NCBI RefSeq assembly: GCF_039749495.1 | Contig: NZ_JBDLLU010000005.1 | Span: forward strand, 1-64,000 | From: Dehalogenimonas sp. THU2 | Lineage (GTDB): Bacteria > Chloroflexota > Dehalococcoidia > Dehalococcoidales > Dehalococcoidaceae | Direction of reading: 5' to 3' | Length of the DNA: 64,000 nt | The notes under the pieces: generated by a model | Databases searched by the model: none | Seen by the model: the letters and a program-made list of their open reading frames with translations, nothing else | Told to the model about the DNA's origin: nothing | Shown: one piece after another, positions 1 to 64,000 of the stretch | Position numbering within the stretch: the first letter of the stretch is position 1 | How the letters are laid out: every line of letters begins with the position of its first letter | Made by a program: the position numbers and the translations under genes

Positions 1-139
1 AAACCGTGGGTGCGGGCGTTCTGATTGCCGGGTTGAGCGCCCCGGCGGCGAGGCATAGCGGATCCCTCTTCTTGACTCAACAAGATACTCCTGTTCTATC
101 TTTACTAATCGCAGTATATAGAATAAGGCCGGGAATGGC

Positions 140-182
140 GGATTGTCAATAGGACTTTGGCGGGTTTGGAAAATATATATTG
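140..182 (+). repeat. Dispersed intergenic repeat, 3' block, copy A
   Basis: This block carries a conserved core (TTGTCAATAGGA, then TTGGCGGGTTTGG, then AAATATATATT). The same core recurs at 22945-22986 and 50738-50782. Copy A lacks the upstream part of the element that the other two copies share. In the rest of 1-319 I see no gene and no clear promoter. Confidence 0.7.
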
Positions 183-319
183 AGCTGTCAGCTGTCAGCT
201 TTTAGTTTTTGGGGTGGGGGGATAACCACGTTAAACTTAGTGTAACGCACACTTAACCTCATCTCACGCTCTACCTCACTCACCTACCCTAATGCTGTAA
301 TAAACAATGCCCCATAATC

Positions 320-433
320 TTGCTCCGTATAACGCTGTCACTGACGGTCACAGCCGTTCTCGGCAACGTGGCCGGCTGCCGTCAGCCCGCGCCCGAACCG
401 CTGTACCGCGGTGAACAGTTAAAGGTCGCATAG
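320..433 (+). pseudogene. Short lipoprotein-like relic
   Basis: A 37-codon frame opens at TTG 320. It reads as a signal peptide (LRITLSLTVTAVLGNVAGC, lipobox Gly-Cys) followed by about 17 residues and a TAG at 431-433, just before the ATG at 435. It looks like the 5' stub of a lipoprotein gene rather than a complete protein, though a tiny real lipoprotein cannot be excluded. No convincing ribosome binding site is visible, so this rests only on the translation. Confidence 0.3.
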
Positions 434-548
434 GATGACAAAGGGCGGTAGGGCAGGGCAAGTTACGCGTTATGCTCGTTTGGCAGCACCGAGATCGTTT
501 CGCCGGTGGTTCCCCGATTTATCATCATCGGCAACTCTCTGTTACTAT

Positions 549-1811
549 ATGGGCATGACCGCAGCAGGCGAACAGCCTCGTATCGAACACCCCCAATCCG
601 GGCGCGAAAAGAAACTACTTGGCGTCCGTCCCAATGTGTTTTACCTGGGGCTGGTAAGTTTTTTCACCGACGTCTCCAGTGAGATGATCTTTACCCTGGT
701 GCCGCTGTTCCTGGCTAACGTGCTGGGGGTGCCGCCGGCGGTGATCGGCCTGGTCGGCGGTGTTTCCGACAGCACCGAAGCGCTGGTCAAGATATACAGC
801 GGGCGGTTGGCCGACCGGTTCCGGCGTTACAAGGCGCTTTCGGTGGCCGGTTATGGGCTTTCGACGCTGGCCAAGCCGTTCATGTACCTGGCCAGCCACT
901 GGGGCATGGTGCTGGGAGTCCGGTTCGCCGACCGGCTGGGCAAGGGGCTGCGCACCTCTCCGCGGGACGCGCTTATCGCCGCTTCCGTAGAACCGAAGGA
1001 ACGCGGGCGCAGTTTCGGGCTGCATAAGGCGATGGACAGCGCCGGCGCCTTCCTGGGCCTGTTCATCGCCGCCGGGGTGATCTACCTGACCCAGCGGGGC
1101 GCGGTGGATCTGACCCAGGATACCTTCAGACTGCTGATCGTTATCGGCATCATCCCGGCTATCATCTCGGTGATCATTTTAGCGACTAAAGTGAAGGAAC
1201 CACCGAAAGCGGATCAGATCGGGGTCGAAAAGATCGGCTTCCGGGCTACGGTGAGCGGCATGAACCGGGAATTCAAACTGTTTCTCCTGGTGCTCGGTAT
1301 TTTTACCCTCGGTAATTCCAGCAATTTCTTCGCTATCCTGAGGGCTCAGAATTTGGGTAATTCGGTACTCGACATAACGCTGATGCTGGTGGTGTTCAAC
1401 ATCACCTATTTCCTGTCCGCCACACCCGCCGGAATTTTGTCCGACAGATTTGGACGGCGGCGGTTGATGATGGCGGGGTGGGGTATTTACGCCCTGACTT
1501 TCCTGGGATTCGCCGTCGCCGCGGAGAGCTGGCATATCTGGCTGCTGTTCGCGGTCTTCGGCGTTTATTACGGTATCGTCGAAGGAGTGGCCAAGGCATT
1601 CGTAGCTGACCTGGTCCCTCAGGAGAAACGGGGCACCGCCTTCGGGTTGTATCACGGGGTACTTGGTTTGCTGCTGTTGCCGGCCAGCCTGATCGCCGGT
1701 TTCCTGTGGCAGGAAGTCAGCCCGGCCAGCCCCTTCTACTTTGGGGCGGCTCTGGCATTTGCGGCCATGGTGGGGTTGGCGGTGCTGGTCAGACCGGCTA
1801 AGACAATATAA
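549..1811 (+). CDS. Major facilitator superfamily transporter
   Basis: Predicted inner-membrane secondary transporter with about twelve hydrophobic helices. MFS signatures are visible: GRLADRFRRY in the loop after helix 2, the RFADRLGKGLR segment, and GILSDRFGRRRL as the equivalent loop in the second half. The substrate is unknown. The frame is open from ATG 435, but the first 38 residues are Arg-rich and do not look like a transporter, so ATG 549 (or 555) is preferred. No start has a good Shine-Dalgarno. The stop overlaps the convergent panC stop by 14 bp. Confidence 0.8.
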   Translation: MGMTAAGEQPRIEHPQSGREKKLLGVRPNVFYLGLVSFFTDVSSEMIFTLVPLFLANVLGVPPAVIGLVGGVSDSTEALVKIYSGRLADRFRRYKALSVAGYGLSTLAKPFMYLASHWGMVLGVRFADRLGKGLRTSPRDALIAASVEPKERGRSFGLHKAMDSAGAFLGLFIAAGVIYLTQRGAVDLTQDTFRLLIVIGIIPAIISVIILATKVKEPPKADQIGVEKIGFRATVSGMNREFKLFLLVLGIFTLGNSSNFFAILRAQNLGNSVLDITLMLVVFNITYFLSATPAGILSDRFGRRRLMMAGWGIYALTFLGFAVAAESWHIWLLFAVFGVYYGIVEGVAKAFVADLVPQEKRGTAFGLYHGVLGLLLLPASLIAGFLWQEVSPASPFYFGAALAFAAMVGLAVLVRPAKTI

Positions 1812-2631
1812 TGTTGTCGATCAACCGCGTCCGGCCTATCCTGACCGCCAGCGATATCAGGGCAGGTTTGGCGACGAAAGTGAGTTCCTCAAGGCTGGAG
1901 GCGTCGGCGACGCTGACGTAATCGATACTCGCCAGGGGTTCGGTGTTAATGAGATCGATCATCCGTTGTCTGACGATGACCGGGTCTCTCTCTCCCGCGG
2001 CGATCAGGTCTTCAGCCAGGCGAAGCGAGCGATAGAGAACCGTGGCCGCCTGCCTCTCTTCAGTGGTGAGATAGCTGTTCCGGCTGCTCATGGCCAAGCC
2101 GTCTGCCTCCCGCACCGTCGGCATCACGACCACCTCGACCGGGACGTTCAGGTCGGCCACCATCTTCCGGATAACCGCCACCTGTTGAGCGTCCTTTTGT
2201 CCGAAATAGGCGCGGTGCGGCTGGGCCAGGTTGAAGAGTTTGAGCACCACCGTGGCCACGCCCTTGAAGTGACCGGGGCGGACGGCGCCTTCCAGGCGGT
2301 CGGCGATCCTGCCGGGCAATACCAGGGTGTCGGCGCCGGGGGCATACATTTCCTCGACGCCCGGCAGGAAAACAGCGTTGGCGCCGGCCGATTCGAGCAG
2401 TCCCAGATCCCGTTCGGTGTCCCGCGGATAATTGTTGAAGTCCTCGGCGGGGCCGAACTGGGTGGGGTTGACGAAAATACTGACGACGGTATGATCGCAT
2501 TCGATAATCGATCGCCGAACCAGGGAAAGATGACCTTCGTGCAGGAAACCCATGGTCGGCACCAACCCGACGGACCCCTTAAGCCCGCCGCGGTAATCCC
2601 GAAGCTCGCCGATAGTTTTAAGGACTCTCAT
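1798..2631 (-). CDS. panC: Pantothenate synthetase
   Basis: ATP-dependent condensation of pantoate with beta-alanine, the last step of pantothenate synthesis in the cytoplasm. The 277 residues match the family length. The nucleotidyltransferase signature PTMGFLHEGHLSLV is near residue 25, followed by FVNPTQFGPAEDF; YFGQKDAQQ and the SSRNSYL loop lie further on. The start ATG lies inside the end of panB (14 bp overlap), so translation is probably coupled. Last gene of the panG-panD-panB-panC operon. Confidence 0.95.
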   Translation of the reverse strand: MRVLKTIGELRDYRGGLKGSVGLVPTMGFLHEGHLSLVRRSIIECDHTVVSIFVNPTQFGPAEDFNNYPRDTERDLGLLESAGANAVFLPGVEEMYAPGADTLVLPGRIADRLEGAVRPGHFKGVATVVLKLFNLAQPHRAYFGQKDAQQVAVIRKMVADLNVPVEVVVMPTVREADGLAMSSRNSYLTTEERQAATVLYRSLRLAEDLIAAGERDPVIVRQRMIDLINTEPLASIDYVSVADASSLEELTFVAKPALISLAVRIGRTRLIDNIILS

Positions 2632-3463
2632 CTTCCCGTTTCAAGTCCTCGATGACGGCTTCTTCCATGGTGAAACTCTGGTGCAGGGTGGGGAAACTCC
2701 CGTTTTTAACATCGGCGGCATAGGCGGTGACAGCATCGGCTATCAGGTCGGCGAGCCTGGCGTACTGGCCGGCGTGTTTGGGCACGAAATCGGTGAACAG
2801 TCCCAACAGGTCTGAAATGACCTGCACCTGGCCGTCGCACCCGGCGCCGGCGCCGATGCCGATGGTGGGGATGGTGATCTTCGATGAAATGTAGGCCGAC
2901 AGTTCCGTAGGCATGGTCTCAAGTACAACCGCGAAAGCCCCGGCTGATTCCAGTGCCCGGGCGTCGGCCAGGAGTTTCTTTGCCGCCTGGAGGTTCCGGC
3001 CCTGGACCTTGTAGCCGCTCAACTGGTTGACCGATTGGGGCGTCAGGCCGATATGGCCCATCACCGGTATGCCGCAATCGACCAGTTTTCTGACCTTATC
3101 GGCCACGGTGACGCCGCCCTCCAGTTTGACCGCCTGGGCGCCGGCCTCCTGGATGAAGCGGGCGGCGTTGCGGAGGGTTTCTTCGACGGTGATGTGATAG
3201 GTCATGAAGGGCATGTCGGCCACGACCATGGCTTTATCGGTGCCGCGGACGACGGCTTTGGTATGGTGGATCATCTCGTCCATGGTCACCGGAATGGTTG
3301 ATTCATACCCCAGGACGACCATACCCAGGGAATCGCCGACCAGTATCACCGGGATCCCGGCGCGGTCGACGATTCGGGCGGTGGCGTAATCATAGGCGGT
3401 GAGCACGGCGAATTTCTCGCCTTTCGCCTTGAAATCCCGGACCTGCTGAATGGTGGTTCTCAT
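2618..3463 (-). CDS. panB: 3-methyl-2-oxobutanoate hydroxymethyltransferase
   Basis: Transfers a hydroxymethyl group from methylenetetrahydrofolate to ketoisovalerate, giving ketopantoate. The 281 residues include AVLTAYDYATA near the N-terminus, VGDSLGMVVLGY (metal and substrate binding), KLEGG and GHIGLTPQS, all typical of PanB. A strong AGGAGG precedes the ATG, and only 9 bp separate it from the panD stop. Member of the pantothenate operon. Confidence 0.96.
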   Translation of the reverse strand: MRTTIQQVRDFKAKGEKFAVLTAYDYATARIVDRAGIPVILVGDSLGMVVLGYESTIPVTMDEMIHHTKAVVRGTDKAMVVADMPFMTYHITVEETLRNAARFIQEAGAQAVKLEGGVTVADKVRKLVDCGIPVMGHIGLTPQSVNQLSGYKVQGRNLQAAKKLLADARALESAGAFAVVLETMPTELSAYISSKITIPTIGIGAGAGCDGQVQVISDLLGLFTDFVPKHAGQYARLADLIADAVTAYAADVKNGSFPTLHQSFTMEEAVIEDLKREDESP

Positions 3464-3472
3464 GGCTTCCTC

Positions 3473-3850
3473 CTAAAAGAAAATCGCTCCTATCGCCTGT
3501 TTCACGGAGGTGATCCGGTTCTGCTCATTCACATACACCAGCTTGGGCATGTGACCGGCGAGGTCAGCCTCTGCCACCTGATCGTAGGTCAAAATAATGA
3601 CGATGTCTCCCTTACAGGCGCAGCGGGCGGCGGCGCCATTGAGGCCGATCTCACCGCTGCCGGCCTCACCCTCGATGACATAGGTGGCGAAACGGGCGCC
3701 GTTGTTGAGGTTCAGCACCTGCACCTGCTCAAAAGGCAGGATGTCCGCGGCCTGCAGCAGGTCCCGGTCGATGGTGATGCTGCCCTCGTAGTCCAGATCG
3801 CAGCGGGTGACCCGCGCCCGGTGAATTTTGCTGTGTAACATCGTTCTCAT
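3473..3850 (-). CDS. panD: Aspartate 1-decarboxylase
   Basis: Makes beta-alanine from aspartate for PanC. It is a self-processing pyruvoyl enzyme. The 125-residue frame begins [15 protein letters not shown] and carries the cleavage site Gly23-Ser24 in YEGSITID; a second hallmark is [12 protein letters not shown]. The start was chosen at this ATG, which overlaps the TGA of the upstream reductase (ATGA), because the longer upstream frame is only the antisense of that coupled gene's region and has no PanD-like sequence. Confidence 0.95.
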
Positions 3851-4716
3851 AGATTGATCTCCAGAAGTTCTTTCATTATGGCGGCCTGATCCGTGTCGAT
3901 GCCGCCTTTGGCCACCGCCAGGGGAATGGTATTCAGACCCAGAACACGATAGACATCGAGCGCCCGCGGGGACTTTCCCCTGAGAGCCGCGAGGTGCCGG
4001 TTTACCGTACCGGTATCGCCCCTCGATATGGGGCCGGTGAGGCAACCCGGTACGCCGATGGTCTCTACATTGTCGATGGCGCCCCGGACCAGCGGCAACA
4101 GAGCGGCCACAGCTTGTTCCCGCGTGCCGAAGTCTTTCCACAAACCGGCGGCGAGATCCAGGAGAGTCACCAGGTAATTTGAAGCCATGACCGCCGAGGC
4201 GTGGTACAGCACCCGGTCGGTGCCGGACAGTTCGACAGGCCGCCCGCCAAGCTCCTGCGCCAGGCTCCGTAAAATCCCCAACAGCGGCTCTTCGGACTCG
4301 ATGGCGAAGGTGATGCCGGGAAGAATTGCGGCGCTGTCGATCGACCCTACGCTTTGCAGGGGGTGGAAAACACCGGTGACAGCACCCTGCCGGCGCAGGG
4401 GTTCGAGTACATCGACCGGGTCCGCCGCCGAGGTGTGGCAGACCATTTTACCGGGACCCGCCTTGATCGATGCCGCGACACCGGGTATGGCTGCATCAGG
4501 GGTGGTGATGAAGATCAGGTCGGCGGCATCGGCGACGGATTGGGGATCGATACCGGCCGCGGCGGAAGGCAGCCTGGCGGCCAGTTTTTCGGCCGAACCC
4601 AGGCTACGGCTGGCGATGGCGTTTACGGTATAACCGGCATCGGTCAAACCGAGCGCCAGCGCCGTGGCGACCTTCCCGGCTCCGGTGAATCCGATTTTCA
4701 GATCTCTATCCGGCAT
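3847..4716 (-). CDS. panG: Rossmann/DUF2520 protein, probable PanG-type ketopantoate reductase
   Basis: The 289 residues begin with an NAD(P)-binding fold ([17 protein letters not shown]), followed by a DUF2520-like C-terminal helical domain (HPLQSV, then [14 protein letters not shown] and LTGPISRGD). First gene of an operon with panD, panB and panC, which otherwise lacks a panE. From my recollection, PanG reductases of Francisella and clostridia have this architecture; together with the context, ketopantoate reduction is the likely job. The alternative is an unrelated Rossmann oxidoreductase. Confidence 0.7.
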
Positions 4717-4818
4717 GGAAACGTAAATGCCTCCCCGGCAAAAGCAGAGAAGGCATCCTTCCGGGCTTATTGCCGTCTCGTTCCTTCAAGGGGATACAAG
4801 CGGACTGAATATGGATAT

Positions 4819-4848
4819 ATTATACCCGATGAGACGTGATAATGGAAA
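4819..4848 (-). promoter_or_regulatory. Putative promoter of the pantothenate operon
   Basis: On the minus strand a TATAAT (4819-4824) lies 18 bp from TTTCCA (4843-4848), about 100 nt before the first start codon. The -35 box is weak. The 167 bp between the pan operon and cysK hold nothing else recognisable. Confidence 0.45.
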
Positions 4849-4883
4849 AGTTGGAGCGCAGACCGGGAGTAAAAGAGGGTTAA

Positions 4884-5783
4884 TTATTCATCGAATAGTG
4901 TTGTACTAAGGTATTTTTCTCCCCTGTCCGGAAAGATCACCACGATTGTTCCTGAATCTATGCTTTTGGCAGTTTGAACCGCCGCATACATCGCGGCGCC
5001 GCTGCTCATACCGACGAAAATCCCCTCCCGGGCTACAATTTTCCTGGTCATTTCCTGTGCCGCCTCAGACTCGACCATCACCGTAATATCGATCTGCGAG
5101 GGGTCGTATATCGAGGGGACGATAGCTTCTTCCATGTTCTTCAACCCTTGAATATAGTGCCCTCTCACCGGATGGGCGCAGACCGTTTTGATTTGAGGGT
5201 TGTGTTCCTTTAGCACCTTACCAACTCCCATAAGAGTGCCTGAAGTTCCCAAAGAGGAAACGAAGTAGTCTACCTTACCGCCGATCTGTTTCCAGATCTC
5301 TTCTCCCGTAGTCCTGTAATGGGCGATCTTGTTGTACTCGTTGGAAAACTGATCCGGCATGAAATACTTCTCAGGATGCTCTTGAACCAATTGCCGGGCT
5401 TTGATTATCGCGCCGTCCGTACCCAGTTTTCCGTCGGTTAATGTCACCTTTCCGCCAAAGGCTTTGATCATCTTGATTCTTTCAATGGAAACGGCACTGC
5501 TCATGACGATCTCGACATCATAGCCCTTGACCGTGCCGATCATGGCCAGGGCCACCCCGGTATTGCCGGAAGTGGGTTCGATGATCGTTTTGCCCTTGGT
5601 TAATTTGCCTTCCATTTCAGCCTGCCGGATCATGCTTAAGGCAATTCTGTCCTTGATACTTCCGGTTGGATTGAAGCCCTCGAGTTTGGCGTAGATAGTT
5701 ACATTCTCGTTGGGACTTAAATTGTTGATCCTGACGAGAGGAGTGTTACCGATAGTCTGGAGAATATTGGCAGCAGTTTCCAT
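4884..5783 (-). CDS. cysK: Cysteine synthase A (O-acetylserine sulfhydrylase)
   Basis: PLP enzyme that makes cysteine from O-acetylserine and sulfide. The 299 residues contain IGNTPLVRINNL, the PLP lysine in NPTGSIKDRIA, the substrate loop EPTSGNTGVALA, and the C-terminal SSGAAMYAA. The C-terminus (YLSTTLFDE) is typical of CysK. The start at 5783 has an AAGGAG box; the frame stays open upstream into surE. It follows surE by 8 bp, so the two are co-transcribed. Confidence 0.95.
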   Translation of the reverse strand: METAANILQTIGNTPLVRINNLSPNENVTIYAKLEGFNPTGSIKDRIALSMIRQAEMEGKLTKGKTIIEPTSGNTGVALAMIGTVKGYDVEIVMSSAVSIERIKMIKAFGGKVTLTDGKLGTDGAIIKARQLVQEHPEKYFMPDQFSNEYNKIAHYRTTGEEIWKQIGGKVDYFVSSLGTSGTLMGVGKVLKEHNPQIKTVCAHPVRGHYIQGLKNMEEAIVPSIYDPSQIDITVMVESEAAQEMTRKIVAREGIFVGMSSGAAMYAAVQTAKSIDSGTIVVIFPDRGEKYLSTTLFDE

Positions 5784-5791
5784 ACTACTCC

Positions 5792-6583
5792 TTAAGTCGA
5801 TGGCTTGAGTACACGAAGCCTGTCGAACCAATCGTCGCATAAGGCCTGAAGACCGTCGATGGCCGGTTTCCGGAACAGGTTGGCGTGAAGTTCGGTGACG
5901 GAAATGCAGTCCTGCTCGATAGCCTTGATATCGGTGTCTTCCGCGGCCTCGAAATCCAGCTTGCGGCGCACCAGCCAGTAGAACTCCCGCCGTCCGTCGT
6001 GGCCTTCCTGCACGGTGTCGATATGGGTCTTGTGCGCCAGGTTGGTGAGCCGAATCCCCTTGATCCGTTCCAGCGGGATATCCGGGGCGTTGACGTTCAG
6101 AAAGAATTCACCCGAGAGCCGGCCCGAGGCGATGTCCCCGGCGATAATGGCGGCCAGGCGTGCCGGGGTCTCGTGGTTGGTGGATTCGATATTGAAGGTG
6201 GAGACGGCCATAGCCGGGACGTTCCGGAGGTAAGCCTGCAACGCCGCGCCGACGGTGCCGGAGATCAGCACGTCATCGCCGAGGTTGGGGCCGTTGTTGA
6301 TGCCCGAAACCGCCAGACCGACCGGTTTTTGCACGATGCGTTCCAATCCCAGGATCATGGCATCACCGGGCAGTCCTTCGGTAGCCCAGCAATCCACGCC
6401 GGGCAACTGGGAAGCCACCTTGCCCACTCTTAGCGGCTGGCGCAGGGTCAATGCCGTGCCTGTGGCGCTCTGTTCCCGGTCGGGAGCGACGATGGTGACC
6501 GGACCGATCTGTTTCAGGTGAGCGGCCAGGGTCCACAATCCCGCGGAATGGATACCGTCGTCGTTGGAGATGAGTATCTTCAT
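5792..6583 (-). CDS. surE: 5'/3'-nucleotidase SurE
   Basis: Metal-dependent nucleoside monophosphatase of the SurE family. The 263 residues start MKILISNDDGIHSAG, giving the Asp8-Asp9 metal ligands, followed by VAPDREQSATGTALTL and the SGINNGPNLGDDVLISGTVGAA active-site region. There is no Shine-Dalgarno; the ATG is 8 nt from a -10 box, suggesting a leaderless transcript. Heads the surE-cysK pair and is divergent from queA. Confidence 0.95.
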   Translation of the reverse strand: MKILISNDDGIHSAGLWTLAAHLKQIGPVTIVAPDREQSATGTALTLRQPLRVGKVASQLPGVDCWATEGLPGDAMILGLERIVQKPVGLAVSGINNGPNLGDDVLISGTVGAALQAYLRNVPAMAVSTFNIESTNHETPARLAAIIAGDIASGRLSGEFFLNVNAPDIPLERIKGIRLTNLAHKTHIDTVQEGHDGRREFYWLVRRKLDFEAAEDTDIKAIEQDCISVTELHANLFRKPAIDGLQALCDDWFDRLRVLKPST

Positions 6584-6591
6584 AAGGGGCT

Positions 6592-6620
6592 AGAATATCA
6601 CAATCGAAACGGGCGGTAAA
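6592..6620 (-). promoter_or_regulatory. surE promoter, probably leaderless
   Basis: Minus-strand TTTACC (6615-6620), a 17-bp spacer, TATTCT (6592-6597), then 8 nt to the surE ATG. Transcription would start at or next to the start codon. Confidence 0.6.
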
Positions 6621-6704
6621 CCTGAGCGGCGGCAATCCCGACGGACCAACGATGCGCCCGACCCCATGGCACCGGCAAGCTGTTTACCGCTATAATTAGC
6701 CGCT

Positions 6705-7742
6705 TTGAAAACATCCGATTTCGACTACCACCTGCCCGAAAAGCTGATAGCTCAAACACCGGCCGAACCCCGCGACAGTTCCCGCCTGCTGGTGCTGGAT
6801 CGGGAAAGCGGCACCACCGCTCATCGCCGCTTCGCCGATGTCGTCGATTACCTTCAGCCGGGCGATGCCCTGGTCTTCAATGATTCCAGGGTAATTCCCG
6901 CCCGCCTTTACGGCCGTAAGAAAGATACCGGAGCCAGTGTCGAGGTGTTGCTGCTTATCCGGCAGGGGCTCAACGAATGGCAGGCGCTGATAAAACCCGC
7001 CAAACGCCTGAACGCCGGGGCGGTCGTCGAACTGTTCGATAAGAACGGGGCGATCAGCGGCGTGACCTTCGAGATACTGGCGAAAGATGATGACGGTACC
7101 GCCTCTTTACGCTTTTCCGATGAGAACCGGCTGGCTGAACTGGGCATCTTGGCCTTGCCGCCCTATATCCATCATCAGCTGTCGGAATGGGAATCCGAGC
7201 GCTACCAGACGGTTTATTCAAAAGTGAGCGGCAGCGTGGCGGCGCCCACCGCCGGGCTCCATTTCACGCCGCGCCTGCTGGAGCAAATCGAGGCCAGGGG
7301 CGTCAAACTGCTGTTCGTGACCCTGCATATCGGCCTGGATACCTTCCGTCCGGTCAAAGAGGAAGACCCCTCCCGCCACCCGATCCACAGTGAATACGCC
7401 ATACTACCGCCGGAAACGGCAGAGGCGATAAATCACGTCAAAGCCGCCGGGGGCAGGGTGTTCGGCGTCGGGACATCGGCGGTGCGGACGCTGGAGTGGG
7501 CGGCGATGACCGGCGGGATGCCGCTCAAGCCGTTCGAGGGATGGGTGGAGCTTTTCATACTGCCGGGATTCGAGTACCGGGTGATCGACAAACTGATCAC
7601 CAATTTTCATTTGCCTAAAGGCACGCCACTGATGCTGGCGGCGGCTTTCGCCGGTTGGGACAAACTCAAAGCCGCTTATGATGAAGCGGTCGCCGGGGAA
7701 TACCGGTTCTTCAGTTTCGGCGACGGTATGTTGATACTTTAA
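6705..7742 (+). CDS. queA: S-adenosylmethionine:tRNA ribosyltransferase-isomerase
   Basis: Adds the ribosyl moiety of SAM to preQ1 in tRNA, forming epoxyqueuosine. The 345 residues begin with the canonical SDFDYHLPEKLIAQ and include DSSRLLVLDR, GDALVFNDSRVIPARL, the AAPTAGLHFT loop and TNFHLPKGTPLML. The N-terminus can only be reached from TTG 6705, as there is no in-frame ATG. A TATAAT at 6691-6696 lies 8 nt before this TTG with no Shine-Dalgarno, so the mRNA may be leaderless; no good -35 is visible. Confidence 0.93.
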   Translation: MKTSDFDYHLPEKLIAQTPAEPRDSSRLLVLDRESGTTAHRRFADVVDYLQPGDALVFNDSRVIPARLYGRKKDTGASVEVLLLIRQGLNEWQALIKPAKRLNAGAVVELFDKNGAISGVTFEILAKDDDGTASLRFSDENRLAELGILALPPYIHHQLSEWESERYQTVYSKVSGSVAAPTAGLHFTPRLLEQIEARGVKLLFVTLHIGLDTFRPVKEEDPSRHPIHSEYAILPPETAEAINHVKAAGGRVFGVGTSAVRTLEWAAMTGGMPLKPFEGWVELFILPGFEYRVIDKLITNFHLPKGTPLMLAAAFAGWDKLKAAYDEAVAGEYRFFSFGDGMLIL

Positions 7743-7758
7743 GCCGGCGACCACGCGG

Positions 7759-8841
7759 CTATTCCCAGCGGAAGAAACGCACGGTGAGGATCATACATAC
7801 GATCAGCCATGCGACCAGTACCAGGATATCGACGCTCATTGGATATAGGGGAGGGGAACCTACCATCACTTGCCGGAAAGCGTCTCCGAGGTAAGTCAGT
7901 GGCATAGCTGAGATCACGGGACGGATGAAGTCCGGCATAATTTCCACCGGCCAAAAAATACCGGATAAGAACATCATGGGGAAGGATATCAGGTTGACGA
8001 TGGGGGTGGCGCCCTCGACCGTCCTGACCCGGGCGGCCACCACGTAACCAAGTGCGATGAACACCAGGGTCCCCAATACCACAAGACCTATCATCATGAG
8101 CCAGCTGCCCAGAACTGGAACACCGAATACCAGGTTGGCGATGATCAACAGGATGGCTGCCTGGATCACCGCAAGTACCAGCCGGAAAGCTAATTGGCTG
8201 ATGACCACGGTGGAGCGGGAAAGGGGAGTGACGCCCAGGCGTTTGAGGACTTTCTTTTCACGCCATTCGACTAGCGGTAAGACACCAAAGAGGCCGCTTT
8301 GCATGATGGACAAAGCCAGGATGCCTGGCACGAAGAAATCGATGAATCTCAGGCTGGTGGACAGGATCGATTCTTCTGAAAGGCTCAACAGTACCGGCGC
8401 TTGGGTCAATTGCCGGTTGAATTCATCGACGATCTGACGCATGACCGGGAGGATGATCTGCGACGTTTGAGTTTGTGATGGATCATGATAGAGGGTCAGA
8501 GCGGCGTTATTGCCCGCGCCGATAGTCGGTTCGATATTCTCAGGTATGACGATGACGGCGGCCAATTCGCCGTTTTTCAAAGCATCGATCGACGCTTCGA
8601 GACTGTCTTCGGAGATAGTAAAGATAGGAACACTGCCAATGGCTTCTGCGATATTTTGCCCAATCGGTGAATCATCATTATTCACCAAGCCGACACTATA
8701 GTTGACGGAGTTGTCGCCGCCGAAGACCATGCCGAAAAGGAATATGAAGATCAACGGGAAGGCGAAGGTAAAAAAGACCGCTGTTTTATCGCGGAAGAAC
8801 TGCTTGAAATTAGCGATGATCAATTGCTGCATGGCTTTCAT
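7759..8841 (-). CDS. ABC-2 type transporter permease
   Basis: The 360-residue membrane subunit of an ABC exporter. One helix near the N-terminus (TAVFFTFAFPLIFIFLFGMVF) is followed by a large external domain (about residues 45-170) and then five helices, the usual ABC-2 drug/antibiotic exporter layout. The last membrane region contains NLISFPMMFLSGIFWPVEIMP, typical of the family. The start overlaps the ATPase stop by 4 bp, so the two form one transporter. The substrate cannot be told. Convergent with queA, 16 bp away. Confidence 0.9.
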   Translation of the reverse strand: MKAMQQLIIANFKQFFRDKTAVFFTFAFPLIFIFLFGMVFGGDNSVNYSVGLVNNDDSPIGQNIAEAIGSVPIFTISEDSLEASIDALKNGELAAVIVIPENIEPTIGAGNNAALTLYHDPSQTQTSQIILPVMRQIVDEFNRQLTQAPVLLSLSEESILSTSLRFIDFFVPGILALSIMQSGLFGVLPLVEWREKKVLKRLGVTPLSRSTVVISQLAFRLVLAVIQAAILLIIANLVFGVPVLGSWLMMIGLVVLGTLVFIALGYVVAARVRTVEGATPIVNLISFPMMFLSGIFWPVEIMPDFIRPVISAMPLTYLGDAFRQVMVGSPPLYPMSVDILVLVAWLIVCMILTVRFFRWE

Positions 8842-9761
8842 TCGCGGATCTTCCTCCCGGTCAGCTTCAGGAATACGTCTTCCAGGGTTGCCTGCCGCAC
8901 GCGGAGGTCTTTGAGTTGGGAAGTGACGTTCTGCACTTCAGCGTATTTCAAAGTGGCCGACATGGTGGCGGGGATATCGTTGGAGTATATGACGATGTCA
9001 TTAAGATCAGTCGCCACGCTGATGGCGCCGGGGAAACTGAGCAACAGTTCGTCCGACGGCCGCGGATCGAGTTCGAATTGAACCGCCTTTTCCTTGAAAT
9101 TGGCGTTGATAAGGGCGCGGGGGGTATCCAGGGCGATGATCTTGCCGTGGTCGACGATAGCGATGCGGTCGCACAGGCGCTCCGCCTCTTCCATGTAGTG
9201 CGTGGTCAGGAAGATGGTTTTGCCTTTGGATTTCATGTCCTCGATAACTTGCCACATACCACGACGTACCTGGGGATCAAGGCCGGTGGTCGGTTCATCG
9301 AGAAAGGCGATCTCCGGGTCGTTGATGAGCGCCATAGCCACCGACAACCGCTGCAACTGGCCGCCGGAGAGATTCTTGACCAGCACGCGGCGGCTTTCGG
9401 TTAAAGAAAGCAGTTCCAGCAGATCGTTAATGGGAAAGGTACGCGTGTAGAAGCCGCTGAAAACCACGAGCAGTTCTTCGACGGTGAGCGACGGCATGAG
9501 AGCCGGCGTTTGCAACTGGGCGCCGATTCGTTGCTTGATGGCGTTGGAAGCCTTGGAAGCGTCCATGCCAAGGACGGTCACCTTCCCTGAATCCGGTTTA
9601 CGGAGCCCCTCGATGATTTCAACGGTTGTGGTCTTGCCGGCGCCGTTGGGACCCAGCATGCCGAAGACCTCACCCTGTTTGACGTTGAAACTGAGACCGT
9701 CCACGGCGCGGATGGGTCCGTAAACTTTCACTAGATTTTCGACTTGAATAACCAACATCAT
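8838..9761 (-). CDS. ABC transporter ATP-binding protein (ABC-2 exporter)
   Basis: The 307 residues carry Walker A GPNGAGKTTT near residue 40, the signature LSGGQLQRL, Walker B IAFLDEPTTGLDP and the switch LTTHYMEEAERLCD. The C-terminal extension after about residue 220 resembles the DrrA-like exporter ATPases. Works with the permease encoded immediately downstream (4-bp overlap). Upstream at 9800-9805 is a minus-strand TATAAT with a weak TTTGTT 17 bp further. Daunorubicin-type export is the family association, not a demonstrated role. Confidence 0.92.
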   Translation of the reverse strand: MMLVIQVENLVKVYGPIRAVDGLSFNVKQGEVFGMLGPNGAGKTTTVEIIEGLRKPDSGKVTVLGMDASKASNAIKQRIGAQLQTPALMPSLTVEELLVVFSGFYTRTFPINDLLELLSLTESRRVLVKNLSGGQLQRLSVAMALINDPEIAFLDEPTTGLDPQVRRGMWQVIEDMKSKGKTIFLTTHYMEEAERLCDRIAIVDHGKIIALDTPRALINANFKEKAVQFELDPRPSDELLLSFPGAISVATDLNDIVIYSNDIPATMSATLKYAEVQNVTSQLKDLRVRQATLEDVFLKLTGRKIRE

Positions 9762-9907
9762 ACTCCAAGATAAATAGGCTTGAATCGCCTCGATGATTAA
9801 TTATACATATTAGAGATAGTATAACAAAGAAATATTCTGCGAAAAAAATTGAGAGTCAAAAAAACCGATGACAATAACACAAATGAAAAGATATCTGGAA
9901 ATGAGAG

Positions 9908-10507
9908 TTAAAGCGCAATGATGATGGCAAGTATAAGCAGCAACCCGACTATAATCGTACCGGCGATGAATAAATAGATTGGGGGGATGTCAGTCAGGAA
10001 ACTGGATCGGTCGAAACCGGACCGGGCAGCTTTATATGTTGGTGTAGGCGTGGGTACTGGACGGGGGCGTTCCATGACCGGCATCGCTTCTTCCGGCAGG
10101 TCGGAATGGGCAGCCCATTGCTTATAGAGTTTCTTGAGCTTGGGATCGGTGATGATCTGCCGCTCTTCTCCCGGGGCACTCGATGCGATAGCCGCGGGTG
10201 CTTTTTTGGCAGCGGCGATTTCGGCGGGGGTCGGGGGCGTTTCCTCAGGCATTTCCATGCGGATCGATTCCTGCGGCCCGCTCAGCGGGACGCCGCAGGA
10301 TGGACAGTAATCGAACGGCGCCGAGAGCCCCTTGCCACACGACGGGCAAAAACTAGCCCGTGACCTGGGGTTGGCGGCCGGCGGCGTTTCCAATTTGTTG
10401 CCGCAATTGGGGCAGAATTTTGTCGGTACCGATGACGCGGCGGTGTCGATGCTGGTATGGCATCGGGCACAGGTGATTTTGGTGTCGCCCATATCTGAAG
10501 CGTTCAT
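9908..10507 (-). CDS. Double zinc-ribbon protein with C-terminal membrane anchor
   Basis: About 199 residues. Three Cys pairs or quartets are visible: CARCH and CPNCG in the first ribbon, CPSCG and CPSCG in the second. A Pro/Ala-rich linker follows, then one C-terminal helix (YLFIAGTIIVGLLLILAIIIAL). No enzymatic motif is seen, so a tail-anchored adaptor is the best description. ATG 10507 is 10 nt from a minus-strand TATAAT (10518-10523); ATG 10492 is an alternative start. Divergent from hpt. Confidence 0.65.
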   Translation of the reverse strand: MNASDMGDTKITCARCHTSIDTAASSVPTKFCPNCGNKLETPPAANPRSRASFCPSCGKGLSAPFDYCPSCGVPLSGPQESIRMEMPEETPPTPAEIAAAKKAPAAIASSAPGEERQIITDPKLKKLYKQWAAHSDLPEEAMPVMERPRPVPTPTPTYKAARSGFDRSSFLTDIPPIYLFIAGTIIVGLLLILAIIIAL

Positions 10508-10556
10508 TAACGCGGCTATTATAGCACGCCTTAATACCCGTGGGAACAATTATCGG

Positions 10557-10585
10557 TGGACAGATTTACGGTTGGTGATTATAAT
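10557..10585 (+). promoter_or_regulatory. hpt promoter, probably leaderless
   Basis: TGGACA (10557-10562), a 17-bp spacer and TATAAT (10580-10585), then 8 nt to the hpt GTG. There is no Shine-Dalgarno in the gap. One of the best promoters in the window. Confidence 0.75.
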
Positions 10586-10593
10586 TCAGGGCT

Positions 10594-11133
10594 GTGACCA
10601 GCCGCTACAGTCTGAAGCTTTTGTATCCCCGCGACGAGATCGCCGGAGAGGTGCGTCGTATGGCGGAGCGTATTTCGGTTGATTACGCCGGAAAGGATCT
10701 GTTGGTTATCGGTGTACTGAAAGGCGCGGCTATTTTCCTGTCTGACCTGGTGCGGGCCATAACAATCCCTGTTGAGTTTGATTTCATCGGACTGGCCAGC
10801 TACGGCGACAGAGTGACGAGTTGCGGCGAAGTGAAAATAACCGCATATCCTACCTCGGCGATGGAAGGCAGACATCTGCTGGTGGTTGAAGACATCGTCG
10901 ATACCGGACTATGCGTCGATTCCCTGCTGAAATTCCTGAAGGAACGGAATCCCGCTTCATTGAAACTATGCGCTTTGCTGGATAAACCGGTCAGGCGGCA
11001 GGTGCCAGTGAATATCGATTATTCAGCTTTTACGATTCCGGATAAATTTGTGGTGGGATACGGACTGGATTACGCTCAACGATATCGCAACCTGCCGGGG
11101 ATCCATACACTGGAGGAGGCTGCCGATGACTGA
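10594..11133 (+). CDS. hpt: Hypoxanthine phosphoribosyltransferase
   Basis: Salvages hypoxanthine/guanine with PRPP to IMP/GMP. The 179 residues show the PRPP loop LLVVEDIVDTGLC near residue 100, the N-terminal GVLKGAAIFLSDL, and the C-terminal DKFVVGYGLDYAQRYRNLP typical of HPRT. The GTG start lies 8 nt from the -10 box. The end overlaps the adenine deaminase start by 8 bp; together with the next two genes it forms a purine salvage operon in which deaminated adenine feeds HPRT. Confidence 0.95.
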   Translation: MTSRYSLKLLYPRDEIAGEVRRMAERISVDYAGKDLLVIGVLKGAAIFLSDLVRAITIPVEFDFIGLASYGDRVTSCGEVKITAYPTSAMEGRHLLVVEDIVDTGLCVDSLLKFLKERNPASLKLCALLDKPVRRQVPVNIDYSAFTIPDKFVVGYGLDYAQRYRNLPGIHTLEEAADD

Positions 11134-12811
11134 TGAGTTGCGACGGCGCATCCGGGTGGCCAGGGGTGAAGAACCGGCTGATCTCCTGTTCCGGAACGCC
11201 CGCGTGGTCAACGTTTTCAACGGTGAGATCGAGGACGCTTCGGTAGCCGTATGCGACGGAGTTATAGCCGGCGTAGGCGACTATGAAAAAGCCCAGGAAA
11301 TCATCGACCTGCGCGGCGCCTATATCATTCCGGGGTTCATCGACGGGCATACCCATATCGAGAGTTCCATGCTGGATATCCGGCAGTACGCCCGCGCCGT
11401 AGTGGCCCGGGGTACCACCGGTCTGGTGACCGACCTGCATGAATTGACGAACGTCGTCGGTATCGACGGTATCAAGTACATACTCAACGCCGCCAAAACC
11501 TTGCCGCTGGATCTGCACGTCATGGCGCCGTCCTGTGTACCGGCAACGCACCTGGAAACCTCCGGCGCGACTCTGACGGCTGAGGACGTCGCCAGGGTGC
11601 TGCGGATGCCGGGAGTTATCGGCCTGGGAGAGATGATGAACTTTCCCGGCGTGCTTTTCGGAGATACCGGGGTGCTGGATAAGATAGAGGCGACGGGCGG
11701 CGGCATCGTCGACGGCCACGCGCCGGGACTTGGCGGTAAAGATCTGAATGCCTATGCAGGCGCCGGAATAAGCTCCGACCATGAATCGACCCGGATCGAA
11801 GAAGCCAGGGAGAAGCTGGCCCGCGGACTCCATATCATGATCCGTGAAGGTTCCACCGAGAAGAACCTGGCTGATCTGCTGCCCCTGGTCACGCCGCAAA
11901 CCAGCCGCCGATGCATGTTTGTGGTCGATGACCGCAGTTGCGCCGACCTAAAGCGCGACGGCGATATGGACGCCATAGTGAGAAAAGCCGTCAAACTTGG
12001 ACTGGAACCGGTTACAGCGATCCAATTAGCGACCATCAACCTTGCCGAGTATTTCGGGATGAGGTGGGTAGGGGCCGTTGCTCCCGGATACCGGGCAAAT
12101 CTGCTGGTGGGCGATGACCTTGAACAAATTAACATAAGACAAGTTTATTGTGGGGGAAAACTGGCCGCCGAGAACGGTGAGGCACTGTTTGCAACCAGGG
12201 GCAAGGCGCCGGCAAAACTGTGCCGGACTATGAACGTCAAACCGTTCGGTGTTGCTGACCTGGCGATGGACTTGGTCGAATTGATGCCGGTGATCGAGGT
12301 GATCCCCGGTCAGATCGTCACCCGCTACCTCAAAGAAACACTCGATGTGGTGCCCGATCTTGAACGCGAGATGCTTAAAATCGTGGTTGTCGAAAGACAC
12401 AAAGCTACGGGGAATATCGGCAAGGGTCTGGTCAAGGGTTTCGGCATGACGAGGGGAGCGCTGGCGTCCTCCGTCGCTCACGATTCCCACAATATCGTGG
12501 CCGTCGGCGCATCCGACGAAGATATATATGCCGCCGTCAACGAGGTGATCCGCATGGGCGGCGGCCTGGCGGTGGTCGCCGGGGGAGAGGTTTCAGCCCG
12601 CCTGCCGTTGCCTATCGCCGGGTTGATGTCCGACCAACCGCTGGACAAAGTTGTGGCTGCCCTCGAACGGGTGGAGTCCGCCGCCCGGGATATCGGGGTG
12701 AAACTGCCCGCCCCCTTCGCCGCATTATCATTCCTGGCTTTACCGGTGATTCCGGAACTTAAACTGACCGACCTGGGAATGGTCGATGTCGGCGCCTTCA
12801 AACTTATCTGA
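11126..12811 (+). CDS. ade: Adenine deaminase
   Basis: Metal-dependent amidohydrolase converting adenine to hypoxanthine. The 561 residues include GFIDGHTHIESS (metal ligands), the DLHELTNVVG segment, GEMMNFPGVL, DGHAPGL and SSDHEST, then VAHDSHNIVAVG in the C-terminal domain, all typical of AdeC rather than of eukaryotic-type deaminases. ATG 11126 has GGAGG upstream and overlaps the hpt end; longer upstream reading is antisense-like and lies within hpt. Confidence 0.95.
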   Translation: MTDELRRRIRVARGEEPADLLFRNARVVNVFNGEIEDASVAVCDGVIAGVGDYEKAQEIIDLRGAYIIPGFIDGHTHIESSMLDIRQYARAVVARGTTGLVTDLHELTNVVGIDGIKYILNAAKTLPLDLHVMAPSCVPATHLETSGATLTAEDVARVLRMPGVIGLGEMMNFPGVLFGDTGVLDKIEATGGGIVDGHAPGLGGKDLNAYAGAGISSDHESTRIEEAREKLARGLHIMIREGSTEKNLADLLPLVTPQTSRRCMFVVDDRSCADLKRDGDMDAIVRKAVKLGLEPVTAIQLATINLAEYFGMRWVGAVAPGYRANLLVGDDLEQINIRQVYCGGKLAAENGEALFATRGKAPAKLCRTMNVKPFGVADLAMDLVELMPVIEVIPGQIVTRYLKETLDVVPDLEREMLKIVVVERHKATGNIGKGLVKGFGMTRGALASSVAHDSHNIVAVGASDEDIYAAVNEVIRMGGGLAVVAGGEVSARLPLPIAGLMSDQPLDKVVAALERVESAARDIGVKLPAPFAALSFLALPVIPELKLTDLGMVDVGAFKLI

Positions 12812-12829
12812 AAGCAGGGCTCTTAATTC

Positions 12830-13537
12830 ATGGTCTACCGTCAACCCGCTCCCGATCCGCTGTTTGAAAACCGCTTTGACGCCGGTAAGCAACTGGCCGA
12901 CAAGCTGATGGCTTACAAGAACGAGCCAACTATCGTGTTAGCCATTCCCAACGGCGGGCTGCCGGTGGGGTTGCAGGTAGCCCTGGCTATCGGCGCGGAA
13001 CTGGATGTGGTCATTGCCCGGAAGATTCCCATTCCGTTGAGACCTGAGGGCGGTTTCGGCGCGGTGGCTGATGACGGCACCATGATCCTGAACAATGAAA
13101 TCGTTAAATCGCTGGGATTGACCCAGTCACAGATAAACTACCAGGTGGCCAAGGTCAGGAACGACATCCAACAGCGCAGCCTGATCTACCGCGGCAGCCG
13201 GCCGTTGTCCATGGTGGCCGGAAAAACCGCCATCATTATCGATGACGGCCTCGCATCGGGCTACACAATGATGGCGGCGGTGGAATCCGTCAGGCGCCGC
13301 CGTCCGGCGCGCATCATCGTTGCGGTGCCGGTGGCATCCGAAATGTCGGTGCGCAAAGTGGAAAAGGTGGCGGACCGGGTGGTCACGGTGCACACGGCGC
13401 TCGTTCCCAAGTTCTACGTTTCGTATTTCTACCGCTACTGGAACGAGTTGTCTGATGACGACGGGCTGAAGTGTATTAAAGAATGGGAGATTCGGCGCTT
13501 CAAGCCCAATCTAAAGACGATCAACCAGCCCCTGTAA
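12830..13537 (+). CDS. Phosphoribosyltransferase-fold protein
   Basis: The 235 residues have a type I PRTase fold: AIPNGGLPVGLQVA at about 43-56, then the PRPP loop AIIIDDGLASGYTM at about 135-148. The family is usually annotated only as phosphoribosyltransferase. Eighteen bp downstream of ade and co-directional with hpt-ade, so purine or nucleotide metabolism is a reasonable guess, but the substrate is unknown. Convergent with the pseudouridine synthase gene, 23 bp away. Confidence 0.8.
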   Translation: MVYRQPAPDPLFENRFDAGKQLADKLMAYKNEPTIVLAIPNGGLPVGLQVALAIGAELDVVIARKIPIPLRPEGGFGAVADDGTMILNNEIVKSLGLTQSQINYQVAKVRNDIQQRSLIYRGSRPLSMVAGKTAIIIDDGLASGYTMMAAVESVRRRRPARIIVAVPVASEMSVRKVEKVADRVVTVHTALVPKFYVSYFYRYWNELSDDDGLKCIKEWEIRRFKPNLKTINQPL

Positions 13538-13560
13538 GTAACTTTGCCCGAACGATGCCG

Positions 13561-14307
13561 TTAACGCTGAAGGGAGCGGATCTCGGAAGGGCTGAGGCGC
13601 CGGTAGTCCCCTTCCCTGAGCGTTCCCAAATCAAGCGGCCCTATGCGGATACGCTTCAGCGCCCTCACCTGATGTCCCACCGCGGCAAAGAGCCTTCTGA
13701 CGATACGCTTACGCCCCTCATGGATGATGATGCGGTAGTTGTAAGGCTTTTTGAGAACCGGATTGACCTTGGCCGCAGCGCTCATGCCGTCATCGAGTTC
13801 TATGCCTTTTTCAAGCTGCTCCACCTGGGAGGTTGAAAGGCCGCCGTCGATAGCCACCAGGTACTCCTTCTCCACCTCGAAGCGGGGGTGCGTCAACCGG
13901 TTGGCCAGATCGCCATCGTTGGTCAGCAGCACCAGTCCGGTGGTATCCTCATCGAGTCGTCCGACTGGAAACAGCTTGTAGCGGCCGTAGTCGGCGGGAA
14001 TAAGATCGAGGACGGTGCGCCGGCCGTGGGTGTCCTCGGTGGTGGAGATTACTCCGGCGGGTTTGTAGAGCAGCAGATATACTTTATGCTGCCGGGCGAT
14101 CTCTATGACCTTGTCGTCGAACACGATGACATCGGCAGGGGCCAGCGGCAGGGCAAAACTCTCGGCGACAACATCATTCACCTTGACACGTCCGGTCTTG
14201 ATGGCAGCTGCCAGGTCGCGCCGGGAACCGAGGCCGGCGTCACGCAGTGTTTTTAAGAGAGTCCGGACGACCGGAGTGGGTGCCGAGTGTTTTTTAACGG
14301 GTGCCAT
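13561..14307 (-). CDS. RNA pseudouridine synthase, RluB/RsuA type
   Basis: The 248 residues contain an N-terminal S4 RNA-binding domain (DAGLGSRRDLAAAIKTGRVKVN) and the RsuA/RluB catalytic core. The catalytic Asp is in GRLDEDTTGLVLLTNDGDLA; the C-terminal IIHEGRKRIVRRLFAAVGHQV is standard. The target is probably 23S or 16S rRNA, but the specific position cannot be told from sequence. It starts 2 bp after the SbcD-like gene ends. Confidence 0.9.
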   Translation of the reverse strand: MAPVKKHSAPTPVVRTLLKTLRDAGLGSRRDLAAAIKTGRVKVNDVVAESFALPLAPADVIVFDDKVIEIARQHKVYLLLYKPAGVISTTEDTHGRRTVLDLIPADYGRYKLFPVGRLDEDTTGLVLLTNDGDLANRLTHPRFEVEKEYLVAIDGGLSTSQVEQLEKGIELDDGMSAAAKVNPVLKKPYNYRIIIHEGRKRIVRRLFAAVGHQVRALKRIRIGPLDLGTLREGDYRRLSPSEIRSLQR

Positions 14308-14309
14308 GT

Positions 14310-15698
14310 TTAACCTTCCGTCTCGGCCAGCAGGCTTTCGGCATAGGCCAGAAGCTCGCTGCGGCGAGACTGTGAAACATTTTTAATATCAAGGTATTTT
14401 TCAAGGGCTTGCCGCGGTGAAAGCCCTTCACCGCCGGTTTCTCCCAAGCGGCTGCGGTTGTGACGTTCGACGTCACGTATTATCGAGAAGTAGTGGGCTT
14501 CCTTGAGGGCGTTTTTGATCTCGGCGTCGCGAAGAAGGGGGGCAACGGACTCCGGCATCTTCAGCTTCAATTGAACTATTGCTCCGGCAATATCGTCGCG
14601 GCGGTCGGCAAGGAGTTTCAGCACCTCCGAAGTCGGGTCCGTTTCACCGTGGTGTAGGGGCGAGACCGGGTCTCGCCCGCCCGGTTCGTCAAGCGTCGCT
14701 TCCAGGGTAAGAAAGCGGCGGCCTTCGAGCTTATGAAAATGGTATTTGACGTTCTTTTGCCCGCCGCTAGTCCGTCGTTGCGAGGAGGGAATCGACGAAG
14801 CAATCTCCTGTTGGTCCCCCGTAGGGGCACGCTGCTGCGTGCCCTTTTCTCCCGCATTAGACGGAGAGTCCGGTGGGCGAGGCAGGACGTCGATCTCGAT
14901 GATATAAAAACCCTTGTCATCCTTCTCTTCGCCGAAGTCCAGGCGCTCCAGGCTGCCGGAGTAAATCACCGGCGGCGTTTCGTTGAGCACCTGGCGCTTG
15001 TGCAGGTGTCCCAGCGCCACGTAATCGAATACCGGTTGGGCGATATTGCCCAGCATAACTGACGGTTCAGTTCCCAGAATCAACTTGCGCTCCGAACCGA
15101 TTTTGGCGCCGTCCACCCAGATATGAGCGGCCATGACGGCGGGCTGCGACGGATCGATATCGGCGGCCATCTGGGTTATCTTGGAAGACATGACCGCCTC
15201 AATCCTGGTCTTGATCTCCTCCGAAGAGACGCTTTGCCCTTCATTCTGAAACTTGCCCTCCATGCCGCCCTTGCGGGGCCATGGCAGCCCCGCCACCTGG
15301 AGCGGGCCGGATGCAGTCTCGATGTTGTACACCTTCGGCTGGCTGGCCACGGTTACCTTAGGTATCCTGAGTGTATCATATATCTCAGTGGAGGTGGCGC
15401 GGGTAGAGGCATTGGGCAGGTCGTGATTACCGATCAGGAGAAAAACTGGAATATCGTGGTCAGCCAGCTTCCTGATGCGGCGGGCAAACTCCCGCTGCTG
15501 CGTCTGCGACGGGTCCCGGCTTTTAAAGGCGTCACCGCAAAATAAAACCAGGTCCACTTTTTCCGCGACGGCGTAATCCACCAGCTTATCGAAGGCGGCC
15601 AGGAAATCCAGGAATCGCGTATTCAGTCCGCTGGCCGCATCGGGGTGGCCATACGTTTCAACGCCCAGGTGCAGGTCGGCGAAGTGGATGATTTTCAT
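14310..15698 (-). CDS. SbcD/Mre11-like metallophosphoesterase (DNA repair exonuclease)
   Basis: The 462 residues begin with Mre11/SbcD phosphoesterase motifs: FADLHLGVE, LVLFCGDAFKSRDPS, LIGNHDLPNAS and VALGHLHKRQV. An N-terminal nuclease domain (1-260) is followed by a poorly conserved capping region. Two stretches (about residues 285-308 and 341-347) are encoded by palindromic repeat DNA (14774-14844 and 14658-14678) and look like in-frame insertions. No sbcC/rad50 partner lies beside it. Co-transcribed with the pseudouridine synthase. Confidence 0.85.
   Translation of the reverse strand: MKIIHFADLHLGVETYGHPDAASGLNTRFLDFLAAFDKLVDYAVAEKVDLVLFCGDAFKSRDPSQTQQREFARRIRKLADHDIPVFLLIGNHDLPNASTRATSTEIYDTLRIPKVTVASQPKVYNIETASGPLQVAGLPWPRKGGMEGKFQNEGQSVSSEEIKTRIEAVMSSKITQMAADIDPSQPAVMAAHIWVDGAKIGSERKLILGTEPSVMLGNIAQPVFDYVALGHLHKRQVLNETPPVIYSGSLERLDFGEEKDDKGFYIIEIDVLPRPPDSPSNAGEKGTQQRAPTGDQQEIASSIPSSQRRTSGGQKNVKYHFHKLEGRRFLTLEATLDEPGGRDPVSPLHHGETDPTSEVLKLLADRRDDIAGAIVQLKLKMPESVAPLLRDAEIKNALKEAHYFSIIRDVERHNRSRLGETGGEGLSPRQALEKYLDIKNVSQSRRSELLAYAESLLAETEG
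14658..14678. repeat. Palindromic repeat inside the SbcD-like gene
   Basis: Perfect inverted repeat GGGCGAGACC-G-GGTCTCGCCC preceded by TAG, resembling short dispersed palindromes normally found between genes. Here it is translated in frame. Confidence 0.65.
14774..14844. repeat. Composite repeat inside the SbcD-like gene
   Basis: A segment reading GTCGTTGCGAGGAGGGAATC then GACGAAGCAATCTCC (14774-14808) resembles a repeat common between genes of many bacteria. It is followed by the palindrome GGGCACG-CTGCTG-CGTGCCC (14825-14844). Both are read through in frame. The encoded low-complexity peptide (Gln, Ser, Thr rich) has no match to the nuclease fold. Confidence 0.65.
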
Positions 15699-15737
15699 GG
15701 CTTTGTCATCCTACGCGAAAGCGGAGGATCCACGGAA

Positions 15738-15911
15738 TTAAATTTCGGTGTATTTGTCATGGTGAACTGTTTTTAGGTGTTCGCCCTTTTTGAAGCACAT
15801 ATATGAGCAATAATACTTCGCGTTAGGGAAAAACTTATACTTCGGACTGGCCGAATCAAATGGCTTCCCACAATAACGGCAGGTTTTTACATTTGTATCT
15901 TCGGTCTTCAT
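15738..15911 (-). CDS. 57-residue zinc-finger-like small protein
   Basis: Small minus-strand frame from ATG 15911 to TAA. It has two Cys pairs: CRYCGK at residues 11-16 and YYCSYMC at 33-39 (C-x2-C, then C-x3-C), with aromatic and Lys-rich spacing. This suggests a treble-clef or TRASH-like zinc site. The Shine-Dalgarno (AGGT) is weak. It fills the gap between glyS and the SbcD-like gene, both on the same strand, and codon use looks coding. The function is unknown. Confidence 0.6.
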   Translation of the reverse strand: MKTEDTNVKTCRYCGKPFDSASPKYKFFPNAKYYCSYMCFKKGEHLKTVHHDKYTEI

Positions 15912-15938
15912 TGTGATGACCTAGATCAACTGTCGGAT

Positions 15939-17261
15939 TTACTTCATCTCCCCCTTCAACCTCGGGAACAAATAAGCCTTGATCTCCTCGATCGGAATTC
16001 TCACCTGGGTCATGGTGTCGCGCTCTCGCACAGTAACCATCTTATCATTCAAAGAGTCGAAGTCCACGGTGATGCAATACGGCGTGCCTATCTCGTCCTG
16101 GCGGCGGTAGCGGCGGCCGATGCTCTGGGATTCGTCGTAGGTTACCATCCAGGCCTTGCGCAGGGAAGCGTAGATCTCCTTGGACAGGTTGGCCAGCGGC
16201 TCTTTCTTGGAAAGGGGCAGGATCGCGGCCTTGTAAGGCGCCAGGCGCGGATGGAGCTTCAATACGGTGCGGATTTCGTCCTTGTCCGGCTCTTCCGTGT
16301 AGGCGTCCAGCATGAAGGCCAGGACGGAGCGGTCAACGCCGGCTGAAGGCTCGATGACGTAGGGGGTGAAATGCTCGCCGGTCGCCTCGTCGAAATATTC
16401 GAGGTTTTTGCCGCTGTGCTGGGAATGCTGCTTGAGGTCGAAATCGCAGCGGTTGGCGATGCCTTCGAGCTCGCTCCAGCCCATGGGGAAGAGGTACTGA
16501 ACATCGGAGCAAGCCTTAGCGTAGTGAGCCAGTTCGTCCTTGCAGTGTGCGCGCATCTGGAGATTTTCCGGCTTCATGCCCAGGGAGGTGTACCACTCCA
16601 GACGCGTTTTCAGCCAGTGGGCGTGCCATTCCTCATCGGTGCCGGGTTTGACGAAATACTCGAGCTCCATCTGCTCGAACTCGCGTGAGCGGAAGATGAA
16701 GTTGCCGGTGGTGATCTCATTGCGGAAACTCTTGCCCATCTGCGCGATGCCGAAAGGCAGCTTCTTGCGGGTGGTGTTCAGGACGTTTTCAAAATTGGTG
16801 AAGATACCCTGGGCGGTTTCCGGACGAAGATAAACGACAGCGGCGGTGTCTTCCACCGGGCCCATAAAGGTCTTGAACATCAGGTTGAACTGGCGCGGCT
16901 CAGTCAGTTCTCCGCCGCAGGAGGGACAGACTATGCCTTCGAAATCACCGGGGCGCCAGCGCATCTTGCACTTCAGGCAGTCGGCCATGGGGTCTGAGAA
17001 ACCGGTGATATGGCCGGACGCTTCCCACACCTTCGGGTTCATCAGGATAGACGAATCCACGCCGACGACATCATCCCGTTCCTGGACCATGGATTGCCAC
17101 CAGGCTTGTTTGATGTTGTTCTTTAAGAGGACGCCCAGCGGGCCGTAATCCCAGCAGCCGCCCGGGGCGCTGTAGATCTCGGAAGACTGGAAGATAAAGC
17201 CGCGACGGCGGCTGAGAGAGACGATCTTATCCATTTCGACGGGGTTGGTTTGGTCGGCCAA
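15939..17261 (-). CDS. glyS: Glycyl-tRNA synthetase (homodimeric type)
   Basis: Class II synthetase of the single-chain alpha2 type, 440 residues. Motifs seen: [14 protein letters not shown] at the N-terminus, GCWDYGPLG, motif 2 region [21 protein letters not shown], and motif 3 [15 protein letters not shown] zinc-binding insertion has CLKCKMRW and CPSCGG. The C-terminal anticodon-binding domain begins near residue 340. TTG 17261 is preceded by AAAGGAG. There is no T-box-like leader. Confidence 0.95.
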
Positions 17262-17349
17262 GGTGATTACTCCTTTAATTTTCTAGGTCATTCTTGAGCG
17301 CAGCGAAGAATCTCGATACTGCTTTCAAGGATATGCCTCGATCAATGGA

Positions 17350-17889
17350 TTATTCTTTCTTCTTCTCCTCGATTCGAGTGAAACCCTTGTAAGCCTGAAT
17401 GACGATCGGCAGCCCGAATATGATGATCAGTATACCGCCGATAACCAGCGTTATCAGGGAAAAAAGCCACAGCGGCATGAGATGGCTCGACTCCAGGGCG
17501 TAGACGATGCTGTCAATCAACACGTACGCCATGATCAACTGGATCAAGGCCGGCATATTGCCCATCAGGGTCAACAGGCGGGCGGGATTGAACCAGAAAC
17601 TATCTTTATTGTCACGAAAGAGCTGGACACGGCTGATGGAGAGGGTGGCGAAGCAGGCAACGGTTGTCAGCACCGCCTGTATGCCTAGCAGCATCATCAC
17701 CAGCGATGATTTGGCGGTCAGGCTGCCTGACGGGACACCGCTGAGATCGAAGCGATAATACAGCTCATCCGGTAACCGGCCGTAGAACACGGCGGCGACG
17801 GTGGCGGTGAGCAGCAGGACGGCCAGCGGCAGAGCGATGAAACTGAGACGGAATTTCAGGGGATCGGGGTTGGCGGTTTGTTGTGACAC
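17350..17889 (-). CDS. DUF1648-type membrane protein
   Basis: 179 residues with four predicted helices. The first is followed by the DUF1648-like segment LPDELYYRFDLSGVPSG, which is typical of that family and of SdpI-like proteins. The start is GTG 17889, with GAGG six bases upstream; the frame stays open for another 550 nt but that part is antisense to the hydrolase gene. The function is unknown. Confidence 0.7.
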   Translation of the reverse strand: MSQQTANPDPLKFRLSFIALPLAVLLLTATVAAVFYGRLPDELYYRFDLSGVPSGSLTAKSSLVMMLLGIQAVLTTVACFATLSISRVQLFRDNKDSFWFNPARLLTLMGNMPALIQLIMAYVLIDSIVYALESSHLMPLWLFSLITLVIGGILIIIFGLPIVIQAYKGFTRIEEKKKE

Positions 17890-18048
17890 TTGATACCTCG
17901 ACGGATATTTTACCTGAATCTGGCGGCGGTTGAAAGCGGCGGGGGATCCGACGATGACACAGGCGGCCGATTTCCCTAGAATAAGAGATGGAGACTGGCT
18001 GATGGGGTCAGCCCGGTCGTAAAAGAGCAGCAGAAAGGACATATCTAA

Positions 18049-18687
18049 ATGATCATCGAACGTCTGATTGTCGGCCCGATACAGGCCAACTGTTATATTG
18101 TCGCTGACGAGGGGAGCAGGGAGGGGCTGGTTATCGATCCCGGTGCCGACGCCGCGACCATTCTCAAGCGCGTCCTGCAACTCGGCTTGAAGATCAAGTA
18201 TATCATCCTCACTCACAGCCATTTCGATCATGTAGCGGCGACCGGAGCGGTCAAAAAGGCGACCGGTGCGAAACTGGCGATCCATGAAGCTGATGCCGGG
18301 AGTCTGAACGACGGCCTGCTGGCCCGTTTGGCGGGCATCGTTACCGAGAAGGCGCCGCCGCCCGACATGCTCCTCAAGGGCTGGGAAAAATTTACCATCG
18401 GGAAGATCGATTTCACCGTGCTTCACGTGCCGGGGCACTCCCCCGGCGGCATCGCCCTTTACGGAGCGGACGTCGTGTTTACAGGCGACAGCTTATTCGA
18501 GGAAAGCATCGGTCGGACCGACCTGCCCGGAGGTGACTATGCCACACTCATCGATAACCTCAACACCCGGCTGATGGCCCTCGATGACGCCATAAAAGTT
18601 TACCCCGGGCACGGCCCCGATACTACTATCGGAACCGAGCGCCGGGGTAACCCTTTTTTGGTTAACCCTCCCAGGAGGGAGTGTTAG
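18049..18687 (+). CDS. MBL-fold metallohydrolase (glyoxalase II-like)
   Basis: The 212 residues have the metallo-beta-lactamase motif THSHFDH (about 57-63), a VPGHSPGG histidine, VFTGDSLF and YPGHGPDTTIG, the usual five metal-binding motifs of YcbL/GloB-like hydrolases. A good AAAGGA precedes ATG 18049. The stop is interlocked with the hppA stop (TTAG, 4-bp convergent overlap). Thioester or persulfide substrates are possible. Confidence 0.88.
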   Translation: MIIERLIVGPIQANCYIVADEGSREGLVIDPGADAATILKRVLQLGLKIKYIILTHSHFDHVAATGAVKKATGAKLAIHEADAGSLNDGLLARLAGIVTEKAPPPDMLLKGWEKFTIGKIDFTVLHVPGHSPGGIALYGADVVFTGDSLFEESIGRTDLPGGDYATLIDNLNTRLMALDDAIKVYPGHGPDTTIGTERRGNPFLVNPPRREC

Positions 18688-20726
18688 AAGATACCTGTCA
18701 TGTTGACGATGACCGGAGCCAGTACCAGCGAAATGATAGATACCAGCTTGATCATGATGTTGAGCGACGGGCCGGAGGTGTCCTTCATGGGATCGCCTAC
18801 GGTGTCGCCGACGACGGTGGCCTTGTGGGCCAGGGAACCTTTACCGCCGAAGGCGCCGGTCTCAACCCATTTCTTGGCGTTGTCCCAGGAGCCGCCCGCA
18901 TTGCTGAAGGCGACAGCCAGGATGAAGCCGGTGACAGTGGCGCCGACCAGGAAGCCTCCCAGGGCAATTTTCCCGAAGAGGAAAGCGACGACGATCGGCA
19001 TCAGGACAGTCATGACGCCGGGGAGTACCATCTGCTTGAGGGATTCGCGGGTGCAGATATCTACGCACTTAGCGTATTCTGCTTTGCCGGTGCCTTCCAT
19101 CAGACCGGGAATCTCTTTGAACTGACGGCGCACTTCGTTAACGATGGAAGCGCCGGTCTTGCCGACCGCGTCCATGGTCATGGCGGAGAAGACCGCGGGC
19201 AGCAGACCGCCCAGGAACAGGCCGACCAGGACCTTCGGATCCAGCAGACTGATCTGCGACGGGGTGATGCCGACGGCGATGGTGTAGGACAGGAGCAGCG
19301 CCAGGGAGGTCAGGCCGGCTGAGCCGATGGCGAAGCCTTTGCCGATGGCGGCAGTGGTGTTGCCCAGGGAATCGAGGGCGTCGGTGCGTTCGCGGATCTC
19401 GTGGGGCATGCCGGACATTTCTACGATGCCGCCGGCGTTATCGGCCACCGGGCCGTAAGCGTCGGTGGCGTCCTGGATGCCCAGGGTGGCCAGCATGCCG
19501 ACGCCGGCCAGGGCTACGCCGTAAACATCGCCGAAGTTGTAGGCGACGATGATGGCGATAACGATGAAGATGACCGGGGGAGCCACACTCATAAGTCCGT
19601 TACCGAAGCCGGAAATGATGTTGGTGGCGGCGCCGGTCTGGGAAGCCTGGGCAACCTTGAGAGTCGGCTTGTAGACATAAGATGTGAAGTAGTTGGTGCT
19701 CTCGCCGATGGCCAGACCGGCAGCGAGACCGGCGGCGATGGCTACAAACAAGCCAAGGTCGGCGCCCAGGAAGCTGACGGCGGCGAACGAGAAGACCACC
19801 GAGAGGATAGCGGCGATATAGGTGCCGCGGCGTAGCGCGTTCAGGAGCGCCGTCATTTGCAGCTTCTCACCCACGCGGACGGAGAAAATACCGATGATGG
19901 AGGCGATGATGCCGCCGGCGGCGACCATCATCGGCAGCCACCAGGCAGTCTGCAGGTCAGGCACCAGGGAGGAGTCGAGATGGGTGGAGAAGACGGCGAT
20001 AGTACCCAGTGTCATGGTGGCGATGATGGAATCGACATAGGATTCGAAGAGGTCGGCACCCATGCCGGCGGTGTCGCCGACGTTGTCGCCGACGAAATCG
20101 GCGATGACCGCGGCGTTGCGCGCATCATCTTCGGGGATGCTCTGTTCCACCTTGCCGACGATGTCGGCGCCGGTGTCCGCACCCTTGGTGTAGATACCAC
20201 CGCCGACGCGGGCGAAGATGGCGACGGATGAGGCACCGAAACCGTAGCCGGGAATGATGGCCAGGAAGCTGGGATCGGTGTTGAAGGCGAAGTACAGGAT
20301 GGATAGGCCGAGCAGGCCGATGCCTACCACGGTCATACCCATGACCGAACCGGCGCGGAAGGAAACCTTCAGGCCGTGATTAAGGCTCACGGCGGCGGCG
20401 GCGGCGGTGCGGGAGTTGGCGCGGATGGCGATGGCCATGCCGATGTAGCCTGCCAGCCCGGAACTGATGGCGCCGAAGACGAAGGCCAGCGCCACTTTCC
20501 AGCCCAGATCGGGCACGACGATGAGGACCAGGGTGACCACGGCGACGAAGATTGCGAGTATCCGGTACTCGCGTCCCAGGAATGCCAGGGCTCCCTCTTT
20601 GATGGCAGCGGCGATCTCCCGGACTTTGGCGTTACCTTCGTCCTGGCTCAAAACGAACTTTGCCAGGAACCCGGCCAGCACCAGTCCCAGGACTGCGCTC
20701 CCGAGGGCAAGAATAATTGGATCCAC
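18684..20726 (-). CDS. hppA: Membrane-bound proton/sodium-translocating pyrophosphatase
   Basis: Couples PPi hydrolysis to ion transport across the membrane. 680 residues and about 16 helices. The catalytic loop DTGADIVGKVEQSIPEDD is present, as are DNVGDTAGMGADLFESY and the C-terminal DTVGDPMKDTSGPSLNI. The position that separates K+-dependent (Ala) from K+-independent (Lys) enzymes reads GNTTAAIGKGF, so it is predicted to be K+-dependent. Whether it pumps Na+ or H+ cannot be decided. GTG start with AAGGAGGG upstream. Confidence 0.95.
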   Translation of the reverse strand: MDPIILALGSAVLGLVLAGFLAKFVLSQDEGNAKVREIAAAIKEGALAFLGREYRILAIFVAVVTLVLIVVPDLGWKVALAFVFGAISSGLAGYIGMAIAIRANSRTAAAAAVSLNHGLKVSFRAGSVMGMTVVGIGLLGLSILYFAFNTDPSFLAIIPGYGFGASSVAIFARVGGGIYTKGADTGADIVGKVEQSIPEDDARNAAVIADFVGDNVGDTAGMGADLFESYVDSIIATMTLGTIAVFSTHLDSSLVPDLQTAWWLPMMVAAGGIIASIIGIFSVRVGEKLQMTALLNALRRGTYIAAILSVVFSFAAVSFLGADLGLFVAIAAGLAAGLAIGESTNYFTSYVYKPTLKVAQASQTGAATNIISGFGNGLMSVAPPVIFIVIAIIVAYNFGDVYGVALAGVGMLATLGIQDATDAYGPVADNAGGIVEMSGMPHEIRERTDALDSLGNTTAAIGKGFAIGSAGLTSLALLLSYTIAVGITPSQISLLDPKVLVGLFLGGLLPAVFSAMTMDAVGKTGASIVNEVRRQFKEIPGLMEGTGKAEYAKCVDICTRESLKQMVLPGVMTVLMPIVVAFLFGKIALGGFLVGATVTGFILAVAFSNAGGSWDNAKKWVETGAFGGKGSLAHKATVVGDTVGDPMKDTSGPSLNIMIKLVSIISLVLAPVIVNMTGIF

Positions 20727-20759
20727 TAGTTGTAATCCCTCCTTCTATTAATTTGCTCT

Positions 20760-21404
20760 CTATTTAAGCCGGTCGTTAAGCGCGCCCAGTTGACCTTCCA
20801 GGCGCTTCTGTTGCAGCGTCAGCGTCAAGTCGCTGCGGGTCTTTTCCAAAATACCGCGCACCATGTCGGTCGTGCGGCGTAAATTGCCGGTAATGGCATC
20901 GGGAAAATCCATGGTGACCAGTATCTCATAAATGGCGTCCATATCGCCGAGGAGTTCTTCAGCCCGTGAGAGATCCCCCTGGCGCAGGCCGTCCAGGATG
21001 TAACGCCGCAGTTCGCCGATGACCTCCCCCATGCCGTTCAGGTAGGCGGCGGAGTCAACTTTCAGGTCTTCGGGGGTTGGTATCGGCTGCCCGGTGATGA
21101 TGGCCAGGGTGATGCGGCCTTCGGCGTATTCTTTCTGGGCATCGCGGAAGAAGCTGGTGTTGGACAGTTCGTCGCAGGCGTCGATGCTGGCCCCGGCCTC
21201 ATCGATCAACGACTTGGCTTTTTCAAGAGAGGTTTCAGCTTCGGCGAACTGCCTGCGGTGGATGGCGCGGATGGAAAGGGAACAATAGCGGATAGCTTCA
21301 CGTGAAAGGGGTAAAGCTTTCTCGCGGGCGGCATCCTTCTCGGTAAAAGAGAGGCGGATGCCGGTGGCAATCGAGTCGAGCCTTTCGTTGAAGCTTTCCG
21401 TCAT
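20760..21404 (-). CDS. Translin-family protein
   Basis: 214 residues, all-helical by composition, resembling archaeal/bacterial translin: an N-terminal helix (ESFNERLDSIATGIRLSF), EKALPLSREAIRYCSLSIRA, then the ILDGLRQGDLSRAEELL segment. Translins are octameric nucleic-acid-binding proteins; the target here is unknown. The start ATG at 21404 overlaps the ThiE-like stop by 4 bp, so translation is coupled. Confidence 0.75.
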   Translation of the reverse strand: MTESFNERLDSIATGIRLSFTEKDAAREKALPLSREAIRYCSLSIRAIHRRQFAEAETSLEKAKSLIDEAGASIDACDELSNTSFFRDAQKEYAEGRITLAIITGQPIPTPEDLKVDSAAYLNGMGEVIGELRRYILDGLRQGDLSRAEELLGDMDAIYEILVTMDFPDAITGNLRRTTDMVRGILEKTRSDLTLTLQQKRLEGQLGALNDRLK

Positions 21405-22291
21405 CTGACACCATTCCTGGCTGGTACGACGATGGGGATGCCGATTTTGCCGGTCAATTCGTCTTTGAGCGTGTCGGAGCACAGCACATAATCGGCACCT
21501 CCGCTCTCGGCGCTGACCGCCTCCTCGACATTCATTGCGGCATAGCCGATGAGTTGGTCGATCGCCAGCAGGCCGCGCACGACCGGAGGAGGCAAAGATC
21601 CCCCGTCGATGGCTACGCCGTCGGCTTTGACGGCAACGGCGATATCGGCAAATTCTCCGATAATGAATAGCGCGCCGGCATTATTACATCGTTTCCTGGT
21701 TTCGGTTGCCAGACCCCAGAGATCGCAGCGCTTCAAAGAGCCGGGATCGAGTTGAACCGATTGGCTGCCTTCAGCAAGAGCCGCCGTGACGTCATCCATG
21801 TTACCGGCGGTCGTGTATCGGCCGGAAAGACGGCTGGTCTTAGCCTGCCGGGAGAGGAGGACAGTCAGTTCTTTTTCGATATCGTATACTGCGTAGCGGA
21901 TAGTCTCGAACACGGCTCCGTCGATGGTTATCTCCGGCAACCGAGCCATTTCTTCCAGTACCCTCAGGGACTGCTCCACGCGGCGGGCGTTGGCCGTCAC
22001 GGTTTCGCCGATGTCGCCGGCCGATCTTTTAACGGCTTCAGACTCCCGGCCGACATCGCCGGCGCTGTCCCGGGCTGAAAGTAATTCGGCAGTCGAAAAA
22101 TGACAGTTTTCCAACAGGCGATGTCGCAAGGATTTAAGGCGTTTGGAGATGAGGGAAGAGTCAAGATAAAAACGGGACACGTCCTCTAGAACGCGCAAGC
22201 CCTCAGCCGTGCGGTCCAGGTTGGCGTCAATGATCCGCAGTGTTTGACCTTGGAGGTGAGTCAAATAATCCCCGATTGGGCGTTCATTCAA
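21401..22291 (-). CDS. ThiE-like protein with N-terminal ThiE-associated domain, degenerate
   Basis: 296 residues. The N-terminal half (RIIDANLDRTAEGLRVLEDV, near residues 18-37) is the domain found ahead of ThiE in cyanobacterial and Thermotoga thiamine-phosphate synthases. The C-terminal half has the ThiE barrel order but lacks the usual residues: LREK reads LDPG, NDR reads GEF, and HLGQ reads AIDG. It may be inactive or of altered function. An independent ThiE was not seen in the window. Confidence 0.65.
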   Translation of the reverse strand: MNERPIGDYLTHLQGQTLRIIDANLDRTAEGLRVLEDVSRFYLDSSLISKRLKSLRHRLLENCHFSTAELLSARDSAGDVGRESEAVKRSAGDIGETVTANARRVEQSLRVLEEMARLPEITIDGAVFETIRYAVYDIEKELTVLLSRQAKTSRLSGRYTTAGNMDDVTAALAEGSQSVQLDPGSLKRCDLWGLATETRKRCNNAGALFIIGEFADIAVAVKADGVAIDGGSLPPPVVRGLLAIDQLIGYAAMNVEEAVSAESGGADYVLCSDTLKDELTGKIGIPIVVPARNGVR

Positions 22292-22543
22292 GATAATTTA
22301 AAAGCGCCTGATTGTAGCATAAGAGCCGCGTAATCGTAAAGGGACGCCGGTACGGGTACCCCCGCTGTCCCAACTCCTTGGCATCCTACGCTCACCCGTT
22401 GTCACCCTATAGCAGCCGTCCGGCACCCATTCGTGTCTCTCCCTTTCCTAAAGGCCTGTCCTTGAGCGAAGTCGAAGGAGAGATTATGAGGGATTTCGTC
22501 ACGCCGTGCCGTCTGCGGCAGGATATGAAGAGGGAATTGTTTT

Positions 22544-22986
22544 ATTGTTTTTTTCGCAATGCATTTTTTTAGAAACAATCCCTATTTTTCACGATTGACA
22601 TCAGGCGGTCCAAACGTGGGATTGTTTTGTTGTTTCAAGCTGAATCAAATAAAACAAATCCCCCGGTCAAAGCTGCCAACGGCCGCCGGGTGGTATTTTT
22701 TCGGGGTTGTTTGAAATTCAATATCCCTAATTCAGTTTTAAAAGAGCCAGGATGCTAACCAGACAACGGTCAACGCTTCAGCGGGGAACCAGGCTGCCTG
22801 CTTCGTATGCCTTGCGAAAACGAAGGAAACGAATCCATTTTTTCACTTTCAGCCTTGCCCGGAACTGCTGCGGAGCGAGGCGAACAGGCATAGGGTAGAC
22901 TGGTGTCTGACCGGGAGAACGTATGATACCATATCGTCACTCGTAGGTTGTCAATGGGATATTGGCGGGTTTTGGAAATATATATT
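22544..22986. repeat. Long dispersed intergenic element, copy B
   Basis: The 850-bp gap between the ThiE-like gene and yraN has no convincing gene. A 5' block (22544-22625) and a 3' block (22913-22986) match 50457-50537 and 50705-50782 of the iorA-mobA gap. Shared pieces include ATTGTTTTTTTCGC, GGCGGTCCAAACGTG, ATGATACCA and TTGTCAAT...GGCGGGTT. The middle part differs. A segment near 22458-22484 (CTTGAGCGAAGTCGAAGGAG) resembles another common dispersed repeat. Confidence 0.75.
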
Positions 22987-23140
22987 CCGAAAAATCGATG
23001 GAGTCACCCGTCAGACAAGGTTAAACCGGAAACGGGCGCGCTAGTCCAAAATGGGTTCCTGATAATATATCAGGTCGAACCCGCCCCCGCGTGCATCTCA
23101 TCCGAAGTCGTGACCCGGATGTTCGAGGCCGCAAAATCAT

Positions 23141-23503
23141 TCAATCGTCGCGGGTGATGGCGTAGGGGATGTGGTCCAGGTGATGTCCGGTGGCATGGAA
23201 CTCGACGCCGATAAAATCTATGCGCCAGTCTGCCGGCGATTTGGGGTTAGCGCAAAGGTATTGCTCCGCGGCTCGGATAAGCTTATGGCGCTTGCGCCGG
23301 GTGACCGATTCGGCCGGAGAGCCGTAATCAGCGGATGATTTGGCCCGTACTTCGATGAAAACCAGTTCGTTATATTTTTGCGCGATGATATCGATCTCGG
23401 CAACTTTGCACCGCCAGTTGGTCGCAATGATGGAGAATCCGGCGTCTTCGAGATATTTCCGGGCGATCAGTTCGCCGCACCGTCCGGTCGATATCCGGCT
23501 CAA
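23141..23503 (-). CDS. YraN/UPF0102 family endonuclease-like protein
   Basis: 120 residues of the YraN family, which has a restriction-endonuclease-like fold. Seen: GRCGELIARKYLEDAGFSIIATN, then CKVAEIDIIAQ, FIEVRAKSSADYG (the E-x-K-like catalytic motif EVRAK, usually EVK) and WRIDFIGVEF. The function is not established in most bacteria. The start overlaps the end of rnhB by 4 bp, the usual arrangement. Confidence 0.88.
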   Translation of the reverse strand: MSRISTGRCGELIARKYLEDAGFSIIATNWRCKVAEIDIIAQKYNELVFIEVRAKSSADYGSPAESVTRRKRHKLIRAAEQYLCANPKSPADWRIDFIGVEFHATGHHLDHIPYAITRDD

Positions 23504-24138
23504 AGGAGGGTTCTCAGATTGAAGACCGGCGCGAAGGTGCGGCGGTGGATGCAGCAGGGACCGTGTACGTTCAGACGTTCGAGGTGTTCGGCGGTGCCGT
23601 AGCCTTTATGCCCGGCCAGGTGATAGTCACTGAATCGTTCGCCCAACCGGCGCATCAACCGGTCGCGGGTGACCTTGGCGATGATCGAGGCGCAGGCGAT
23701 GGAGACGCAGAGGGCATCGCCGTCGATGATGCCTTTCTGAGGTAACGGTATTTCCGGGAGACGCAGGAAGTCGATTATCAGCGCCTGCGGTCCCGGCGTC
23801 AGTTCGGCGACGGCCAGTCTCATGGCCAGCCTGGTGGCGGGTACGATGCCGTTTTTATCGATATAAGCATGGGAGACCACGCCGGCGCCGTAGCTGAGCG
23901 CGTCCATGGTTATTGCCTTATATAACTCCTCCCGGGCCTCGAGAGGCAAGAGTTTGCTATCGCGGATATCCTTGAGCCAACCGCTTTTCCGCTGCCTGCC
24001 CAGGATGACGGCTCCGGCCACGACCGGCCCGGCGAGCGCGCCGCGTCCGGCTTCATCCACACCCGCCACAAGTTCCAGCCCCTGCCGGATAAATTCGGAT
24101 TCTTCACGAAAATGAGGGAAACGGTTTGTCGCAGACAT
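23500..24138 (-). CDS. rnhB: Ribonuclease HII
   Basis: Degrades RNA in RNA-DNA hybrids and excises misincorporated ribonucleotides. The 212 residues show GVDEAGRGALAGPVVAGAVIL (catalytic Asp-Glu) and the later catalytic Asp region LIIDF, with AKVTRDRLM and DYHLAGHKGYGTAEH. ATG 24138 is preceded by a minus-strand TATAAT (24148-24153) 9 nt away without a Shine-Dalgarno, so the mRNA could be leaderless. A TTG one codon earlier is also possible. Confidence 0.95.
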   Translation of the reverse strand: MSATNRFPHFREESEFIRQGLELVAGVDEAGRGALAGPVVAGAVILGRQRKSGWLKDIRDSKLLPLEAREELYKAITMDALSYGAGVVSHAYIDKNGIVPATRLAMRLAVAELTPGPQALIIDFLRLPEIPLPQKGIIDGDALCVSIACASIIAKVTRDRLMRRLGERFSDYHLAGHKGYGTAEHLERLNVHGPCCIHRRTFAPVFNLRTLL

Positions 24139-24215
24139 CAATCCGGTATTATACCAGCATGACTGGAATATCGCATGACCGATCTGTCCCGATATGCCGG
24201 GGCGGCCTAGCGGCG

Positions 24216-24854
24216 TTACCGGTTTGGAGCACTGTAGCGGGCATCGAGCAGGGACTTGACCTTCTCCCAGATGATGTCCGCGATCCTGTCTTTCGTCTGC
24301 GACGCGTCCACTACCAGCCAGCGCGACGGCTCTTCACCGGCCAGCGCCAGATAACCGTCATGCACTTTCCGGTGAAAGCCCAGGCCTTCCCGCTCGATGC
24401 GGTCGGCGGTCTGCATATGTTTGCGCGCCTGCCCTTTTTCCACCGGCATGTCCAAAAGCAAGGTCAAGTCAGGCATCAGTCCCTGGGAGGCGATGCTGTT
24501 GATGGCCCTCACGGTGGATAGAGATAAGCCGCGCCCGAGACCCTGGTAAACGATGGTGGAATCGACGTAACGGTCGCAAACAATGATCTTTCCGGCGGCG
24601 AGCGCCGGCTTGACGATCCGGCTGACCAGTTCCGCCCGGGAAGCATTGAAGAGCATGAGTTCAGCCAGGGGACAGATGGCGTCCTGATCGCTCCATTTTA
24701 ATATACGGGATATTTCCGTGCCCAGCGGGGTGCCTCCCGGCTCCTGGGTACGTACCACCTCATATCCGGCCGCCTTCAGCCGCTCATGAAGGAGACCGGC
24801 CTGGGTGCTCTTACCGAACCCCTCACATCCCTCGAAGGTGATGAATAAAGACAT
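24216..24854 (-). CDS. tmk: Thymidylate kinase
   Basis: Phosphorylates dTMP to dTDP. 212 residues: P-loop FEGCEGFGKSTQ, the EPGGTPLGTEI dTMP-binding region, the DR(Y) motif CDRYVDSTIVYQG and a LID-like basic region. The start ATG 24854 is preferred over GTG 24860 because AGGAG lies five bases upstream. It is directly after the R3H ATPase (stop at 24857). Confidence 0.95.
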   Translation of the reverse strand: MSLFITFEGCEGFGKSTQAGLLHERLKAAGYEVVRTQEPGGTPLGTEISRILKWSDQDAICPLAELMLFNASRAELVSRIVKPALAAGKIIVCDRYVDSTIVYQGLGRGLSLSTVRAINSIASQGLMPDLTLLLDMPVEKGQARKHMQTADRIEREGLGFHRKVHDGYLALAGEEPSRWLVVDASQTKDRIADIIWEKVKSLLDARYSAPNR

Positions 24855-24856
24855 CG

Positions 24857-26395
24857 TCACTCCTTGAAGATATTGACCCGGCGGCGCGGTTCTGCGCCCA
24901 GGCTGTCGGACCGTAATTGATTGCGTTCGGCCACCAGGTGTTGCAGGCGGCGGATATAGGCGCCCTGGGGACTGAGTTCCACCCGCCCCTCAGCGCCGCT
25001 CCTCACCCTGCTGACGGCTTCCTCGGCTTCAGTAAGCGCCCAGTTGAGCCCCCCGGAATTTCCGGTCTGCTCCGGTTCGTGGCGGCTCAGCATGCCGAGG
25101 AACTGGCGGAATTGGGCGGGGGTGTGGCTTTTAAGGACATAGACCGGAAGTTCCCGGGCTTCGGCATCCCGGATACGCTGCGGCCGGCGTCGAAAGTAGT
25201 TACCGGAAGTCACCAGCATGCCGGCATCGGTCAGCCGCTCGGTGATGTTCAGCTTGATATGCATCTCTTCGGCGATCTCTTCGAGGCGGGTCCGATTGAT
25301 GCCGAAGAGATACAGGCGCGGTGTCTCGACGGGTGCAGGGGCGGCGGGAATGTGTGTCTTTTTTAAGCGGCCTTCTCCTCGGGATTCTTCCGCCTCGACA
25401 CGGGTGATTTTGACCTCACCGGCCTCATCCACGGAGCGGACCTCGGTCTCCGGCGGATGGCCGCGGAGAATGGCGTCCACGGCCTCAGCGGCGTTTGTAT
25501 GGACGGCTACCCGGTCCCGTTCCTGAATCTCTACGATGATATCGAAGGTCGGGGGCGCCTTGCGTTCCAGGACGGTTTTCTGAGTGCCGCGGCGCCGCGC
25601 CTCTTCGTCGCCCAGGGTGACGGCCTGGATGCCGCCTATAAGGTCGGAAAGAGTCGGGTTCTGCATCAGGTTATCCAATGTATTGCCGTGAGCGGTGCCG
25701 ACCAGTTGCACGCCGCGCTCGGCGATGGTACGCGCGGCCTGGGCCTCCAGTTCTGTGCCGATCTCGTCGATGACGATCACTTCCGGCATATGGTTTTCCA
25801 CGGCTTCGATCATCACCGCGTGCTGAGCATCGGGCATCGCCACCTGCATGCGGCGGGCGCGGCCGATGGCGGGGTGGGGAATGTCGCCATCGCCGGCGAT
25901 CTCGTTTGAAGTATCGACGATGACCACCCGTTTTTTCAGGTCATCCGCCAGCACCCGGGCCACCTCACGCAGCATGGTGGTCTTACCAACGCCGGGTCTT
26001 CCCAGGAGTAACACGCTGCTTCCAGTCTGGATCAAATCCTCGATGATCTTAATCGTGCCCAGCACCGCCCGCCCTATGCGCAGGGTGAGGCCGATGATCT
26101 TGCCTTTGCGGTTGCGGATAGCGGAGATGCGGTGAAGGGTGCGTTCGATGCCGGCCCGGTTGTCACCGCCGAATACGCTGATACGGGTGATCACATAATC
26201 AAGATCGGCTTCGGTGACCTCTTCAGGGCGTAATACGATCTCACGCTGCGGAAAACGGGCTTCCGGCACCCGTCCCAGGTCCATGATAACCTCAAGCAAT
26301 TGGCTCAGATCGGGCTGCTCGTTGAGCGGACGCCGGATCTCCAAGGGCAGGATGTCGAGAAGGGTGCCCAGATCATCGGTGATCAAATTGGCCAA
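24857..26395 (-). CDS. R3H-domain AAA-type ATPase (Ycf45/SpoIIIAA-like)
   Basis: 512 residues. An N-terminal region is followed by an ATPase core with Walker [13 protein letters not shown], a [14 protein letters not shown] segment and Walker [10 protein letters not shown]. The C-terminus resembles an R3H single-strand nucleic-acid-binding domain ([16 protein letters not shown]). Related to plastid Ycf45 and sporulation SpoIIIAA. The start is TTG 26395 with GGAGG upstream. Sits between rsmG and tmk. A role in nucleic acid handling is likely; the exact function is not known. Confidence 0.85.
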
Positions 26396-26464
26396 GTCAC
26401 TGCCTCCGGAAAAATGTTTGATACCGGTATCATTCTACTATCCGGTTACTCGATGGGCAAACCG

Positions 26465-27187
26465 TTAGCGCAATGGTCTTTTAGAAGGTAATCCGTTGCG
26501 CCGCGGATAACTTTCAGGAGTAGGGGAGATTTTCTCGATCACGATCAGCCGGCGATCATCTGACAACCCGTCGATCTCGATGGCCCGCACGTCCCGAAGA
26601 CATCCGCCGAGCAGGGCGATACCTTTACGGGCTGATTCGACTTCATCTTCTATCGAGCCCTTTTTCATGGCGATGAACCAGCCGCCGACACGGCAGAACG
26701 GTAAAGTAAGTTCACATAAAGTATCCAATGAGGCGACGGCGCGGGAAACGGCGATATCGTAGCTTTCCCGGTGTTCCGGCTGCCGTGCCGCTTCTTCAGC
26801 TCGCAAATTGACCACGGAGACACCGTCCAGCCCCAATATACCGGCCATATGACTCAAAAACACCGCCTTTTTCCCGATAGCTTCGAGAAGAGTCAATTCG
26901 ATACCCGGGAAAGCGATCTTGAGCGGCAGGCCGGGAAAACCGGCGCCGCTGCCGACATCGATGACCCGGTGGTTGTCGAACCCGATGCCGGCGACGGCGA
27001 GTGACAACGAATCCAGGAAGTGGGTCACCTGTACCCCATCGTAATCGGTGACGGCGGTGAGGTTGAAGCGCGCATTCCAGTCAATCAATTCCCGGTAGTA
27101 TGTTTCGAAAAGGTCGTATCGACTTTCGTCCAAAGACAGTCCGAGGCCGGTGGCGCCCCGGCGCAGTAATGGTAAATTTTCGAACAT
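26465..27187 (-). CDS. rsmG: 16S rRNA (guanine527-N7)-methyltransferase
   Basis: 240 residues of the GidB/RsmG family: YYRELIDWNARFNLTAV at the N-terminus, the THFLDSLSL segment, then the SAM motif VIDVGSGAGFPGLPLKIA and LLEAIGKKAVFL. ATG 27187 is chosen because a longer upstream frame runs across the riboswitch in antisense. A minus-strand TATAAT (27194-27199) is only 6 nt before the ATG, so a leaderless mRNA is likely. The promoter region overlaps the divergent thiC promoter. Confidence 0.94.
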   Translation of the reverse strand: MFENLPLLRRGATGLGLSLDESRYDLFETYYRELIDWNARFNLTAVTDYDGVQVTHFLDSLSLAVAGIGFDNHRVIDVGSGAGFPGLPLKIAFPGIELTLLEAIGKKAVFLSHMAGILGLDGVSVVNLRAEEAARQPEHRESYDIAVSRAVASLDTLCELTLPFCRVGGWFIAMKKGSIEDEVESARKGIALLGGCLRDVRAIEIDGLSDDRRLIVIEKISPTPESYPRRNGLPSKRPLR

Positions 27188-27204
27188 GCGACGATTATAG
27201 CATT

Positions 27205-27234
27205 TTGTTCCGCTACGGCGGGTTGTGTTATGCT
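27205..27234 (+). promoter_or_regulatory. thiC promoter
   Basis: TTGTTC (27205-27210), an 18-bp spacer and TATGCT (27229-27234), placed so that transcription starts just before the riboswitch. It shares space with the divergent rsmG promoter. Confidence 0.5.
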
Positions 27235-27240
27235 TAGGTA

Positions 27241-27373
27241 CCAGACCGCTAGGGGTGCGCACCCGCTGAGAGTCCCCGGAATCCGGGACAACCCTGGCAC
27301 CTGAACTCGGTAATGCGAGCGTAGGAAAAGCGGAGGTGCCTGCCAGGGTCTGGAATAATGCCCTGGTTTTTTT
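27241..27373 (+). promoter_or_regulatory. TPP riboswitch with terminator
   Basis: The THI-element core is intact: GGGGTGC (27252-27258), GCTGAGA (27265-27271) and ACCTGAACTCGGTAATGCGA then GCGTAGG (27299-27325). P1 can form from CCGCT (27246-27250) and AGCGG (27329-27333). A terminator CCAGGG/CCCTGG (27343-27348/27361-27366) with seven T residues ends right at the thiC ATG. CCAGACC (27241-27247) can instead pair with GGTCTGG (27347-27353), which would block both P1 and the terminator. TPP should therefore switch thiC off. Confidence 0.95.
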
Positions 27374-28672
27374 ATGACGACTCAAATGCAACGAGCCCGC
27401 GAGGGCATAATCACCCCCCAGATGATGGCGGTAGCCGCGGCGGAACACCTGCCGGTTGAAACCATTCGCGCCGGTCTTGCCGACGGGACGATCGTAATTC
27501 CGGCCAATATCAGCCACCTTCACCTGAACCCATGCGGTATAGGTAAAGGGCTGCGGACCAAGGTCAACGCCAACATCGGCACATCATCCGATTGTGTCGA
27601 TATCGCGCTGGAACTCAGCAAATTGGCGGCGGCGCAGGACGCCGGCGCCGATGCGGTGATGGACCTGTCAACAGGTGGTGATCTGCCGGCTATCAGGCGG
27701 GCCATACTGGCAAAATGCACCGCCGCCCTGGGGACGGTGCCGATATATGAGGCCGGGGTGGTGGCGCGGGTAACCAGGGGTTCTATCATCGAACTGACCG
27801 CAGAAGACCTGTTCGATGTCATCGAACGGCATGCCCGCGAAGGCGTCGATTTTCTCACCGTGCATTGCGGCGTCACCCGGAGCACCATAGCCCGCTTGAA
27901 AGAACAGGGACGGGTGACGGATATCGTTTCCCGAGGCGGGGCGCTGCTGGCCGGCTGGATGGCCTACCATGATCAGGAAAACCCGCTGTATGAGCAGTAT
28001 GACCGGTTGCTCGGTATCTGCGCCGAATACGACGTTACACTGAGCCTGGGCGACGGCTTGCGGCCCGGCTGTCTGGCCGACGCCACCGACCGGGCACAGG
28101 TCGAAGAGCTGCTCACCCTCGGCGAACTGGTGGACCGGGCGCGGCGGGCGGGCGTCCAGGTGATGGTTGAAGGACCGGGTCATGTGCCGCTCAACCGCAT
28201 CCGGACCAATATGGAGTTGCAGAAATCGATTTGCAACGACGCGCCGTTTTACGTGCTGGGGCCGCTGGTGACCGATGTCGCCGCGGGCTATGACCATATC
28301 ACTGCCGCTATCGGGGGAGCCCTGGCGGCTGTCCACGGGGCTGACTTCCTGTGCTACGTGACGCCCGCCGAACATCTCTCACTCCCGGATGTCGAGGACG
28401 TGAAAAACGGCGTCATCGCTTCCCGGATCGCCGGCCATGCCGCCGATATCGCCAAAGGCGTCAAAGGCGCCGCCGATTGGGACCGGAAGATGGCCGAAGC
28501 CCGGAAACGGCTGGATTGGGAAGCTCAGGCCGAGCTTTCGATCGATCCCGAACTCAGCCGACGGCGGCACGGCGCTCTTCGTTCAGCCGGCAGCGCCTGC
28601 GCCATGTGCGGTGAATTTTGCGCCATGGAGATGGCGGAAAAATACCTGGGGATCAAGACCGCCCGGTGTTAA
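27374..28672 (+). CDS. thiC: Phosphomethylpyrimidine synthase
   Basis: Radical SAM enzyme that rearranges aminoimidazole ribotide into the thiamine pyrimidine. 432 residues, the short bacterial/archaeal form. Motifs: [55 protein letters not shown] and the C-terminal cluster motif [10 protein letters not shown] (C-x2-C-x4-C). The start codon directly follows the riboswitch terminator T-run, so there is no conventional Shine-Dalgarno. Confidence 0.96.
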
Positions 28673-28699
28673 AATCCGCAGGCACGGATGTAAGCCATA

Positions 28700-29821
28700 T
28701 TGGATAGCGGTTTCAACCTGGGCCATATTTTCGGTATTCGATTCCGCGTCCATTACTCCTGGTTTTTCATTTTTCTCCTTATCACCGTATTTTTAGCCCA
28801 GCAGGTATTCCCGGTCGCCGTTCCCCGGGAGAACACCTCAACTTACTGGATCATGGGAGCGGTGACTTCGCTCCTGTTCTTCTTTTCAGTCCTGTTCCAT
28901 GAAACATCACACAGCCTGGTTGGCCGAGCCAACGGCATACCGGTAAGCAGCATCACCCTGTTCTTGTTCGGCGGAGCGGCCCAGATGACCCGGGAGCCGG
29001 CCTCAGCCGGCGCGGAGATGAAAATGGCCCTGGCCGGGCCGATGTCCTCGCTGGGCCTGGCTGCCGCCTTTTGGATGATCTATTCCTTCTACCTGGGCAT
29101 TGAGAACACCGTGGCGGCGATGGCATTGTGGCTGGCCCAGATCAATCTGATCGTGGCTGTTTTTAATCTGCTGCCGGGTTTTCCGCTGGACGGAGGCCGG
29201 GTATTCCGTGGCTTGTGGTGGCATTTCCGGCGCGACTACGAAGGGGCGACCAGGGTGGCCGTTTTTGCCGGCCGGATAACCGGCTTTCTTATCATCGGCG
29301 CCGGCCTGTATTTTATCGTTTATTATCGCGACTGGTTGGCCGGTGTCTGGCTGGCGGTGCTTGGCTGGTATTTGGAAAGTGCTGCCCGAACCAGCCTCAA
29401 GCAATTCGAACTGCAAATATGGCTTAAGGGGAAGAAGGTGTCGGAGGTGGTGAACAAGGAGTGCCCGGTGGTCGCGGAGAACACAACCGTCGCTCAATTG
29501 AGGCAAGAGCATCCCGGCCGGCGCTGTTTCTGGGTAGAAGCGGAAGGGACGATTTCCGGTGCGGTATTTTTACCCGGGAAGGGTGATGACCTTGAACTTA
29601 AGATAATCAGCGACCTGGCGCAGCCGATAGCGGGTGCCATTGAAGTTGGCCCCGACACCGACCTGCTGGTTCTGGTGCAGGAATTTAATGAAACGGGCAA
29701 GGATGTTGCCCTGGTAACCGGTTACGAAGAACGAGGGCTTGTATTCCTCGATGAACTGGTAGAACTGGTTAACCGGCAGAGAAATCAGGGGGTTGGAAAT
29801 ACCGGGACCGGAGGAAAATGA
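28700..29821 (+). CDS. Site-2 protease family membrane metalloprotease with degenerate C-terminal domain
   Basis: 373 residues. M50 motifs: HETSH (zinc ligands plus Glu, near residue 74) and FPLDGGRVF (third ligand). About five to six helices end near residue 235. The remaining 135 residues sit where CBS domains occur in the paralogue at 30812 but have lost their hallmark residues. The start is TTG 28700, 27 bp after thiC, with only a weak ribosome site. The substrate is unknown. Confidence 0.85.
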   Translation: MDSGFNLGHIFGIRFRVHYSWFFIFLLITVFLAQQVFPVAVPRENTSTYWIMGAVTSLLFFFSVLFHETSHSLVGRANGIPVSSITLFLFGGAAQMTREPASAGAEMKMALAGPMSSLGLAAAFWMIYSFYLGIENTVAAMALWLAQINLIVAVFNLLPGFPLDGGRVFRGLWWHFRRDYEGATRVAVFAGRITGFLIIGAGLYFIVYYRDWLAGVWLAVLGWYLESAARTSLKQFELQIWLKGKKVSEVVNKECPVVAENTTVAQLRQEHPGRRCFWVEAEGTISGAVFLPGKGDDLELKIISDLAQPIAGAIEVGPDTDLLVLVQEFNETGKDVALVTGYEERGLVFLDELVELVNRQRNQGVGNTGTGGK

Positions 29822-29975
29822 GTACCGTCTCTGCATTACTGTTTTGCCGATGGGGCATTTGAAGTTATATACTGGAAATAAGGTATTGATACAGGGGTAC
29901 CTTAATCGTCGTCCAGATTAATGCGACGACATATCCGTTAAGCTGATTGCGCTGAATAATAGAAAGAAGGAATTA

Positions 29976-30788
29976 ATGTCTCCCGAAAACACAAACAAAC
30001 CCCTAACGCTCACGGAAGCTGCCGTGGCTTACCTGGCGTCCTTGTCTGCTGCCAAGCGCCAGGTTATGACGCCAGCGGTGATGAATTTTGTGCGCTGGTA
30101 CGGCGGCAATCATACCTTGAATAATCTGTCCGCGCCCAAATTGGCGGATTACGCGGCCGCGCAACCGGCGGGAGAAGAAGCTGCTGCTAAATTGAAAGCC
30201 GTCAAGGAGATGCTCAGTTATTCAGTGAAGAACGGTTGGATCGAAGCAAGCCTGGGGGCACATGTCAAGCTTAAAAAATCCCCGTTGAGATCGGTGAGTG
30301 CCGCCCGAAAGCCGGCAAAGGTTGAACAACTGGTCTTGACCACCGCAAAAAAGGCCGAGATGGATAACGAACTGGCGGCTTTAAAAGAAAAGCGTTTTCA
30401 CGTAGTTGAAGATATTAAGCGGGCTGCGGCGGACAAAGACCTGAAGGAGAATGCCCCCTACCATGCTGCCCGCGAGGAAAAGGCTAAATTGGACGGGAAG
30501 GTCGAGGAATTGGCATTGCTGCTCAAGCATGCCATCGTCAATGACGATGAAACCCGTGCCGGAGGCACAAAAGCAGAACTTGGACGAAAAATCACCATCA
30601 AGGATGTGGCCACCGGGTCAACGTCGACATATACGCTGGTGATACCGCGTGAAGTTAGTCCCAAAAGCGGGCGGATCTCGCCGGTCTCCCCGATTGGCAA
30701 AGCCGTATCGGGACGCGCCGTCGGAGACACCGTCGACGTAATTGCGCCGTCCTGTGTCGTACGTTACATCATCGAGTCAATCGAATAG
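29976..30788 (+). CDS. GreA-like elongation factor with N-terminal integrase-type SAM-like domain
   Basis: 270 residues in three parts. Residues 10-100 resemble the phage-integrase core-binding domain (AVAYLASLSAAKRQ, MNFVRWYGG, NGWIEASLGAHVKLKK). Residues 113-190 are a GreA coiled coil with the acidic tip DLKENAPYHAAREE. Residues 196-270 are the C-terminal FKBP-like domain (SPIGKAVSGRAVGDTVDV). Canonical GreA is about 158 residues, so this is a fusion. A TTGCCG/TATACT promoter lies at 29844-29873 and AAGGA before the ATG. Confidence 0.85.
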   Translation: MSPENTNKPLTLTEAAVAYLASLSAAKRQVMTPAVMNFVRWYGGNHTLNNLSAPKLADYAAAQPAGEEAAAKLKAVKEMLSYSVKNGWIEASLGAHVKLKKSPLRSVSAARKPAKVEQLVLTTAKKAEMDNELAALKEKRFHVVEDIKRAAADKDLKENAPYHAAREEKAKLDGKVEELALLLKHAIVNDDETRAGGTKAELGRKITIKDVATGSTSTYTLVIPREVSPKSGRISPVSPIGKAVSGRAVGDTVDVIAPSCVVRYIIESIE

Positions 30789-30811
30789 CAAAATAGCCAA
30801 AGGAGTCTGAT

Positions 30812-31930
30812 ATGCGGTCATCATTCCGCTTGGGACGCATTCTTGGCATCGAGATCGGCATCCATGTTTCATGGTTGTTTATTTTTGCTTTTCTAACGTG
30901 GTCCCTGGCGGCCGGATATTTTCCGCTGGAAAACGTTCTGCCCGGTCGTGACAACTTAACCTACTGGCTTCTGGGCGCCGTATCCTCACTGAGCCTGTTT
31001 ATCTCGGTACTGGCGCATGAACTGGGCCATTCGGTCGTCGCCAGGCGCAATGGTATTCCGGTGAAGAACATCACCCTGTTTATTTTCGGCGGGGCATCCA
31101 ATATTACCAAGGAGGCGGAGACGCCTGGCGCGGAGTTCCGCATGGCTGTCACCGGGCCGATGGTCAGTTTCGCCTTGTCCGCCATATTTTTTACCGTATT
31201 CTTCGCAACTGGTAGAGAGGCAACTGCGCTTAACGCCGTGGTCGTTTACCTGGCTCAGATCAACCTCATTCTCGGTGTTTTCAATCTTCTGCCGGGATTC
31301 CCGCTGGATGGCGGCCGGGTTTTCAGGTCGATCCTTTGGAAGGTTCTGAAAGATGAACCCAAGGCTACCCGGATAGCGGCCGGCTCCGGCCAGGTGATCG
31401 CCTATATTTTCATCTTCGGCGGTATCGCTCTGGCTTTCATCGTCGGTATAGGGGGTTTGTGGCTGGCTCTTATCGGTTGGTTCCTTGCTTCGGCCGCTTC
31501 GGCCAGTTACCAGCAGTCGGTGTTGACGGAAGCGCTGAAAGGCGCCAAGGTGAAGGAGATCACGAACTCATCTATCCTTTCGGCAACGGATGACATCACC
31601 GTGGAGCAGGCCATGTCCACCATGCTGAGCCATAACCAGCGTGCTTTGCCCTTGATCACAGACGGACGGATGACCGGCTTGGTGACGTTGACCGACATCA
31701 AGAAAGTTCCCAAAGAATCATGGCCGCATGAACAGGTCAACCGGATCATGACCCCGGCCACCGAAGTGCAATCGGTTTCACCTGAAGATGATCTCACCGT
31801 TGTTTTGGAACTACTGCAGAGTGCCGGATACAATCAGCTGCCGGTAATGGAAAAAGGGAAGTTCCGAGGACTGGTGTCCCGGGCCGAACTCCTGCAATAC
31901 ATCCAATTGAAACATGACTTAGCCAAATAG
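30812..31930 (+). CDS. Site-2 protease with C-terminal CBS pair
   Basis: 372 residues: SpoIVFB/RseP-like M50 core with HELGHSVVARRNG (near residue 69) and FPLDGGRVFRS, about six helices, then two CBS domains from about residue 248 (EQAMSTMLSHNQRALPLI; VLELLQSAGYNQLPVM). CBS domains bind adenylates and likely set protease activity. Close paralogue of the protein at 28700; the pair flanks the GreA fusion. Confidence 0.92.
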   Translation: MRSSFRLGRILGIEIGIHVSWLFIFAFLTWSLAAGYFPLENVLPGRDNLTYWLLGAVSSLSLFISVLAHELGHSVVARRNGIPVKNITLFIFGGASNITKEAETPGAEFRMAVTGPMVSFALSAIFFTVFFATGREATALNAVVVYLAQINLILGVFNLLPGFPLDGGRVFRSILWKVLKDEPKATRIAAGSGQVIAYIFIFGGIALAFIVGIGGLWLALIGWFLASAASASYQQSVLTEALKGAKVKEITNSSILSATDDITVEQAMSTMLSHNQRALPLITDGRMTGLVTLTDIKKVPKESWPHEQVNRIMTPATEVQSVSPEDDLTVVLELLQSAGYNQLPVMEKGKFRGLVSRAELLQYIQLKHDLAK

Positions 31931-31957
31931 TCATTACAGCTTTATCCCTTTGAGTTA

Positions 31958-31984
31958 TTGACACGACTACTGGGCTGCTATACT
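31958..31984 (+). promoter_or_regulatory. Putative promoter of the DUF4870-like gene
   Basis: TTGACA (31958-31963) and TATACT (31979-31984) with a short 15-bp spacer; TACTCT at 31981 gives 17 bp. Located 36 nt before the GTG start, which has AAAGGA upstream. Confidence 0.5.
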
Positions 31985-32019
31985 CTTATTTCGATTAACA
32001 TCCAAAAGGAGTCACCTCG

Positions 32020-32352
32020 GTGGAGAAAACCTCAACGGGTCTGCAGGAAAACGTCGCCGGACTGCTATGCTATCTTGGCGCCTGGGTCACGGGAATCATC
32101 TTTCTGATCCTGGAACCTAAAAACCGCTTCGTCCGATTCCACGCCGTCCAGTCGATAGTGGTTTTCGGGGTTTTATCCGTCGCCGGCACGATGCTGGGAT
32201 TCATCCCCTTCACCGGTTGGATCATGAGCAGTTTTTTGGGTGTGTTGTCATTTATTCTTTGGATAGTGCTGATGGTAAAAGCGTATCAAGGGGAGTATTA
32301 CAAGTTACCGGTGGCCGGTGATCTGGCGGAGCAACTTCTCGGAAAATTGTAG
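32020..32352 (+). CDS. Small DUF4870-like membrane protein
   Basis: 110 residues, three hydrophobic segments, with LCYLGAWVTGIIFLILEP, then FVRFHAVQSIVVFG typical of the DUF4870/Tic20-like family. The GTG start has AAAGGAG upstream. The function is unknown. Followed by a strong hairpin shared with the convergent gene. Confidence 0.8.
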   Translation: MEKTSTGLQENVAGLLCYLGAWVTGIIFLILEPKNRFVRFHAVQSIVVFGVLSVAGTMLGFIPFTGWIMSSFLGVLSFILWIVLMVKAYQGEYYKLPVAGDLAEQLLGKL

Positions 32353-32374
32353 TCTCGATTCAGATAATAATGCC

Positions 32375-32402
32375 AAAGGCGGCGCATTAGCGCCGCCTTT
32401 TC
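32375..32402. terminator. Bidirectional terminator
   Basis: Perfect 11-bp inverted repeat AAAGGCGGCGC-ATTA-GCGCCGCCTTT followed by TT. It lies between convergent genes and can serve both. Confidence 0.85.
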
Positions 32403-32423
32403 AATGTAGCCCGAACGCCGGGA

Positions 32424-32990
32424 TCATTTTCCGACGTAAACTATATGGTCCTTGTTGACGGCGACGAAATCCAGTTGGGCGATACCGCCTTCGAACGCCG
32501 GATTGAAATCCACATCGGTCAGCGGGATGAACTGATCGCTGCGATTCAGTGCGTCCTGTAATTCTTCCCACATCTCGCTGTGCATGTTGCCCGTAAGGCT
32601 TACCTGGGGCAGATTGATAACGGCCTGCAGCGGTTTTTTGCGCCGCATCGGGTAAACATTCGTCTGCGTTGTCGATGATACGATGTTCTGCTCACCCACG
32701 AATAAAATATTGTTCTTCCGGATATAGGCCGTATCCATATGGCGGGCGGCCTGCCCGGGGGCGAAGAAACTCACTTCGAATAATGGCACGAAGTCCGAGC
32801 AGGTCTGTAACTTGGAGGTATAAAAGCCCTTGTTCAAAGCATCCAGCAGCCGCTGCTGGTGCTGGCAAAGAGTTAATCCGGAAAAGATACCATTGGTGGT
32901 GAAAATAATCACATTGACCCGCCGAAATCGGGTTACATCAAAATTATCACCTGATACGGTGGAAGCGCCAACAGCGTCCAAGGCACTCAT
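32424..32990 (-). CDS. Internally duplicated protein of unknown function
   Basis: 188 residues in two similar halves of about 85. Each half starts with a beta strand (VNVIIFTTNGIFSG; LQAVINLPQVSLTG), then a helix ending LLDALNKG or LQDALNRS, then FVPLFEVSFF or FIPLTDVDFN, and ends NNILFVGE or KDHIVYVGK. The halves look like the DUF6812 type, duplicated. No catalytic motif is seen. AGGAGG precedes ATG 32990. Downstream partner of the small membrane protein at 33014. Confidence 0.6.
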   Translation of the reverse strand: MSALDAVGASTVSGDNFDVTRFRRVNVIIFTTNGIFSGLTLCQHQQRLLDALNKGFYTSKLQTCSDFVPLFEVSFFAPGQAARHMDTAYIRKNNILFVGEQNIVSSTTQTNVYPMRRKKPLQAVINLPQVSLTGNMHSEMWEELQDALNRSDQFIPLTDVDFNPAFEGGIAQLDFVAVNKDHIVYVGK

Positions 32991-33013
32991 CCGGACCTCC
33001 TTAAACCAACTTG

Positions 33014-33259
33014 TTAGACAAAAATATCGGGAAACCCCGCCAGCTTGATGGTACCGATCACGATTACGAAACCACAGAGAATCATCCCGGTGATTGAAAT
33101 ACCTCTCTTCTTATGCTGGGCTAGGCTGGCGAGCCCCATGAAAAAACCTACCATGGCCAGGGGTACGGCGAACCAATGTAAAAAGCCCAAATATGGGAGG
33201 AAGGCAGCGAACATGCCGATCAGACTGATGATGCCGATCGTTAAACTGAAAATGGCCAA
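33014..33259 (-). CDS. Small DUF4190-like membrane protein
   Basis: 81 residues, two hydrophobic segments (IGIISLIGMFAAFLPYLGF; ISITGMILCGFVIVIGTIKL) separated by a short basic loop (QHKKRG). TTG start 33259 with GGGGGAG upstream. Twenty-three bp ahead of the duplicated-domain gene, likely one transcript. The function is unknown. Confidence 0.65.
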   Translation of the reverse strand: MAIFSLTIGIISLIGMFAAFLPYLGFLHWFAVPLAMVGFFMGLASLAQHKKRGISITGMILCGFVIVIGTIKLAGFPDIFV

Positions 33260-33376
33260 GTGGTTCTCCCCCGAAATCTTTTTATAACAGATAAACGTAG
33301 TGTTGTAAACAAAAATCTTTTTACGGTTAAATACCGAAAATCCCGCCGAAGGGAGATTATCTGTTTACCATCGATG

Positions 33377-34072
33377 CTAACCGGGTGTTAAGCCCGGCAC
33401 CATCAACATGTACCCCACGCCATGTTTATTCATGATCAGTTTTGGATTGTCGATATCCTGTTCTATCTTTTGGCGCAATTGGCGGATATACACTCTTAGC
33501 GCCGCGACGCAGTCGGGATAAAAATCGTTCCAAAGGGCTTCGGCAAGTGTGGCGTAGGTGACTACTCCACCGGCGTGTTGCATCAGTTTACTCATGATGA
33601 TCTCTTCGGTACGTGTCAACGGTATTTCTCTATTCTGAAAATGGAGAATGCCTGTGGCGGGCGATAATCGTAGCTCGCCGACAGTAAGCGCTGAATCCGG
33701 TCCCGGCGCGGACGAACGGCGCAGGAGAGCCTTGATCCGGGAGAGCAGTTCCATCTGCTTGAACGGCTTGACCAGGTAATCATCGGCACCCGCCTCGAGG
33801 CCTTTGACGATATCGAACTCATCTTTACGGGCGGTAAGGATGATGATCGGCAGGTCGGAAAACTTCCGGATACCTTTCAACGCTTCGAATCCGCTGATAT
33901 CCGGCAAACCCAGGTCAAGAATGATCACGTCCGGTTTCTGTTCACGGGCCATGGTAATACCCTGGACGCCGGAGTCTGTTGATAGAAATTCCATATCCGG
34001 CCAGCGCATCCGGAATGCCCAGGCTACCGAATCAACGATTTGAGGATCATCCTCGATCATTAATGCCTTCAT
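33377..34072 (-). CDS. OmpR-family response regulator
   Basis: 231 residues. Receiver domain with acidic pocket EDD at 7-9, phospho-acceptor Asp53 (ILDLGLPD) and Lys102 (DDYLVKPF). The C-terminal winged helix (ALRVYIRQLRQKIEQD, GVGYML) is of the KdpE/OmpR type. The start ATG 34072 is preceded by AAAGGAG and overlaps the end of the kinase gene by 4 bp. Confidence 0.94.
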   Translation of the reverse strand: MKALMIEDDPQIVDSVAWAFRMRWPDMEFLSTDSGVQGITMAREQKPDVIILDLGLPDISGFEALKGIRKFSDLPIIILTARKDEFDIVKGLEAGADDYLVKPFKQMELLSRIKALLRRSSAPGPDSALTVGELRLSPATGILHFQNREIPLTRTEEIIMSKLMQHAGGVVTYATLAEALWNDFYPDCVAALRVYIRQLRQKIEQDIDNPKLIMNKHGVGYMLMVPGLTPG

Positions 34073-35151
34073 GAATGCTCCTTTGGTTCGGCTAAAGGTA
34101 AAGCAAAGCCGAAAGTCGTTCCTTTTCCGGGTGCGCTTTCTACCCAAACCCGGCCGTTGTGCAGTCCGATTATCATTTTCGACAATGCCAAGCCAAGACC
34201 CAGGCCGCTCAACTGTTCACCACCGCTGCGGGGTACGCGGTAATAGGGCTCAAAGAGCCGTATTTGAGCTTCCCGGCTGATACCCGGTCCCGAATCTATC
34301 ACTTCCACTTTCAGTTCGCTGTCCGCAGGGTAGGCTTTGAGTGTGATGCGGCCTCGTTCCGGCGTATACTTGATCGCGTTGGTAAGATAATTGTACAACA
34401 CTTGCCGGACACGGTCGTCATCCATTTTGACCGGCGGCAGATTGTCCGGGATATCTATATTGAGAGAATGACGCTTGCGTGCCGCGGCCGGTCTGAGAGT
34501 GTCGGCCATACTGACAAGCAAAGGGCCGATATCGCCAGGTTTAGCGGTGACGGTCAATATGCCGATCTCACCGCGGGTTACGTCCAGGAGTTCATCGGTG
34601 CGGCGGTCCAGGTTCTGGGCGGCACGGTAGATGTTTTTAGCCAGGTCCTGCCTCGGATCGCCGGACAATTCGTCGACGAACAATTCAGCGGAAGCCAGCA
34701 TGGCGGTAAGCGGGGTTTTAAGTTCATGAACCAAAGCCCGGTTGAACTCCGCCCTCCGTTGTATCTCACGGTCAAGTTCCTGGTTGAGCCGCTTGAGATC
34801 CGCGGTCCGGTCAGCCACTTCTTGTTCCAGTAGTTGCCGTTGCCGTGCGACCGCTTTCAACCTTAGATAATAAATGCCGTAGGCGATGAGGACGCCCAGC
34901 GCGGCGGCCACCATGTTCACCCACCAATCGTCAGGAATTTGAAGATCGATGCCATCGATCGGACCATCCGCTTCCTGGTCGGAAGAACCGGCGGCAGGCA
35001 CCGTGGATAAGCCAGCGGGATCTTTCGGTGCCGTTCCCGCATGCAGGATTGTGCCGGTATCCGGGACGTTCGCGGTCAGCGATAAGACCATGAAAAGGAC
35101 CAGAAGCACCCTGTGAACCCGGAAATTGTGATTGAGTATATGGCGCAGCAT
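34069..35151 (-). CDS. Sensor histidine kinase
   Basis: 360 residues. An N-terminal hydrophobic segment (HRVLLVLFMVLSLTANV), a short external stretch of about 50 residues, a second helix (MVAAALGVLIAYGIYYL), a coiled-coil linker, then the H box with His142 (ALVHELKTPLTA), N box NYLTNAIKYT, DSGPGIS and GLGLGLALSK. The external domain is too small for a known sensor fold. Operon with the response regulator downstream. Confidence 0.93.
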   Translation of the reverse strand: MLRHILNHNFRVHRVLLVLFMVLSLTANVPDTGTILHAGTAPKDPAGLSTVPAAGSSDQEADGPIDGIDLQIPDDWWVNMVAAALGVLIAYGIYYLRLKAVARQRQLLEQEVADRTADLKRLNQELDREIQRRAEFNRALVHELKTPLTAMLASAELFVDELSGDPRQDLAKNIYRAAQNLDRRTDELLDVTRGEIGILTVTAKPGDIGPLLVSMADTLRPAAARKRHSLNIDIPDNLPPVKMDDDRVRQVLYNYLTNAIKYTPERGRITLKAYPADSELKVEVIDSGPGISREAQIRLFEPYYRVPRSGGEQLSGLGLGLALSKMIIGLHNGRVWVESAPGKGTTFGFALPLAEPKEHS

Positions 35152-35194
35152 TAAGGCATTTTAGTACATTGCTCATCCGCTGGCAAAGAAACCT

Positions 35195-35233
35195 GATAAA
35201 AACAAGACAGCCCCGTCACGGACGGGACTGTCT
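35195..35233 (-). terminator. Terminator after the FtsZ-like gene
   Basis: Minus-strand hairpin with 13-bp arms (35221-35233 and 35205-35217, one G-U pair) and a 3-nt loop, then TGTTTTTATC. Located 20 bp beyond the stop. Confidence 0.88.
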
Positions 35234-35252
35234 GACTTAAAAAGCGGGCGGG

Positions 35253-36434
35253 CTAATCTTCCAGGAGCGAGGGAATATCCTTGCCCATGTCGTTGATGTC
35301 TGCAAGCTTGTGGCGGAGTTCCACCTGGCGCTGTTTGATGACCGGGATCAGGGTGAGCGAGTCGGAGTAGAAATTGCGCACTCTTTCCACATCGGAGAGT
35401 TCCGAGAGGATCACGGTTACGGTTAACTTGTTGGAGCCGCGGGGATAATCACCGTTACGGATAATGGCGTTGGGGCAAAGCTCCCGCATCCATTCGTTCA
35501 GCTCTCGCATCATGTCCATGTTCATCTCCTTGGGGGGAGCTGAAACCAGGTAGATGGCGCGGCCGGCTTCCTTGGGATTGCATTTGAGCGACATTTCGCT
35601 GATGGCCTCGTCCATAGCCTGGATGCCCTTATGGGTTTCGGAGGTTTTCTTGCGGAAGTCTGTGCTGCGCTCGAAAAGACTGAAAGACTTGCTCAGGTCG
35701 GATTGCCCGGAGCCTAACACGGACCAGCCGGAAAGTGTCTGGATAATGTCGCCGGCATCGAGCGTCTTGGCGCCGATGAACTTGGGGTTCTTTTCTTCCC
35801 CGGCGCACAGCAGGTCGTAAAAAGGCTCGACGATGAGTTCGTTGATGCGGGACATGTTGTTGCCCAAGGAAGAATCTTTCATAACGTAGCGCTGGTTATC
35901 GATGAGAAAGACACAATCGGAGATGGAGTAGATGGATTTAAGACAGACCGCGGAGTTGTAGGAAGCCCGTTCCTCGGTTTCGCGCTCATGCTCGAACGGC
36001 AAAGCCAGTAAGGAATACAGCGGTTTGTCGGGATAACGTTCTTTGATCCGCTGCGCGATGATCGAGATCGAGCCCGATCCCGTGCCGCCGGCGGAACTGG
36101 CCGCCAGGAGGAAGGCGTCCGCCTCATAAAAATGGCGCGCGCTTCGTAGAGCGTCGATGACCTTGTCAGCATCAGCCCGGGCTACCTCGGCGCCAAGTTC
36201 ATTGATCTTGCCGACGCCATGACCGCCGGTCTTGCGTCCGCCGATCAGGATGCGGTGCTGATAATCTGGTTCGATGGTGGTAAGCCCGGTAAGATCCGCG
36301 GCGTCGGTGTTGACCGCAAAGATACCGGGGCAGATCTCGATCCCGCGCTGGCTTTGAGCTCTTTTATTGATCCGGGCAAACTCGTCAGCGATACGGCTGC
36401 CGGCTTGTCCCAACCCAACAACTATTAACTTCAC
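35253..36434 (-). CDS. Tubulin/FtsZ-superfamily GTPase (CetZ/TubZ-like, not cell-division FtsZ)
   Basis: 393 residues. GTP-binding features: VVGLGQAGSRIADEF at the N-terminus, FAVNTDAADL (T3 region), the tubulin signature SSAGGTGSGS near residue 115 (FtsZ has GGGTGTG), the NNMSRINELI segment and the T7 catalytic loop LDAGDIIQTLSG. The C-terminus ends SLLED and lacks the usual FtsZ tail motif. GTG 36434 is preferred over TTG 36437 for Shine-Dalgarno spacing (AGGAGG). Polymer formation is inferred from the family. Confidence 0.8.
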   Translation of the reverse strand: MKLIVVGLGQAGSRIADEFARINKRAQSQRGIEICPGIFAVNTDAADLTGLTTIEPDYQHRILIGGRKTGGHGVGKINELGAEVARADADKVIDALRSARHFYEADAFLLAASSAGGTGSGSISIIAQRIKERYPDKPLYSLLALPFEHERETEERASYNSAVCLKSIYSISDCVFLIDNQRYVMKDSSLGNNMSRINELIVEPFYDLLCAGEEKNPKFIGAKTLDAGDIIQTLSGWSVLGSGQSDLSKSFSLFERSTDFRKKTSETHKGIQAMDEAISEMSLKCNPKEAGRAIYLVSAPPKEMNMDMMRELNEWMRELCPNAIIRNGDYPRGSNKLTVTVILSELSDVERVRNFYSDSLTLIPVIKQRQVELRHKLADINDMGKDIPSLLED

Positions 36435-36563
36435 CAATTCCTCCTAGCGATACTCAGGGTTCATTTTAGTTTCACGTTATGGCCCTGTCAACCATTACGA
36501 ACGTTTAGGGTTAAAGGGAATAACCTCGATCATCCAGAATTATTTTCTCCTGCCTTGCGATAA

Positions 36564-37577
36564 TTAGATGCCTTTGGCTCCAATATAAGCGCACAGATCA
36601 CCCAGGCGGGTAGAATAACCCCATTCATTATCATACCAGCCGAGCACTTTAACCATGTTGCCCGCGATTACCATAGTAGAGGGGGCATCGATAATGCAAC
36701 TTGACGGGTCGCCTTTGAAATCCGAACCGACCAGTTCTTCTTTACAGAAAGACAATATCCCTTTAAGCTCATTGTTCGCCGCGACCTCCAACGCCGCGTT
36801 GACCTCCTCAGCGGTAACGTCCCGGCCGACGATGGCGGTTATGTCGGCGATGGAGACGCTGCCTACCGGAACCCTCAAGGAAATCCCGTGAATCAGCCCC
36901 TTGAGCTCCGGAATCACCTGAGCTACCGCTTTGGCGGCGCCGGTGGTGGTGGGGATGATGTTCAGGGCAGCGGCACGGGCGCGCCGCAGGTCTTTGTGAT
37001 AGATGTCCAGCAGACTCTGATCGTTCGTATATGCATGGACGGTATTGATCAGTGCTTTTTCAATGCCGAATTTGTCAAACAGGACTTTAACCATGGGGGT
37101 AACACAATTGGTGGTGCAGGAAGCGTTGGATATGATCACATGTTCCGCAGGGTTATACGCTTGTTGATTGACACCCATCACTACCGTCAGATCAGCATTC
37201 GACGACGTGGTGGAGATGATGACCTTTTTAGCGCCGCCTTCCAGATGCAGCGCGGCTTTAGCCCGGTCTGAAAAGCGGCCGGTGGATTCGATGACGATAT
37301 CCACGCCGTAGTCTCTCCACGGGATCTTGTCCGGGTCTCTCTCCGAGAAAGCCCGTACCGTTTTGCCATCGACGATAATGGTCCCGTCACCGCTGGTAAC
37401 AGTACCGGAATAGGAGCCGTAACTGCTGTCGTACTTCAATAGATGTGCGTTGGTGGCTGTGTCCGCCAGGTCGTTTATGGCCACTACATCCAACTCATTG
37501 GGGTGGTACTTCTTCAATGCGCGGAAGGTGAGCCTGCCAATGCGGCCGAAGCCGTTGATGCCGATGCGGGTTACCAT
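36564..37577 (-). CDS. gapA: Glyceraldehyde-3-phosphate dehydrogenase
   Basis: 337 residues of the phosphorylating NAD-type enzyme: INGFGRIGRLTFRAL at the N-terminus, catalytic Cys154 in SNASCTTNC, WYDNEWGYSTR at the C-terminus. Strong AGGAGG upstream of ATG 37577. Upstream of the tubulin-like gene on the same strand, 129 bp apart with no clear terminator between. Confidence 0.96.
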   Translation of the reverse strand: MVTRIGINGFGRIGRLTFRALKKYHPNELDVVAINDLADTATNAHLLKYDSSYGSYSGTVTSGDGTIIVDGKTVRAFSERDPDKIPWRDYGVDIVIESTGRFSDRAKAALHLEGGAKKVIISTTSSNADLTVVMGVNQQAYNPAEHVIISNASCTTNCVTPMVKVLFDKFGIEKALINTVHAYTNDQSLLDIYHKDLRRARAAALNIIPTTTGAAKAVAQVIPELKGLIHGISLRVPVGSVSIADITAIVGRDVTAEEVNAALEVAANNELKGILSFCKEELVGSDFKGDPSSCIIDAPSTMVIAGNMVKVLGWYDNEWGYSTRLGDLCAYIGAKGI

Positions 37578-37603
37578 GGATAGTCCTCCTTTTTAATAAT
37601 GTG

Positions 37604-38605
37604 TTATCGAGTGGCGGTTCTTTTGAGGCTCAACATATCCAAAAAGGCTTCCAGGCGGGTTTTCAGATGCTGGCTCAGACCGAAGTCCATATTGCCCTCT
37701 ATCGTCAAAATGGGCACTCCGAGTTCAAACCGTATCAGTATATCACCAATGGCGCGGTGGCAAAAAGACTGGACGTAATGGATAATACCGTCCAAGTTAC
37801 GCTGGGTGGTAGCTGTTTTGATGTCCTCGATACGCTGTTCCGTGGCATAAGGGTAAGTATATCTGGTGTATTGTTCACCCAGATCGGCCACGTCATAGGG
37901 CATGGCAAACTGCCGCTGCACCTCATTGTAAACGACCCTTCCACCGTACCCTTCGAGAAACGGGTAGAGTTGAGAGGCGTACACCGGGGGGACGCCGATA
38001 AGGCCAAGACGTATTTCGTCGGCGGGATAGGGGTCACGTATCGCTGCTTTTTGGATGACGGCGCCCAATTGGTCGGTAAAGGCTCCGACATCACTATTGA
38101 AGTCGGACGCGGACACCAGCCAGAAATGATTCTCCTTGCCGCTGATCCGGTTTTCAGCCCAGGTAAACCGGTCGAGTTCGGCGGTCAGTTTTCGGGTCGG
38201 CAATAATTCTTTTCGAACCTGCTCCGCGGCTTGTCTTGTCACCCCAAGGTCCGTGGCAAGTCGGTCTATGGCTGTGGTCACTTGATTGCAATCCGGGATC
38301 GGGGGATAGGCAAAAGGAATAGTTCGGACGCCCTTGTGTCGCAGTACTTCCATCAACATCAGGGTATTTGAGCAGTCCCCGCCGGTCACACAGATCACGT
38401 TCGCGATACCGTACTTGAGAGTGGCGCCGTAGATACCCTTGATCCACGCACAGGTATTCAAAGGGAACCCGGCCTTTTCCGCGATTGTTATCAACGATGC
38501 TGGGTCAGGATCGCTGATGAACAGGTTGTTCAGGTCGATGGGGACGGCTCCGGCTGCGAGGACAACCTCTACAGGCACGGTGGTGGTGATTCCTATACGT
38601 TTCAT
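37604..38605 (-). CDS. 2-hydroxyacyl-CoA dehydratase/benzoyl-CoA reductase D-subunit-like protein
   Basis: 333 residues of the HgdB/FldB family. Three conserved cysteines fit an iron-sulfur cluster: FPLNTCAWIKG, GGDCSNT and QSFCHRAIGD. No partner subunit or activator ATPase is adjacent, so it may act alone; the substrate is unknown. ATG 38605 is 7 nt from a minus-strand TATAAT (38613-38618) with no good Shine-Dalgarno, another leaderless candidate. Confidence 0.8.
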   Translation of the reverse strand: MKRIGITTTVPVEVVLAAGAVPIDLNNLFISDPDPASLITIAEKAGFPLNTCAWIKGIYGATLKYGIANVICVTGGDCSNTLMLMEVLRHKGVRTIPFAYPPIPDCNQVTTAIDRLATDLGVTRQAAEQVRKELLPTRKLTAELDRFTWAENRISGKENHFWLVSASDFNSDVGAFTDQLGAVIQKAAIRDPYPADEIRLGLIGVPPVYASQLYPFLEGYGGRVVYNEVQRQFAMPYDVADLGEQYTRYTYPYATEQRIEDIKTATTQRNLDGIIHYVQSFCHRAIGDILIRFELGVPILTIEGNMDFGLSQHLKTRLEAFLDMLSLKRTATR

Positions 38606-38745
38606 CCTACTTATTATAACTAAATATTGATTTCTGGGCATTCTGCGATTGAGACCCCTTTCAGAGCGAGCTAAAAATATGGACAGCGATAACCCCCATA
38701 TTGTAAACTTGGCCCATTCGATTCAAAAATTTGGGAGGAGCCAAC

Positions 38746-39510
38746 GTGAAAAAGTTTTCAATCCTGCTGGTCATGTTCTCGCTCGTAGCCGCGCTTATAT
38801 TGCCCGGATGCGACAACGGCACCGATGACCCGAATCCAACGGCCGTTACCAAGATTCGCGTCGCTACCGACGCCACCTGGGCGCCGTTCGAGTACGTGGA
38901 CACGGCCACAAACCGGATCGTCGGATTTGATATCGACCTTATGAATGAGATCGCCAAGAAGGCCAATCTCGAGATCGAATACATCAACGTCGAGTGGGAC
39001 TCGCTGTTGGCCGGCATGGCCCAGGGCACCTATGACGCCGCCATTTCTTCAATCACCATTACCGCCGACCGGCAGCTAGAGATGAACTTCTCCAACCCGT
39101 ACTATGCAGCTGGCCAGATCATCGTCGTTCGCTCCAGCAACAATACAATCACTGGCGCGGCCAACATCAGCGGCAAGGTCGGTGTCCAGTCCGGTACCAC
39201 CGGTGACACCGAAGTATCTGCCATGACTGGTGTCGAAAAGGTAGCCTACGATGAAATCGGTTTGGCCTTCGCCGCTCTGATGAGCAACCAGATCGACGCC
39301 ATCGTGTGCGATACACCCGTGGCGGCAGGTTATGTGACAAAGAATCCCACCCAGCTGAAAACGGTGGGCGCCATGCTTAGTGCCGAGGAATACGGCATCG
39401 CCGTCCCCAAGGGCAAGGAAGACCTTTTGGCTAAGATAAATGCCGCCCTGGCCGAGGTCAAAGCCGCCGGAACCATCCCGACGCTGTTGACCAAGTGGGA
39501 AATCGAATAA
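38746..39510 (+). CDS. Amino-acid ABC transporter substrate-binding lipoprotein
   Basis: 254 residues, exported and lipid-anchored: signal peptide with lipobox LPGC at about residue 18. SBP family 3 features: ATDATWAPFEYVD, GFDIDLMNEIAKKANL, WDSLLAGMAQGTYDAAIS, SNPYYAAGQ. Polar amino acids are the usual ligands. The start is GTG 38746 with GGGAGGAG five bases upstream. Followed by a terminator before the permease. Confidence 0.93.
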   Translation: MKKFSILLVMFSLVAALILPGCDNGTDDPNPTAVTKIRVATDATWAPFEYVDTATNRIVGFDIDLMNEIAKKANLEIEYINVEWDSLLAGMAQGTYDAAISSITITADRQLEMNFSNPYYAAGQIIVVRSSNNTITGAANISGKVGVQSGTTGDTEVSAMTGVEKVAYDEIGLAFAALMSNQIDAIVCDTPVAAGYVTKNPTQLKTVGAMLSAEEYGIAVPKGKEDLLAKINAALAEVKAAGTIPTLLTKWEIE

Positions 39511-39521
39511 AATAAGGGACA

Positions 39522-39554
39522 GGGGGCGCTCAACAGAGCGCCCCCTTCTTTTTT
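39522..39554 (+). terminator. Intra-operon terminator after the binding protein
   Basis: GGGGGCGCT-CAACAG-AGCGCCCCC followed by TTCTTTTTT, a strong intrinsic terminator. It lies between the binding-protein and permease genes, so most transcripts probably stop here while read-through makes less permease and ATPase. Confidence 0.9.
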
Positions 39555-39561
39555 GCTTCGC

Positions 39562-40386
39562 ATGAAAGAACCAGAGAAGGTTTCACCGGTAGAGGAACTC
39601 AGCTTCGTCACCGGGGGCGAGATAAACATCCGCCAGGATCCTTGGTGGTGGCTGGTAGCCGCCGTGGCTGCCCTGATCGTGCTTCTGGTGGTCGCTCAGC
39701 CGGACCCGTTCAAAGACATCGTCGTTTTCGCTCGCGACGGCATCGCCGTTACGGTGCTGGTGACGGTGTTATCGTACCTCCTCATGCTTATCGCCGGACT
39801 TTTCGGCGGCCTGGGGCGCATGGCCAAAAACAAAATCGTCTTCGGCATCGCCACCCTTTACGTCGAGATTGTCCGCGGCGTCCCGCTCCTGGTGCAACTT
39901 ATCGCCTGGTATTTTGCCTCGCCGGTGGTCATTCAGCAAATCGGCACATGGCTCAATCTTGCACCCCTCATTGAATACCGGGCCAACCCCATCGTCACCG
40001 CCATCATGGCCATTACCGTATGCTACGGTGCTTATATGTCGGAGATCGTTCGCGCCGGCATCCAGAGCATTCCCAAGGGGCAGATGGAAGCGGCCAGGTC
40101 CCTCGGTATGAGCCATTTCCAGGCTATGCGCTACGTGGTGCTGCCGCAGGCCTTCCGGGTCATCCTGCCGCCCATGGGCAATGAGTTCATCGCCCTGTTG
40201 AAGGACTCCTCGCTCGTCTCCGTCGTCGCCGTGGCTGACCTCACCCGCCGCGGCCGGGAGTTCATGGCTGCTAATTTCAACCCTATCGAGACATGGACGA
40301 TGATCGCTCTCCTCTACCTGATAATGACTTTATTCGCCGCCCGCATCGTTTCCTATATCGAGAAGAAGACCCGGTACGAGAGATAG
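39562..40386 (+). CDS. Amino-acid ABC transporter permease (HisM family)
   Basis: 274 residues. The BPD-type core has a [16 protein letters not shown] first helix, [40 protein letters not shown] (EAA loop) and [20 protein letters not shown]. The start is ATG 39562; a TTG at 39553 lies in the terminator T-run. Shine-Dalgarno absent. Confidence 0.92.
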
Positions 40387-40388
40387 CC

Positions 40389-41129
40389 ATGCCTGAACCG
40401 ATTATCGAAATAGAAAACGTGCATAAGCGCTTCGGCCGGGTACTGGCGCTCCGTGGGGTCAGCCTGACAGTAGGAAAAGGCGAGGTGGTGGTTATCATCG
40501 GTCCTTCCGGATCCGGCAAATCCACCCTCCTCCGCTGCATCAACCGGCTGGAGGAATACGAGAGCGGGCGTATCGTCGTTGACGGAATACCGCTGGACTC
40601 CTCCCAGAACATCAACGCTGTACGCCGTGAAGTGGGTATGGTCTTTCAATCGTTCAACCTGTTTTTGCATCTATCGGTCATCGATAACCTGATGCTCGCC
40701 CAGTGCCAGGTACGCAAGCGCTGCAAAGAAGAGGCCCGGGAAGTTGCCCTGCAACTTTTGAAAAAAGTGGGTATTCCGGAGAAAGCTAACGCCTACCCCG
40801 GTCAACTTTCCGGCGGCCAGCAGCAACGGGTTGCGATTGCTCGAGCCCTGGCAATGAATCCCAAAGTTATGCTCTTCGACGAACCAACTTCGGCGCTGGA
40901 TCCTGAAATGATTAAAGAAGTTCTCGACGTCATGGCTGCTCTCGCCGCAGAAGGCATGACCATGGTGGTAGTCTCCCACGAGATGGGCTTCGCCCGCGCC
41001 GCCGCTGACCGGATGATCTTCATGGATGAAGGCCAGATAGTAGAAATGGCCACCCCGCATGATTTCTTTGCCAATCCCAAGCAGGAGAGATCACGGGCGT
41101 TTTTATCTAAGGTATTGCATATCCATTAA
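40389..41129 (+). CDS. Amino-acid ABC transporter ATP-binding protein (GlnQ/HisP family)
   Basis: 246 residues: Walker [15 protein letters not shown]-loop FQSFNLF, signature [15 protein letters not shown], Walker [15 protein letters not shown] and the switch [16 protein letters not shown], typical of polar amino acid importers. Two bases after the permease stop; with that permease and the lipoprotein it forms one importer. Upstream open frame before ATG 40389 lies inside the permease gene. Confidence 0.94.
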
Positions 41130-41204
41130 GGAAATCCCACACCCGTCGTCGCGAGATGGCTGCCAGCCGATGATGCAATCGCTCTCTCGTTATAGGGGAC
41201 TCGC

Positions 41205-41741
41205 GTGAATAAAATCCTCAAAATGGAACTCCTCGGCATCCTCTTCGTCTTTACTCTCGGAGCGTTGCTGCATTTTGTTTTTGAGTGGTCGGGTGAATCG
41301 CCACTGGCTGGCGCCTTTGCCTCAGTCAATGAAAGCGTCTGGGAGCACTTCAAACAGGGTTTCTGGCCTACGGTGCTCTGGGCAGCCATCGAGCACCGCT
41401 TTTTCCGGGATATGCTCAATAATTTCCTGACCGCCAAGGCAGTCGCCTCTTATCTTATTCCTGCCGTCACGGCGCTTATCTTTTACTCCTACACCGCGGC
41501 CACCGGTGAGGAAATCCTGATCGTGGACATCTTCATTTTCGCTGTGGCTATCGGCATCGGGCAGATGGTCAGCTATAAGATATTGATCTCGAGCGGGTTG
41601 CCCGGCTATATGAATTGGGTCTCTGGGGCAATGATAATCGCGTTGGCGGCAGCACTGGTGCTGTTCACGTTTTTACCCCCGGAACTGCCGATTTTCCGTG
41701 ACCCGACAGGTACCTATGGCATTCCGCTCGGCGCGCGCTAA
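41205..41741 (+). CDS. DUF6512-like membrane protein
   Basis: 178 residues with about five helices. The segment ASVNESVWEHFKQGFWP resembles the conserved N-V-WEH-K motif of the DUF6512 family. GTG 41205 has AGGGG upstream. The function is unknown. The 143 bp that follow hold no gene I can recognise. Confidence 0.7.
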   Translation: MNKILKMELLGILFVFTLGALLHFVFEWSGESPLAGAFASVNESVWEHFKQGFWPTVLWAAIEHRFFRDMLNNFLTAKAVASYLIPAVTALIFYSYTAATGEEILIVDIFIFAVAIGIGQMVSYKILISSGLPGYMNWVSGAMIIALAAALVLFTFLPPELPIFRDPTGTYGIPLGAR

Positions 41742-41884
41742 ACGGACTTCGACCGGGGGCACCTTCGTCGCCGGGGGAGAAGACATCCTCTATCTTCACC
41801 TTGAACAATCCCGGTATCTTGAACGCCAGCCCCAGCGATGGATGAAATCCCTGACAGAATCCGTCTAAATGCGTTATTAGGAAT

Positions 41885-42106
41885 ATGAAGAATGAAGACG
41901 GTCAAATCAATGGGCAACTGATCAATATCCGGGAGGCCAGCGAGTTGCTCAATGTCTCAATCAACACGCTCAGACGTTGGGGAGATAAGGGAAAGATAGA
42001 TTGCTGGCGAATTTCATCGCGCGGTGACCGCAGATTCAGGCGGGAAGACATTGAACGAATGGCGTGGAAATCCTTCGCCAGTTCCGCCGATGGAGTCTCT
42101 TCATAG
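41885..42106 (+). CDS. Small helix-turn-helix protein (MerR/excisionase type)
   Basis: 73 residues. The HTH spans residues 16-40 (REASELLNVSINTLRRWGDKG) followed by WRISSRGDRRFRREDIER, a MerR/BldC/excisionase-like DNA-binding fold without effector domain. AGGA is close to the ATG. No integrase or att-like repeat is nearby, so a small transcription factor is more likely than a phage excisionase. Confidence 0.75.
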   Translation: MKNEDGQINGQLINIREASELLNVSINTLRRWGDKGKIDCWRISSRGDRRFRREDIERMAWKSFASSADGVSS

Positions 42107-42130
42107 CCGGATGCATCCCGGATTCATGAC

Positions 42131-42589
42131 CTATACCTCGGCCTCATAAAGCAAATAGTGGCTGCGCTGCATGCCCAGGGCTTCATAGGTATGCTGAGCG
42201 GCTACATTTTCCCGGTCGACATACAGCCGGATTTCCCGTACTCCACCATCGTTTTGTGCGGATGTCTTCACGAATTCATATAATTTGCGATATAGCCCCC
42301 GGCGGCGGTACGCTTTGGAAACGTAGACGCTTTGTATCCACCAGATGACGCCATTGCGCCAGTCGCTCCATTCGTAGGTGATCATTGTCTGGGCCGCTGG
42401 TTTACCCTCGATCTCGGCGATGATATAGAAGCCGAATTCCGAGTGTTCCAGAAAGTGCCGGACGCCATCCGTAACGGTGGTTTCCTGCAAACGCCGGTCC
42501 TCGGTTTCGGAGGCGAGCGCGATATTGTATTCGGCGATGGTCGGGACGTCCCGGGGGTTGGCGCGGCGGATACTGACGGTGGTGGTCAT
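42131..42589 (-). CDS. GNAT-family N-acetyltransferase
   Basis: 152 residues with GNAT motif A SVYVSKAYRRRGLYRKLYEF (acetyl-CoA pyrophosphate loop R-x-x-G-L/Y) and motif B VDRENVAAQHTYEALGM. The substrate is unknown. ATG 42589 is chosen because AAAGGA precedes it at the right distance; a second ATG 21 nt upstream also fits the frame. Confidence 0.85.
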   Translation of the reverse strand: MTTTVSIRRANPRDVPTIAEYNIALASETEDRRLQETTVTDGVRHFLEHSEFGFYIIAEIEGKPAAQTMITYEWSDWRNGVIWWIQSVYVSKAYRRRGLYRKLYEFVKTSAQNDGGVREIRLYVDRENVAAQHTYEALGMQRSHYLLYEAEV

Positions 42590-42697
42590 AAACGGTCCTT
42601 TCGGGTTCATGATCGTTCATTTTGATCTTTTTGATTTAGCCAATGATGCTACCACAATGCCGTGGATATGTCCTAATTTATCCGTAATAATTGGCTG

Positions 42698-42726
42698 TTG
42701 ACAATGGCATAGCAATGCGATATGCT
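42698..42726 (+). promoter_or_regulatory. Promoter of the CxxC zinc-ribbon gene
   Basis: Consensus TTGACA (42698-42703), 17-bp spacer, TATGCT (42721-42726). The transcript would have a leader of about 95 nt before the strong AGAGGAGGT and ATG. Confidence 0.75.
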
Positions 42727-42826
42727 GATTATTAGTTGTTCAGTTCGTGTCATTAGTACCACGCCCCAAGCCCAAGTATGGATGACCGCAACTCTCACAA
42801 CGAGTATTAAGAGAGGAGGTCATTCA

Positions 42827-43135
42827 ATGGCTCTACAGGACAAGCAGATCCAGTGTTCCGATTGCGGAACCAGCTTCACATTCAGCGCCGCGGACCAGGA
42901 ATTTTTCCAGTCCAAGGGTTACACCAATGAACCCAAGCGCTGTGCTCCTTGTCGTTCCGCTCGCAAAACCGAGCGCGGCGGCAGCACCGGCGGTTTCGGC
43001 GGCGGTCGCTCATCCCAGATGTACCCGGCCGTTTGTGCCGCTTGCGGCCAGAACACCCAGGTACCCTTCCAGCCCCGCGGCGACAAGCCGGTTTACTGCA
43101 GCGATTGTTTCCGCAAAGTCGGTTCCAACCGCTAA
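42827..43135 (+). CDS. CxxC zinc-ribbon protein (CxxC-x(17)-CxxC type)
   Basis: 102 residues. Two zinc ribbons: CSDCG then CAPCR, and CAACG then CSDCF, joined by a Gly-rich stretch (TGGFGGGRSS). It belongs to the zinc-binding domain family widespread in Chloroflexota. The strong promoter, long leader and good Shine-Dalgarno suggest a highly expressed small protein. ATG 42827 is preferred to ATG 42722, which lies within the -10 box. The function is unknown. Confidence 0.8.
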   Translation: MALQDKQIQCSDCGTSFTFSAADQEFFQSKGYTNEPKRCAPCRSARKTERGGSTGGFGGGRSSQMYPAVCAACGQNTQVPFQPRGDKPVYCSDCFRKVGSNR

Positions 43136-43155
43136 GTAAAAAACAATCCAATTAA

Positions 43156-43190
43156 CAAAGCGCCCCGAGAAATCGGGGCGCTTTGCTTTT
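43156..43190 (+). terminator. Terminator after the zinc-ribbon gene
   Basis: 13-bp stem (43156-43168 with 43173-43185) and GAAA loop, followed by CTTTT. Confidence 0.9.
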
Positions 43191-43242
43191 GTTCTTCCCT
43201 TGGGTCTAATACCACGATCCTTGCGTCGTCAGGTTCCCATGG

Positions 43243-43284
43243 TAGTACGGGCATCCCTGCCCGTACTATGACAGGCAGGGATGC
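43243..43284. repeat. Nested palindromic repeat
   Basis: Perfect 11-bp arms TAGTACGGGCA-TCCC-TGCCCGTACTA (43243-43268). GCATCCCTGCC (43251-43261) also pairs with GGCAGGGATGC at 43274-43284, so two hairpins exclude each other. It looks like one of the dispersed intergenic palindromes, similar to those inside the SbcD-like gene. Confidence 0.6.
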
Positions 43285-43343
43285 TTTTCATACCGTTCCG
43301 ATCAACGGTTTTACCAATACCCAACGCTTGCGCCGGGGAGATG

Positions 43344-43649
43344 TCATTTTTTAGCAGGGGTTGAGGCCAGCTTATCCTGGAGCGAGGATGATGACTCCTG
43401 CAAGGCGGCGCGGATCTGTTTGGCCAGCGCTAAAGCCTCATCGGCGATCGCCTGCACTTTGGCGATATGCTCCGCGGCTACGCGGGCAGCTTCACCGGCG
43501 GCTTTTTCACCGGCTAACTGGGCTGCCGCGGCGGCATCCCGGGCTGTCTTGGCGGCGGCGTCCGCCAGCCTGATGCTGTCGTCGATCTCATCGAGGATCT
43601 GCGGCAGCGGTTTGGACATGATCCTGCTGGCAATTGTTTGGTCGGCCAT
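43344..43649 (-). CDS. Ala-rich coiled-coil protein
   Basis: 101 residues, strongly helical: AAKTARDAAAAAQLAGEKAA and neighbouring heptad-like stretches of Ala with Glu/Lys/Arg. No signal peptide, no Cys. Strong GGAGG before the ATG. No known family is recognised. A structural or polymer-binding role is possible but not supported by anything specific. Confidence 0.6.
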   Translation of the reverse strand: MADQTIASRIMSKPLPQILDEIDDSIRLADAAAKTARDAAAAAQLAGEKAAGEAARVAAEHIAKVQAIADEALALAKQIRAALQESSSSLQDKLASTPAKK

Positions 43650-43769
43650 CTATATCCTCCGTTGTTGCTTCTTCAGCTTGATTTCCATGATATTATAGAC
43701 CCATTGCCGGATGAAAGTAAGTCTGATTACCCGGTATTGGGTGACATAAAATAATAACTATCGATGTTG

Positions 43770-44969
43770 CTACAATCTGATCTCAATGATCTGATTAGCC
43801 AGCGGTGTTTCGCTTCTGGTAGTCACCCGGATATAGTTGTCGCTGTAACCCACCCATTCATCGCCTTCTTTATTTTCGAATAGGACATCAAGTGCCCGTC
43901 CATGGAACCGGCGCTTGAACTCCGCCTCACAATGGTGTCCCAGCCGGAGCAGGCGGTCCACCCGCACTTTGACGATCCTGCTGTCAATTCTGTCCGGCAT
44001 CAATTCGGCGACAGTGCCGGGGCGGGGGGAGTACGGGAACACATGTAACCGGGAGAACTCCAGGGATTCGATGAAACGGTAACTTTCTTCAAATTCCGCT
44101 TCGGACTCACCCGGGAAACCGGCGATTATATCGGTGGTGATGGCGACGTCCGGGATGTGTGATCGTATCTGTTCGACGATGCCGCGGTAGCGGGCTGTGT
44201 CGTAACGCCGGCGCATGCGGCCGAGCACGGAGTCGGAGCCGCTTTGAAGAGACAGGTGAAAGTGGCGGCACAGGCGTCGGTCCCGCCACAGGCCGATAAG
44301 TTCCGGCGTTACTTCCTGGGGTTGCAGTGATGATATGCGTATTCGTTCGATCGATGTCTGATCGAGGATCCGCCTGAGCAGTGTTTCGAGGCTGTGCCCA
44401 TCGTTCGTATACTCGCCGATTTCGGTGCCGGTCAGGACGATTTCCCGGCAGCCTTCGGCCTGGCGTCGCATGACCTCGTCGATAACGGCGTCAGGCGGAA
44501 CACAACTTTTAACCGGGCGCACCAGCGGCACGATGCAATAAGAACAACGGTGGTCACAGCCGTCCTGTATCTTGATCAGCGACCTGTTGCGGGACGGATC
44601 GCTTGAATCGGGTTCAAGCATCGGCAGGAAACCCAGGCGCTTGAGTTCTGCGACCATGCTTTGTTTAGCCGCGTTCCCCGGTACCGCCCGGACGTTCGGC
44701 AGGGTCAGTAGAGATACCCCTGCCGTCTCGGCGTAGCACCCGGCGACGATAACGGATATACCGGGATTATGCTTGACCGCGTTCCGGACAGCCTGTCGCG
44801 CTTTCCTGTCGGCGATATGGGTGACGGTGCAGGTGTTGAGGATGAGGACATCCGCGGATTCAACGGCGCCTATCACCTGGTAGCCCGCTGCCGAAAGATT
44901 ACGCCATAGGGTCTCCGATTCAGCCTGGTTCAGTTTGCAGCCGAGAGTTTCGATGATGACACGGGTCAT
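43770..44969 (-). CDS. mtaB: tRNA threonylcarbamoyladenosine methylthiotransferase
   Basis: 399 residues of the MiaB/MtaB radical SAM family, which thiolates t6A in tRNA. N-terminal cluster cysteines: TLGCKLNQAES, LNTCTVT and VAGCYAE. Radical SAM motif CDHRCSYCIVP. TRAM-like C-terminus. The N-terminal GCKLNQAES pattern favours MtaB over MiaB. ATG 44969 is 7 nt from a minus-strand TACAAT (44977-44982), a leaderless candidate; the divergent nrpR promoter follows. Confidence 0.88.
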   Translation of the reverse strand: MTRVIIETLGCKLNQAESETLWRNLSAAGYQVIGAVESADVLILNTCTVTHIADRKARQAVRNAVKHNPGISVIVAGCYAETAGVSLLTLPNVRAVPGNAAKQSMVAELKRLGFLPMLEPDSSDPSRNRSLIKIQDGCDHRCSYCIVPLVRPVKSCVPPDAVIDEVMRRQAEGCREIVLTGTEIGEYTNDGHSLETLLRRILDQTSIERIRISSLQPQEVTPELIGLWRDRRLCRHFHLSLQSGSDSVLGRMRRRYDTARYRGIVEQIRSHIPDVAITTDIIAGFPGESEAEFEESYRFIESLEFSRLHVFPYSPRPGTVAELMPDRIDSRIVKVRVDRLLRLGHHCEAEFKRRFHGRALDVLFENKEGDEWVGYSDNYIRVTTRSETPLANQIIEIRL

Positions 44970-45015
44970 ACGGCATATTGTATCAGAACAGCTTGAAATC
45001 TGTCTCCCAGATCAA

Positions 45016-45069
45016 TTGACCGATGTTGGTTACCTTCGATATAATGGCAATATAACTATTTATATTGCC
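45016..45069 (+). promoter_or_regulatory. nrpR promoter with palindromic operator
   Basis: TTGACC (45016-45021), an 18-bp spacer and TATAAT (45040-45045). Immediately downstream is a perfect inverted repeat GGCAATATA-ACTATT-TATATTGCC (45046-45069), which would cover the transcription start. Position and symmetry fit an autorepressor site for the adjacent NrpR-like protein; archaeal NrpR uses GGAA-N6-TTCC-type sites, and the 6-nt spacer is the same. Confidence 0.75.
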
Positions 45070-45091
45070 GTATTGTAGCGGGAGAAAAAGA

Positions 45092-46102
45092 ATGGCCAAA
45101 ATCGACAGCCGGGAAGTAGAACGTGAAAAACTGGCGATCCTGCGCGTACTGGGCAGCGCTTCCGGCGCCCTGGGCAGTCAGGTTATCGCCCGGCGCCTCC
45201 GGGACGAATACGGCATAGAACTTTCGGAACGGGCGGTGCGCTATCACCTGGGGTTGCTCGATGACCAGGGCTTAACGTCCAAGGTTTCCCGCCGCAGCGG
45301 TCGCGCTGTCACTACCGCCGGCCTTGATGAGTTAAGCAACGCCATGGTCACTGATAAGGTCGGCTTCGTATCGGATAAGATAGAGTTGCTGGCCTACCAG
45401 AGCACTTTCGATGTGAACCGGCTGGACGGTTTGATACCGGTCAACATCTCTTTTTTCCACGTCGATCAATTCCAGGACGCGGTAAAGACAATGACGCCGA
45501 TCTTCAAGGCCGGGATTTGCGTATCCGACAAGGTGGCGGTGGCTGCGCCCGGCGGTAATCTGGGTGGGATACCGGTACCGGAAGGCTACGTGGGTCTGGC
45601 CACGGTATGCAGCATCGTTATCAACGCCACTTTGTTGAAGGCAGGAGTGCCCATGGATTCACGCTTCGGCGGTACGCTCCAATACCGGCAGAACCGGCCC
45701 TGGCGCTTCACTGACCTAATCCATTACTCCGGATCGTCACTGGATCCGTCGGAGATATTTATTTCCAGCCGCATGACCACTGTCGCTGAGGCGGCGCGGC
45801 GTGGCGCCGGCAAGATACTGGCTAATTTCCGCGAAGTTCCAGCCATGAGTCTGCCGCTGGTACGGGATCTTATGTCCAAGCTTGAACGTGCCGGAATTCG
45901 CGGACTGGTATCCATGGGGGAAAGTGCCAAACCGGTGTGCGAAGTGCCGGTGGGATTGAACAAGGCCGGAATGGTGCTCTGCGGCGGATTGAACCCCGTA
46001 GCTGCGGCGGCGGAGGCGGGAATCGGCACCAGGAACCGCGCCATGAGCGGGTTGATGGATTTCCGCAGCCTTGAGAACTTCTCGGATATCGCTAAAAGAT
46101 AA
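45092..46102 (+). CDS. nrpR: NrpR-type transcriptional regulator (HTH + DUF128)
   Basis: 336 residues. The N-terminal winged helix (KLAILRVLGSASGALGSQVI; ISERAVRYHL-like GIELSERAVRYHLGLLDDQG) is followed by one NRD/DUF128 domain from about residue 90 (VNISFFHVDQFQDA, FKAGICVSDKVAVA, GLATVCSIVINATLL). In methanogens NrpR represses nitrogen genes and responds to 2-oxoglutarate. ATG 45092 has GGGAG upstream; the earlier TTG 45065 lies in the operator. No nitrogen genes are in the window, so the regulon is unknown. Confidence 0.88.
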   Translation: MAKIDSREVEREKLAILRVLGSASGALGSQVIARRLRDEYGIELSERAVRYHLGLLDDQGLTSKVSRRSGRAVTTAGLDELSNAMVTDKVGFVSDKIELLAYQSTFDVNRLDGLIPVNISFFHVDQFQDAVKTMTPIFKAGICVSDKVAVAAPGGNLGGIPVPEGYVGLATVCSIVINATLLKAGVPMDSRFGGTLQYRQNRPWRFTDLIHYSGSSLDPSEIFISSRMTTVAEAARRGAGKILANFREVPAMSLPLVRDLMSKLERAGIRGLVSMGESAKPVCEVPVGLNKAGMVLCGGLNPVAAAAEAGIGTRNRAMSGLMDFRSLENFSDIAKR

Positions 46103-46181
46103 TCGCTAACCGGGGGATGACGTCTCTTGCACGATCCCGAAGGGATAATCGATCATCGATATCGATCGAATATAGGAAATT

Positions 46182-46658
46182 TTATAGCAGCGACTTCAAC
46201 TCGGCCAGCTTGCGCAGATGCGCTTTTTCCTCGCTGATGATCTTCGTGATGTCCTCCGCCGCGTTGCCGGCGACAATGTCTCTAAGCTGCTCGTAAAACA
46301 GGATGGAATCTTTCTCCGCTCCGATACCAACCTCGATCGCTTCTTTATCGGTGTCAACCTTGGTCACTAACTCAGAGGTAGCCAGATCATTGTTGAAGAC
46401 GGAAGCCTCCACCAAAGCCTGAAAATAGGCGCCGTACTCCTCGGCATCGGCGCCCTCCCCTTTGGCTGCCGGTGCCTCAGCCAGCAATTTCTGGAAGGTC
46501 TGGATATGCTGGTGTTCTACGGCAGCCAGGGCCAGAAAAGCTTGTTTGGTGTCGTCGTTGGAACAGGTGCGGGCAAGGGTGTCGTAGAAGGCGGCGCCAC
46601 GTCGTTCGACGGAGATGGCGATATTGTAGAGTTCGGCCGGGGTAAAGGCTATGGTCAT
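46182..46658 (-). CDS. Ferritin-like/rubrerythrin-type diiron protein
   Basis: 158 residues, four-helix bundle with carboxylate ligand patterns: NIAISVERRGAAFYDTL (first Glu), AAVEHQHIQTF (E-x-x-H), EVGIGAEKDSILFYEQL and ISEEKAHLRKL (E-x-x-H). There is no C-terminal rubredoxin domain, so it is the short erythrin form. Fifty bp after SOD on the same strand; together an oxygen-defence pair. Confidence 0.85.
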   Translation of the reverse strand: MTIAFTPAELYNIAISVERRGAAFYDTLARTCSNDDTKQAFLALAAVEHQHIQTFQKLLAEAPAAKGEGADAEEYGAYFQALVEASVFNNDLATSELVTKVDTDKEAIEVGIGAEKDSILFYEQLRDIVAGNAAEDITKIISEEKAHLRKLAELKSLL

Positions 46659-46708
46659 CGGTCGGTTCTCCTTTTAATACTCTGATTCAAAACACACAAG
46701 GTCATCGT

Positions 46709-47287
46709 TTACTTCAGCCGGGATTCGCATACTTTCCAGTCGATATTCCTGAAGAAAGCATTGATGTAGTCGGCGCGTTTGAGTCCGTAATCGACCATGA
46801 AAGCGTGCTCCCAGACGTCCATGACCAGAATGGGCTGGCACCCTGCCAAATGCCCGGATTCATGAAGATTGATCCACGCGTTGAAGACCTGTCCGGTCTG
46901 GAGATCCTCGTAGAGAATTACCCAGCCGACACCCCGCAGGGCGCCGGTGGCGCGGAAGTCCGCTTCCCAGGCTTCGTGGCTGCCGCAGGCATCTATGAGT
47001 TTGCGCTCTAGCTTGCCGGAGCTTACCGGCTGGCCGTTGCCCTTCAGGTTGCCGAAATAGTACTCGTGCAGCCGCATACCGTTCCACTCGAAGGCGAATC
47101 TCCGCTGCAGTTCTGCATACTCCGGCTTGTCGCTCTTGCCGCTCTTAGCCAGACCATCGATAAGTTCGATGAGTTTGTTCGTGTTCTTGACATACCCCTG
47201 GTAAAGGGTGAAATGGTTGTTGATGAGGGTGTCAGAGAAACCATCCATACCCAGAATCTTGCTGAAATCCTGCGCGGTATAACTCAT
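46709..47287 (-). CDS. sod: Iron/manganese superoxide dismutase
   Basis: 192 residues. Metal ligands by alignment: His25 (INNHFTLYQ), His74 (RLHEYYFGN), Asp157 and His161 (MDVWEHAFMVDYG). The first helix differs from typical FeSOD: the usual second-sphere HH pair before Tyr is replaced by LYQG, with one residue fewer. AAGGAGG before the ATG; minus-strand TATAAT at 47319-47324 with a weak -35. Metal preference cannot be decided by eye. Confidence 0.9.
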   Translation of the reverse strand: MSYTAQDFSKILGMDGFSDTLINNHFTLYQGYVKNTNKLIELIDGLAKSGKSDKPEYAELQRRFAFEWNGMRLHEYYFGNLKGNGQPVSSGKLERKLIDACGSHEAWEADFRATGALRGVGWVILYEDLQTGQVFNAWINLHESGHLAGCQPILVMDVWEHAFMVDYGLKRADYINAFFRNIDWKVCESRLK

Positions 47288-47462
47288 GTGCTGCCTCCTT
47301 GAATTTCGATCTCAGTCTATTATATAGCAGAAGAAAGGAGACTCAAACACCGGGAGTCTCCGGGGCGTATATTTAGCACCGAAACCTTCTTATGCTACAA
47401 TAACGCGAGGACAAAGAGGGCACCGCTAAGCGGATCAATCCTTAATAAATGCAGGAGAATTC

Positions 47463-47951
47463 ATGGACAAGACACTCGTTCAAAGCATCAGCGTACCCAG
47501 TTCGCGGACCCTTACCGTCAGGGAGAGCGATTCAATTGAAGAGGCGATACGGGAGTTCGTTAAACAACCGGACGTTCATACGCTCTTCATCGTCGATGAG
47601 CAGAAAAAGCTGAAAGGGCTGGTTAAGCTCCACTATATCCTGAATTGGGTCAAGCTCAAGCTGGGGATGAATCTGTCGGATCGCACCAGTATACGGGGTG
47701 GAGCGTTTCAAGCCTTTGAGATCATGAAGCTGTGCCAGTCGCAGACCATCGGCGATATTATTTCACCGGCTGTTTCGGTTAAAGCCGGCAACACACTGGA
47801 ACAGGCACTGCACATCATGGTGCATGAACAATTGGTGGAATTGCCGGTAGTGGATGATGTTGGCAAACTTATCGGTGAGGTCAAACTGACTCAGCTCTTA
47901 GCGCGGATGCTGGAATCCGGCTCAGATGCCGCACCGACCTGCCAGTTGTAA
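47463..47951 (+). CDS. Stand-alone CBS-pair protein
   Basis: 162 residues, two CBS repeats: SIEEAIREFVKQPDVHTLFIVDEQKKLKGLV-like first half (residues 23-55) and TLEQALHIMVHEQLVELPVV then GKLIGEVKL in the second. Such proteins bind adenine nucleotides and regulate partners. AGGAG precedes ATG 47463. No partner is obvious; convergent with iorB. Confidence 0.82.
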   Translation: MDKTLVQSISVPSSRTLTVRESDSIEEAIREFVKQPDVHTLFIVDEQKKLKGLVKLHYILNWVKLKLGMNLSDRTSIRGGAFQAFEIMKLCQSQTIGDIISPAVSVKAGNTLEQALHIMVHEQLVELPVVDDVGKLIGEVKLTQLLARMLESGSDAAPTCQL

Positions 47952-47974
47952 CAGCCGGACTGCTTCTTGCTTAT

Positions 47975-48007
47975 AAGCCCGCTACACCGTTAGCGGGCTT
48001 AGTTTTT
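47975..48007 (+). terminator. Terminator overlapping the iorB 3' end
   Basis: AAGCCCGCT-ACACCGTT-AGCGGGCTT then AGTTTTT. The hairpin overlaps the last codons of the convergent iorB, so both transcripts share it. Confidence 0.85.
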
Positions 48008-48575
48008 GCCCGGCTTCGAAAGCGCTGACGTTTGCCTTGCGCAGCTTTACCGGCAGTGCTGCCTCGATCGTGGACAGGAGCAAACGGCTGTCGATATCGA
48101 TGAACCGGGCAGCGTAGCCCAGGAGTACCGTATTTACCATCTTGGCGTTGCCGAGACCTTCTGCCGTCGCTGTGCCGTTCACGACGTTGAGCCCCGGGGT
48201 GTATCTTCGGATCATCGCCGCTATTTCGGTATCCGACGGGTAGGTATCGGCGCCGAGAGTGACCGAAAGCGGGGGCAGGGCCAGATCATTGACAATGACT
48301 GTGCCATCCGGTTTGATGAAGTGCGCCCAACGCGCCGCTTCCAGCTTCTCAAAGGCGATCAGGATATCAGCCCCGCCCTCAGGGATGAGCGGCGAGGCGA
48401 CGGATCGCCCGTAGCGCAGATGGCTGACCACGCTGCCGCCACGCTGGGCCATTCCCAGGGTATCGGTCTTTTTCACGTCGCAGCCGCTGGCAAGCGCGGC
48501 CTCAGCCAGTAAATTGGAGGCAAGCACGACCCCCTGGCCGCCGACGCCGACGATAACGATGTTTTGCCCGGTCAT
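47982..48575 (-). CDS. iorB: Indolepyruvate ferredoxin oxidoreductase subunit beta
   Basis: 197 residues of the gamma-type subunit: VGVGGQGVVLASNLLAEA near the N-terminus, then GMAQRGGSVVSHLRYG, DILIAFEKLEAARW and NTVLLGYAA. Works with IorA to decarboxylate aryl pyruvates with ferredoxin as acceptor, a reductant-yielding step in amino acid use. ATG 48575 overlaps the IorA stop (ATGA); upstream residues in the same frame belong to iorA antisense space. Confidence 0.94.
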   Translation of the reverse strand: MTGQNIVIVGVGGQGVVLASNLLAEAALASGCDVKKTDTLGMAQRGGSVVSHLRYGRSVASPLIPEGGADILIAFEKLEAARWAHFIKPDGTVIVNDLALPPLSVTLGADTYPSDTEIAAMIRRYTPGLNVVNGTATAEGLGNAKMVNTVLLGYAARFIDIDSRLLLSTIEAALPVKLRKANVSAFEAGQKLSPLTV

Positions 48576-50374
48576 GGCGTTACCTCGATGCCGGAAGAAA
48601 TGGCGCCTTTGGGGCAGACCTGCTCGCACAGCGTGCAGTATTCCCCGACGCAGACGCCGCTGTCGATGGTAATATCGCCGTCAGCGTTCCGTTTGATGGC
48701 CGAACAGCCGATGAGGAGGCAGGCGCCGCAATCATCGCATTTATGGATATCGTGTTGCATTGGGGTTCCACGTTTGCGGGTCAGGGTGGGGCAGTCACCG
48801 CGGACGATGACTACCTCAAGCTCGCTCGATGTCATGGCCTGTCTCAATGCCGTACGCACGGCTTTCAGGTCGAAAGCATCGACGACGGCCGGATTCTTTA
48901 CACCCGCGCCGCGGACCAGGTCCTCGATCACCACCCTGGCGGCCGGCTGTCCGGCGGAGGAGACGCCGCTGCCCGGGTGGCCCTGGTGGCCGGTCATGGC
49001 GGTGGTGCCGTTGTCCAGGATGAGTACGCAAATCCTGGCTTGATTGTAAACAGCGTTCAAGAGACCGTTTATACCACTGTGCATGAAAGTGGAGTCACCG
49101 ATCACGGCGATGGGTTTCTCGTCGAGGCCGGCTTTAGCCATACCCGCCGCCTGGGAAATGCCGGCGCCCATGCAGCCGCAGGTGTCCAGGGCCGATAAGG
49201 GGGCAAAAGCGCCCAGCGTGTAGCAGCCGATATCGCCGCAGATGGTTAACTTCGGCGGCCGGGGATTTTTACCGGGGAGAGCGGAGCGGTGCCCCAGGCT
49301 GGAGAGAGTGAAGAAGACGCCGGAATGGGGGCAACCGGGACATAAAAGCGGCGGCCGTTTGGCCAGTCCGCCGATCGGCAGGCATTTCGTCGAACTCCCT
49401 TCGATGAATCCTGCCTTGGCTGCGGCTTCGCGAATGACATCAGGTGAAAACTCGCCGGAACGAGGGAAAATCTCTTTGCCGGTGACAGTGATGCCGAGAG
49501 CTTTAAGATGGAGTTCGATGAATCCGTCGAGTTCCTCGATGACCAATAAGGTATCCACCCGGCGGGCGAATTCGCGTACCAGGTTCGGCGGCAACGGGTA
49601 AGTGAGGCCGAGTTTAAGGAAAGAGGCGCCGGGAAAGACCTCCCGGGCATACTGGTAGGAGATGCCGCTAGTTATAATGCCGAGTTTCGGTGAGCCCTCG
49701 ATAACTTGATTGAGTGAAGAAGTCTCGGCATATCCGGTCAGTTTCGACAAACGTTCGTTGATCTTCGGTACTCTGCCCCGCGCCGCTCCCGGCAGCATTA
49801 CGAGCTTGCCCGGTTCGTGGCGGAATTCGGGTTTCCGGTCGAGGGTGAGCCCTTCAGCGGTCGTCACCACGCTCTTGGAGTGGCAGACGCGGGTGGTAGG
49901 TCTTAATAACACCGGAGTGTCGAAGTCTTCGCTGAGCTGAAAGGCGGCGCGGCTGAAATCGTAGGCTTCCTGAGAGTCGGACGGTTCCAGACATGGCACT
50001 TTGCCCAACCGGGCGTAATTGCGGGTGTCCTGCTCGTTCTGAGAGGAGTGAATGCCCGGATCGTCGGCGGACACGATCACCAACCCGCCACGGACGCCGG
50101 TCGTCGCCGCGGCCATGAAGGCGTCGGCGGCTACGTTCAGACCGACATGCTTCATCGAAGCCAGCGCCCGCACGCCGGTGTAACTGGCGCCCAGCGCCAC
50201 TTCGACGGCCACAGCCTCGTTGGAGGACCATTCGGTATAAACGTCCGGGAATCGGGCAATGGCTTCCAGTATTTCGGTTGACGGCGTGCCGGGATAGGCG
50301 GCGGCCACACGTAACCCGGCGTGGGCGGCGCCCAGGGCGATGGCTTCATTACCTGAAAGCAGTAAACGTTCCAA
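48572..50374 (-). CDS. iorA: Indolepyruvate ferredoxin oxidoreductase subunit alpha
   Basis: 600 residues. N-terminal pyrimidine-binding domain (LLSGNEAIALGAAHAGLRVA, AAYPGTPSTEI), C-terminal thiamine-PP domain (DIGCYTLGAFAPLSALDTC, GDSTFMHSGINGLLNAVYN) and a terminal ferredoxin-like domain with KCDDCGACLLIGCSAI and CTLCEQVCPKGAI. The second of these clusters is complete; the first is C-x2-C-x2-C-x4-C, slightly irregular in spacing. TTG start with GAGG six bases upstream. Confidence 0.94.
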   Translation of the reverse strand: MERLLLSGNEAIALGAAHAGLRVAAAYPGTPSTEILEAIARFPDVYTEWSSNEAVAVEVALGASYTGVRALASMKHVGLNVAADAFMAAATTGVRGGLVIVSADDPGIHSSQNEQDTRNYARLGKVPCLEPSDSQEAYDFSRAAFQLSEDFDTPVLLRPTTRVCHSKSVVTTAEGLTLDRKPEFRHEPGKLVMLPGAARGRVPKINERLSKLTGYAETSSLNQVIEGSPKLGIITSGISYQYAREVFPGASFLKLGLTYPLPPNLVREFARRVDTLLVIEELDGFIELHLKALGITVTGKEIFPRSGEFSPDVIREAAAKAGFIEGSSTKCLPIGGLAKRPPLLCPGCPHSGVFFTLSSLGHRSALPGKNPRPPKLTICGDIGCYTLGAFAPLSALDTCGCMGAGISQAAGMAKAGLDEKPIAVIGDSTFMHSGINGLLNAVYNQARICVLILDNGTTAMTGHQGHPGSGVSSAGQPAARVVIEDLVRGAGVKNPAVVDAFDLKAVRTALRQAMTSSELEVVIVRGDCPTLTRKRGTPMQHDIHKCDDCGACLLIGCSAIKRNADGDITIDSGVCVGEYCTLCEQVCPKGAISSGIEVTP

Positions 50375-50456
50375 AAATACCTCGAATAACGGGTGATTCA
50401 GGATAAATTATGGCCGGGGTATTGTCAAACGCAAGCGGGTCCCCGGGGCATTGCCG

Positions 50457-50782
50457 ATTGTTTTTTTCGCGATGCATATTTTGGGAAACAATACCGATTT
50501 TCCGCGATTGGGCTCCGGCGGTCCAAACGTGAGATTGTCTGGCGGAAACAAATAATTCAAGTGAAACAATTCTTTTTTTGGCAGATGTCATTATTTACCC
50601 CTCCCCGGGGCAGAATTGAATTCTGCCCCGGGGAGGGGACGTTTTTGAAGCTGTTTGGCGGGATCGGCAAAGCGAACACTCATTAATGAAGCCTGATTTC
50701 TAACGGGGAGAGCATATGATACCACACGGTCACACCTGGGTTGTCAATAGGATTTTGGCGGGTTGGAAAAATATATATTGAC
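50457..50782. repeat. Long dispersed intergenic element, copy C
   Basis: The 495-bp gap between iorA and mobA has no gene. Blocks 50457-50537 and 50705-50782 match copy B at 22544-22625 and 22913-22986. Between them lies a 41-nt palindrome that copy B lacks. Confidence 0.75.
50598..50638. repeat. 41-nt perfect palindrome
   Basis: Two 20-nt arms (beginning CCCCTCCCCGGGGCAG) around a single central G, followed by ACGTTTTT. It could act as a bidirectional terminator or be a palindromic mobile repeat. Confidence 0.75.
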
Positions 50783-50801
50783 CGTGATACCTCAAAAACA
50801 G

Positions 50802-50840
50802 GGTCAACCTATTGACCTTTATGGTAAAATTAATTATAGG
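50802..50840 (+). promoter_or_regulatory. Possible mobA promoter with inverted repeat
   Basis: TTGACC (50812-50817), 17-bp spacer, TATAGG (50835-50840). The -35 is the right half of GGTCAA-CCTA-TTGACC (50802-50817), a possible operator. Weak -10, so tentative. Confidence 0.4.
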
Positions 50841-50869
50841 AGCGGCTTGAGTTAAGCCTGAACCATAAT

Positions 50870-51529
50870 TTGGATTTAAGTTGTATTGTACTGGCCGGAG
50901 GCCGGGGGCTGCGGCTGGGCCGTAATAAAGCGCTTGAGGCAATAGGTACCCAAACCCTGGTCCAACGCACTGTCTCAAGCCTTATTTTTTGTGACACCGA
51001 AATTATCGTCGTGACCGGTCCGCATAACACCGAACTGGGGCTCGAGGAATTCGGGCATGTCCGATTGGTCATCGATGCCTTTCCGGGGCGCGGTCCGCTG
51101 GTGGGGATATACACAGGACTTCTTAACTCCCGCGCGGACAAGAACCTGGTTGTGGCATGCGATATGCCGTTCCTGAATCCAAAGCTCCTGCGATATATGG
51201 CGGAAATTTCGGAAGGATACGATGCAGTAGTGCCGCGGGTGGAACGAAATGTGGAACCGCTGCACGCCATTTACGGCAAGGAGTGCCTGACCCAGGCTAA
51301 ATACTTGCTGGACGATGGAATCTATAGTGTGACGGAACTGTTCAAACGGATCAGGGTCCGCTATGTGGAAGCGGATGAGATCGACCGTTTCGATCCGGAG
51401 CATTTGTCTTTCTTTAATATCAACAACGAGGCCGATCTGACACGGGCTCGGGAAATCGAACAAAAAGAGCGGCTGGCTATGGCCGGATCCGATCCGGGCG
51501 GATTCATCCCGGGATCATCAACTTATTAG
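50870..51529 (+). CDS. mobA: Molybdenum cofactor guanylyltransferase
   Basis: 219 residues. N-terminal nucleotidyltransferase loop IVLAGGRGLRLGRNKAL (residues 6-22), then VTGPHNTELGLEEF-like segment, ACDMPFLNP (metal Asp) and VVPRVERNVEPLHAIYG, typical of MobA. Adds GMP to molybdopterin. The only usable start that keeps the P-loop is TTG 50870; AGGAG at 50838 is too far. Possibly serves molybdo/tungsto-enzymes elsewhere in the genome. Confidence 0.88.
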   Translation: MDLSCIVLAGGRGLRLGRNKALEAIGTQTLVQRTVSSLIFCDTEIIVVTGPHNTELGLEEFGHVRLVIDAFPGRGPLVGIYTGLLNSRADKNLVVACDMPFLNPKLLRYMAEISEGYDAVVPRVERNVEPLHAIYGKECLTQAKYLLDDGIYSVTELFKRIRVRYVEADEIDRFDPEHLSFFNINNEADLTRAREIEQKERLAMAGSDPGGFIPGSSTY

Positions 51530-51552
51530 ATACCAGAAGAAGGGACCTTAAC

Positions 51553-52281
51553 TTGATTCACAACGCCGCCCAATTCGTATTTAAAGCCCCGGATTCCATC
51601 TCGCGGGCCAGACGGGTGCTCATCAAACCGTCGGCCCATTTCGACGCGGGTTATCCGGTGACCACCAGCAGGGACATCATCGCCCGCATCATCAAGGGCA
51701 TCCGCTGGATCAGCGACGCGGATATCATTCTCCTGGACGGCACACCCGATGGCACCCCTGTTCAACCGATTTATCAGTCCCTGGGTTATGACTTTCCGAG
51801 GGTGCTTACTTTAGACGTGAAAGACTCGACATGGGTGGAAGTCGATAATCCCTTACCCAAACCGTTCATCATTCCCACATTCTGGGTGCCGAATATTATC
51901 CTGTCCAGCGATTATCTTATCAGTGTGGCGCCGCTACACGTTATCAAAGGCCAGGGGCACATGACCATCTCCAATTTGATGTCGTTGCTGCCCGTGGTTA
52001 AGTACGGCGGCAATAAAGAAGGCTGGAAAAACCTCCACGCACTGGGATTGGATAAGGTACTGGCCGATCTTTACTTTACACTGCCTTTTGACATGGGCAT
52101 CGTGGAAGCCCGGCAGAAGTTCGTGTCGGATGATGATCCGACACACGGAACGGCTGAAGAGGTAGGGAAAATATTCATCGGCAAGCCGTTCGAAGTCGAT
52201 CTGGAAGTGACGGAGACTCTTGGCATCAAGGCCGATTACATGGAGAATATAAAACTCGGCCGTCAAGAGGTTGAGATTTAG
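51553..52281 (+). CDS. DUF362-like protein
   Basis: 242 residues. The N-terminal RRVLIKPSAHFDAGYPVTTS and later DADIILLDGTPDG and YLISVAPLHVIKGQG patterns match the order seen in DUF362 proteins (IKPN, then PxxKxH). The usual C-terminal ferredoxin domain is absent. TTG start, GAAGAAGGGA just upstream, 23 bp after mobA. The function is unknown. Confidence 0.7.
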   Translation: MIHNAAQFVFKAPDSISRARRVLIKPSAHFDAGYPVTTSRDIIARIIKGIRWISDADIILLDGTPDGTPVQPIYQSLGYDFPRVLTLDVKDSTWVEVDNPLPKPFIIPTFWVPNIILSSDYLISVAPLHVIKGQGHMTISNLMSLLPVVKYGGNKEGWKNLHALGLDKVLADLYFTLPFDMGIVEARQKFVSDDDPTHGTAEEVGKIFIGKPFEVDLEVTETLGIKADYMENIKLGRQEVEI

Positions 52282-52397
52282 TCCGGCAATCGATATCGTT
52301 CCGCCTGCTCAAGGGCAATCGCGGAAGCCGGCGCCCCGCACCAGGCCGCGGATAGTGAGGCGTACCGCGCGGATATCGCCTCTCATAAAACCCGGTA

Positions 52398-52541
52398 TCA
52401 GGCGCCCTTGGGTTTCTTGCCTTTGACCTTGAGTACCTCTACCGGGGGCGGAGGTTGAACGAATTGACTGGTGATCTCACCCTTCCTGGTATCTTTCTTG
52501 ACCTTTTTTTGTTCCCGGCCGCCTTTATCGCGCTGACCCAT
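52398..52541 (-). CDS. 47-residue Lys-rich basic protein
   Basis: Small frame ATG 52541 to TGA, four bases after the rnc stop, with GAGG before the ATG. It starts MGQRDKGGREQKKVKKDTRK, has a central PPPP run and ends KGKKPKGA; about a quarter of residues are Lys. Its strand, spacing and Shine-Dalgarno indicate co-expression with RNase III. Nucleic-acid or ribosome binding is a guess from charge alone. Confidence 0.65.
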   Translation of the reverse strand: MGQRDKGGREQKKVKKDTRKGEITSQFVQPPPPVEVLKVKGKKPKGA

Positions 52542-52545
52542 ATAG

Positions 52546-53289
52546 TTATCCTCGTTTCTCTTTCTGATCTAATGTTAACAAAGCATCATCGGGGTGTAAA
52601 GTATCCTGGAGATTTTGAAGCGCAAGACGAGCGGACTGTGATTCGGCTTCTTTTTTACTGTATCCCTGACCGCTGCCGAGGAGTACGCCTCCAGCCCGAA
52701 CCTCGGCGGTAAACAATGGCTGGTGGGCAGCCCCTGCGCTTTCGACAATACTGTATTCCGGTGTGGTATGGCAGGTTCCCTGGATAAGTTCCTGAAGCTT
52801 GCTCTTATAATCCACGCCGGCACTGAGCAACTCCAATTTTTCAAGATCATCGGCGTAGAGCCGGTTCAGGAACTCACCTGCCACTTGCTGCCCCTGATCC
52901 AGATAGACAGCGGCGATCAAAGCTTCCAGGGCTCGCGACAGGTTGGCTGGTTTGCGCCTGCCGCCGCTGGCCTCTTCCCCCCGGCCAAGATACAGATACG
53001 CTCCAAGATCTATCGTCTCGGCAAGCCGGGCCATCGTGCCCCGCCTTACCAGGATGGATCGATATTGGGTCAGGACTCCTTCGGCGGCCTCGGGAAGCAG
53101 GCGGTAGAGTTTCCCGGCGACCCACTGCCCAAGCACGGCGTCACCCAGGAATTCCAACCGTTCGTTGGAATCTATCTTGGAGCCGGGTCTCTCGTTGACA
53201 TAAGAACTATGGATCAACGCCAATTCCAAAAGTCCCAGGTTATGGAAGGTGACGTTAATAACGGATTGGAGTTTTTTAAGTTCAGCCAT
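52546..53289 (-). CDS. rnc: Ribonuclease III
   Basis: Double-strand RNA endonuclease, 247 residues. Signature NERLEFLGDAVLG (residues about 42-54) and second acidic site ALEALIAAVYLDQG; the C-terminal double-stranded RNA-binding domain begins near 160 (YKSKLQELIQ; GYSKKEAESQSARLAL). ATG 53289 is 8 nt from TATTCT with a perfect TTGACA 17 bp upstream and no Shine-Dalgarno. Confidence 0.95.
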   Translation of the reverse strand: MAELKKLQSVINVTFHNLGLLELALIHSSYVNERPGSKIDSNERLEFLGDAVLGQWVAGKLYRLLPEAAEGVLTQYRSILVRRGTMARLAETIDLGAYLYLGRGEEASGGRRKPANLSRALEALIAAVYLDQGQQVAGEFLNRLYADDLEKLELLSAGVDYKSKLQELIQGTCHTTPEYSIVESAGAAHQPLFTAEVRAGGVLLGSGQGYSKKEAESQSARLALQNLQDTLHPDDALLTLDQKEKRG

Positions 53290-53297
53290 ATCGGACT

Positions 53298-53326
53298 AGA
53301 ATAAGAGTTTATTCGTGAACTGTCAA
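53298..53326 (-). promoter_or_regulatory. rnc promoter, probably leaderless
   Basis: Minus-strand TTGACA (53321-53326), 17-bp spacer, TATTCT (53298-53303), then 8 nt to the ATG. Confidence 0.8.
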
Positions 53327-53362
53327 TCCAAGATAGGGTACTAGTGCTTTGGGGCTAGAACC

Positions 53363-53391
53363 TTGACTCAAGGCGTTCAAATAGCTATCAT
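53363..53391 (+). promoter_or_regulatory. Promoter of the 38-residue membrane protein gene
   Basis: TTGACT (53363-53368), 17-bp spacer, TATCAT (53386-53391). The start codon is 28 nt further with AGGAGG between. Confidence 0.7.
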
Positions 53392-53419
53392 ATTAGCAAC
53401 GATTATTAGGAGGCTTACC

Positions 53420-53536
53420 TTGCGGAGTTTAATTGACAATCTGGTCTCCCTCGGCATTATCGCCGGTATGGCGTTTGTGGCCTTTGGGCTGTCTTACGTG
53501 ATTTTCTGGGGCTTCATGACCCATAATCCCGCTTAG
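53420..53536 (+). CDS. 38-residue single-helix membrane protein
   Basis: TTG 53420 preceded by AGGAGG (six bases). The protein has one helix (LGIIAGMAFVAFGLSYVIFW) after a short MRSLIDNLVS segment and ends MTHNPA. A clean promoter, a strong ribosome site and a following hairpin all support a real gene. The function is unknown; such single-span proteins often attach to larger membrane complexes. Confidence 0.65.
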   Translation: MRSLIDNLVSLGIIAGMAFVAFGLSYVIFWGFMTHNPA

Positions 53537-53570
53537 TCTTTCAAAAAAACGATCGTACATCGGTGGCTGA

Positions 53571-53600
53571 GGCTGACACCCGCGGTTGCGGGTGTCAGCC
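53571..53600. terminator. Hairpin between the small gene and tRNA-Gln
   Basis: Perfect 13-bp arms GGCTGACACCCGC-GGTT-GCGGGTGTCAGCC without a T-run. Likely terminates the small gene, but the lack of U residues leaves this open. Confidence 0.55.
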
Positions 53601-53626
53601 GTGTTCCGCTATAATGTCCTGCGCAC

Positions 53627-53700
53627 TGGGGATTCGTCTAGTGGTAGGACAGCAGACTCTGAATCTGCTTGCCCAGGTTCGAACCCTGGATCCCCAGCCA
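53627..53700 (+). tRNA. tRNA-Gln (CTG)
   Basis: Complete cloverleaf: acceptor TGGGGAT/ATCCCCA, anticodon stem GCAGA/TCTGC with loop CTCTGAA (anticodon CTG), T-arm CCAGG-TTCGAAC-CCTGG, CCA encoded. TATAAT at 53610-53615 with TTGCGG 18 bp before is the likely promoter for this and the next tRNA. Confidence 0.96.
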
Positions 53701-53709
53701 GCTCTTCAA

Positions 53710-53786
53710 GGCGCATTCGTCTAGCGGCCTAGGACGCTGCCCTCTCAAGGCAGAGATCACGGGTTCGAATCCCGTATGCGCTACCA
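53710..53786 (+). tRNA. tRNA-Glu (CTC)
   Basis: Acceptor GGCGCAT/ATGCGCT (first pair G-U), anticodon stem CTGCC/GGCAG with loop CTCTCAA (anticodon CTC), T-arm ACGGG-TTCGAAT-CCCGT, CCA encoded. Nine bp after tRNA-Gln, co-transcribed. Confidence 0.96.
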
Positions 53787-53839
53787 CCTTCCAGCACTTT
53801 TATCGTCATTTCGTTGACCGGGCCGGGTTTCGATTGTGA

Positions 53840-55318
53840 TTATTTCCTGGGAGCCATTGGGAATAAGTAATATTTCCGATTTAACAGGAAGAGCCCCACG
53901 ATTATTACAAATGCGATAACTCCGGCAATGAGTACCAGAGGCAGGGAAATTGTGAACCGGCCCGCGCTGTCATTATCCGTAACATCCTCAGGGACACTGA
54001 AATTGACCTCGAATCCGTTGATGCTCGCCAGGTAACTTCCCACGGCTGACCGGTTGATGATAAAGCTGACCACCTGATCGGCGCCGGGCTCCAGCACGAC
54101 ACTCCTGGTTTCAGCGACGGCATTATTCAGCAGCAAATCCATTTGGTAGGCGCCTGACACATCGCCCTCGTTAGCGACCGTAAACTCAACGGTCAGCTGC
54201 TTACCGCCACCGGGAGTGTCATCCACATCGAATCGCCATCCGCTGGTTTCAAACACCGCCGGAGAACCCAGAGTAGTAAATGAAAACTCCCCGGATGCAG
54301 TTTGGTTGCCGGATCCATCCGTGCTCCTGACCTTGAACGTATATGTCGTTGCCGGCGTCAAACCACTGAGCGTGGCGGAGTGGGAAGTCACCAGGGCCGC
54401 GTTACTAGAGGTGAGCGCTCCGGGACTATAGTCTACCGCGCCTGCCGCTTCTTCATCAGTGTTCCATGTAATGGTAGCGCTGGTTTTGGTGATGTCGATC
54501 GCCTGAACCCCGGAGATCAGCGGCGGTGTTTCATCCGGCAGGAGTACGAAGTTGGCAATGATCGTTTGATCGCTGTCCATGTCGATAGTTGTACTTGCCT
54601 GAGATGGGCTGGCTACGTTACCGGTCCAGCCCGCGAAGCGCCAACCCGCTGCCGGGGCAGCCGTTACGGTAACCCGGCTGTCCTGATCAATACTGTGGGC
54701 GCCAACCGCCGGATTAACCGTACCCTCTCCGGTTTTTTGGATGGTGAGCAAATAGGTCGGAACCGGCGGCGTTTCCTCGAAATTAGCCACGATGGTTTTG
54801 TCTGAGTTCATCAGGATGCTGGTGCTGGGCGTATTCGGGTCAGCTACCTCGCCGGTCCAGCTAATGAAAACCCACCCGGAAGCAGGGTAAGCCGTCAATA
54901 CAACCTGGCTGTTTTGCTCGTAATCGCCCGATGACGGGCTGACCGAACCGTTTCCGGATACCTGGATGGTAAGGGAGAAAGTCGGAGGCGGGGAAGTTAT
55001 CGAAAGATCAATGGTGACGGGCAGGCCTCGTTCAGGTAAAGTACCAGATCCGGCCGGAATGCCGTTTACGGTGAAGCTTATGCTATCGCCCGGGTTGGCA
55101 GCGTCCGCGGGAATATCCATACTGTAAGAACCACCGCTGGTGCCGGCGGAGACGCCCAAACTCGATTGGACGTTTGAGCCATCGGGTGCCGGACTGCCGT
55201 CAATGGTCACGCTGCCGTCAATAGCGTAAGGCTGTTGCGGTTGCGCCCGCACGGTAATCCCCGGCAGCAGAGAGGCCAGTAACAAAAAGGTAAGCACGAC
55301 CTTAACGGCGATTCTCAT
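53840..55318 (-). CDS. Secreted membrane-anchored protein with InlB repeats, FN3 and CARDB-like domain
   Basis: 492 residues: signal peptide (VVLTFLLLASLLPGITVRA), a carboxypeptidase-regulatory-like region, two divergent InlB B-repeats (about 110-182 and 184-258, each ending with GWTG-x-V then ANF), an FN3 domain (about 262-347), a CARDB-like domain (about 350-445) and a C-terminal helix (LPLVLIAGVIAFVIIVGLFL) with basic tail. Last gene of the protease operon, 70 bp after it. Cell-surface display is inferred. Confidence 0.85.
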   Translation of the reverse strand: MRIAVKVVLTFLLLASLLPGITVRAQPQQPYAIDGSVTIDGSPAPDGSNVQSSLGVSAGTSGGSYSMDIPADAANPGDSISFTVNGIPAGSGTLPERGLPVTIDLSITSPPPTFSLTIQVSGNGSVSPSSGDYEQNSQVVLTAYPASGWVFISWTGEVADPNTPSTSILMNSDKTIVANFEETPPVPTYLLTIQKTGEGTVNPAVGAHSIDQDSRVTVTAAPAAGWRFAGWTGNVASPSQASTTIDMDSDQTIIANFVLLPDETPPLISGVQAIDITKTSATITWNTDEEAAGAVDYSPGALTSSNAALVTSHSATLSGLTPATTYTFKVRSTDGSGNQTASGEFSFTTLGSPAVFETSGWRFDVDDTPGGGKQLTVEFTVANEGDVSGAYQMDLLLNNAVAETRSVVLEPGADQVVSFIINRSAVGSYLASINGFEVNFSVPEDVTDNDSAGRFTISLPLVLIAGVIAFVIIVGLFLLNRKYYLFPMAPRK

Positions 55319-55388
55319 TTTAAGCTTATCTCAATTCGTACATATTGTATTTCTTATCCAACGACAATATCAGCCATCTTCAAATTCA

Positions 55389-58300
55389 TCAGGTAATAGT
55401 AAGCGTTCGGGGACTGCTCATATAAACCCAATAAGCATTGCCCTGCGTCATTTCCGTTAACGTCGCCGGGCTTCCCGGAATGAACCTCGTCCAGATACCG
55501 GTCACGCCATCGTAATGCCAAACGATAACAACATCATCGATAATACCGGCTAAAACTGTTCCTATATCCGGGTCACCGGGCGCGGTGCCAAGGCTGATAA
55601 GATTCCAACCGGCAGTTAAAGTGATGTCATTCGATGGCGGTATTGTGCCTGAAACTGTCAGTGTCGCTGCTTCCGAAAGGTTGATCCAATATCCGACACC
55701 GCTGGTCATTTGGGTAAGCGACGAGGCAACTCCGGGAATATACCGGGTCCAGGCAGCGCCATCATAAGACCATACGATAACTACTTTATCGATAATGCCT
55801 GCCAAAACATCTGAAATGTCAGTCGAAACGGGAATCACCGGCAAGCCGATAAAATTCCAGCCGGCGATAAGTTCAAGCGTCGATGTTTCCGCCGGGACGG
55901 TCACGGTGATAGTTTCACTGTCGGAAAGACTACCGTCGGAGACCACCACATCGAAAGTGTAGACCGCTCCTCCCTGAGCCTCGGTTGGAGTCCAGGTGAA
56001 GACGCCGTCAGCAGTAATGGAGGCACCCGCGGGAATAGAGCCGCCGGCGCCGTCGGCCAGCGAAAAAGTCAAAATGTCAGCCGGTAAATCGGCGTCAGCA
56101 GCGGTGGCGGTGAAGGTGATCTCCACCAGTTCATCGCCTGATATAGCCCCGATCTCAGCCAGTACCGGGGCGACGTTGACCTCGTTTACGGTCACGGTGA
56201 TAGTTTCACTGTCGGATAGACCGCCGTCGGAGACCACCACATCAAAGGTGTACACCGCACCTCCCTGAGCCTCGGTTGGAGTCCAGGTAAAGACGCCACC
56301 TTCGGTCATGACGGCGCCAGCCGGGGCGCCGCCGTCCAGTGAGAACGTCAAAGTATCCGCCGGTACGTCAGCATCCACAGCGGCGGCGGTGAAGGTGATC
56401 TCCACTAGTTCATCCACCGATTGAGCCCCGATCTCAGCCAGCACCGGGGCGATGTTGACCTCGGCCACGGTAATGTCGAAGGTCTCGAAATCATCAAGAG
56501 CCGGGGTGCCGTTGTCAGTCACCCGGATAGTAACCGGGTAAACTCCCGGTCCCTGGTCCTCGGCCGGCGTCCAGGTAAAGACGCCGTCCTCAGTAATGGC
56601 GGCACCAGCAGGGGCGCCATCGTCCAGTGAGAAAATCAAAGTATCCGTCGGCACATCGACGTCAGCAGCGGTGGCGGTGAAGGTGATCTCCACCAGTTCA
56701 TCGCCTGATTTAGCCCCGATCGCGGCCAGCACCGGGGCGTCGTTGGCGTCAGGTTCAGCAAGTGTCTCAGGCAAATACAACCGCCCATGGCCGTGCGTGT
56801 CGTCATTCCCCGCAGCCCCCATGTCAACGGCATTAGATTCCAGATAATCCCTGACCTGAGCCGGAGTCCAGTCCGGGTGAACCTGAATTATGAGCGCCGC
56901 CGCCCCCGCCGCTACCGGTGTCGCCATCGAGGTGCCCTGCATCACGTAGTATTCAGAATTATCAATCCAATACAAACTGGCCGAGGTATAAATATCACCA
57001 TCCCGGGCCGAAATTACGACACTCCCCGGAGCCACAATTTCAGGTTTAAGGGGCGCTCCGGTGTCAACCCTGGGCCCCCGGCTGCTGAAGGGGGCGATTT
57101 CATCGAGCTCGTAGCCGTAGCTGTGCCCGGCACCTGAATAATCCAGCCAGGAGGCGCGAGTAACATAAGCCCCTATCGCGATGGCGCTATCGGCTTCAGC
57201 CGGAGAATTGAGAGTATAGGCCGGATCGGGATCAGCAAAAGTGACGTACCCGTTCCCGACATAGTACAAATGGAACAACTGAGCCGAGGATGAGTTGTTT
57301 TTAACCTTCAGATAATACGTCCCCGCCGGTTGCGAGGCTACGTTTGAATACTGGCTCTCAGTGCCTCTGAAGCTTTCATTCTGAAGGAACTGGGTCGAGC
57401 CGATCAGGTGCCGGCTGGAATTATAATACTCGAGTTCAAGATCATCGCTTATGCCGGGTCCGTCGAACCAAACCATATTGAAATATAGAGAAGCGGGGGT
57501 ATTGCCGGCGGTGATGGCGATAAAATCCGTTGAATCGTTGCCGGGGACGGTCCCGGAGTAGTGATCCGCGTCATTTCCGGAATTCCCGGCGGCAATCAAG
57601 ACGACCGCCCCCTGACTCACCGCATAATCCACCGCCTGACTCATGGCATCGGAGCCATCGTGGTGATCACTCCAGCCGCCGTAGCTCATGGTGATGATGT
57701 CCGCGTGATAAACATCGACGGCATCTTGAATGGCATTCACCATGGCTTCACTCGTCGCGGAAGCATTGGAGTCGTTCCCTATCTTAAGAAACACCAGGTC
57801 CGCTCCCGGAGCCATTCCGGCGTAAAGTCCGCTGGAAGCTGAACCATCGCCCAGAACGCTGCCCGTAACATGGGTGCCGTGGCCGGTATAATGGTTGGCA
57901 ACGGTCTCGTCCAACGACGGCCAGTTCGAATAATCCTTAACGATCGTTCCGGATGCCAGCGACGGGATGTCAGGATGACTCAAATCCAAACCGGAATCCA
58001 GCACCGCGATGGTAACCCCCGTGCCGTCAAGACCGTAAGAACCGCCTCTCAGCGCAGCCACATTAGTCGCCAGAGCCGCTTCATCATTTTGAGCCTGAAA
58101 AACCCGTTCGGCGGTATCCAGGTGTCGGACGTAGCTCTTGGCCGAGATATCGGACAGCCGGTCAACGGGCATATCGGCAATCAAAAATCCGTCAGGGTGC
58201 GCCCCGACAGGCGGGATCCAGGAATCAAGATAAACAATTACCCCCAGCGCTTCCAGTTCCGCAACCTGGGCGGCATCTGGCATCCGGCTGGAATACAGGA

Positions 58301-58592
58301 ATATTTTTTGCCGGTCGACGCTCTCTACCTGCAATCCCGCAGACTGCAGAATGCCCGCTACACCATCCGCCGATTGGCTTGCCTGGGCCGCCGCCAATCC
58401 GCCCAGGCTTTTGATCTGCTTTTTGGCCTCTATCTGCGCGCTGAGCAGTCCGCTGATCTTCTGGCCGAGGACTTGATCCCGGGCCTGAAGGGAGTGGGTT
58501 TCAGAGGAATCCCCAGCGAACATGCCACTGATGAGTACAATCAGCACCAGCAGGGCAAGACAAATCTGTTTCATTGCGTATTTTTTCATCAA
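55389..58592 (-). CDS. Large secreted S8 subtilisin-like serine protease
   Basis: 1067 residues. Signal peptide (QICLALLVLIVLISGMFAG), a pro-region (about 30-180), then the catalytic domain: Asp199 (VTIAVLDSGLDLSHPDI), His238 (GHGTHVTGSV), Asn337 (AAGNSGN), Ser555 (QGTSMATPVAAG). A PPC-like insert lies at about 365-450. Three Ig-like repeats (NxAPVLAxIGA...DELVEITFTA) cover about 615-905. Two AGWN repeats (AGWNFIGLPV; AGWNLISLGT) end the protein. The start directly follows the lipoprotein stop. Confidence 0.93.
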   Translation of the reverse strand: MMKKYAMKQICLALLVLIVLISGMFAGDSSETHSLQARDQVLGQKISGLLSAQIEAKKQIKSLGGLAAAQASQSADGVAGILQSAGLQVESVDRQKIFLYSSRMPDAAQVAELEALGVIVYLDSWIPPVGAHPDGFLIADMPVDRLSDISAKSYVRHLDTAERVFQAQNDEAALATNVAALRGGSYGLDGTGVTIAVLDSGLDLSHPDIPSLASGTIVKDYSNWPSLDETVANHYTGHGTHVTGSVLGDGSASSGLYAGMAPGADLVFLKIGNDSNASATSEAMVNAIQDAVDVYHADIITMSYGGWSDHHDGSDAMSQAVDYAVSQGAVVLIAAGNSGNDADHYSGTVPGNDSTDFIAITAGNTPASLYFNMVWFDGPGISDDLELEYYNSSRHLIGSTQFLQNESFRGTESQYSNVASQPAGTYYLKVKNNSSSAQLFHLYYVGNGYVTFADPDPAYTLNSPAEADSAIAIGAYVTRASWLDYSGAGHSYGYELDEIAPFSSRGPRVDTGAPLKPEIVAPGSVVISARDGDIYTSASLYWIDNSEYYVMQGTSMATPVAAGAAALIIQVHPDWTPAQVRDYLESNAVDMGAAGNDDTHGHGRLYLPETLAEPDANDAPVLAAIGAKSGDELVEITFTATAADVDVPTDTLIFSLDDGAPAGAAITEDGVFTWTPAEDQGPGVYPVTIRVTDNGTPALDDFETFDITVAEVNIAPVLAEIGAQSVDELVEITFTAAAVDADVPADTLTFSLDGGAPAGAVMTEGGVFTWTPTEAQGGAVYTFDVVVSDGGLSDSETITVTVNEVNVAPVLAEIGAISGDELVEITFTATAADADLPADILTFSLADGAGGSIPAGASITADGVFTWTPTEAQGGAVYTFDVVVSDGSLSDSETITVTVPAETSTLELIAGWNFIGLPVIPVSTDISDVLAGIIDKVVIVWSYDGAAWTRYIPGVASSLTQMTSGVGYWINLSEAATLTVSGTIPPSNDITLTAGWNLISLGTAPGDPDIGTVLAGIIDDVVIVWHYDGVTGIWTRFIPGSPATLTEMTQGNAYWVYMSSPRTLTIT

Positions 58593-59072
58593 TCAGGATT
58601 GCGGACCGGCTTGCGGCTGGATAATGCCCTCCGCGGTATCGAGTTTCACCACCCAGGCTTTGGCGGCCAGTTCTTCAAGCGCGTCCACGGGGGCATCGGC
58701 AATAAGAAAGCCGTATGGGTGAGCGCCCACCGGAGGTATCCATGAATTCATATATAAAGTAATGCCCAGTTCATGGAGATCTGTTATTTGAGACGGATCC
58801 AGGGGTCCCGTCAAATAAATATACAGCCTTTGCAGCCGTAAATCGTCCACGTTCATCCCTTGAGCAAGCATCTCATCCAGCCTGGTTTCCGTAGGCTGCT
58901 CAAGTTGAGACAACCTCAGATTCATCTGTGAAATCAATTCAAGGCTGGCTTTTTCCGTTAATTGCTGATCCGGGCCGGTTGAAAAACACGAGGCAAGAGC
59001 AAGCAGGAAAACACCCGCAATCAACAAGGATAAAGTACGAAAAGTATATCCAGGGAATTTTCGCATCGTCAT
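58593..59072 (-). CDS. Lipoprotein homologous to the protease pro-region
   Basis: 159 residues. Signal peptide with lipobox LASC (Cys29), then a soluble domain. Residues 104-150 align with residues 118-164 of the adjacent protease: both have SWIPPVGAHP, GFLIAD, PVD and LDTAE, about 29 of 47 identical by eye. Stop and protease start are adjacent, so expression is coupled. By family logic, pro-regions act as inhibitors or folding aids; a stand-alone lipid-anchored copy may control the protease. ATG 59072 or the ATG two codons later. Confidence 0.75.
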   Translation of the reverse strand: MTMRKFPGYTFRTLSLLIAGVFLLALASCFSTGPDQQLTEKASLELISQMNLRLSQLEQPTETRLDEMLAQGMNVDDLRLQRLYIYLTGPLDPSQITDLHELGITLYMNSWIPPVGAHPYGFLIADAPVDALEELAAKAWVVKLDTAEGIIQPQAGPQS

Positions 59073-59376
59073 CTCATTGTAAACAGCGACCAGTACGTGT
59101 CCAAACGAAAATGAAAGGAAACCGCAGCTAACACAATCCGGCCTTCAAAGCCAATGTGTTTCCATAATATACTGATAAGCCCATAAACTCAACTAATAAC
59201 TAAGAAATCTCTGATCAACCCATTGTTGTTCCCTGTGGCAGATACGCCGCCAACAGGTACCGGGCGTTTGCCCGCGTTCAATTACATAATGTTGGATGGT
59301 GTGAATGAGGCGCTACGGCGCAGTGGTTACATCAACTTTAAGGTACTGAGGGTCGGAATTACTATTGTGACATCTT
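59073..59376. other. Gap between lipoprotein and glmS fragment
   Basis: No gene is supported. It must hold the promoter of the protease operon; a minus-strand TATATT/TATTAT-like stretch occurs near 59160-59166 but no clear -35 is seen. Confidence 0.4.
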
Positions 59377-59517
59377 TCATTGAGTAATTCCTTCCGTTAT
59401 TCGCCCGGCGACCGCGATACCCCAGGAATCATAGTCCCGGTACTCCAATCGCGCCAGCGATTCAAGCAGATCCGGCTGCGCTTGCCTGTGCCCGTTATAG
59501 CTTATGACGTTGCACAT
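59377..59517 (-). pseudogene. Duplicated fragment of the glmS 5' end
   Basis: A 46-codon frame begins [20 protein letters not shown], nearly the N-terminus of GlmS ([20 protein letters not shown]), and keeps LARLEYR and YDS before diverging and stopping. It lies 49 bp after the glmS stop, and the DNA match extends into the bases before the ATG (TAAAATGTG). The rest of the enzyme is missing, so it is a truncated tandem duplicate. Confidence 0.85.
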
Positions 59518-59566
59518 TTTACACTTTCTTTCAACATCCCCTCCCTCATAAGTAGACGTGGATATA

Positions 59567-61357
59567 CTATTCAACGGTAACGCTCTTGGCCAGGTTGCGC
59601 GGCATGTCGATAGGACATCCTCGCTCCAGGGCGGTGTAATAGGCAAGAAGTTGCAGCGCAACCGCGTTTAACATTGGCGATACGAGGTTTTCTACTTCCG
59701 GTATATGGATCACTCGGTCAACCAGATTGTCGATATCGCTCTCCCTCGCCGGAGTGATGGCTATTACGGGGGCGCCTCGCACCTTGATCTCTCGGATAGT
59801 GTTCAACATGGCCTCGTATGTTGCATCACGGCTCAGGATCACGACTACGGGTGTTTCCGCCGACAAGAGAGCCAATGGTCCGTGTTTCAGCTCACCCCCG
59901 GCGCAGCCTTCGGCGTGAATATATGAGATTTCCTTGAGCTTGAGTGCGCCCTCGAGAGCGATTGGATAATTGAGACCCCGCCCGATGAAGATGACGTTGT
60001 TATATCCGGCCAGGTACTTGCCGCATGATTGTATGTCCTGGTGATTATCGATAATCTGCTGGATATTACTGGGCAGGTGCCGGAAGGCACCCGTTAATCT
60101 GTCCCGGTCCCGCCGATCCAACCGAGAGGAAGAGAGCAAAAGACCATAGATCACTTTCAATTGGGCAGTAAAACTCTTTGTTGCGGCAACGCTGATTTCC
60201 GGGCCGGCTCTGGTATACCATGTCTCATCCGCAAGGCGGCTTGCTGAACATCCCGGAACGTTGGTGATCACAAGGAGTTTCATACCCTCTTTTCGAAGGG
60301 AGCGCATGGCTATGAGAGCGTCTGCGGTCTCGCCGGATTGGGTGATGATAATTCCAAGGTCTTCTGATATGCGATGACGCTGGTAATTGAATTCCGAAGC
60401 GATTTCAATGTGGACTGATAAGCCTAACAATTCCTGTATGAGGTACTTGGCGATCAGCCCGGCGTGGTAGGATGTCCCACAGGCTAGCAGAAGGATGGTT
60501 GGCGGCGGGTTGGAAGACAGGATTTCTATAAGTCCCGGATCACTTCCGCCGGAGTGGGCTAGGACGCTGTTTGACTCCCGTATTATCCGTGGTTGCTCCC
60601 GGATTTCTTTGATCATGAAATGCTCGTGGCCGCCTTTTTGGGCCTGGATGGCGGTCCATTCCACCTCTTTGATCTCGGGAGAAATTTCGCGGCCGTCACG
60701 CCACAGTCTTACTCCCTGGCGCGTGATCACCGCGAGTTCATTTTCCTCCATGAAGATGACCTTTTTGGTGTAATCGAGGATGGCCGGCACATCTGAAGCC
60801 ACCCAGTTTTCACCTTCGCCCAGACCGATTATCAGCGGGCTGCCGCAACGGGCGACGACCAGCTTGTCCTGCTCCTTGTGATGAATCACGGCGATGGCGT
60901 AGGAGCCATCGATCTGGTTCAAGGTGGCGCGGACCGCGGAAGCCAGATCGCCCTGATAGTTTTCCTCGATGAGGTGAGAGATAACCTCGGTGTCGGTGTC
61001 CGAAGAAAACGTGTGGCCGCCGGCAAGAAGGCGTGCTTTTATTTGCTGGTGATTGTTGATGGTTCCGTTGTGAACGACGGCGATGTTTCGGGTGCAGTCA
61101 TAATGCGGGTGAGCGTTGGCCTGATTCGGCTCCCCGCAGGTGGCCCACCGGGTGTGGCCGATGCCGGAGGTACCTTCAAGCGGCTCAGAAGTCGCCGCCA
61201 GGTCAGCCACCCGGACAACGTCCTTCAGTACCCTGATGCTGCCATCAAGGACGGCAATACCGCAGGAATCATAGCCCCGATACTCCAGTCGCGCCAGCGA
61301 CTCAAGCAGGTTGGCCTGCGCCTGCCTGTGCCCGATATAACCCACAACGCCACACAT
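59567..61357 (-). CDS. glmS: Glutamine-fructose-6-phosphate aminotransferase
   Basis: Makes glucosamine-6-phosphate. 596 residues: N-terminal glutaminase with Cys2 nucleophile ([10 protein letters not shown]), [16 protein letters not shown]-terminal isomerase with two SIS domains ([39 protein letters not shown]) and the terminal LAKSVTVE. Follows glmU by 85 bp. No glmS ribozyme is evident. Confidence 0.96.
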
Positions 61358-61442
61358 TTTATACCATCAGTCTTGATCCGATTTAATTACCCTAAAGTAT
61401 ACACATCGGCTCTTACCAGATACTTACCAAACGCTCAGGATC

Positions 61443-62627
61443 TCATACCACCTGGCTTCCGTCCTTGATCCACCCCGAGACGGTCTTCCCGGTCTTGACC
61501 TGACACCCGTTGCCGATGATAGCGCCGGCGAGAGCGGTAACCTGCCCGCCAATCTGGCAGTTCATGCCCATCATGACACCGGCCGGCACTTCATGAAATT
61601 CCCGGTCGATCACAATACCAGCCGTTTCACTGATCGCTGAAAAATGAGGCGCGATGTGATTACCGTCATCGATGACTGAATTTTGCAGGATGCTGCCTGA
61701 ACCGATGGTCACGTCATTGCCGATGACGCTGTTCTGGATGTGACAGAACGGGCCGATCGAGACGTTATCACCGATGGTGCAGGCCCCGGTGATGACGGTA
61801 TTGGGGCTGATATCGCAGCCTTTGCCGATAAGAACCGGGCCATCGATATAGCATCCGGAGCAAAGCCTGGTGTCCTGGCCGGAAGACACCGTGTGGAGAA
61901 TGGACACGCCCGCCTCCACGGTGCCGCTTAGCATTGGTTGCAGATTTTTCAAGGTCAGGTCGTTCAGGTGCAACAGGTCCCAGGGATATACCGCGTCCAA
62001 CCATGGCCCATGGGTCTTGACAGCTTTAAAGTTGATCCCGCTGTTCGTCATCCGGTTGATCACGGCCGGTATTCCGGTGTCGGTGCCGATGTGGTCGAAT
62101 ATTTCGCGCCTGAGGTGATAAATGCCGGTGCTTATCAAGCCATCACACGGTTGTCTGGGTTTCTCAAGTATCGCCTGGACTTCATCTTCATCATTCACCA
62201 CGGCCACGCCATACTGGGTCGTACTGCTCACGGGCACACTTTTCAGAAGCACCGTCCATGGCGGGGTTGAGACGAAATCCCGGATGGTCTCCCGGGTGAT
62301 AAGGTTATCGCCCGGCAGCACAAAGAAGTCATCCCGGGCTACCGATTTGGCCAGGTGAAGGGCGTGAGCCGTGCCCAGTTGAGGCTGTTGCTCGATATAC
62401 CGGATGTTTACCTTGAAGGATTTGCCGGAACCCAGTGAATCGTAGATCTGTTCCTTCCGGTAACCGGTGACAATTACGATATCACGGATGTTGAAGGCGG
62501 CGAGGGATTCGATGACGTGATGGAGGATGGGTTTGCCGGCGATGGAGATCATGACTTTGGGCCGGGTATTGGTGAACGGTCGCAGTCTCTGCCCCTCACC
62601 CGCCGCCAGAATTATCGCTTGCTCCAT
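61443..62627 (-). CDS. glmU: GlmU-like sugar nucleotidyltransferase/acyltransferase
   Basis: 394 residues. N-terminal nucleotidyltransferase loop LAAGEGQRLRPFTNTRPKVM, then ISIAGKPILHHVIE; the C-terminal left-handed beta helix (about 240-390) has repeated hexapeptides such as IGDNVSIGPFCHIQNSVIGN. The layout and length resemble archaeal GlmU (glucosamine-1-P acetyl/uridylyltransferase), fitting glmS downstream; a glucose-1-P thymidylyltransferase-like role is the alternative. Confidence 0.82.
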   Translation of the reverse strand: MEQAIILAAGEGQRLRPFTNTRPKVMISIAGKPILHHVIESLAAFNIRDIVIVTGYRKEQIYDSLGSGKSFKVNIRYIEQQPQLGTAHALHLAKSVARDDFFVLPGDNLITRETIRDFVSTPPWTVLLKSVPVSSTTQYGVAVVNDEDEVQAILEKPRQPCDGLISTGIYHLRREIFDHIGTDTGIPAVINRMTNSGINFKAVKTHGPWLDAVYPWDLLHLNDLTLKNLQPMLSGTVEAGVSILHTVSSGQDTRLCSGCYIDGPVLIGKGCDISPNTVITGACTIGDNVSIGPFCHIQNSVIGNDVTIGSGSILQNSVIDDGNHIAPHFSAISETAGIVIDREFHEVPAGVMMGMNCQIGGQVTALAGAIIGNGCQVKTGKTVSGWIKDGSQVV

Positions 62628-62633
62628 GGCGGC

Positions 62634-62662
62634 ATTATAAACCTAACTGAGCAATCATTCAA
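62634..62662 (-). promoter_or_regulatory. glmU promoter, probably leaderless
   Basis: Minus-strand TTGAAT (62657-62662), 17-bp spacer, TATAAT (62634-62639), then 6 nt to the ATG; no Shine-Dalgarno. Confidence 0.75.
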
Positions 62663-62668
62663 TCTATA

Positions 62669-63262
62669 TCAGGTATGTTTTAAATGGCTGTTGGAATCCA
62701 TGAATAATACCTCATAGCCCTTGCGCCGCCAGGGATCCAGCGCCCAGGTAGTTGCCTCCGCGTCATCGCCCGGCGCCGAGGCGATGATGATCAGCGCCGG
62801 GGGACTCAGCCTTGAGCTTAGAGACGCCAGGGCGGCGGTGATCGGGTGGGACCCAGAGGCCGTGCCGATGGCGGCATTTTCGAAATCCAGCAGTGCCAGC
62901 AAGCCCTGCGACTCCGGCGAGGCAAATCGCTCAAGCAGGTTAATATTGCGCCGGAGCGAAGCCACCTCAGCGGGCTGAAGCCGCCGTTTGACGGCGGGAA
63001 CGATCCGGATATCTGTGAGGCGGCCTAATAAATGGCGAAGGGTATTTTCCGGGTTCTCCGGCGTGGTTACCAGAAGCAGGCCGTCTCGGTTGTAAAGGGT
63101 TAAAGCTAACGGCACTGCTTCCCGGGCCATGGTCAGCGCGGCTGATATCAGGTTAAAGGCGAGGATGTCCGCGCCTTCAGCGTCCGGGGCATCCAGACTG
63201 GCCAGGATAACCGCTACATGGTTAGGAAGGATTGGTAATGGATTAACTGTTCCTCGAGGATT
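62669..63262 (-). pseudogene. C-terminal fragment of a DUF58-like protein
   Basis: An open frame of about 197 codons begins right after an in-frame TAA near 63262. Protein-like sequence starts well before the first ATG (63130): HVAVILASLDAPDAEGADI then LAFNLISAALTMAREAVPLA. The pattern resembles the C-terminal half of DUF58/vWA-like proteins, normally 300 or more residues. No start codon or Shine-Dalgarno fits, so the 5' part seems lost. A short gene from ATG 63130 (153 residues) is the alternative. Confidence 0.45.
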
Positions 63263-63333
63263 TTAGTCGTTTGTGGGGGTGATTGCAAAAGTAATAATCT
63301 TCTGAACAGGGACCCAAACCGGATTAAGCTACC

Positions 63334-64000
63334 TCATCTACGAAACAACCCAGTAGCCCATTCCAAAAAGGCAGCACCATGCCAGTCGAACGACAACCGG
63401 TCATCATCGAGCAGTCTTTTTAAAAGGCCACTTTGATGAGTCTTCCGGATCAGATTGTCCAGGTGGCGATCACCATGTTCCAGAATGAAATTCCTGGCCA
63501 GCTTCCCCAAGAACATGTCACGACGTAAACGGCGATGCCATGCTTTCTCATAACTTTTAAGATACCCGGCCTGCAACGTGTCCCGGAGGAGGGCTTCATG
63601 CAGTGTATTGGCGGCGAGATCGGCACAAAGGAGTCCGTAATATAATCCACCGCCGGTGGTGGTCTTGACCTGGCCGGCCGCGTCGCCCACGACGAGCAAG
63701 CGCTCACCGAAGGTTTTTTCCAGCCGCGCCAAGGGTATGGGCCGGCAGACCGGTCTCCCGACGGGGGCGATAGTGCCGGAAACTTTGTTGAGCAGATCGG
63801 TGAAAGCCTGCATATGTTCTACGGGGTGGTCACGGACGATCATACCTAATTTAGCCTGCCCTGGTGAGGTCGGGACCTTCCAGGCGAAGAAGCCGGGGGC
63901 TACGGACGCACCGAGGAATACCTCCAGTTCGGTGATGCCTGCTCCTTCGACATCAAGCTGGACGCCAACGGCGAAGTCTTTTACTGCGCCGACCCCGAGC
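63334..64000 (-). CDS. Geranylgeranyl reductase family FAD oxidoreductase, partial
   Basis: The frame runs off the window end, so the N-terminal FAD-binding part is not seen. At least 221 residues: GVGAVKDFAVGVQLD, ELEVFLGASVAPGFFAWKVP, RPIPLARLEKTF, then LLVVGDAAGQVKTTTGGGLYYGL (the conserved second FAD motif GDAAG) and a helical C-terminus. Family members reduce prenyl chains or related polyenes. In-frame ATG 63843 is internal, not the start. Confidence 0.88.
   Translation of the reverse strand, partial: LGVGAVKDFAVGVQLDVEGAGITELEVFLGASVAPGFFAWKVPTSPGQAKLGMIVRDHPVEHMQAFTDLLNKVSGTIAPVGRPVCRPIPLARLEKTFGERLLVVGDAAGQVKTTTGGGLYYGLLCADLAANTLHEALLRDTLQAGYLKSYEKAWHRRLRRDMFLGKLARNFILEHGDRHLDNLIRKTHQSGLLKRLLDDDRLSFDWHGAAFLEWATGLFRR

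Follow-up and report, generated by a model that had tools for sequence, protein, structure and literature searches.

How a large secreted protease might be held and kept in check at the cell surface is the question raised by three adjacent genes in a 1.84 Mb genome of the class Dehalococcoidia, whose members, like many methanogens, are to our knowledge understood to be without an ordinary peptidoglycan wall. The three open reading frames lie within positions 53840-59072 of the window (the whole 64,000-nucleotide stretch of DNA analysed), all on the minus strand and in the order lipoprotein, S8 protease and membrane protein (Table 1). An earlier note on this DNA had described them as tightly spaced genes of one strand, and the coordinates bear this out: the gap between genes 1 and 2 is 0 bp, with TGA followed directly by TTG-ATG, and that between genes 2 and 3 is 70 bp. 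Gene 2 may start at this TTG or, equally possibly, at the in-frame ATG at 58589. No terminator-like site was found in the 70-bp gap, and the one weak promoter-like match there (9/12) does not stand out in a region where such matches are common. The short gaps and the lack of a terminator-like site between genes 2 and 3 fit the operon that the note had proposed, and the three genes are probably co-transcribed. The full trio was seen only here among the genomes searched, at odds with a three-gene order conserved in relatives. The best reading of the locus is as two gene pairs nested together, one formed by a propeptide lipoprotein and a protease, the other by an AGWN tail and a GSPAP anchor. Just beyond the end of gene 3, on the opposite strand, lie tRNA-Gln(CTG) and tRNA-Glu(CTC) (window 53627-53786, plus strand). 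A decayed 5' fragment of glmS (window 59377-59661, minus strand) sits just downstream of the intact glmS (59567-61357), matching the GlmS N-terminus at 28 of 36 residues before a stop.

Table 1. Positions in the window of the three genes, their domains and the gap between genes 2 and 3.
Feature	Position	Strand	Basis
Gene 1: lipoprotein, 159 aa, stand-alone subtilisin-type propeptide (predicted)	58593..59072	-	ORF, lipobox, AlphaFold2 and structural comparison
Gene 1, propeptide-like domain, residues 70-154	58611..58865	-	47% identity to protease propeptide, E 9e-26
Gene 2: secreted S8 protease (predicted), 1067 aa from TTG	55389..58592	-	ORF, Pfam
Gene 2, propeptide, residues about 55-168	58089..58430	-	Similarity to gene 1
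Gene 2, S8 catalytic domain (D199, H238, N337, S555)	56784..58025	-	Pfam match split by insertion
Gene 2, three Ig-like domains (He_PIG/Big_9)	55896..56687	-	Pfam
Gene 2, AGWNx2 C-terminal domain, residues 906-1067, proposed docking module	55392..55877	-	AlphaFold2, pLDDT 95.4
Gap between genes 2 and 3, 70 bp	55319..55388	-	Terminator/promoter scan
Gene 3: membrane-anchored partner (proposed), 492 aa	53840..55318	-	ORF, Pfam
Gene 3, GSPAP N-terminal domain, residues 26-107, proposed AGWN receptor	54998..55243	-	Order-wide domain search
Gene 3, two InlB-like repeats (Flg_new_2)	54545..54976	-	Pfam
Gene 3, fibronectin type III domain (fn3)	54284..54514	-	Pfam
Gene 3, C-terminal transmembrane segment, then basic tail	53882..53965	-	Hydropathy

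Gene 2 (P0002) is predicted to encode an S8 protease, its proteolytic function being read from the sequence: Pfam Peptidase_S8 matches at 1.3e-50 (172.8 bits against a cut-off of 21.8), and the triad D199/H238/S555 and the oxyanion residue N337 are present. Of the 1067-residue protease described earlier, the S8 domain and the Ig-like stretches were recovered with Pfam, and the two AGWN repeats (residues 906-1067) are real. The protein lacks a membrane anchor, and with 34.7 bits against 300 it falls below the NCBIfam equivalog cut-off for dentilisin PrtP (NF033595). The surprise once expressed at a large exoprotease in such an organism loses force, as S8 matches occur at four other places in this genome.

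Gene 1 carries the lipobox LASC (Cys29), and its secreted chain of 159 aa has no catalytic domain. It had been noted before as a pro-region lipoprotein, which stands; what was missed is its kinship with the protease's own propeptide, of which it is a paralogue (47% identity over 85 aa, E 9e-26). The AlphaFold2 model, built with 15 homologues (pLDDT 88, pTM 0.79), has the b-a-b-b-a-b topology of the propeptide fold. Its top VIA-align match was ProN-Tk-SP (Z 8.8, rmsd 2.5, 84 aligned), and other matches included Tk-subtilisin propeptides (Z 5.9-6.6), CspB (5.8), BPN' (5.5) and the I9 inhibitor POIA1 (Z 5.4, rmsd 2.8, 69 aligned); subtilisin propeptides ranked first, unrelated ferredoxin-like folds came after them at about Z 5, and Foldseek matches were weak. 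Gene 1 was not matched by the Pfam I9 model, which marks the classical family of propeptide sequences and not the wider fold class, nor by any other Pfam family at E up to 1. The protease's own propeptide has no Pfam match either, so the sequence family is divergent. A pattern scan of the genome contigs with gene 1 (P0001) gave no relatives, and a propeptide profile gave no convincing sequence relatives in the PDB. The last residues of the model are disordered, as would be expected of a tail meant for an active-site cleft. Homology and model together identify gene 1 as a predicted stand-alone copy of the protease's own propeptide, which by analogy may inhibit or chaperone its cognate protease.

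The lipoprotein/protease pair, with the lipoprotein first, also occurs in G001, G041, G084, G108 and G144, giving six genomes with this one, distant families included. Exceptions are a lone propeptide lipoprotein without an adjoining protease in G342 and two proteases without an adjoining lipoprotein in G144. A propeptide paralogue adjoining its source could be the degenerate leftover of a protease-gene duplication; however, gene 1 is intact, with signal peptide and lipobox, its fold is kept and the lipoprotein-first pair extends to distant families, all of which makes this origin very improbable. The two prodomains of G084 are 79% identical to each other and 66% and 71% identical to their respective G041 orthologues, a pattern expected under concerted evolution, which suggests that a common partner constrains both. 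The propeptide lipoproteins of G041 (L016 9041-9775) and G084 (L017 3778-4530) are extended at the N-terminus by a domain of some 90 aa that is OB-like by eye and, in the L017 lipoprotein, has no Pfam match.

Stand-alone subtilisin propeptide-like inhibitors include POIA1, the yeast proteinase B inhibitor, Plasmodium SUB1-ProM and TgMIC5 (PMC6993865). Gene 1 resembles them as a propeptide fold in a separate protein, and the SUB1-ProM gene similarly adjoins subtilases (PMC6993865). Unlike these inhibitors, gene 1 would be a bacterial membrane lipoprotein, first in its operon, beside a protease that keeps its own propeptide, and its inhibitory role is putative. In Aeromonas sobria, ORF2 is a dedicated external chaperone and inhibitor of the adjacent subtilase ASP, and its C-terminal tail meets the active site (PMC5638518). 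This adjacent-gene partner of a subtilase is like gene 1 by description and differs from it in that ASP has no propeptide and ORF2 is encoded downstream (PMC5638518). In Clostridium CspB (4i0w), an S8 protease with a jellyroll inside it, the prodomain is both chaperone and inhibitor and works in trans (PMC3567191). In gene 2 the Pfam S8 match is split by an insertion. We know of no separate propeptide gene for CspB, in contrast to the one present here. As with the known propeptide-like inhibitors and external chaperones, gene 1, tethered at the membrane as a lipoprotein, would help the protease to fold and/or cover its active site with the flexible C-terminal tail, a restraint that would hold until or unless the protease was wanted.

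Gene 3 (P0003) has a signal peptide and a C-terminal transmembrane segment, both supported by hydropathy. The InlB repeats, FN3 domain and membrane anchor previously attributed to it were recovered by Pfam and hydropathy, whereas the CARDB match stayed below its cut-off (17.2 against 22.7 bits). We name its N-terminal domain GSPAP, after the motif GSPAPxG; neither this domain nor AGWN has a sequence match in Pfam, NCBIfam or PDB. Across the order (61 genomes), AGWN was found in 12 genomes and GSPAP in the same 12 and two marginal ones, all 12 AGWN genomes thus carrying GSPAP (Fisher 5e-11). GSPAP stood directly downstream of AGWN, in the same orientation, in 16 of 20 cases (expected 0.015), and never upstream or opposite. 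Throughout the class (294 genomes; AGWN in 119, GSPAP in 152), 26 of the 34 best GSPAP matches were directly behind AGWN. The same order was found in five archaeal methanogen genomes (four Methanoculleus, one Methanolinea), with GSPAP directly downstream of AGWN in 25/29 cases (expected 0.07) and the two genes overlapping by 4 bp at loci L081 and L084. Of 294 genomes from the archaeal phylum, 133 had AGWN and 91 had GSPAP; among the 60 best GSPAP matches, 47 came after an AGWN, the median distance being 113 nt. Across the pair counts there was one reverse-order case and none on opposite strands; in the five methanogens, 13 of the 37 AGWN matches lacked a partner within 1.5 kb, some of these matches being near contig ends. 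Over 28 pairs, AGWN and GSPAP also diverge in step (Mantel r 0.70, p 1e-4), as linked genes do even without binding.

As judged from these sequences, the AGWN-GSPAP linkage is statistically very strong and independent of the protease. The conserved pair is AGWN and GSPAP whatever the passenger, and gene 3 is therefore linked, by the same comparisons, to the AGWN tail and not to the protease. Even in a genome of the same genus without the protease (G006), a full-length gene 3 homologue, 50% identical, still stands behind an AGWN protein that is not a protease. The suggestion that gene 3 is a docking partner fits this evidence, but as a partner of the AGWN tail, not of the protease as such.

The proposed tail and receptor occupy regular positions in their proteins. 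In 36 of 39 proteins the chain continues for no more than 17 aa beyond AGWN, and the AGWN-tailed proteins are without a C-terminal membrane helix; GSPAP comes after the signal peptide in nearly all of its proteins. A C-terminal module was present in all 31 GSPAP proteins with a readable end, namely a transmembrane segment (22), a dockerin-like module (2), a CFI-box (3) or AGWN itself (4). Natural fusions occur at L068-L071, and that of L069 is a single polypeptide made up of S8 protease, GSPAP and AGWNx2 parts. Passengers of AGWN comprise S8 proteases, CCP_MauG di-haem peroxidases, ice-binding-like/YDG, DUF3344/PEGA, Ig-rich and unassigned proteins. The AGWN-tailed di-haem cytochrome c peroxidases of MauG type (L034 3537-6257, L035 4576-8016, L048 5388-8834) are possibly surface-displayed redox enzymes. 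The small secreted GSPAP proteins of L068 (1546-2130) and L070 (3684-4352) have a single terminal AGWN unit that looks circularly permuted, with the body first and the GWN strand last. Two GSPAP proteins without a membrane helix (L036 9814-10383, L046 341-2335) end in a dockerin-like repeat, which suggests chained docking.

Relatives of the protease offer a natural contrast. The one in G001 lacks AGWN and gene 3 and has its own transmembrane segment instead, and those in G041 and G084, also without AGWN, have a dockerin instead (read from sequence in G041 by likeness to G084), G084 having an adjoining gene for a transmembrane-anchored cohesin. Since proteases without AGWN carry another fastening and GSPAP follows AGWN, AGWN would stand in the place of the fastening module and GSPAP in that of the receptor, and physical binding of AGWN to GSPAP is the likeliest explanation of these patterns. 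Alternatively, AGWN might bind an S-layer or surface glycan, and the GSPAP protein would be a separate envelope structural protein that is merely co-expressed. Unrelated envelope genes are often grouped in surface-protein operons, and AGWN occurs without detected GSPAP in many archaeal genomes (133 vs 91 of 294), but we consider this rather unlikely, given that order and spacing hardly vary across two domains of life, that direct fusions exist and that GSPAP always stands ahead of an attachment-type C-terminal module. It is less probable still, and in our view quite doubtful, that GSPAP is an assembly or secretion helper of AGWN-tailed proteins and not a permanent anchor: its position nearly always after its passenger is one often taken by dedicated chaperones, but the large stalk-like middles, and ends formed by a transmembrane segment, a dockerin or a CFI-box, point to a persistent function at the surface.

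Docking of AGWN on GSPAP, the favoured explanation, would resemble the cohesin-dockerin system, where a C-terminal module of the enzyme docks on a membrane-anchored partner that is often encoded nearby. The dockerin and cohesin Pfam models gave no match in gene 2 or gene 3, and cohesin-dockerin is itself seen in the sister protease locus L017 of G084 (Dehalococcoidales). There a single chain (L017 4685-11074) combines S8, C11 (clostripain) and dockerin, and the transmembrane-anchored cohesin gene comes next. A further parallel is the Sulfolobus S-layer, a two-dimensional lattice whose membrane stalk is trimeric, in which the large secreted protein SlaA is held by SlaB, a beta-domain protein with a transmembrane anchor (PMC6911244). 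The AGWN-GSPAP model shares with it a secreted protein and a transmembrane-anchored holder, and differs in that many different passengers bear one type of tail.

The AlphaFold2 model of AGWNx2 (pLDDT 95.4, pTM 0.88) had no convincing match in the PDB (Foldseek best E 0.044, probability 0.11; VIA-align best Z 3.7), which does not by itself prove a new fold. In BFVD, the model of an uncultured marine phage protein (A0A8D9C8P8) matches the AGWNx2 model (window 55392-55898) at E 1.6e-6 and TM 0.65, hinting at a relative; a scan of viral contigs found none. No description of the AGWN-GSPAP pair was found in the open-access papers searched, which include few of the subscription journals, and the pair appears to be undescribed in the searchable literature.

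Taken together, the secreted multidomain S8 protease, ending in AGWNx2 and without its own anchor, would dock through this tail on the GSPAP domain of gene 3, with the InlB/FN3/CARDB-like middle as a stalk and the C-terminal helix in the membrane, while the lipoprotein would chaperone or restrain the protease. This model, which we think somewhat likelier to hold than to fail, builds on several observations: gene 1 is homologous to the propeptide and is predicted to share its fold, both pairs recur, and AGWN and GSPAP keep a fixed order and terminal positions, occur fused and diverge together. In Dehalococcoidia and in methanogenic archaea, the same non-covalent docking pair would serve a wide range of further passengers. 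The wider proposal, for which we see evenly balanced prospects, is that AGWN-GSPAP is an undescribed docking system widespread in Bacteria and Archaea, displaying diverse enzymes and adhesins on protein-based envelopes, like cohesin-dockerin in function and made of two unrelated, unnamed domains, with an AGWN fold possibly not yet solved.

With its membrane-tethered propeptide, the locus would add a bacterial example in which a stand-alone subtilase propeptide accompanies a protease equipped with its own. For Dehalococcoidia and many methanogens, a shared two-gene module of tail and anchor would be a testable answer to how exoenzymes and adhesins are held at the surface. The AGWN-GSPAP module would also allow many surface proteins now called 'hypothetical' to be named, and would be a new attachment pair of modular build.

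Follow-up and report, generated by a model that had tools for sequence, protein, structure and literature searches.

Results

The lipoprotein and protease genes

The window, i.e., the whole stretch of 64,000 nucleotides of Dehalogenimonas sp. THU2 DNA that was analyzed, includes two neighboring genes on the minus strand that code for a putative lipoprotein of 159 amino acids (positions 58593–59072) and for a subtilase of family S8 with 1067 residues (positions 55389–58592). The lipoprotein open reading frame was recognized by its BLASTP similarity to the pro-region of the protease and by its orthologues in 13 other Dehalococcoidia genomes; these separately encoded relatives of the pro-region are called stand-alone copies here. 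The protein starts with a lipoprotein signal peptide (58986–59072, minus strand) in which the lipobox LASC, with Cys29 at 58988–58986, can be read from the amino acid sequence. It is followed by an N-terminal half (N-half; residues 39–75, 58848–58958, minus strand), which is helical in the structural model, forms a clade of its own in the tree built from this segment and has six invariant residues, K41, R53, Q56, P60, R64 and M68. The core domain (residues 76–153, 58614–58847, minus strand) includes the blocks SWIPPVGAHP, GFLIAD and TAE, adopts a β-α-β-β-α-β arrangement in the AlphaFold2 model and is matched by subtilisin prosegments. The C-terminal tail consists of Q154 and five more residues to the end of the protein (58596–58613, minus strand), and was delimited by the ranges of the VIA structural alignments and a comparison of the tails.

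The protease belongs to family S8, as it has a PF00082 domain (E 1.3e-50) with an intact D/H/S triad and the oxyanion Asn. The catalytic residues span positions 56928–57998 of the minus strand and occupy columns that are invariant in the protease alignment: Asp199 (57998–57996), His238 (57881–57879) and Ser555 (56930–56928) form the triad, and Asn337 (57584–57582) is the oxyanion residue. The protein is laid out as a signal peptide, a pro-region, the catalytic domain and cadherin/Ig-like repeats, with matches to He_PIG and Big_9. The pro-region block homologous to the stand-alone copy comprises residues 84–168 (58089–58343, minus strand), and the maturation site is predicted at Q168/N169, counted from the TTG codon. 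Partner proteases have an invariant Asn-Asp directly after P1, and 29–31 residues separate P1 from the catalytic Asp; the corresponding spacing in subtilisin BPN' is 32 residues. Every partner protease has kept its own complete pro-region. Both the protease and the lipoprotein have a hydrophobic segment at the N-terminus that, judged from sequence, resembles an export signal. Two S8 proteases with a pro-region of the same type are encoded in divergent orientation at another locus (L043:261–2765 and L043:3125–4345), the second of which has VIDDGLDTTNPDF near the catalytic Asp where the others have VLDSGLDTTHPD.

At the junction of the two genes, the lipoprotein stop codon TGA (58595–58593) is followed by TTG (58592–58590) and then by ATG (58589–58587). 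A preliminary description of the locus stated that the genes touch with zero spacing, which holds if the protease is counted from TTG (0 nt); the distance is 3 nt from ATG, the likelier start. The frames of both genes coincide in the window and the TGA is the sole separator. This coincidence is not meaningful, because gap lengths and frames are unrelated in other lineages, and other loci in which the genes are in frame have additional stops between them. A single gene interrupted by a stop, or expressed by readthrough, was therefore rejected.

Relationship to the pro-region and to known families

Residues 70–154 of the lipoprotein and 84–168 of the protease are identical at 40 of 85 positions (47%), with 73% positives (BLASTP, E 9e-26), and the motifs SWIPPVGAHP, GFLIAD, PVD and LDTAE, previously described as common to both proteins, were indeed found in both. 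The lipoprotein and the adjacent protease were the only two matches in their own genome. The term "copy", which had been used for the whole lipoprotein, is too simple, since the N-half is a module that belongs to the stand-alone proteins: N-half identity is 32–65% between stand-alone copies as opposed to 16–49% to the adjacent pro-regions. The stand-alone proteins of two f10 genomes, G390 and G247 (L029:7777–8529 and L032:11041–11775), have an additional N-terminal domain of about 95 residues with a sub-threshold OB-fold (tRNA_anti-codon) match.

The lipoprotein matched no Pfam family, and the inhibitor I9 profile PF05922 did not appear at E ≤ 1; it did not appear at E ≤ 10 for five orthologues or homologues, and the genome as a whole has no PF05922 match at E ≤ 0.01. 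Matches to this profile in Dehalococcoidia were located in long frames nearly always (two were shorter than 400 amino acids), and the sole short frame, of 151 amino acids, lies near a contig end. A search against NCBIfam produced one sub-threshold match to an unrelated family, and a sequence profile search of the PDB found no relative. Since the PF05922 profile did not recognize the lipoprotein, membership in this family was rejected and the protein was not filed under it.

Distribution and conservation of the gene order

The stand-alone gene was found directly upstream of an S8 protease gene, on the same strand, in nine lineages with gaps of 0–154 nt. The distances are 0 nt in the window, 15 in G007, 12 in G862 (JACPPR, L036), 28 in G368, 105 in G018, 14 in G340, 154 in G390, 134 in G247 and 72 in G054, and the nine pairs are spread over six family codes (f1, f10, f11, f28, f32 and f62). 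This conservation rules out chance and confirms the original observation of a separate copy of the pro-region beside its protease. The homologues, moreover, do not occur mostly away from S8 genes, as 9 of 13 Dehalococcoidia stand-alone genes have one directly downstream; G325, in which the contig ends at the locus, was left out of this count. Conversely, all ten Dehalococcoidia genomes found to have a protease bearing this type of pro-region (the nine pairs and G770) also have a stand-alone copy, which in G770 is on a different contig from the protease.

The distribution is sparse. Among eight genomes of the same genus, the pair is present in two (the window genome and G007), and the other six lack both genes. 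Profile matches were obtained in 11 of 393 sampled genomes of the class; the extra ones came from other orders and from named genomes, and the relatives that bear names are MAGs assigned to Dehalococcoidia or Chloroflexi. A contig scan with a single-sequence query recovered no loci, as compared to 12 with the profile. Searches of viral contigs produced no matches, and a match in G067 was dropped after the profile search did not confirm it. One further MAG (L047), which does not belong to these named Dehalococcoidia/Chloroflexi, encodes a protease with this type of pro-region, and its 12 kb locus includes no stand-alone gene.

Stand-alone genes with no adjacent protease were found in four genomes, G262, G350, G769 and G770 (L041), all with family code f32. 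No S8 gene was found in G350 (96% complete) or G769 (98% complete). The gene order in G340 is lipoprotein, protease and an SDR gene, and in G350, G769 and G770 the lipoprotein gene is directly followed by the same SDR gene. The simplest reading of the common neighbor is that the protease was lost from an ancestral pair; these three loci probably underwent a deletion of the protease gene that spared the lipoprotein gene. The altered motifs of the G769 protein led us to consider that the orphan copies are decaying. This was rejected because they retain nearly all of the 21 positions at which the nine paired copies agree without exception (20 in G262, 20 in G350, 21 in G770 and 20 in G769). Persistence of intact copies in genomes where no S8 gene was found implies that the lipoprotein can be useful even without a dedicated protease. 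A distant stand-alone homologue, possibly acquired by horizontal transfer, is present in a Candidatus Shapirobacteria MAG (L046:9761–10270), where no S8 gene was found.

A lipobox-like motif was identified in 11 of the 12 Dehalococcoidia stand-alone proteins examined, in G770 only when an internal start is used. The G368 stand-alone protein (L024:3067–3525) has no lipobox Cys, and the protease at the same locus (L024:3–3038) has the lipobox LSGC. The lipid anchor thus appears to have changed partner, a swap that suggests that tethering one member of the pair matters.

Separate histories of the N-half and the core

The trees of the two parts of the lipoprotein do not agree. In the N-half tree all stand-alone copies form one clade (support 95/98), which points to an old module of single origin and led us to reject a recent duplication in a single lineage. 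The cores, instead, can be closer to the partner pro-region than to each other. The core and the pro-region of the G368 pair share 85% amino acid and 87% third-position identity, compared with 41% third-position identity in the N-half; the corresponding values for the G390 pair are 85%, 79% and 57%. Third-position identity of the core in the other pairs is 28–40% in five, 42% in G054 and 60% in G247. In the core tree, the G368 lipoprotein and pro-region are joined with support of 99/97 and a single lipoprotein clade is rejected (AU test, p 0.022); the G390 pairing is weakly supported (57/83). Gene conversion of the core between the neighboring genes is the simplest reading of the contrast between core and N-half. 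These results demonstrate homogenization of the core with the partner pro-region in G368 at least; G390 provides a second, less well supported case, and conversion probably took place in two or three lineages. Such exchange would preserve the match if core and pro-region have to bind in one and the same cleft, and it may also be neutral, as can happen between neighboring paralogues.

Predicted fold and position at the active site

An AlphaFold2 model of the mature lipoprotein, built with 19 relatives, has a mean pLDDT of 90.7 and consists of a helical N-terminal part, a strand-helix-strand-strand-helix-strand domain and a loose tail. This is the ferredoxin-like arrangement of subtilase propeptides, as identified by the AlphaFold2 model and VIA realignment, with Foldseek E-values that are weak. 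The best Foldseek match was ribosomal protein S6 (E 0.012) and the first propeptide appeared at rank 14, which is explained by how common ferredoxin-like folds are. After realignment with VIA, the top match was the N-propeptide of Tk-SP (3afg; Z 8.7, 91 residues, rmsd 5.3), followed by Tk-subtilisin propeptides (Z about 6, rmsd 2.1–2.6), CspB and the BPN' prosegment; the stand-alone inhibitor POIA1 (1v5i_B) is also in the list (Z 5.3). Most of these Z-scores are modest and below the level at which they can be trusted alone as evidence of a shared arrangement. The identification as a propeptide is therefore based on the VIA matches in combination with the identity of 47% to a genuine S8 pro-region that is in its usual position.

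The VIA alignments pair model residue 126, which is Q154 of the full-length protein, with the P1 end of several prosegments: residue 77 in BPN' (1spb_P), 69 in the Tk propeptide, 76 in POIA1, 96 in CspB and 152 in PCSK9. By alignment alone, as distinct from a complex, the lipoprotein has the trait of I9 proteins that the C-terminus reaches the P1 position of the cleft. The stand-alone proteins lack the Asn-Asp that follows P1 in the proteases, and most end 1–6 residues beyond P1 (16 in G054). With Q154 at P1, no Asn-Asp and a chain that ends soon after, the lipoprotein resembles a propeptide that has been cleaved. That the invariant Glu148 may correspond to the helix-capping acid of propeptides is a guess from spacing alone.

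A combined model was made of the mature lipoprotein and the protease through the end of the catalytic domain, with the TGA read through purely to join the chains. Its mean pLDDT is 67.5 and confidence is poor around the catalytic Ser. The modelled pro-region and catalytic domain (residues 225–744) can be superposed as a single unit on the unprocessed form of pro-subtilisin E (3whi; 309 aligned residues, 2.8 Å, Z 27.6) and also on pro-Tk-subtilisin. This zymogen-like superposition indicates that the shared block, in the protease's own copy, sits at the position of a propeptide. Displacement of the block from the active site, which would have spoken against the early interpretation, is thus not seen in the model; the pro-region of the protease docks there in the model, and the lipoprotein is expected to do so by homology only.

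Discussion

We propose that the lipoprotein is held by a lipid anchor and inhibits the co-encoded S8 protease in trans, in the manner of a propeptide, a reading that we consider probable with modest confidence. According to this proposal, the lipoprotein would be exported and anchored by its lipid at the outer face of the cytoplasmic membrane. The propeptide-like core would dock on the catalytic domain where the protease's own pro-region sits before maturation, and the C-terminal stretch, ending at P1 (Q154), would occupy the substrate-binding cleft. It would act as a product-like brake in trans that keeps the newly secreted protease inactive near the cell and shields surface proteins from it, and the protease may be held at the surface until it departs or the inhibitor is degraded. 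The propeptide fold, the tail that looks cleaved, the zymogen docking of the homologous block, the gene order, the core homogenization and the precedent of SUB1-ProM count in favor of inhibition; the low-confidence combined model, the f32 orphans, the neutral course that conversion can take and the weak Foldseek and VIA scores count against it. The preliminary description suggested an inhibitor, a chaperone or an anchor. A detached pro-region made as a lipoprotein beside its protease is supported by our analysis; the choice among the three roles can be ranked by the sequence data rather than settled.

The same description named no known system of this form. That statement stands for the full combination of traits but has to be qualified, as eukaryotic stand-alone S8 inhibitors, PrcB and PopD are known. 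The MEROPS I9 inhibitors (POIA1, yeast proteinase B inhibitor and Arabidopsis SPI-1), TgMIC5 and Plasmodium SUB1-ProM are likewise products of separate small genes with a propeptide fold, and, as with I9-type inhibitors, mimicry of the bound propeptide would be expected of the lipoprotein. To our knowledge, the eukaryotic stand-alone S8 inhibitors are not lipid-anchored. The lipoprotein further differs from I9-type proteins in that its core is 47% identical to the partner pro-region, is homogenized with it in some lineages and is not matched by PF05922. Stand-alone propeptide-like proteins are potent S8 inhibitors in eukaryotes, e.g., SUB1-ProM, an inhibitor of SUB1 whose gene is close to S8 genes (PMC6993865). 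The inhibitors named in that study are eukaryotic, whereas the lipoprotein described here is bacterial and encoded immediately upstream of its protease.

Among bacterial systems, dentilisin of Treponema denticola is encoded by the operon prcB-prcA-prtP, and PrcB, a 23-kDa protein, is likewise a small lipoprotein whose gene precedes that of a surface S8 protease, with no homologues described beyond oral treponemes (PMC8167434). The dentilisin operon has prcA in between, whereas the nine pairs have no intervening gene. Moreover, the lipoprotein described here is related to the propeptide, and its search against Pfam, which matched no family of any kind, gave no sign of a PrcB-related sequence. 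In Myxococcus xanthus, PopD is a separate protein in complex with the subtilisin-like protease PopC, which has no recognized signal peptide and the secretion of which is inhibited by PopD in non-starving cells (PMC6434023). Our pairs are not of the PopC type, since each partner has an apparent export signal and the protease retains a pro-region of its own. In the open-access literature that was searched, which includes few subscription papers, we found no bacterial lipoprotein of this kind, and the stand-alone propeptide-like S8 inhibitors found in it are eukaryotic. The best explanation is that the lipoprotein is a bacterial, lipid-anchored, operon-paired form of these inhibitors that is undetected by the Pfam I9 profile. 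If true, it would show how a cell can release a broadly acting protease and yet spare its own surface from digestion, and the pair would be a compact two-protein system for following the co-evolution of propeptide and protease, including gene conversion. An unannotated family of Dehalococcoidia lipoproteins also gains a functional hypothesis.

Next in rank, although unlikely, is a role as a surface anchor or assembly subunit, in which the core, in the manner of PrcB, would bind the protease to retain it at the membrane and would inhibit it only as a secondary effect or not at all. The prevalence of the lipobox would fit such a role, and so would the loss of the Cys in the G368 stand-alone protein next to a protease that has LSGC, as though one anchor per pair suffices. 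PrcB interacts with PrtP and is needed for its expression (PMC8167434), which would be in line with it as well. However, the part that is conserved is the active-site-directed core up to P1, with no extra binding patch; an anchor would have no need of the P1 tail, and the orphans retain the core. The two explanations overlap, because a tight inhibitor on a lipid anchor would also retain the enzyme.

It is less probable still that the lipoprotein is a steric chaperone, i.e., a membrane-tethered propeptide that would aid folding of the protease in trans after secretion, by analogy with Lif. In its favor, catalysis of folding by S8 propeptides is well established, Lif proteins are separately encoded, membrane-anchored foldases of secreted lipases, and the lipoprotein gene comes first in the pair. 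The enzyme class served by Lif is unrelated, however, and the hydrolase here retains its own pro-region. With a complete pro-region in every partner protease, there is no obvious need for another folding catalyst, and the lipoprotein is kept in genomes where no S8 gene was found. A guard against foreign or other S8 proteases, including those of neighbors, with a pairing that is only historical, is the least probable of these explanations: the usefulness of the lipoprotein without its own protease, i.e., the four intact f32 orphans (two in genomes where no S8 gene was found), the probable deletions next to the SDR gene and the distant Shapirobacteria orphan, keeps the idea alive, but adjacency and order were kept in nine lineages and the core was homogenized with its own partner in at least one, which argues for the cognate protease as the target.

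Inhibition of the cognate protease thus remains our preferred reading. A broader scenario, which we put forward tentatively and as somewhat doubtful in its entirety, is that an operon-encoded, lipid-anchored propeptide would control the protease in trans, would be kept matched to it by gene conversion and would sometimes be retained alone as a shield against S8 proteases.

Other features of the window

An open reading frame located 70 nt downstream of the protease gene (53840–55318, minus strand) encodes a protein that combines InlB B-repeat, fn3 and CARDB-like modules and has a hydrophobic segment at its C-terminus. It was considered as a third member of the operon and rejected, as fn3, InlB B-repeat and CARDB modules are scattered across these genomes. 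On the other side of the pair there is an intact glmS gene (59567–61357, minus strand). Just downstream of it, within a short open frame (59377–59661), a segment of 90 bp (59410–59499, minus strand) is 86% identical to nucleotides 19–108 of glmS and is probably the remnant of a duplication of this gene.
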